Below, one piece after another: positions 1 through 20,136 of a DNA stretch of 20,136 nucleotides; within the stretch, counting starts at the first letter, position 1, and each line of letters begins with the position of its first letter. This stretch comes from a virus, in IMG/VR virus record IMGVR_UViG_3300023170_000227, positions 1-20,136 of that record. The stretch is one strand, 5' to 3'. The position numbers were made by a program, and so were the translations under genes. The notes beneath the pieces are model-generated. The model searched no databases. It worked only from the letters and a program-made list of their open reading frames with translations, and was not told the origin of the DNA.

Positions 1-859
1 GTCTTACGAACCACAAGTGGGGAAACCCATTGATGGGGGCTCAGAGCAACTCAGGAAATTCTCCCCATTTACGATTGGGTTTGAACTCCCTGCTGATGTG
101 AAAGACTTGATTCCAACCTTGCGTGTGGGGGGTGAGGGGGCTTCTTTTGAACAAGATATCACCAACTTGGGTAATGCTTTCGCTGATGTTATGGGCAACG
201 GCAATTATACATCGGATGGCTTTGTGCAAGAGAGTGCTTTCCAACAAAACCAAGACTATCCTGATGCGTCTTTCATTGGTCGGACACAGATTAGTAATTA
301 TGTCGTTCAACTATTGCGACTAGCGAATATCCCTGAGCTCCAAGTTCTTGTGAATCCCAATTCGATGTCGGTCACATATACAAAAGTTCAAGATTTCTCT
401 GCCCGTACAAGAAAGAATCGTATCTTTCGTGCGTGGGGTGAAGAACAACCTACCATCTCTTTCAGCTTTCAAACGGGGGGTTTCATCGCTGGACAAGAAA
501 GACATTTTTGGGGGAGTGATAGCAACACACCATCAGGACTCCAATATGCCAGCAAGAAGCTCTCGGCGGCTTGGCAGAACTTTATGAAAATCTTTCAAGT
601 GTATCAAAACTCTGCTTTGCTTTACGACACCATTTTTGACACAGAGGCACATTTGGGAGTGGGTGGCTTGGTCATAAGATACGACCAAATGATCTATCGA
701 GGGATGATTGAAAGTTTTGAGTTCTCGTATGGAGATGAAACACCCAATATGCTGACTTTCGATATTTCGTTCATTGTTTCTCAAATGGAGGATGTTTCGG
801 ATGATTCAGGTATAGTGGCACCACTATACAATCCAAATGGGGAGGATTTCTTTCTATGA
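1..859 (+). CDS. Tail-tube-like baseplate protein (5' partial)
   Basis: The reading frame (codons starting at base 2) is open to the window edge, so the GTG at 17 is probably internal and the true start lies upstream. The central part has a pattern I associate with phage tail-tube and tube-initiator domains: an NPNSM segment followed by a beta strand with a lysine (nt 353-388), a threonine-arginine pair, then WGEEQPTISF and a TGG turn (nt 434-483). A later GMIESFEFSYGDE segment (about nt 703-738) fits a strand pair of the same fold. The N-terminal 80 residues are glycine- and asparagine-rich and look flexible. The gene stops inside the ATGA that starts the giant hub gene, so the two are translationally coupled. 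The likely role is a protein linking the baseplate hub to the first tube ring. It could instead be a LysM-less relative of another baseplate adaptor; I cannot tell which. Confidence 0.75.
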   Translation, partial: SYEPQVGKPIDGGSEQLRKFSPFTIGFELPADVKDLIPTLRVGGEGASFEQDITNLGNAFADVMGNGNYTSDGFVQESAFQQNQDYPDASFIGRTQISNYVVQLLRLANIPELQVLVNPNSMSVTYTKVQDFSARTRKNRIFRAWGEEQPTISFSFQTGGFIAGQERHFWGSDSNTPSGLQYASKKLSAAWQNFMKIFQVYQNSALLYDTIFDTEAHLGVGGLVIRYDQMIYRGMIESFEFSYGDETPNMLTFDISFIVSQMEDVSDDSGIVAPLYNPNGEDFFL

Positions 860-3800
860 GCATACATAAAAGACCATTTGCAGGGACTTGGACAAAGACC
901 GTACAGAACAAGGAAATCAGACGACTTGTTCCTGATATGATCGTAAAGTTCAATGGAGAAACCTCGTACCCCTCTTGTGCGGGTTGTTCAGGAAACATTG
1001 ACCTACAAGATTTAATCACAAGTGTGACCGTTTCTAACTCTACGGACACATCGCCCGCCAATGTATCTATTTCTATGTCGATACCAACAAACAGATACGC
1101 GTGCCTCTTTCGAGATAACAAATTCGTTCTCCATCCCGGAATAGAAGTCCATATCTATATGAGAGGCTTTTTCTCAACACAAGAACTTGTGAAAGCACAA
1201 GGCGACACCTCTGAAAGCGACATTCCAATGAAACCCTATTATCAAGTCTTTCATGGTGTGGTGACAGAAACCTCTTTCTCGTTTGGAGGGGGATTCTACG
1301 AATGTTCAATGAGTGCCGCTGACCTCTTTCATTTTTGGCAATATCAGAACATCAATACCAACCCATCGGCTCTTGGTTCAAAGGTTTCGGGTGACCGAAC
1401 GAGAATGAACTTTGTGGGAGGGAAACATGTTCGTCAAAATGCTTACAGCGTTATCTTTGATTTGTACTCAAGCAAGCATGGGGATGCGGGTGCTCAAGAT
1501 TTCGTCTTGGGTGATTTCACAAACATTGGTATCAAGTCCGATCTCTACCAAGACAGCTTTTGGGATGTGACAGGGTGGTATTGGGCGAAACGCTTCCAAC
1601 AACCAATGTCCAAGTTGAAAATGTATGGGGCAGATGGTCGTCAATTTACGACATTAGAACAACTCGCGGTCGCTGATCCCGCCCTTGTGAAAGATGAGGG
1701 TTTGGCGAAGAACGCGAGTTCTTGGTTGAGTCTTGGAGAGGGCAAGGGGGATTCTAAATTTAGGATATCTAAGTTGCTCGGTGTTCTTCGAGCCGCAAAT
1801 CCAAATTATGCCTTTCCCACATCCTCTTTGTTCTATGTCCAACAATCGGCTTTCGCTCTCTACAAAGATGGTTCTTATCAAGGAGATCAAGGTTTGGGGG
1901 GTGATAATATTGCAGCTCAAACAGCCTTTGCACAAGAGCTGAGCTCAATGGGGCAAGTGAATATCTTTGAGGCACAGGTCACAACCAAGATGGACATCGC
2001 AAGTACGGTTTGCACAGAGAGTGGTTTTGAGTTCTACATTGATATGAATGGCGACTATGTATTCAAGCCCCCTCTCTACAACCTTGATACGAGCGACAGT
2101 AGGGTTTATACCATCAAGGCGATAGACATCATTTCTTTCGACAATACAGAAAGCGAACCCACCGCGACCGTAATGAAAGGAACAGGGGGCTACTTTGCCA
2201 ATTGGGGTTCATTACTTGGTTCGGAGTACGAGAATCGAGGAATGTATGTTGATTGGAAATTGGTTGCCAAATATGGTTGGAGAGAGGCAGATTTCTCTAC
2301 CACTTTCTTCACTGATCCAAAGAGTATCTATTACGCTTGCATCAACAGACTCTATCTTGAAAATAAAGAGGTTCAATCGGGGAGTGTTTCTATTCCTCTC
2401 CGACCTGAAATGAAATTGGGTTTCCCTGTGTATATCGAACCCTTTGATTGTTTCTATTATGTGAATAGCATCTCTCACTCTTTCTCTTTCGGTGGGGAAT
2501 GTACTACCGATTTGGGTTTGATAGCAAAGCGAGCCAAGTTTTTCCCACCTATGGTAGTGAAAGACGACCAAATACCAACTCTCAATGACATAGACCTAGA
2601 GAATATCTACCGAGCTTCTCGTCCTCTCTACACAAGAAACAACGAAGGGTTGCCTAAGTTAATGGGCTTACCAAATGTCGTAATGGCACTTGATGTTCAT
2701 CTCTTGAATCCTCTATGGGTTGCTTCAGGGGAAATCACCGCAGAGGTGATGGGTTCTGCTTTGAATCTCAAAGGGAGTTCAGCAGGGGGTAACAAGAACC
2801 AAGAACAAACGCGTGTTTTTCTTCAAGCCTTAGCAGAGGAGGGTTTGATCTCTCTAGGACAAAGTAGTACAGATGGTTTCACAGACACAGTTTTCTTTTA
2901 CGATCAAAGTGGAATCCCAAGTGAGTCTTTGACTTTCTCACAAGTGGAGGAGATTTTTGCGATTCTTTTTGTGGCAACAGAGAGAGCGAGAGAAACAACA
3001 AGTTCTTGGAATCGTGGGGAAACCAGCTCTTATATGCAATTGTACAAAGATAGTCCTGAGTTGTTCTCGAACAATTTGAGCGGCAGCAATATGGTAGATC
3101 AAGACTTGTTTTACAAAGATGAAGAACATATCCGAGATGACCTACAGGTGGTTCAAGCAAAGTTTAATCAACGAAATAACTTTTTGGGCAAGAGTGTTTT
3201 CACTTTATTCCTTGCGACTCTCGACAGATATCGAGAAACAAAGTTGAACACCCCTTTCGGGAAAGACCGAACGCCCATACAGAATTACCTATCTGCGATG
3301 AGCTTCATGAAAAGTTCATTCAGACCTGACGATATGCAACCCGGAGCATATCGCTACTACACCGATGCGATTCCAAAGACACACCCAAACTATGCGATGT
3401 TTCAAGGTCAATCCCAAGTGTATGAATCAAGGGTGTATATAGATGGCAAGATTGAGGTCACAAACACACTCCTTGCACCACAAAAATTGAAAACGCCACT
3501 AGCAACAACAAAGGTTCTCCCAAATGGGGATGGCACTCTCCGAATTAGTGTTCCGAACAGAGATCCCAAAACAAATGGGAACGATCCTATCTATCTAACG
3601 GAATATGGCATCAAGGTTCTTGTGCCAAGAGGCACAACGGATGCCGACAAGTTTCCTCCGATTGAAGGTTCAAGTGAATATTACAAGGCAATTCCGACAT
3701 CACAAATAAGAACAATTATGTTTGCTATCCCACGAGCGGGGCGCGGACAGCATTTCTTGAAATATGAATTCAAAAGTCTTTCTATTCTCGCAACAGCGGA

Positions 3801-5472
3801 GAGCCGATGGGATAAATTTAGAGAGATTTTTTGGGGTAGGGACCTTACATCTTTTCAACATGGTGGCTTGGAGTTTAAGGGGGTTGTTGAGAGAACAAAA
3901 ATCTTTTTGACAAAGATAGTTCAAGTCTTTGGGGAATATATCCCCGAAAAGGAACAAGGTACTTGGCAACAAGAGTTAGATGGAATCCTTGCAAAGACCT
4001 ATACGGGGGCGTACGCCACAAGACGCGGGAGATTTGAGCCTGACTATACAGGAGAAACAACCAACACTCCAATTCCTATTGTACAAGTGCCTTTTGATGC
4101 AGGCTATTTGTTGGACGGGGGGTTTTCTGACATAGAGAGTATCGCCATAGGGGAAAGAATCATTATGGCGACCTTTGATCAAATGTTGGATTTCATTAAG
4201 ACAAAGTTTGAGTTTGTGTCTAAGGCGATTGACAAAGAAATGCTAGATGGGTTCAAAACAGACTTGAGGACAAGACTCGTAGATCCCAATGTTTCTTTTG
4301 AGGATATTCAAGAAGATTTTCGTGCGACAAGGAAAGCACTTGTCACCTCTATGTATGACTTTTGGATAAGTTATTTTCAAACAGCGAATTTCTCCTCCAT
4401 ATTTGGCTATGGCAAAGATGAATCCTACGACAAAGCCGCAAAATCAATATTGTACAACTACGACAACAGCTCGGTCGATATGGCTATCCCCCAAAAGCAA
4501 GAAATAGAAAACCTAGACAATGCGGGGGAATGGTATTACTCCCCTGTTCTTCCTGTGTCGGATAACAAGGGTTTTGAACATTTTGGAACATACGCCTATG
4601 GGCGAGATTTCAATCTTCGTTCTTTCTCTCAAGTTCTCGCCACCACTCCTGATTATTGGGCAAACTTGAATCCCGAACAGATGTTTGATTTCGTATATGC
4701 TCTCGCAGAGGCACAAGATCCCGAAACGGCTATTTCGGATATATTCCTTGCAAACAGCAATATTTCTCAAGAGGCTCAGGTTTCAGGGAATACAAGATTA
4801 GGTCTTGCAGAGGTTTTGGCACAGAGTATCACCGATAATCCCTCCACTGTCGCAACAATGGATGGTGGGATACCTCAAGAATTAAAAGAGGCTTTGGACA
4901 ATGGCACTCTTACGGGAGAAAAGATTCTTACATACGCTAAGTCGAGCCCCACACAAGAAGGTCAAGTGGCGGCGATGTTTCAGCTTCAATTTGCGAATGA
5001 TATCCTAAAACTGACGACCGAGTATGGTTCGGACTATGGGGTTTCTACGGAGAATGTTCCTATTTCTCTTGCTCAACTAGACAAAGAATATGCTCCTTTC
5101 CAATGTAGTGGTGCAGCGGGATCGGTCGCCCTTGATAAGAGTTATGGTTTCCAAGTCACAAACCAAGTCCTCAGCTCTGATCTCAATATCGCAGATTATG
5201 TGAAAGGGGAATCTACACTACAACTCCAAGATTGGAGATTACGACAAGAGGCTCTACGAGGCAATCCTGTTCCTGATGGCTCAAGTGGTGTCACTCTCCA
5301 AAATGGATGGGAGGCTCTTTCTGATTTTGGATCTCTTTTCGGTGGTGCAGATGTTGAAGGTTCTATTCTTGAACAGGGTTCTGTTTTGGGGGAGGATATT
5401 GGAAATGCTATCCAAGAGGGCATTGAACAATTCAATGCAATTGGAGCAGAAGAAGATGAAGAAGATAACTAA
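856..5472 (+). CDS. Giant baseplate hub protein (gp27/gpD-like N-terminus)
   Basis: 1538 aa. It starts at the ATG overlapping the previous stop (ATGA), with GGAGG at 841-845, ten bases upstream. Residues about 50-75 (LITSVTVSNSTDTSPANVSI) match the opening of phage hub domains, where a tube-like beta barrel begins. A second barrel follows, with FYECSMSAADLFHFW near residue 155. Near residue 385-410 there is IASTVCTESGFEFYIDMNGD, the usual element before the C-terminal hub barrel. Residues about 515-555 contain PEMKLGFPVYI and YYVNSISHSFSFGGECTT, typical of the last hub strand set. Known hubs of this type (T4 gp27, P2 gpD) are about 340-390 aa, so nearly 1000 residues here are extension. The extension is mixed alpha/beta, has no lysozyme or spike repeat that I recognise, and ends in an acidic tail (EEDEEDN). 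The next gene follows after 23 bases. The assignment of the N-terminal third is fairly firm; the remainder is unassigned. Confidence 0.85.
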   Translation: MSIHKRPFAGTWTKTVQNKEIRRLVPDMIVKFNGETSYPSCAGCSGNIDLQDLITSVTVSNSTDTSPANVSISMSIPTNRYACLFRDNKFVLHPGIEVHIYMRGFFSTQELVKAQGDTSESDIPMKPYYQVFHGVVTETSFSFGGGFYECSMSAADLFHFWQYQNINTNPSALGSKVSGDRTRMNFVGGKHVRQNAYSVIFDLYSSKHGDAGAQDFVLGDFTNIGIKSDLYQDSFWDVTGWYWAKRFQQPMSKLKMYGADGRQFTTLEQLAVADPALVKDEGLAKNASSWLSLGEGKGDSKFRISKLLGVLRAANPNYAFPTSSLFYVQQSAFALYKDGSYQGDQGLGGDNIAAQTAFAQELSSMGQVNIFEAQVTTKMDIASTVCTESGFEFYIDMNGDYVFKPPLYNLDTSDSRVYTIKAIDIISFDNTESEPTATVMKGTGGYFANWGSLLGSEYENRGMYVDWKLVAKYGWREADFSTTFFTDPKSIYYACINRLYLENKEVQSGSVSIPLRPEMKLGFPVYIEPFDCFYYVNSISHSFSFGGECTTDLGLIAKRAKFFPPMVVKDDQIPTLNDIDLENIYRASRPLYTRNNEGLPKLMGLPNVVMALDVHLLNPLWVASGEITAEVMGSALNLKGSSAGGNKNQEQTRVFLQALAEEGLISLGQSSTDGFTDTVFFYDQSGIPSESLTFSQVEEIFAILFVATERARETTSSWNRGETSSYMQLYKDSPELFSNNLSGSNMVDQDLFYKDEEHIRDDLQVVQAKFNQRNNFLGKSVFTLFLATLDRYRETKLNTPFGKDRTPIQNYLSAMSFMKSSFRPDDMQPGAYRYYTDAIPKTHPNYAMFQGQSQVYESRVYIDGKIEVTNTLLAPQKLKTPLATTKVLPNGDGTLRISVPNRDPKTNGNDPIYLTEYGIKVLVPRGTTDADKFPPIEGSSEYYKAIPTSQIRTIMFAIPRAGRGQHFLKYEFKSLSILATAESRWDKFREIFWGRDLTSFQHGGLEFKGVVERTKIFLTKIVQVFGEYIPEKEQGTWQQELDGILAKTYTGAYATRRGRFEPDYTGETTNTPIPIVQVPFDAGYLLDGGFSDIESIAIGERIIMATFDQMLDFIKTKFEFVSKAIDKEMLDGFKTDLRTRLVDPNVSFEDIQEDFRATRKALVTSMYDFWISYFQTANFSSIFGYGKDESYDKAAKSILYNYDNSSVDMAIPQKQEIENLDNAGEWYYSPVLPVSDNKGFEHFGTYAYGRDFNLRSFSQVLATTPDYWANLNPEQMFDFVYALAEAQDPETAISDIFLANSNISQEAQVSGNTRLGLAEVLAQSITDNPSTVATMDGGIPQELKEALDNGTLTGEKILTYAKSSPTQEGQVAAMFQLQFANDILKLTTEYGSDYGVSTENVPISLAQLDKEYAPFQCSGAAGSVALDKSYGFQVTNQVLSSDLNIADYVKGESTLQLQDWRLRQEALRGNPVPDGSSGVTLQNGWEALSDFGSLFGGADVEGSILEQGSVLGEDIGNAIQEGIEQFNAIGAEEDEEDN

Positions 5473-5495
5473 TCATTCTATATCGGAAACAGAGT

Positions 5496-6572
5496 ATGAG
5501 TTTTGATTTTCAAATAGGGTTTCCTTGCCCACATTTAATCCAAGAAGAACGAGTGCCATTGGACTCGGATCGGATGGGTATGCTCATCTCTCAACCTGTC
5601 GCCTCTACGGGTACGGTTCAGGTTCTAGTGGATGACAAGTATCTTGTTCCTCCAAGTGGATTGCACACACAAGCCTTCTTGCAAAGCAGCCTTTCGGGTG
5701 GCTACCGAATACCAAAGTACGAAACAACACTTGTGGTTTCTTCTAACACAGAAACACATACCATTGAGTTGCCCGTATCTAAGTCTATCTCTACGAACAA
5801 TCTTGTGGATATTCTCAACGCCCATTTCAAAAACATAGAGGCGACCAACTATGAGGGATATCTTGTATTTGTTGAAAGACAATCGAGAGGAGGAGAGAGT
5901 CGTATAAAAATAACAGGGAGTGCTCGTCAAGCATTGGGTTTTGATTTCTGTTCTACGGCAAAGGGCAAGACACTCTATCCCGCTTGGCGAATGGAACGAG
6001 TTCCAAATAAAATCAATGAGCGATATCCTAAGTTCGTACAGCCTTTGAAGAATAATCCAATTCTCAAGGTGACCTACTCTACTCCAGCGGAGAGATGTTT
6101 GCGTTGTGGTGCGACCTATGTGGAGAACGATTTTCGAGTAGACTCCAATGGAGAGCTGCAAACCATAACGGACGAGAACTTGCTCTACCAAATATGTTTG
6201 AAAGCCTTGCTGACAAAGAAAGGTTCAAATCCTTTTTTCAGATTCTATGGGACAGGCTTGTTGGATGCCATTGGTTCAAAGGCTCTTATGGGGGTTCAAA
6301 ACTTTTTGCGATTTGAGATCAATGATGCCTTACGGATTGTTCAGAAAGCCCAAACATCCCAAAGCAAATACCAAACGGTCACTCAAAAAGAGAGATTGCT
6401 GAATGTTCTCAATGTTACGGTCATTCCACACGAGAATGATCCTACCGCTTTCTTGATTGAGGTGACCGTACAGAACGCCTCTCAACAACCTATATCATTG
6501 TCGATAGTCTATACCGCCCCAAGTGCAATAGCACTTGCTGGAACAAATGGATTGTCGCTTGGAGTACGATAA
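5496..6572 (+). CDS. gp25/GPW-like baseplate wedge protein with N-terminal extension
   Basis: 358 aa. The C-terminal part (about residues 225-355) fits the gp25/GPW family. It has a helix ending in LLTKKGSNP, then a YGTGLLDAIGS stretch corresponding to the family's FG-loop region, a long helix, and two final strands (VLNVTVIPHE and FLIEVTVQN). T4 gp25 is about 130 aa, so roughly 220 residues are an extra N-terminal region. That region is beta-rich, with a helical LVDILNAHF element, and contains CPH at residues 11-13 and a CLRCG knuckle at 201-205 just before VENDFR; these may form a small metal site. The RBS is weak (only GGA/AGAG within 12 bases), unlike its neighbours, so expression may rely on reinitiation from the hub gene 23 bases upstream. 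The stop overlaps the next start (TAATG). gp25-type proteins join the inner baseplate wedge to the sheath. Confidence 0.85.
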   Translation: MSFDFQIGFPCPHLIQEERVPLDSDRMGMLISQPVASTGTVQVLVDDKYLVPPSGLHTQAFLQSSLSGGYRIPKYETTLVVSSNTETHTIELPVSKSISTNNLVDILNAHFKNIEATNYEGYLVFVERQSRGGESRIKITGSARQALGFDFCSTAKGKTLYPAWRMERVPNKINERYPKFVQPLKNNPILKVTYSTPAERCLRCGATYVENDFRVDSNGELQTITDENLLYQICLKALLTKKGSNPFFRFYGTGLLDAIGSKALMGVQNFLRFEINDALRIVQKAQTSQSKYQTVTQKERLLNVLNVTVIPHENDPTAFLIEVTVQNASQQPISLSIVYTAPSAIALAGTNGLSLGVR

Positions 6573-9500
6573 TGACACCCACTATATTAGGCTTCGATGG
6601 AGCATACCGAGAAAAGTTTATCTACAACACAACACTCTCCGAGCAATTCTTATCGGGAATACTCCCTCCCAATACAATAGATGTGCAAGTATCTGTTAGA
6701 GGTTCGTCTTTTGTGGCAGATCCTGACCTTATTGTCTTTGAGGATTCTTCTTGGTCTTTTCCAAATCCTAGTGTCTATCCTGAGGGATTTGAGCTGGTTG
6801 ATGGTGTCAATACCATTTTGATTCGGGCTATTTTGTCGAATGGAGATGTGACACCCCCTTGTGAAATACACATCACCTATTCAAAAGAAGCGAGTGTTTC
6901 CGTCGTTGGACAACCTCCAACGAACATCTCCCTTGAAAAGTTCGACACACACATTGAGGTGTTCTGTGATGGTGTCGATTCACCCTATGTCGTTGGCTAC
7001 AACTTTTATGCCTCATTGGATTCAGGGGGTGGTGCATCAGGATACATTCGTGTCAATCTGAACCGAGTTATCTCAGGAATATCCCTACAAGAAGAAACCG
7101 AAATCACATCCATTGAACTTGATGAGGACATCCTTTTGAATGATGAGGGAAATCATGTCACCGATCCCTTGTTTTTTGGCATCGCCTCCCAACAGAGAAC
7201 ACAACTAGGCGAGATTCTCCAACAGAAGTTGGTTTCCCTCTCAGAGATTCCTGAAACAACCAAGACCATTCGAGCTTCCGTTTCTATCAAGGCACTTGAT
7301 ACTAAACAACGATTCTCTTTCAAGCATTTCAGAAAGGCAGGTCGGAGTTCTTCTCCTGCGACCGTTCCAAATGGTTCTTTTTCTTCTTTGTCTGTGACCG
7401 ATCCTATTTACTATGTGGCGACATCTGTCTTTTATGATCCGACACTCAATCTTCAATTTGAGAGTCCTTTCTCCGCAGAGGTGGTTGGGAAACCTTTGAG
7501 TATCACAACAAGTGTTGCCAATCTCCCACAGGTCACTCGACAAGATGTTCGAGATAATTTCATCTCAAGTATTTTGAGAACCCAACCCAATCTCCGAGTT
7601 GAGCCAAATTCTGTCATTTCGGACACGGTCATCCAACCTTTCGCCTCAGAGGTGGAGAGAATGAGATTCATCTTGGATTTCATACATCGTTCTCAATCTT
7701 TGGCGACACTCCTTGTCTTAGATGATCCAAATAATACAGGGGAATCACAAGAGGTCAATCAATCTCTATACAAGAGAGCCTTGCAGACCGCTTTCAATCT
7801 CCGTATTCCATCTCAAGTTCAGACAATGATCAATCAGATGTTTGACCAAAGAGCTCAGAACTTTGGTGTCATTCGGCACAATGGTCGTAACGCCATTGGG
7901 AGAGTGACCGTATTCACAAGAACAAGACCAACACAAACAATCTATCTTCCAAGTGGAACTCCTTTACAAGGAGGGGGTGTTTCCTTTCGTACAACTCAGA
8001 ATGTGAATATGTTTGTGGATCAACTTGCGACCTACTATAACCCTGTTTCAAAAGTGTGGGAGATAGACATCACCGCCGAAGCTGTGGAATTGGGTGCAAA
8101 GGGAAATGTTTCTTCGGGAGTGATTTCTTCCATAGCGGCAAGGAGTTTGAGTGTCACAAACAAAGCCGCTTTCTTTGGAGGACAAGACGAAGAAACCAAC
8201 GCACAACTTGCTCGAAGAACAATGAACGCATTGGCGAGTGTTGATACAGGAACAGAGCGAGGCTATCTACAACTTGCCGCTGACATTGTGGGAGTGCGTA
8301 ATGTGGAGATTGTTCCATCAGGTCACGACCTAATGCAGAGAGATTTGGATGAGAACAATGTACATCGTGGTGGAAAAGTGGATATTTGGATTCGAGGGGA
8401 GAATCTCTCTAGGGTTACGGACACTTTCGCCTTTGAATATAAACTCGCAAAAGACATCCAATTTGAGGTAGTGGGTTCTCCAGCCAATCTTATTTTCCGA
8501 GCTGGTGATTCTGAACTTTCTGAGGAATCTCCCATCCTTGAGATGTTGGACAATGAAGAAGCGGGATTCTCTTTCCGTAATGCAAGCACAGGAGAAACCT
8601 TTGATTTGACAGGTGTGAAGATTCTTTCGTACAACACCATTCAACTTTCGTCAGATGTGGTACAACCAAGTGTTTCCTATGGGCATCTCCTCTTTGGAGA
8701 TTACAGGCGACAAGAGGGTTCTGAGTTTTTATTGACACGACAACCTCCAAAAGAAATCGTTTCGGTTCAAGGAACAATCAGTGGAATCTTGCCTACGAGT
8801 GCTTACGACCTTATCATTCCAACCGCACCTTTGGCGGAGGGCTACTCTACAAAGACCAATGCGCTCTTGAAAATCAATGGCTATACAAATGACGAGGGGA
8901 ACAGAGTTCCCTCAGGGCAACCTCTCTTTGCGACAGACGAAGAACATACCTTGCTAGGCAACTATTCAGAGTATGTTGGCAATCTTGGTGCAGATCCACT
9001 CACATTGGTCGTAAAAAGCCTAGATGGACTAATCACCTACCGATCTCCAAGTCACCCAAGTGGCATTTCCGATTACACTTTCGTTTTGGGAGATGGTGTC
9101 ACTCCTCTTGGTATCAAACGAACGGACAATAGTGAAATCAAGTCAGGAGAAACAGTTCTATTCTCTTATCAATACGATGAAGCCTTTACGGTCACCTACA
9201 CTGTCAATTCTTCTTTGAAAGCAATCCAAGACAAGGTTGATGAAATGAAACACATCACCGCCGATGTGTTGGTGAAAGGTGCGATTGAGGTACCAATTGA
9301 TCTTGAAATGACAGTCGCACTTGTCACAGGGGCAGATCCAGCTTCCGTAGATAGATCTGTACGAACGAACCTACAAAACTTTTTCAACAACTTGAATATG
9401 GGAGATCCCATTCGTCAATCGGATATCATTGAGGTTGTGGATTCTGTGAGTGGTGTTTCTTATGTTGTTGTTCCTCTCTCAAGGATGACTCGACAAGAAA

Positions 9501-10078
9501 ATGCCCTTGTGGTTCGAGAGTTATTGGCAACCTCTCAGATCAATGATTCATTGTTATTGCCTCAACTCTCAACGGCAAAGGCATCTGTTTATCTGATACA
9601 AGATCCATTGGATTTTGCGACCTACGACACAGGCGGTGTCGGTGAAGATTTTCGAGGTGTCTTTATAGACGATTCTCTATTGGTAAATGTAGATAGATTG
9701 ACATCCACCGCAGAGAATGTTCTTGCTGCCTCAGCGCTCTCTACTGCACCGAATCGTTCTTTCATTATTGGGGATGGTGGTGCTGTTATTTTGGGATACA
9801 CAGACGACCAAACACTCATTGATCAAGGGTATGTGGATATCTATGACCGTCAAGAAAGAAGAAAAGAACTGACAAAAAACCGAGTGATGGTTTCTTTGGC
9901 ACCCAGCGATGATATTCAACTCCGAAATCTGAAAGCGACTTATTATGTTGCTTACGATTCGGCGGTGAAGAATCTTGATCCAATCAATGCGGAATACCAT
10001 ACACTAGGCAATCTGACAATCACCTACGATGAAGATGTAGCCCTTCAAACTAGGAACATATCGAGAGGAACATACTAA
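6572..10078 (+). CDS. Baseplate J-like (gp6-type) wedge protein
   Basis: 1168 aa. The start is within TAATG, with GGAG at 6561-6564. The core is a baseplate_J-type protein: LPSGTPLQGGGVSFRTTQ (near residue 455) and a strand run ending in AKGNVSSGVISSI, followed by the family signature FFGGQDEETNAQLARR (about residues 534-549). The C-terminal J domain is seen near residues 890-975, with ADVLVKGAIEVPIDLEM, a helix, a MGDPIRQSDIIEVVDSVSGV stretch and VVVPL. The first ~450 residues hold several beta-sandwich segments that look Ig/FN3-like (YNFYASLDSGGGASGY near residue 150; YYVATSVFYDP near residue 280), then a helical segment. T4 gp6 is 660 aa and P2 gpJ about 300 aa, so this is an enlarged version, which I associate with large phages. 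Such proteins polymerise as the wedge ring that triggers sheath contraction. Confidence 0.93.
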   Translation: MTPTILGFDGAYREKFIYNTTLSEQFLSGILPPNTIDVQVSVRGSSFVADPDLIVFEDSSWSFPNPSVYPEGFELVDGVNTILIRAILSNGDVTPPCEIHITYSKEASVSVVGQPPTNISLEKFDTHIEVFCDGVDSPYVVGYNFYASLDSGGGASGYIRVNLNRVISGISLQEETEITSIELDEDILLNDEGNHVTDPLFFGIASQQRTQLGEILQQKLVSLSEIPETTKTIRASVSIKALDTKQRFSFKHFRKAGRSSSPATVPNGSFSSLSVTDPIYYVATSVFYDPTLNLQFESPFSAEVVGKPLSITTSVANLPQVTRQDVRDNFISSILRTQPNLRVEPNSVISDTVIQPFASEVERMRFILDFIHRSQSLATLLVLDDPNNTGESQEVNQSLYKRALQTAFNLRIPSQVQTMINQMFDQRAQNFGVIRHNGRNAIGRVTVFTRTRPTQTIYLPSGTPLQGGGVSFRTTQNVNMFVDQLATYYNPVSKVWEIDITAEAVELGAKGNVSSGVISSIAARSLSVTNKAAFFGGQDEETNAQLARRTMNALASVDTGTERGYLQLAADIVGVRNVEIVPSGHDLMQRDLDENNVHRGGKVDIWIRGENLSRVTDTFAFEYKLAKDIQFEVVGSPANLIFRAGDSELSEESPILEMLDNEEAGFSFRNASTGETFDLTGVKILSYNTIQLSSDVVQPSVSYGHLLFGDYRRQEGSEFLLTRQPPKEIVSVQGTISGILPTSAYDLIIPTAPLAEGYSTKTNALLKINGYTNDEGNRVPSGQPLFATDEEHTLLGNYSEYVGNLGADPLTLVVKSLDGLITYRSPSHPSGISDYTFVLGDGVTPLGIKRTDNSEIKSGETVLFSYQYDEAFTVTYTVNSSLKAIQDKVDEMKHITADVLVKGAIEVPIDLEMTVALVTGADPASVDRSVRTNLQNFFNNLNMGDPIRQSDIIEVVDSVSGVSYVVVPLSRMTRQENALVVRELLATSQINDSLLLPQLSTAKASVYLIQDPLDFATYDTGGVGEDFRGVFIDDSLLVNVDRLTSTAENVLAASALSTAPNRSFIIGDGGAVILGYTDDQTLIDQGYVDIYDRQERRKELTKNRVMVSLAPSDDIQLRNLKATYYVAYDSAVKNLDPINAEYHTLGNLTITYDEDVALQTRNISRGTY

Positions 10079-11349
10079 TGAGTAATCCTTTCAAGACAGG
10101 ACTCCCACAGAATCCAAGCCCCTTAGAGGAGGAGGGTCACGAGTACGAGAAGAAAGTTCAAGAAGAAACCGAGTACATTATGCAAAGGTTTCTTCGGATG
10201 CTACCGAGCAACTATGTCGCTCAGAAAACAGGACCTTTCTACACACTACAATTCAAGGCTATGGCAGAATCATTGGCGAGGGTTCAAATATCTGCACAGA
10301 GTGTTGGCTTGGATACTCTCTATGGATTCACAAGGTCGGAGTTTATGTGGAGTTTGTTGGGTTCAATGGTCTTTCCTAAAATAGACGAGAACTTACTCCA
10401 GCCCCCAATCGTTGATGGGGATGTGGCTTACAGAGATTTCTTGCAAAGAATGGTTGTGCTTCTCATACAAGGTTCTACTAAGAAAACCATTGAGGAGGGT
10501 GCGGGGTTATTGACAGACGCAGATATGACCGTAATAGAAAAATCCGTTGCGAGTCACATTGAGAATTCAGCGTGGGGCTTTGACGACCAATACACCTTTG
10601 AGATCAATGTGGAGAAAGATGGAGGAACATCTTTTCCAAAGAATCCTTTCGAGCTCCATTACAATGTGTCGGTCATCCTAGACGCACTCAAACCCGCTCA
10701 TACACTCTTTGAATATCGCCATGTGTTTCGAGAGGTCTTTGGGTACCTCTTTCAAGATGAGATGTTCCTACAACAAGATATGTACTACTATGACGATATC
10801 CGAAAGTTCTGTTTGGGAGTGAAGAACATTGTGGGAGATGGAGTAGTGTTGTCCGACAGACATTATCTATCAGATCCCAATAGGTCTTTCTCAAATGTGC
10901 AAGTGGGTGCGATTCTATATGTAGATAACAAACCCTATGAGGTGTCCTCTGTCAAATCTATTCTTGTTGGAGATGAAGAAACAGCCCGATACTATACAAC
11001 AAGTCCAACGGGATTGAGTGGGTATGCCTCTGTGAGTGGAGATGTCTTGACAGACACTTGCCAAGATTGGTCATTGGCAACGGAGGGAGAAATCTTGACC
11101 TTTCAAGAGGGTGTCAATATGGAAGCCTCCTATCGACTCCAAGATGTTCTTGGATCAAATGGAGGGAGTGTTGGCTTTGTGAATGGCGGTGGAACACAAG
11201 TTCGAGTTGCACCAAGCATCGTACAATTGAAAGAAAGACTCCCTGTGCCCGCTGGTACTGTGTCATATAATATGACAATTGATAGATTAGGTGTCCAAGA
11301 AACAAAGGTTGTGGTGTCAGAAAACGCCTCGCTACAGTGTTATCTTTGA
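10078..11349 (+). CDS. Baseplate wedge protein in the gpI position, downstream of J
   Basis: 423 aa. It begins in a TAATG overlap with the J-like gene, with GAGAGG at about 10063-10068. Residues about 20-100 are helical, with RFLRMLPSNY, then FYTLQFKAMAESLARVQ and LYGFTRSEFMWSLLG. This is the kind of helical segment found in proteins encoded right after J (P2 gpI and T4 gp7-related proteins), which cover the wedge. A middle helix pair (LLIQGSTKKTIEEGAGLLTDADMTV, split around residues 130-155) is followed by a segment with FELHYNVSVILDALKPAHTL, and the last ~170 residues are beta-rich and glycine-rich. No enzymatic motif is visible. The function is inferred from its position and the helical N-terminus; homology to gpI is not shown. 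This is the last gene of the coupled baseplate set; a 48-base gap with a possible promoter follows. Confidence 0.75.
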   Translation: MSNPFKTGLPQNPSPLEEEGHEYEKKVQEETEYIMQRFLRMLPSNYVAQKTGPFYTLQFKAMAESLARVQISAQSVGLDTLYGFTRSEFMWSLLGSMVFPKIDENLLQPPIVDGDVAYRDFLQRMVVLLIQGSTKKTIEEGAGLLTDADMTVIEKSVASHIENSAWGFDDQYTFEINVEKDGGTSFPKNPFELHYNVSVILDALKPAHTLFEYRHVFREVFGYLFQDEMFLQQDMYYYDDIRKFCLGVKNIVGDGVVLSDRHYLSDPNRSFSNVQVGAILYVDNKPYEVSSVKSILVGDEETARYYTTSPTGLSGYASVSGDVLTDTCQDWSLATEGEILTFQEGVNMEASYRLQDVLGSNGGSVGFVNGGGTQVRVAPSIVQLKERLPVPAGTVSYNMTIDRLGVQETKVVVSENASLQCYL

Positions 11350-11353
11350 TAAT

Positions 11354-11363
11354 CTCTTTATAT
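11354..11363 (+). promoter_or_regulatory. Candidate late promoter element (CTCTTTATAT)
   Basis: This AT-rich element lies in the gap after the gpI-position gene, 44 bases before the ATG at 11398. Related elements lie 45 and 40 bases before two other starts (12459 and 18178). The constant distance and shared CTCT plus TATA core suggest a phage-specific late promoter with only a -10-like box, comparable in style to T4 late promoters. This is inference from three instances. Confidence 0.35.
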
Positions 11364-11397
11364 CTCCTTTGTCATAGAAATGTACTTTGGAGATTAT

Positions 11398-12450
11398 ATG
11401 ACTGCTGTCTCTCGTATTGCTGATAGATATATGATTCGTAAGGCTTGCGAAATTGCCTATTCGGATATTTCAAACATAAGAACGGCATCTTTGAATAAGA
11501 GTGCTCAACGAGTTCGTAGAGAGTTCTCTGTGGAACTCCTAGAAGCCTTCGCCTCTCCTATTATGGGGAGAATCGCAGGATTGGGCATTGGCATTAAAGA
11601 CATCACCAAGAAAGTGAAAGACATTTGGGGTGCTTTCAAGCAAGCCCCTAAATATTGGGAAGAATTTAAGAAAATGTTGGGTATCAAATCGACCTCTCTC
11701 ATTGGATTGGTTGCCGAGTTGCCAAAAAAGGTGTGGAACTTTTTCAAACAAGGAGGCAAGTCTTTGATCTCTTTTGGGAAAGGACTCGCAAAGCAAATCG
11801 GGGATTTTGCAAAGGTGTTCTCTGCTGTCAGCGGTCAAACAGCTCTTTTCAATCAAGTGGTGGAGAAAGGAACCTCTTTGGCGACCAACTCTACAGTGTA
11901 TCAAGAAAAGGTCAAGCCTCTCCTCGATAAGGCGAAAGCCTTTGCTCAAAAGTTTATGGGCAAGTTTGGTGGTAATGGCAACGGAAAAATCACTGAGTTT
12001 TTCAAGAATGTCATTCAGACTTTCCTAGATGGCAAACTTTCAAACCTTGTGGGAACACCTCTCAAAGCCTATGTTTTCTTCAACATTTGGATCAATGTGA
12101 CCGAGATTTCTTGGGATTTCACAGGCATCGCCAAAGGGATGTTGGGTTTGATTTCTTGGAGAGAACTTTTCGCCTCTCTACCTGAGAGTGGTGTTGGGTT
12201 GATTATCTCCATCTTTTTGGGTGCCGCCTTTCCAAGTATCACATTGTTCGGTCCTGCAGCGGGTTCCCTTCTCACAAAGATCACAGGGAATTGGTTGATG
12301 TTCATCGCCCCTGTTTTTCAGATTATGATTCTTGCTAAGAACAAGCTCATTGAGTTTGGGAAATCTGCTATCAAGTTCTTTTGGGACAAGATGGGAGTAG
12401 ATAATTGGAAAGAGCAAGGGCTTCCTGAGGTCATTCCATTAAAGGGCTAG
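11398..12450 (+). CDS. Virion-associated protein with C-terminal hydrophobic helices, function unknown
   Basis: I place the start at ATG 11398 (350 aa), because GGAG at 11389-11392 sits five bases before it. The in-frame ATG at 11380 has no such site and lies upstream of that SD. The N-terminus reads MTAVSRIADRYMIRKA, followed by RTAS at residues 28-31, a short signature that recurs near the LIRLAH motifs of two other proteins in this block. The middle (about residues 50-190) is a series of lysine-rich amphipathic helices. The C-terminal third has three strongly hydrophobic stretches near residues 224-241, 265-292 and 297-313, the second with glycine and proline. A protein of this kind could insert in a membrane during infection or coat the inside of the particle. 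No family is recognised. The stop at 12450 is followed by a 53-base gap with a promoter-like element. Confidence 0.8.
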   Translation: MTAVSRIADRYMIRKACEIAYSDISNIRTASLNKSAQRVRREFSVELLEAFASPIMGRIAGLGIGIKDITKKVKDIWGAFKQAPKYWEEFKKMLGIKSTSLIGLVAELPKKVWNFFKQGGKSLISFGKGLAKQIGDFAKVFSAVSGQTALFNQVVEKGTSLATNSTVYQEKVKPLLDKAKAFAQKFMGKFGGNGNGKITEFFKNVIQTFLDGKLSNLVGTPLKAYVFFNIWINVTEISWDFTGIAKGMLGLISWRELFASLPESGVGLIISIFLGAAFPSITLFGPAAGSLLTKITGNWLMFIAPVFQIMILAKNKLIEFGKSAIKFFWDKMGVDNWKEQGLPEVIPLKG

Positions 12451-12458
12451 ATCAATAA

Positions 12459-12469
12459 CTCTTTTATAT
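12459..12469 (+). promoter_or_regulatory. Candidate late promoter element (CTCTTTTATAT)
   Basis: This is the second copy of the CTCT-TATA element. It sits in the 53-base gap between two genes, 45 bases before the ATG at 12504. It differs from the copy at 11354 by one extra T. The supporting evidence is the shared core and conserved distance to the start codon; no typical sigma70 -35 box is apparent. Confidence 0.35.
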
Positions 12470-12503
12470 GAATCAATAAGAGAAAATCTATTGGAGAAAA
12501 GAA

Positions 12504-13805
12504 ATGCGAAATAAAAAAGTTGCTCGCCAAAATGATTGCACCTTGAACAAGGTAGAAATTGTAGATAATCGTGCGATTCCTGATAAGGATATGAAAATCG
12601 TTTTAGAGGATTTGGGTTTTGCCTCCCTTGAAGATATTCACGATCAAACAATCCTTGATCCTTTCAATGAACTTGTTGGATTTCTTGATACCTTAGAAGA
12701 AATAGCGAAGAACTTACGAGAGGTCGTTGATGATAGTAATTCTTCTCGACCAAAGGGAAAAGCACTCACAAGTACTCGTGATCAACTCACCACTTTGATT
12801 GAGGATATTGATGCGAGTGAGAGCACTCTTTCTGTTGCACTAGAGGATTTGAATGATGTCTTTGACGATACATCTATGTCTTTCTCCGAAATTATTTCAG
12901 CCTTTGATGAATCCGTAAAAGGGTTGCTTTCTGTGACAGAAGAACCAATGGTTTTTTCAATCTACAAAGATCCCGCGTTTCAAGCCCAAATGGAAGCTCG
13001 TAGAATGGAACTTGAGTCGAGCATTGATCAAGGAGAAGCCGATCTTGAGCAAGCCGAAAACGATTACTTTCAAGTTTTGGAACAAATCCGAGCTTTCTAT
13101 GAGAGAAAAAGTGGGAATCTCTCCTCCTTAGAACAAGAATTGGTTGATAAGATTCGCCAATTGAAAAAGATGAGAGGGAAAGCATCAAAAAGACAGAGAG
13201 CCCTTTACAATAGACAACGCCGAGAGTTGAATGAACAATTGAAAACTTTCCAACAGACTATGGATCTTGGAAATCTCAGACAAGAACAAGAAAACCTTTG
13301 GCAAGAAATGGAAGATCTTGAAAATGAGGTTGAGGCACAGAAAGACGAGTTGTTGAATGGTGATGAAATGAGAGCCTCAAGGGGTTCAAGAGGTGTGTTC
13401 TTGTTGGAGAATCATTACAGCACTCTCAATGCCACTATGATAGAGCTCGGTAGCGCCCTTGAAAAGATGTTGGAGTTGGAGAAAGCAGGGAGTGTCAAGA
13501 AAATAGATATCCCATATCTTGATGCCGCTTGTCTATTGCTCCACACCGAAAGCAAGATCAAGCCAAAAATGGTACAAGATTTCTTACAAAATTCCCTCTT
13601 AGGAAATGGTTGTATGACTCGTAAAGAGTGGAGTGACAACAAATTCTTCAATGAAAAGACTTGGAAAAACCTCGCAAAGGAAATGGCAAACAAGTATGGC
13701 AAGAAATACGGAGATGTTTCTGTGGTCGTTGATGGTATTAAGGCAGCAGCTTTCTCTAACAAGTTGCCAAGAGATTTTGCTAAGTTCTTGGTGGGTAAAC
13801 TTTAA
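12504..13805 (+). CDS. Coiled-coil phage protein, function unknown
   Basis: 433 aa. The start has GGAG at 12493-12496, seven bases before the ATG. The N-terminal 150 residues are acidic and helical. Residues about 160-290 form a long charged coiled coil rich in Glu, Gln, Lys and Arg, with a basic break (MRGKASKRQRALYNRQRREL) in its centre. The C-terminal ~140 residues look like a compact helical domain with an aspartate/lysine-rich surface, ending in FAKFLVGKL. No signal peptide, membrane segment or catalytic motif is visible. Its place between a hydrophobic virion-type protein and a membrane-anchored small protein suggests a structural or assembly role, such as a scaffold, fibre or tape-like component, but I do not recognise a family. 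The stop overlaps an upstream ATG of the next frame by one base, though that ATG is probably not the start used. Confidence 0.8.
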   Translation: MRNKKVARQNDCTLNKVEIVDNRAIPDKDMKIVLEDLGFASLEDIHDQTILDPFNELVGFLDTLEEIAKNLREVVDDSNSSRPKGKALTSTRDQLTTLIEDIDASESTLSVALEDLNDVFDDTSMSFSEIISAFDESVKGLLSVTEEPMVFSIYKDPAFQAQMEARRMELESSIDQGEADLEQAENDYFQVLEQIRAFYERKSGNLSSLEQELVDKIRQLKKMRGKASKRQRALYNRQRRELNEQLKTFQQTMDLGNLRQEQENLWQEMEDLENEVEAQKDELLNGDEMRASRGSRGVFLLENHYSTLNATMIELGSALEKMLELEKAGSVKKIDIPYLDAACLLLHTESKIKPKMVQDFLQNSLLGNGCMTRKEWSDNKFFNEKTWKNLAKEMANKYGKKYGDVSVVVDGIKAAAFSNKLPRDFAKFLVGKL

Positions 13806-13825
13806 TGAATATTAAGGAGCGTATT

Positions 13826-14287
13826 ATGGATCCATTAACAATTGGTATTCTTTGTTTCTTGGGTGGTAGTTTGGTTACAGGCGGTACCATTTGGGGAATA
13901 CAAGAAGCGAACAAAGATAGAACACAAGAAACAACAGAGCTGGTGAAAGCAATCGGTGGCTTGAAAGACACATTGGCAGATGGACAAAAGCAAGTGATGA
14001 TCAACTTGACCGACCAAGACCTCCTGAAAGATGCTTGTTCTACTACCTATATTGAGAAGAATGGTGATTTGCTTTGCAGAGAGATGTTCTGTCGTATGCA
14101 AAATCGTGGTTTAGACAAGGGTGCGACACAAGCAGAATGTGAAAACATTAGTCATATCACCAACAGTAAGCACAGATTGGATACTTGTATGGAATATTGG
14201 GATAAAGACACCATCCTTGAAGATGGGGGGTTCAATAAGAACTCCAAGTATGCCCTTTGTATGCAAGTATTTGAAAACCGCGAATAG
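13826..14287 (+). CDS. Small membrane-anchored six-cysteine protein
   Basis: 153 aa from the ATG at 13826, chosen because GGAG at 13816-13819 stands six bases upstream. The in-frame ATG at 13805, which overlaps the previous stop, would add seven residues (MNIKERI) and has no SD. Residues 4-25 form one hydrophobic glycine-rich segment followed by charged residues, i.e. a signal anchor; there is no lipobox. A helical linker (26-68) follows. The C-terminal part has six cysteines (71, 84, 89, 105, 121, 145), including a CREMFC pair, which suits a disulfide-bonded domain outside the cytoplasm. C10 is within the anchor. Possible roles are an envelope-facing lysis or exclusion factor, or a virion protein touching the host membrane. 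It lacks the proline-rich or coiled-coil look of typical spanins. I do not recognise an established family. Confidence 0.75.
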   Translation: MDPLTIGILCFLGGSLVTGGTIWGIQEANKDRTQETTELVKAIGGLKDTLADGQKQVMINLTDQDLLKDACSTTYIEKNGDLLCREMFCRMQNRGLDKGATQAECENISHITNSKHRLDTCMEYWDKDTILEDGGFNKNSKYALCMQVFENRE

Positions 14288-14314
14288 TTATCATTTTTTT
14301 TTGGAGTATATATT

Positions 14315-17263
14315 ATGTTAAAATTTGAAACGAAAGATCTCCCTTCGAGCTCTTTGAAAGATATTGAAAGAGCCCTTGCAGCCTCTCCCAAATTAAAGAC
14401 AAGGGGTAAGATTGAGTTAGAAATACGAAAGACCGATGGTATTCCTCGATATGAAATAGATGGTGGCAAGTTGATTTTCCACCATAGTAAATTTGGAAGC
14501 AGAAACACAAAGATTATCGGTACATATTTCATAATTGCGGATTACATTCTACAACAAGCCTCTAATGGACAACAATGGAAAAAGCATTGGAAACCAAACA
14601 AGAGAGAGGTCAGACGCTTGATCGCAGAGAACAAAGCCGCGTTTTCTCCTTTGAGAGATATTATTGGTCAGAAGCAAATTGATGTCTTAGGGTTTGCCGT
14701 TGTTCTTCTTGTTTATGTTCAATATGCGAAAGGCAAATACGAGGATGAGGGCAAGACTTTCAAGAACACTTTCTTGAACTTTTTCAAGCGAGATACATCG
14801 GACGAGATTTCAGCTCAAACCAATGACGAGAAATTGATTCATCTCCAAAGTAGTACAAGGATCATTCAGCAATATAATGATCTTCCTGAAAAAGGTGTAT
14901 CAACAAACTTAGATTCTTACTTGCCTGATGGCTTAAAAACTCGTTCGGTTGATTTTCTCAAGGAAAAAACGACAATTGCGGAAGCCATTGATTTTCTTGA
15001 GAGTGAAATTGACGAAAAAAGTGGTGTGAAACGAGAGCAACAGATTTTGGCTTTCACATCAACGGTTGAGAAAGAGCTCACCGAAACCTTTATGAAAGAG
15101 GTTCTTGGCAAGCCCGAAGAAAAAGTAGTCGATGGGGAAACCGTAAAGATCAAACCTGCGTCCTTTGAGGCACAAAAATGGCAAAAAGAACAACGAGAGA
15201 TGTTGGATTCTTTTGCAGATGTTTTTAAGGTAGAAACGGGTTCTGTTATCATCAATGATCTTCAAAGCACATTGGACAATCAAAATCCCAAAGACTTTGA
15301 GATGGTTTCTAAACTAGACAAAAAACAGAAAGACATTTGGAAAGACCTCATTGAGAAAACAAACTCAACAGACATTGATTTTTCAGAGCTGTTCAAACCA
15401 TTTGAATTAGAGATTGAGGATGGGAAAGTCAAGTCTAGTGGATTCACTTGGTATACCGCTGCCAACAATAAACTAGAAGATTTTCGTGTATTGGTTCAAC
15501 GGGCAAAAGAGAGTGGTGAGACGGGTTATGATGATATGGAGTTGGAAGCAGCCCTAGAACAAGTTGTTGAAATGCTACAGCCACCTATCCCTGATCCTGA
15601 AACTCCTGTTGTCACAATTGGACCAATCAAAGGTGCTGACAGAGCGATTCAGAAGATTGCTAAGTACGACCAAGACATATCTCGTTTGGGTGATATTGTT
15701 CGTTTCACAATTGTTGTGGATAAAGACTTGAGCAACTTTGAAGAAATCTTTGAAACCCTGCGACAACAAGTAGAAATGCAAGGGGGAGAAATCGCTACAA
15801 GGATTGAGAATCGCTATGAGGAACCCACTCCTGTGGCTTATGGTGATGTCACATTTTCTGTTCGATATAAGTCAGGTCTTGTTGGAGAGGTGCAAATCAC
15901 AACACCCGTAATGGCAGCGGCAAAAGAACGATTGCACAAAGAGTACGAGAAGCAACGAAATGTTGATTCATACACAGAGTACTTAAAGGGGATGGCAAAA
16001 TCTGTAGAAGACATTATGTTGTTGGAGGATAAAAGACAAGCGGGTGACTTGGCATCAAATCTGAAAAAGACTATCGCTGAGATTCAGTCCAAATTGATTG
16101 ACGATGCCAAACCAAAGCACAAAGAACAAATGGAATCTGAGTTCAACAAGGTTATCGCCCCCATACAAGAGGCGATTGCTAAGTTGGAATCGGGAGCGAT
16201 GTCGGTCGCACAAGTTGCTTCTTTGGTTTCAAAGACAGCAAAGTTCTTCCCTTCTATCAAAGACTTGTACGAATACGAGCAAACACAATTGAATCAGATA
16301 CAAGGATATATAGAGGCGAGAACCGCTATGGGTATGCCTGATTTCATTCAACCTTTCCCACTCAGAACAACTATGAAAGGTGGAGAGATTGTGTTCAAAG
16401 ATGATTTCCTTGAACACATTATGGAGAATGTTGAACAGAACCTTGATGTTGGCTCTGAAAACAATCCAACTCAAGAATATCTTGAAAGTGTCGCCAAGCA
16501 GATTCTTCTTGCTAGGAGTTACGACAAAGATACCTATGGATATCCAGCATCATACACAAAGCAAGTACAAAAAGCTCTCCAAAAGAAATCTTCTTCTTTG
16601 CACACAAAGGTCGCTGCGGACATTGGTGTAGATGGTAGTGGATACTATATGATTGAGGGAATTCCTTATTCTTGGGATGGCTTTATGACGCTTCCTAAAT
16701 TCTTCACAGGAAATGATCCTGCTGGTGAGGTCGATGCGGAACTTGCTGATTTCTTGAGAAAGGCAACTCCAATCACAGAGGATGCTTTCCACAAAGCCGT
16801 TGCTGAATTGACAATGGAGAAAGCACAGAAGCGTGAAGAAATGCTAGAGCTCGGAGAGGCGATGATTCAAGCCTATCGTCAAGCGAAAGCAACAGGTGAG
16901 ATCAAGACAGCCTCAACCAAGACCGCGAAAGAGAAAGTTCTTCGCAACAAGTTGATTCGTCTTGCACATACCAAGCCCCATCTTCGTAAGCACATTCTTC
17001 CTTTGTTGAAAAATGCCACAAACTCCTCAGAGTTGTTGAAAGCAAAGACTATCTCTATCAAAGGTTATGGTATGTTTACCGTTGTAGGTGCTGATGTGAA
17101 AAAACAAGACATCTATCTCAAAGAGATGGGTGGCAGAAAAGAATACACTCTTTCTGTAACACTTGGGGCTTCGTTAGAGGGGAATGGTGCAGAGTTAAAG
17201 GCTCGTGGGAACACAAGAATGAGACCAAGATTCATAGATGGAAAATTAATTACCATTATTTAA
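14315..17263 (+). CDS. Large multidomain phage protein with RelA/SpoT-like nucleotidyltransferase domain and LIRLAH motif
   Basis: 982 aa. GGAG at 14303-14306 stands eight bases before the ATG. Domains in order: an N-terminal alpha/beta region (1-120), a hydrophobic helix (122-138), and a mostly helical charged region (145-430). A RelA/SpoT-like domain follows (about 435-550), then a helical/coiled-coil region (550-660), a mixed region (660-860), one LIRLAH motif (876-899) and a beta-rich C-terminal domain of about 75 residues. In the RelA/SpoT-like part, K439, R443 and K447 sit in the helix where synthetases bind ATP phosphates. D460 (GDIVRFTIVV) and E525 (GEVQITT) match the two metal ligands, Y509 lies near the GYxSxH position, and H541 matches the following helix. 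The expected serine of the ATP loop and the full GYxSxH motif are not kept, so activity is uncertain. The neighbours are virion-type genes, so it may be carried in the particle. Only the nucleotidyltransferase-like part is recognised. Confidence 0.85.
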   Translation: MLKFETKDLPSSSLKDIERALAASPKLKTRGKIELEIRKTDGIPRYEIDGGKLIFHHSKFGSRNTKIIGTYFIIADYILQQASNGQQWKKHWKPNKREVRRLIAENKAAFSPLRDIIGQKQIDVLGFAVVLLVYVQYAKGKYEDEGKTFKNTFLNFFKRDTSDEISAQTNDEKLIHLQSSTRIIQQYNDLPEKGVSTNLDSYLPDGLKTRSVDFLKEKTTIAEAIDFLESEIDEKSGVKREQQILAFTSTVEKELTETFMKEVLGKPEEKVVDGETVKIKPASFEAQKWQKEQREMLDSFADVFKVETGSVIINDLQSTLDNQNPKDFEMVSKLDKKQKDIWKDLIEKTNSTDIDFSELFKPFELEIEDGKVKSSGFTWYTAANNKLEDFRVLVQRAKESGETGYDDMELEAALEQVVEMLQPPIPDPETPVVTIGPIKGADRAIQKIAKYDQDISRLGDIVRFTIVVDKDLSNFEEIFETLRQQVEMQGGEIATRIENRYEEPTPVAYGDVTFSVRYKSGLVGEVQITTPVMAAAKERLHKEYEKQRNVDSYTEYLKGMAKSVEDIMLLEDKRQAGDLASNLKKTIAEIQSKLIDDAKPKHKEQMESEFNKVIAPIQEAIAKLESGAMSVAQVASLVSKTAKFFPSIKDLYEYEQTQLNQIQGYIEARTAMGMPDFIQPFPLRTTMKGGEIVFKDDFLEHIMENVEQNLDVGSENNPTQEYLESVAKQILLARSYDKDTYGYPASYTKQVQKALQKKSSSLHTKVAADIGVDGSGYYMIEGIPYSWDGFMTLPKFFTGNDPAGEVDAELADFLRKATPITEDAFHKAVAELTMEKAQKREEMLELGEAMIQAYRQAKATGEIKTASTKTAKEKVLRNKLIRLAHTKPHLRKHILPLLKNATNSSELLKAKTISIKGYGMFTVVGADVKKQDIYLKEMGGRKEYTLSVTLGASLEGNGAELKARGNTRMRPRFIDGKLITII
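15617..15970 (+). other. RelA/SpoT-like (alarmone synthetase fold) domain within the 982 aa protein
   Basis: This covers about residues 435-552 of the 982 aa protein. The order is a helix with KGADRAIQKIAKY, the GDIVRFTIVV strand with D460, a helix (FEEIFETLRQQV), a basic strand (IATRIENRY), AYGDVTFSVRYKSG, GEVQITT with E525 and the helix AAAKERLHKEYEKQR. This matches the order and spacing of the RelA/SpoT synthetase domain (about 110 aa). It is seen by eye from remembered family features and has not been confirmed by profile search. Confidence 0.7.
16940..17011 (+). repeat. LIRLAH motif, copy in the 982 aa protein
   Basis: Residues 876-899. This 24-residue motif starts LRNKLIRLAH and ends RKHILPLLK. 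It shares most of its positions with three copies in the 401 aa protein at 18218-19423, and KTAS stands 9 residues before it (864-867). It separates the large N-terminal part from a small beta-rich C-terminal domain. The pattern suggests a helix-turn-helix-like amphipathic peptide or tag. Confidence 0.8.
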
Positions 17264-17276
17264 TCTTGGAGCAAAA

Positions 17277-18173
17277 ATGTCTGTCGTATTTCAACAAGGT
17301 CAAACAATTGGGAGAGGGGATTTAGATATCTTCCTCTCCAATTCCAATGGCAACGCTGCAAATGCGTATGACATATACTTTGCCCTTTATTATGTAGATG
17401 CCACAACCTCTCAAGAGGTTCTTATTGGTAGTGATAGAAGAACACCCGCCAACCCCTCCGTTGGCGAATATTACGCTGCTCTTGCGATTCCGAATGGTGC
17501 CCCTGTGGGTGACTATCGAATCCGATGGACATTCAAGGAGTTGGCGAGTTCTCCCTATCAACAAGTTGTGCAAGAGTTCGCTGTTGTAGGAGAAGCCCTT
17601 GTGACATCTGCTAGTCCTTATTCTACTTATGAACAAGAGATGATACACAAGTTGAGAATTCTTCTCCGAGATCAGAATCCTGACAAGTTCTATCGTTTCC
17701 GACCCCCTGAACACGAGGGAGATATTGGTCGATACAATCAAGTCTTTGGGTACATTTGGGAAGATGCCGAGCTCTTAGAATATATCGAACGGGCATTGGA
17801 TTGGTGGAATATGATGCCACCTGAAACAGAATCCTTGAATACGGTCGATAAGTTGGTTGGAAATAAGCCCGTATGGAGAACGGCTATCTTGTGGGGTGCT
17901 ATTGTCCATGCAGCGACCGCTCTCACCTTCAATTGGATCGCAGACGAGTTTGATTACTCCATTGGTGGTGTATCTCTTTCCTTAGAGAAATCCTCTAAGT
18001 ACGAGGGTATGAAATCCAATGCAGAGGGACAGTTTCAAGCCGCTGCTGAGGCAAAGCAAAGGACGACCAAGATTATGCGTTCATTGACGCAACCAAGATT
18101 CGGTCGAGGGGTTCGGAGTGCTTTCGGACCGCATGTTGGGAAAGGTGTCTTATCCCCTAGAAAGTTCGTTTAA
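17277..18173 (+). CDS. Conserved phage structural protein with Ig-like N-terminus
   Basis: 298 aa. GGAG at 17268-17271 is five bases before the ATG, only 13 bases after the previous stop. Residues about 1-108 look like a single Ig-like beta sandwich (DIYFALYYVDATTSQEVLIG, then GEYYAALAIPNGAPVGDYRI and FAVVGE). Residues about 115-298 form a helical part with LLRDQNPDKFYRFRPP, FGYIWEDAELLEYI and WWNMMPP. A later DYSIGGVSLSLEKSSKYEG segment follows, with a basic C-terminus (FGRGVRSAFGPHVGKGVLSP). I associate the combination of the PP and IWEDAEL segments with the SSKY...SFGP-type tail with structural proteins of large phages, from memory and without a search. The hydrophobic stretch AILWGAIVHAATALTFNW is probably a buried helix rather than a membrane segment. 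A role in virion structure is likely; a more exact role (neck, decoration or fibre attachment) cannot be read from the sequence. Confidence 0.8.
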   Translation: MSVVFQQGQTIGRGDLDIFLSNSNGNAANAYDIYFALYYVDATTSQEVLIGSDRRTPANPSVGEYYAALAIPNGAPVGDYRIRWTFKELASSPYQQVVQEFAVVGEALVTSASPYSTYEQEMIHKLRILLRDQNPDKFYRFRPPEHEGDIGRYNQVFGYIWEDAELLEYIERALDWWNMMPPETESLNTVDKLVGNKPVWRTAILWGAIVHAATALTFNWIADEFDYSIGGVSLSLEKSSKYEGMKSNAEGQFQAAAEAKQRTTKIMRSLTQPRFGRGVRSAFGPHVGKGVLSPRKFV

Positions 18174-18177
18174 TATT

Positions 18178-18188
18178 CTCTCTATAAG
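18178..18188 (+). promoter_or_regulatory. Candidate late promoter element (CTCTCTATAAG)
   Basis: This is the third copy of the CTCT-TATA type element, in the 44-base gap upstream of the last forward gene, 40 bases before the ATG at 18218. A second AT-rich TATATAAAA run lies nearer to the start. It could drive separate expression of the charged coiled-coil protein. Support comes from similarity in position and core to the elements at 11354 and 12459. Confidence 0.35.
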
Positions 18189-18217
18189 ATGATTTATATA
18201 AAAACTGTGGAGTACCT

Positions 18218-19423
18218 ATGTTTAATTTACGAAATGAATTGATTCGCTTGGCACATAGCCAACCAAAGTTCAGAAAAGATCTTTTATCCTTGTTGTCGGA
18301 TACAAAGACAGCTTCAAATGAGATGTCCTTGAGATCAGCAATTATCCGATTGGCATATCAAAAATCCGATATGCGTGATGTCCTTATTCCTTTGGCTAAG
18401 GAAGCAGGCTTGATGGACAAGTTGAAAGATATGATTTTCAAGAACAAGGAAACAGGAAAGGACAACAAATTCACCTCTCTCCCCGCAGACCAACAAAAAG
18501 AGATTCGAGAAAAAGCGAAAGAAGAAATCGAAGAAAAGGAAGAAAAGTCTGAGAAAAAGGAAGAAAAGAAAGAGGAAAAGTCTGAGGGGAAAAAAGAAGA
18601 AAAAGCCCCTGAGGGTACGACCGAACGAGCGCGCCCTGATATCTCAAATCCAAGTGATCTCTCTGATGAAGATTTAGATACCGCCATTAAGAGTATGCAG
18701 AAAGACCTAGATGATGTTCGTGGTCAACTCCATTTAATACATCAGGGGCGAGGGTATCCTCAGGCGCAACAAGAGTTTGAAAAAATGGAAAAGGAGATGT
18801 CTGACAAGATGAAACCTTTGACAGATGAACTTGGTGAGAGAGATAAGAAAAAGCAAGAAAAGGCTGAGGAAGAAAAGAAGAAAAAAGAAGAAGAAGCCAA
18901 AAAGAAACAAGAAGAAGCCGCCGCTAAGGAAAAAGCCCGTAGAGATAGTCTGACTCCTGAGGAACGCAAGAAAGAGGACGATGAGAAAGAGGCTAAGAAA
19001 AAACGAGATCAAGAAAATGCTCGTATGATGGAAGAATACTATATGAATCAATGGATGGGTAGGGCGGCAAGTGATTCTGAGTTGCGAGGAAAGGTCATTC
19101 GTCTTGCCCATTCAAATCCCAAAATCCGAAAGGACATTCTTCCCTTGTTGACCAAAGAATCTGCCAGCACTCAATCTCACGCGGATGTGACGACTATATG
19201 GTTCAAGCAGTTCTCAAACGATATGAAAAACTATCGTCCTAGTGTGAAAATCATAGAGACTACGAACTATTATGTGAGATTTATGGCAAATGGTAAGGTT
19301 TGGGTTTTTGAGATGGATGGTGCTTTGAAATTATGGTTGAAAGGAAGCGTGATAGACAAATGGTCACCAAATGCAAACCCTAGTCAAATCATTCGTACAA
19401 TCTTTGATGAACACATCAACTAA
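18218..19423 (+). CDS. Charged coiled-coil protein with three LIRLAH motifs
   Basis: 401 aa. GGAG at 18209-18212 is five bases before the ATG. The protein opens with a LIRLAH motif (residues 4-27), then KTAS (30-33) and a second motif (38-61). A low-complexity Lys/Glu region follows (about residues 95-145), then a defined helical segment (LSDEDLDTAIKSMQKDLDD), a second Lys/Glu/Gln coiled coil (about 205-270), RAAS (282-285) and a third motif (289-312). The last ~85 residues are a separate compact domain (YYVRFMANGKVWVFEMDG). No enzyme motif is visible. The design, a highly charged extended rod between short repeated peptides and a globular end, fits a scaffolding or internal virion protein, or a linker between particle components; this is inference. 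It is the last gene before a strong terminator and has its own promoter-like element. Confidence 0.85.
   Translation: MFNLRNELIRLAHSQPKFRKDLLSLLSDTKTASNEMSLRSAIIRLAYQKSDMRDVLIPLAKEAGLMDKLKDMIFKNKETGKDNKFTSLPADQQKEIREKAKEEIEEKEEKSEKKEEKKEEKSEGKKEEKAPEGTTERARPDISNPSDLSDEDLDTAIKSMQKDLDDVRGQLHLIHQGRGYPQAQQEFEKMEKEMSDKMKPLTDELGERDKKKQEKAEEEKKKKEEEAKKKQEEAAAKEKARRDSLTPEERKKEDDEKEAKKKRDQENARMMEEYYMNQWMGRAASDSELRGKVIRLAHSNPKIRKDILPLLTKESASTQSHADVTTIWFKQFSNDMKNYRPSVKIIETTNYYVRFMANGKVWVFEMDGALKLWLKGSVIDKWSPNANPSQIIRTIFDEHIN
18227..18298 (+). repeat. LIRLAH motif, copy 1 in the 401 aa protein
   Basis: Residues 4-27, starting LRNELIRLAH and ending RKDLLSLLS. It sits at the very N-terminus and is followed at once by KTAS (residues 30-33). 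The motif closely matches the copy in the 982 aa protein, with identical LR, IRLAH and RK...LL positions. Confidence 0.8.
18329..18400 (+). repeat. LIRLAH motif, copy 2 in the 401 aa protein (diverged)
   Basis: Residues 38-61, starting LRSAIIRLAY and ending RDVLIPLAK. It is the most divergent of the four copies: Tyr replaces the final His, the Pro is replaced by Ser, and the end is LAK instead of LLx. It lies only ten residues after copy 1, so the two form a tandem. Confidence 0.75.
19082..19153 (+). repeat. LIRLAH motif, copy 3 in the 401 aa protein
   Basis: Residues 289-312, starting LRGKVIRLAH and ending RKDILPLLT. It follows RAAS (282-285) and precedes the C-terminal globular domain. Its position is equivalent to the copy in the 982 aa protein, which also comes just before a small final domain. 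Confidence 0.8.
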
Positions 19424-19449
19424 TCCATCTCTTTGAGATATTTTCAAAC

Positions 19450-19478
19450 AAGAGAGTCATTTCTGACTCTCTTTTTTT
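19450..19478 (+). terminator. Intrinsic terminator closing the forward gene block
   Basis: A perfect 10-bp stem (AAGAGAGTCA at 19450-19459 pairing with TGACTCTCTT at 19464-19473) has a TTTC loop and runs into a T tract (19472-19478). It is a textbook rho-independent terminator 27 bases after the last forward stop. On the opposite strand no T tract follows the stem, so it works mainly for the forward transcript. A weaker 5-bp stem (19427-19439) precedes it. Confidence 0.92.
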
Positions 19479-19615
19479 GTACCCAAAGAAAGTTCAGAAA
19501 CAGAAAGTTCGGCTACAAGAGATATTCCAAAAAACCTGATTTTGCTTCGGCACGAATTCCCTTCGACATATCGGACAACTTTTTTTATTTTTTTGAAAAA
19601 ACTTGAAAAACTCTA
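19479..19615. other. Convergent intergenic region, AT-rich, no gene seen
   Basis: This lies between the forward terminator and the end of the minus-strand gene. It contains two copies of AGAAAGTTC[AG]G 15 bases apart (19487 and 19502) and a homopolymeric T/A tract (about 19580-19610) that reads as U-rich RNA in both directions. The tract may help end minus-strand transcription, but no GC-containing hairpin precedes it on that strand. No tRNA or small ORF is supported. Confidence 0.5.
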
Positions 19616-20136
19616 CTACAACGCTGTGTAGGGGTATTTCTCACTATCTGCATCTTCATAGACATTGATGTAGAAAGTTCGCAAGGCGAGTTGTGTATCT
19701 TGATCAAAGCCCTCAGGATTATCTGTGAGATAGGTTTCTTCAAACCTCAAATCTTTCTCAGGATCAACGGCTTTGTCATTGTCCTCGTGTTGTTGCCAAA
19801 GCACTCTATCTATTTGATAGATGTTTGCGTGGGTTGTGAAATCCAATTCTGTTGTGTTTCCTTGTAGCATCCGTAGAGTCTTTTTCTCTTGCAAGAGCTG
19901 TTCTCGAAGATCACACAACTTAATGATCTTTTCTTCTATGCGATTTCTCTTGACCTTGATTTCTTTTTCAAAGCCACGCCTTAAATCTCGAATGATGGTT
20001 TCAACATTTCGTTTAGGATCAGAGGGCAACTCGGCACGACCTACTTTCCACCAATAATGTTTGTCTAAGCCAACCCAACCACCCGTAAAAACCTCTTGAT
20101 TTGGTTGTCCTGAAAGAGGGGAGATTCGACCATCAA
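19616..20136 (-). CDS. Convergent minus-strand gene of unknown function (5' partial)
   Basis: The minus-strand frame is open from the window edge to a TAG stop at 19618-19616, so the 5' end is missing. At least 173 residues are encoded. A TTG at 20029 could be read as a start, but the upstream frame (GQPNQEVFTGGWVGLDKHYW and on) is open and protein-like, so it is probably internal. The visible part begins with an aromatic- and glycine-rich segment (GGWVGLDKHYWWKVG). A charged coiled-coil helix follows (RNRIEEKIIKLCDLREQLLQ), and then an acidic C-terminal region with several aromatic residues (FYINVYEDADSEKYPYTAL). No family is recognised. It faces the structural genes tail to tail across a 192-base gap, so it belongs to a different transcription unit. 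Its promoter is outside the window. Confidence 0.75.
   Translation of the reverse strand, partial: DGRISPLSGQPNQEVFTGGWVGLDKHYWWKVGRAELPSDPKRNVETIIRDLRRGFEKEIKVKRNRIEEKIIKLCDLREQLLQEKKTLRMLQGNTTELDFTTHANIYQIDRVLWQQHEDNDKAVDPEKDLRFEETYLTDNPEGFDQDTQLALRTFYINVYEDADSEKYPYTAL

What the first reader, a model, noticed from the sequence alone, without database searches (positions are those of the whole stretch)
15617..15970. RelA/SpoT-like alarmone synthetase fold embedded in a large phage protein among virion genes
Residues 435-552 of the 982 aa protein show the order and spacing of a RelA/SpoT synthetase domain. A K/R-rich phosphate-binding helix (K439, R443, K447) comes first, then D460 in GDIVRFTIVV, E525 in GEVQITT and a final His-containing helix. 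The two acidic metal ligands are kept, while the ATP-loop serine and the full GYxSxH are changed. Known phage small alarmone synthetases (for example the toxSAS type) are stand-alone small proteins; here the domain sits in the middle of a ~1000 aa protein next to structural genes. If it is in the particle, it could enter the host at infection and modify nucleotides or tRNA, or change the stringent response. It could also be an inactive structural use of the fold.
Basis: partly seen in the sequence, partly recalled or inferred. Interest (0 to 1): 0.78.

Follow-up and report, generated by a model that had tools for sequence, protein, structure and literature searches.

The report
Possibly self-locked alarmone enzyme in huge phage
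A very large bacterial virus carries, among its tail genes, a big protein with a conserved enzyme domain related to bacterial alarm-signal synthetases and (probably) a built-in inhibitor and a delivery tag, which suggests it is packed into the particle and used to disrupt the host's nucleotide metabolism at infection.

Summary
Residues 435-552 of the 982-aa protein (14315-17263) are a genuine RelA/SpoT-type synthetase domain. A 35-sequence family profile hits Tas1 at 2e-19 and RSH enzymes at about 1e-8. The model matches RSH structures. K439, D460 and E525 are invariant. The claim that phage synthetases are only stand-alone proteins is wrong: Apk2 (MuF fusion) toxins and polyvalent proteins with this domain are published.

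New here:
(1) A phage clade with a 'GYRD' acceptor motif (Asp in 34/35), where RSH has S and Apk has G.
(2) A second phage carries a full-length orthologue in the same baseplate operon. Only three parts are conserved: the synthetase (61%), a module at 773-842 (67%) and a tag at 873-905 (58%); the rest is 17-28%.
(3) The module's best PDB structural match is Tis1, the immunity partner of Tas1, although weakly scored. This suggests a synthetase fused to its own inhibitor.
(4) The 27-residue tag recurs on more than 100 otherwise unrelated huge-phage proteins, including ART and SAM-lyase proteins: a possible delivery signal.

Best reading: a packaged, self-inhibited adenosine 3'-pyrophosphokinase effector. 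Fold and catalytic residues are shown; activity, acceptor, cis-inhibition and packaging are inferred. New variant of a known kind.

The parts
14315..17263 (+). 982-aa protein holding the synthetase domain; follows a baseplate cluster whose order is conserved in a second phage
   Evidence: ORF; orthologue of 992 aa in L151 after the same genes J-g423-g356-g433-g160
14303..14306 (+). Shine-Dalgarno GGAG, 8 nt before the ATG
   Evidence: sequence printed
15590..16024 (+). RelA/SpoT-type synthetase domain (residues 426-570), phage 'GYRD' clade
16619..16876 (+). conserved beta-alpha module (residues 769-854), candidate Tis1/IapK-like cis-immunity domain
   Evidence: 67% identical between the two orthologues; in 6 distinct synthetase proteins; top PDB structural match is the Tas1 immunity protein, prob 0.63, E 0.35
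16940..17020 (+). 27-residue LRxKLIRLAHxxPxLRxHLLPLLK tag (residues 876-902)
18218..19423 (+). second tagged protein of the window (401 aa) with three tag copies (18227-18307, 18329-18406, 19082-19162)
17277..18173 (+). 298-aa conserved protein, used as marker of the huge-phage clade (relatives on contigs up to 618 kb)
6572..10078 (+). baseplate J-like protein, shows that the locus is a baseplate cluster
   Evidence: Pfam PF04865 6.5e-25, phrog_6 3e-32
5496..6572 (+). sheath initiator / gp25-like baseplate protein
   Evidence: Pfam PF10934 8e-4, phrog_975 2.4e-4
11380..12450 (+). 356-aa gene of the cluster; its distant homologue also lies directly upstream of the tagged synthetase protein in L107

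Best explanation
The protein is a virion-associated effector of a huge myophage whose working part is an active RelA/SpoT-type 3'-pyrophosphokinase of a phage-specific clade related to the Apk/Tas1 (p)ppApp synthetases. During assembly it would be held inactive by a Tis1-like module in the same chain, and the 27-residue tag (or another part of the chain) would direct it into the particle. On delivery into a new host the lock is released, and the domain moves pyrophosphate from ATP to the 3'-OH of an acceptor, most likely an adenine nucleotide, depleting ATP/ADP and blocking purine synthesis, so that host metabolism is switched off early in infection. Shown: the fold, the catalytic residues, their conservation, the operon and the tag family. 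Inferred: activity, acceptor, cis-inhibition, packaging and delivery.
For: Homology and catalytic conservation. In the only full orthologue the synthetase (60.8%), the module (67.1%) and the tag (57.6%) are kept while the rest is 17-28% identical, and the catalytic residues are identical. The syn2 motif is R-x-T/S as in Apk (RYT) and not AVR as in RSH (motif rule from PMC12226406). The module's top PDB match of 350,542 chains is Tis1, in complex with the very enzyme that is the domain's top match. Tis1-like domains inhibit (pp)pApp-making toxSAS through the acceptor site (PMC11782079). Relatives without the module often have an HD_4 (small alarmone hydrolase type) gene next to them: 14 of 30 loci with enough downstream sequence, and no locus has both. 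The gene lies in a baseplate operon in two phages; relatives lie next to the portal (16 of 31) or inside LPD38/MuF/ART polyvalent proteins. Tagged proteins include ART-PolyVal and SAM-lyase members.
Against: No activity, packaging or delivery data. The syn3 motif is AYGDVT, neither GYxSxH nor GYxGxN, and syn4 is IT, not YH, so the acceptor is uncertain. The Tis1 match is weak by itself (E 0.35, TM 0.43-0.47, model from 6 sequences); by sequence a profile of the module ranks Tis1 only 37th of 20,002 (some of the higher ones are the modules themselves), and hhalign with an IapK gives no support. The tag is mostly N-terminal elsewhere but internal here. The module/hydrolase exclusivity is not statistically strong at this sample size.
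Confidence: 0.45

Rival explanations
1. Active synthetase with a different acceptor: it pyrophosphorylates tRNA (as toxSAS do) or makes (p)ppGpp or another product; Asp511 in place of the RSH Ser / Apk Gly re-shapes the acceptor pocket.
For: Asp at this position in 34/35 members with neither the RSH nor the Apk residue pair; the family is a distinct clade by sequence.
Against: Nearest solved relative by far is Tas1; syn2 is Apk-like; the candidate module is Tis1-like, a type seen with (pp)pApp makers and not with tRNA-targeting toxSAS (PMC11782079).
Confidence: 0.25
2. Active enzyme, but not a virion cargo: it is made late in the infected cell and acts there, for example to stop competing phages or re-set host metabolism, and its place in the baseplate operon only sets its timing.
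For: No direct evidence of packaging; a position at the end of a late cluster suits a passenger gene; synthetase genes of relatives lie at various places.
Against: Relatives sit beside the portal or inside MuF and polyvalent proteins that are thought to be packaged (PMC5512222); the protein bears a tag shared with other predicted effectors.
Confidence: 0.25
3. Catalytically dead RSH fold kept as a structural part of the baseplate.
For: ATP-loop serine and GYxSxH are changed; neighbours are structural genes.
Against: Metal and phosphate-binding residues are invariant or nearly so across 35 diverged proteins, and the domain is far more conserved than the rest of the chain; changes in the same motifs are present in active Tas1/Apk2; hydrolase genes accompany many relatives; most related huge-phage records lack the protein, so it is not a core structural part.
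Confidence: 0.07
4. The conserved 773-842 module is not an immunity domain but an unrelated small domain (folding, assembly or virion-docking).
For: Weak Foldseek E-value and no significant sequence match.
Against: Found only in synthetase proteins in the set searched and its top structural match is the cognate inhibitor fold.
Confidence: 0.4

Closest known systems
Tas1 / Apk1 and its immunity protein Tis1 (Pseudomonas T6SS; PDB 6OX6)
   Same: Nearest solved relative of the synthetase domain by sequence and fold; R-x-T in syn2; the second conserved module has Tis1 as its top structural match.
   Different: No PAAR domain; GYSGVN is AYGDVT; the inhibitor-like module is in the same chain instead of a separate gene; viral baseplate operon.
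Apk2: MuF-(p)ppApp synthetase polymorphic toxins of temperate phages with IapK and Aph1 (PMC12226406)
   Same: Phage-encoded RSH-type domain in a longer virion-linked protein; immunity by protein contact and/or an HD hydrolase.
   Different: No MuF domain detected; syn3 differs; the domain is internal, not C-terminal; no separate iapK or aph1 gene in the 55 kb known of this phage; phage is a huge, probably virulent one.
RelA/SpoT domains in polyvalent proteins (Iyer et al. 2017, PMC5512222)
   Same: RSH domain embedded in a long phage protein, predicted to be packaged and to alter the host after injection; several members of the same 'GYRD' family carry LPD38, ART-PolyVal or MuF.
   Different: No LPD or other annotated effector domain was found in the 982-aa protein; it has its own module and tag.
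CapRel (fused toxin-antitoxin small alarmone synthetase; PMC11782079)
   Same: Works alike if the module is an inhibitor: synthetase and its lock in one chain.
   Different: CapRel's lock is a pseudo-zinc-finger domain acting on the donor site and it is a host defence; here the module looks Tis1-like and the gene is viral.
T4 capsid-targeting sequences and giant-phage head-protein propeptides (PMC5694885)
   Same: Short, mostly N-terminal sequence shared by otherwise unrelated phage proteins.
   Different: Unrelated in sequence, longer (27 residues), sometimes internal or repeated; no cleavage or packaging data.

Membership tests
RelA/SpoT (RSH) synthetase superfamily | Significant similarity to RSH synthetase domains | tested here: met
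   Family profile versus PDB: Tas1 2.3e-19, RelP 4e-9, Rel enzymes about 1e-8; 26 of 35 members hit PF04607. The window domain alone is just under Pfam's cut-off (25.3 vs 27 bits).
RelA/SpoT (RSH) synthetase superfamily | Catalytic Asp and Glu plus basic phosphate-binding residues | tested here: met
   D460 and E525 35/35, K439 35/35, K447 34/35, R443 32/35; aligned with RelSeq D264 and E323
RelA/SpoT (RSH) synthetase superfamily | Synthetase fold | tested here: met
   AlphaFold2 model pLDDT 77; top PDB folds all RSH/SAS/Tas1, prob 1.00
canonical (p)ppGpp synthetases (long RSH, SAS) | GYxSxH acceptor motif | tested here: not met
   AYGDVT in the window; Asp in 34/35 of the clade
Apk1/Apk2 (p)ppApp synthetases | syn2 R-x-T | tested here: met
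   RFT here; R 33/35, T or S 31/35 in the clade; RYT in Apk2 per PMC12226406
Apk1/Apk2 (p)ppApp synthetases | syn3 GxN | tested here: not met
   D-V-T here
Apk1/Apk2 (p)ppApp synthetases | N-terminal PAAR or MuF domain | tested here: not met
   No Pfam hit but RelA_SpoT in the 982-aa protein
Apk1/Apk2 (p)ppApp synthetases | Tis1/IapK immunity partner | tested here: inconclusive
   Module in the same chain; structural top match Tis1 at E 0.35; sequence support weak
Apk1/Apk2 (p)ppApp synthetases | Makes (p)ppApp from ATP | not testable with these tools
   needs enzyme assay
phage polyvalent proteins | Several effector domains and LPD-type domains in one chain | tested here: not met
   Only RelA_SpoT found in the 982-aa protein; relatives do have LPD38/ART/MuF
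phage polyvalent proteins | Packaged in the virion and delivered | not testable with these tools
   needs virion proteomics
fused toxin-antitoxin toxSAS (CapRel) | Pseudo-zinc-finger antitoxin domain in cis | not tested
   no specific model of that domain was at hand; no Pfam hit outside RelA_SpoT
T4-type capsid-targeting sequence | N-terminal, shared by packaged proteins, cleaved by the prohead protease | tested here: inconclusive
   94 of 135 tagged ORFs have it near the N-terminus, but it is internal here; packaging and cleavage unknown

The most novel reading that the evidence does not exclude
A clade of huge phages marks a whole arsenal of otherwise unrelated effectors with a conserved 27-residue delivery tag. 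One of them is a new type of alarmone-like toxin: a GYRD-type 3'-pyrophosphokinase fused to its own Tis1-like inhibitor, carried locked in the particle and unlocked on entry.
Probability: 0.3. Interest if true: 0.82.

Novelty: new variant of a known kind. Interest (0 to 1): 0.62.

Why it matters
If true, huge phages would use pyrophosphorylated nucleotides as an injected weapon, with the safety catch in the same chain, which links T6SS-type (p)ppApp toxins, phage polyvalent proteins and fused toxin-antitoxins. The Asp-for-Ser/Gly change at the acceptor motif in 34/35 members points to a synthetase clade for which I found no measured substrate. The 27-residue tag, under protein-level selection on more than 100 unrelated proteins, gives a direct way to list candidate injected effectors of huge phages and to test how they are packaged.

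Tried and rejected
Searching IMG/VR with the whole protein or the single domain found only the same phage; a family profile was needed. PHROGs gave nothing for the full protein, PADLOC nothing. The J protein as a probe by exact peptides found only the same phage; record-by-record search worked. HD hydrolase (Aph1-like immunity gene): absent from the 53-kb contig of this phage and from the window ORFs scanned; 9 of 29 records of relatives have one, so its absence in an incomplete genome is not evidence. A scan of IMG/VR with Tas1 plus an Azospirillum homologue confirmed nothing. A gut-phage Apk2-IapK-Aph1-like locus (L253) was used to obtain an IapK; its IapK matches Tis1 at E 0.013 but not the module at sequence level. 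Inactive structural fold: rejected as main reading because of catalytic conservation. Module versus hydrolase exclusivity: seen but not statistically strong. An N-terminal RVAxRYL motif seen in the same phages was noted, not followed. NCBIfam also gave weak hits to a plant-pathogen effector with a Rel-like domain; not followed.

Full report
OBSERVATION. The 982-aa ORF at 14315-17263 has a good ribosome-binding site (GGAG, 8 nt before the ATG) and follows a set of co-directed genes that includes a baseplate J protein (PF04865, 6.5e-25) and a sheath-initiator/gp25-like protein. Residues 439-544 match Pfam RelA_SpoT with E 2.5e-4 (whole protein) and 1.9e-5 (excised domain), just below the curated cut-off. 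The only significant PDB sequence hit is Tas1, the (p)ppApp synthetase of PDB 6OX6 (E 3e-6).

IS IT A REAL SYNTHETASE DOMAIN? Three distant relatives (two huge phages found by searching the records of related phages, and Bordetella phage PHB04, 35% identical) seeded a family search that brought 40 viral loci and only 4 bacterial ones. A 35-sequence alignment matches Tas1 at 2.3e-19, RelP/YwaC at 4e-9, S. aureus Rel at 1.5e-8 and RelSeq at 7e-8; the RelSeq alignment puts D460 on D264 and E525 on E323. K439, D460, E525 and Y544 are invariant (35/35), and K447, R443, R463, Q527 and H541 nearly so. The AlphaFold2 model (pLDDT 77) has Tas1, SAS1, RelP and Rel as top solved folds (prob 1.00, TM about 0.5), and polyvalent-type phage proteins as top viral folds. 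The RSH fold is therefore established; activity is not.

A DISTINCT CLADE. RSH enzymes have GYxSxH at the acceptor motif and Apk enzymes GYxGxN. In this clade the S/G position is Asp in 34/35 (D511 here) and the H/N position is mostly M, L or N (T513 here). The syn2 motif is R-x-T/S (33/35 R, 31/35 T or S), like the Apk RYT and unlike the RSH AVR; syn4 is usually IH/VH (IT here) (motif rule from PMC12226406). The acceptor is therefore uncertain, with adenine nucleotides favoured.

AN ORTHOLOGUE SHOWS WHAT MATTERS. Contig L151 (IMG/VR 3300046171_000315) has the same order J-g423-g356-g433-g160 followed by a 992-aa orthologue. Overall identity is 34%. Identity is concentrated in the synthetase (426-550, 60.8%), a module (773-842, 67.1%) and a tag (873-905, 57.6%), while the rest is 17-28%; the catalytic residues are identical. 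This is the pattern of a working enzyme with two accessory elements in a loosely constrained carrier.

THE MODULE. Similar modules follow the synthetase in six distinct proteins (window, L151, L104, L105, L107, L110) and in no other ORF of the set searched with the strict profile. Its model (pLDDT 77, 6 sequences) has as top match among 350,542 PDB chains 6OX6 chain B, the immunity protein of Tas1 (prob 0.63, E 0.35, TM 0.43/0.47, 73 columns over a 76-residue chain); the second match is from a CDI toxin-immunity complex. The score alone is weak, and sequence comparison adds little (rank 37 of 20,002; hhalign negative; no PDB sequence hit to Tis1). What makes it worth attention is that the hit is the partner of the very enzyme that is the synthetase domain's own best match. 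Tis1-like domains block the acceptor site of (pp)pApp-making toxSAS (PMC11782079). A fused, self-locked enzyme is thus the favoured but unproven reading. Relatives that lack the module often have an HD_4 hydrolase gene beside them (14 of 30 with enough downstream sequence), and none of the loci has both; the numbers are too small and the loci too related to call this significant.

THE TAG. Residues 876-902 (LRNKLIRLAHTKPHLRKHILPLLKNAT) recur in the neighbouring 401-aa ORF (three copies) and across related huge phages: 135 non-redundant tagged ORFs, 94 with the tag near the N-terminus; an IMG/VR pattern scan gives 99 stretches. In INPHARED only the 485-kb phage LR745208 has it, and no paper in the library prints the search strings used. 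For 122 distinct tags the mean pairwise amino-acid identity is 71% while fourfold-degenerate sites differ in 69% of comparisons (near saturation), and the sequence after the tag is unrelated (6% identity). So it is kept by selection at the protein level on unrelated proteins. Of 84 tagged proteins scanned, few have known domains, among them ART-PolyVal (2), SAM lyase (1), pentapeptide repeats and DUF5710/DUF7007. By analogy with T4 capsid-targeting sequences (PMC5694885) a packaging or delivery signal is a reasonable guess; it is untested. Synthetase proteins with the tag: window, L151, L104, L107; L110 has a diverged form at both ends.

CONTEXT. The window is a 20-kb virus record; a 53-kb contig of the same phage (L001/G001) extends it to about 55 kb with genes that look like sheath, tape-measure and hub genes. 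The 298-aa neighbour finds relatives on contigs of up to 618 kb, and J finds 16 of 28 of those records; only 2 of 28 have a PF04607 hit, so the synthetase is a variable cargo, not a core virion part. No alarmone hydrolase was found in the known part of this phage, but the genome is incomplete.

KNOWN VERSUS NEW. RSH domains in long packaged phage proteins were described as polyvalent proteins and MuF fusions (PMC5512222), and MuF-linked Apk2 domains make (p)ppApp and are toxic (PMC12226406). The finding is therefore a new variant of a known kind. New are the GYRD clade, the candidate cis-inhibitor, the huge-phage baseplate context and the tag. Confidence by step: RSH homologue 0.97; catalytically active about 0.8; adenine acceptor about 0.5; module Tis1-like about 0.55-0.6; delivered by the particle about 0.6.

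Noticed in passing
window 16940-17020, 18227-18307, 18329-18406, 19082-19162; L011, L014, L015, L024, L054, L107, L151, L196, L197 and others: A 27-residue tag LRSKLIRLAHxNPELRPHLLPLLKEA on more than 100 otherwise unrelated huge-phage proteins, mostly just after the start Met, with protein-level conservation and saturated synonymous sites; possible packaging or delivery signal.
   Followed up: partly
window 11380-12450 (SRIADRYMIRKA...), L011:6518-7651, L014:4786-5919, L015:7209-7649, L019, L169, L188, L197, L207: A second recurrent N-terminal motif, RVAxRYLxA: 17 of 1303 ORFs have it in the first 60 residues, against 1 in residues 61-120 and 0 in shuffles.
   Followed up: partly
L111, L113, L115-L122, L124, L125, L127, L130, L002 (Bordetella phage PHB04): Portal gene, GYRD-type synthetase protein and HD_4 (small alarmone hydrolase type) gene lie side by side in many medium-size phages; looks like a synthetase with a hydrolase immunity gene.
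   Followed up: partly
L102:835-1974 (G027, 437-kb phage): Another huge phage of the clade has a different RSH-type protein (YQGVNY motif, Apk-like GxN) a few kb after its baseplate J gene.
   Followed up: no
L253:3291-4699 (MT835636.1, gut phage): Unannotated Apk2-like, IapK-like and Aph1-like genes in a row; the IapK matches Tis1 at E 0.013.
   Followed up: partly
L010 / LR745208.1 about 350,200-351,000: Huge phage of the clade encodes an HD_4 alarmone-hydrolase-type protein next to tagged genes and has an insertion resembling an intein in its homologue of the 298-aa gene.
   Followed up: no
window 17277-18173 versus L014, L015 and others: The 298-aa gene lies after the baseplate cluster here but upstream, near the tail-sheath region, in close relatives (91% identical in L014): a possible recent move of the gene.
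   Followed up: no
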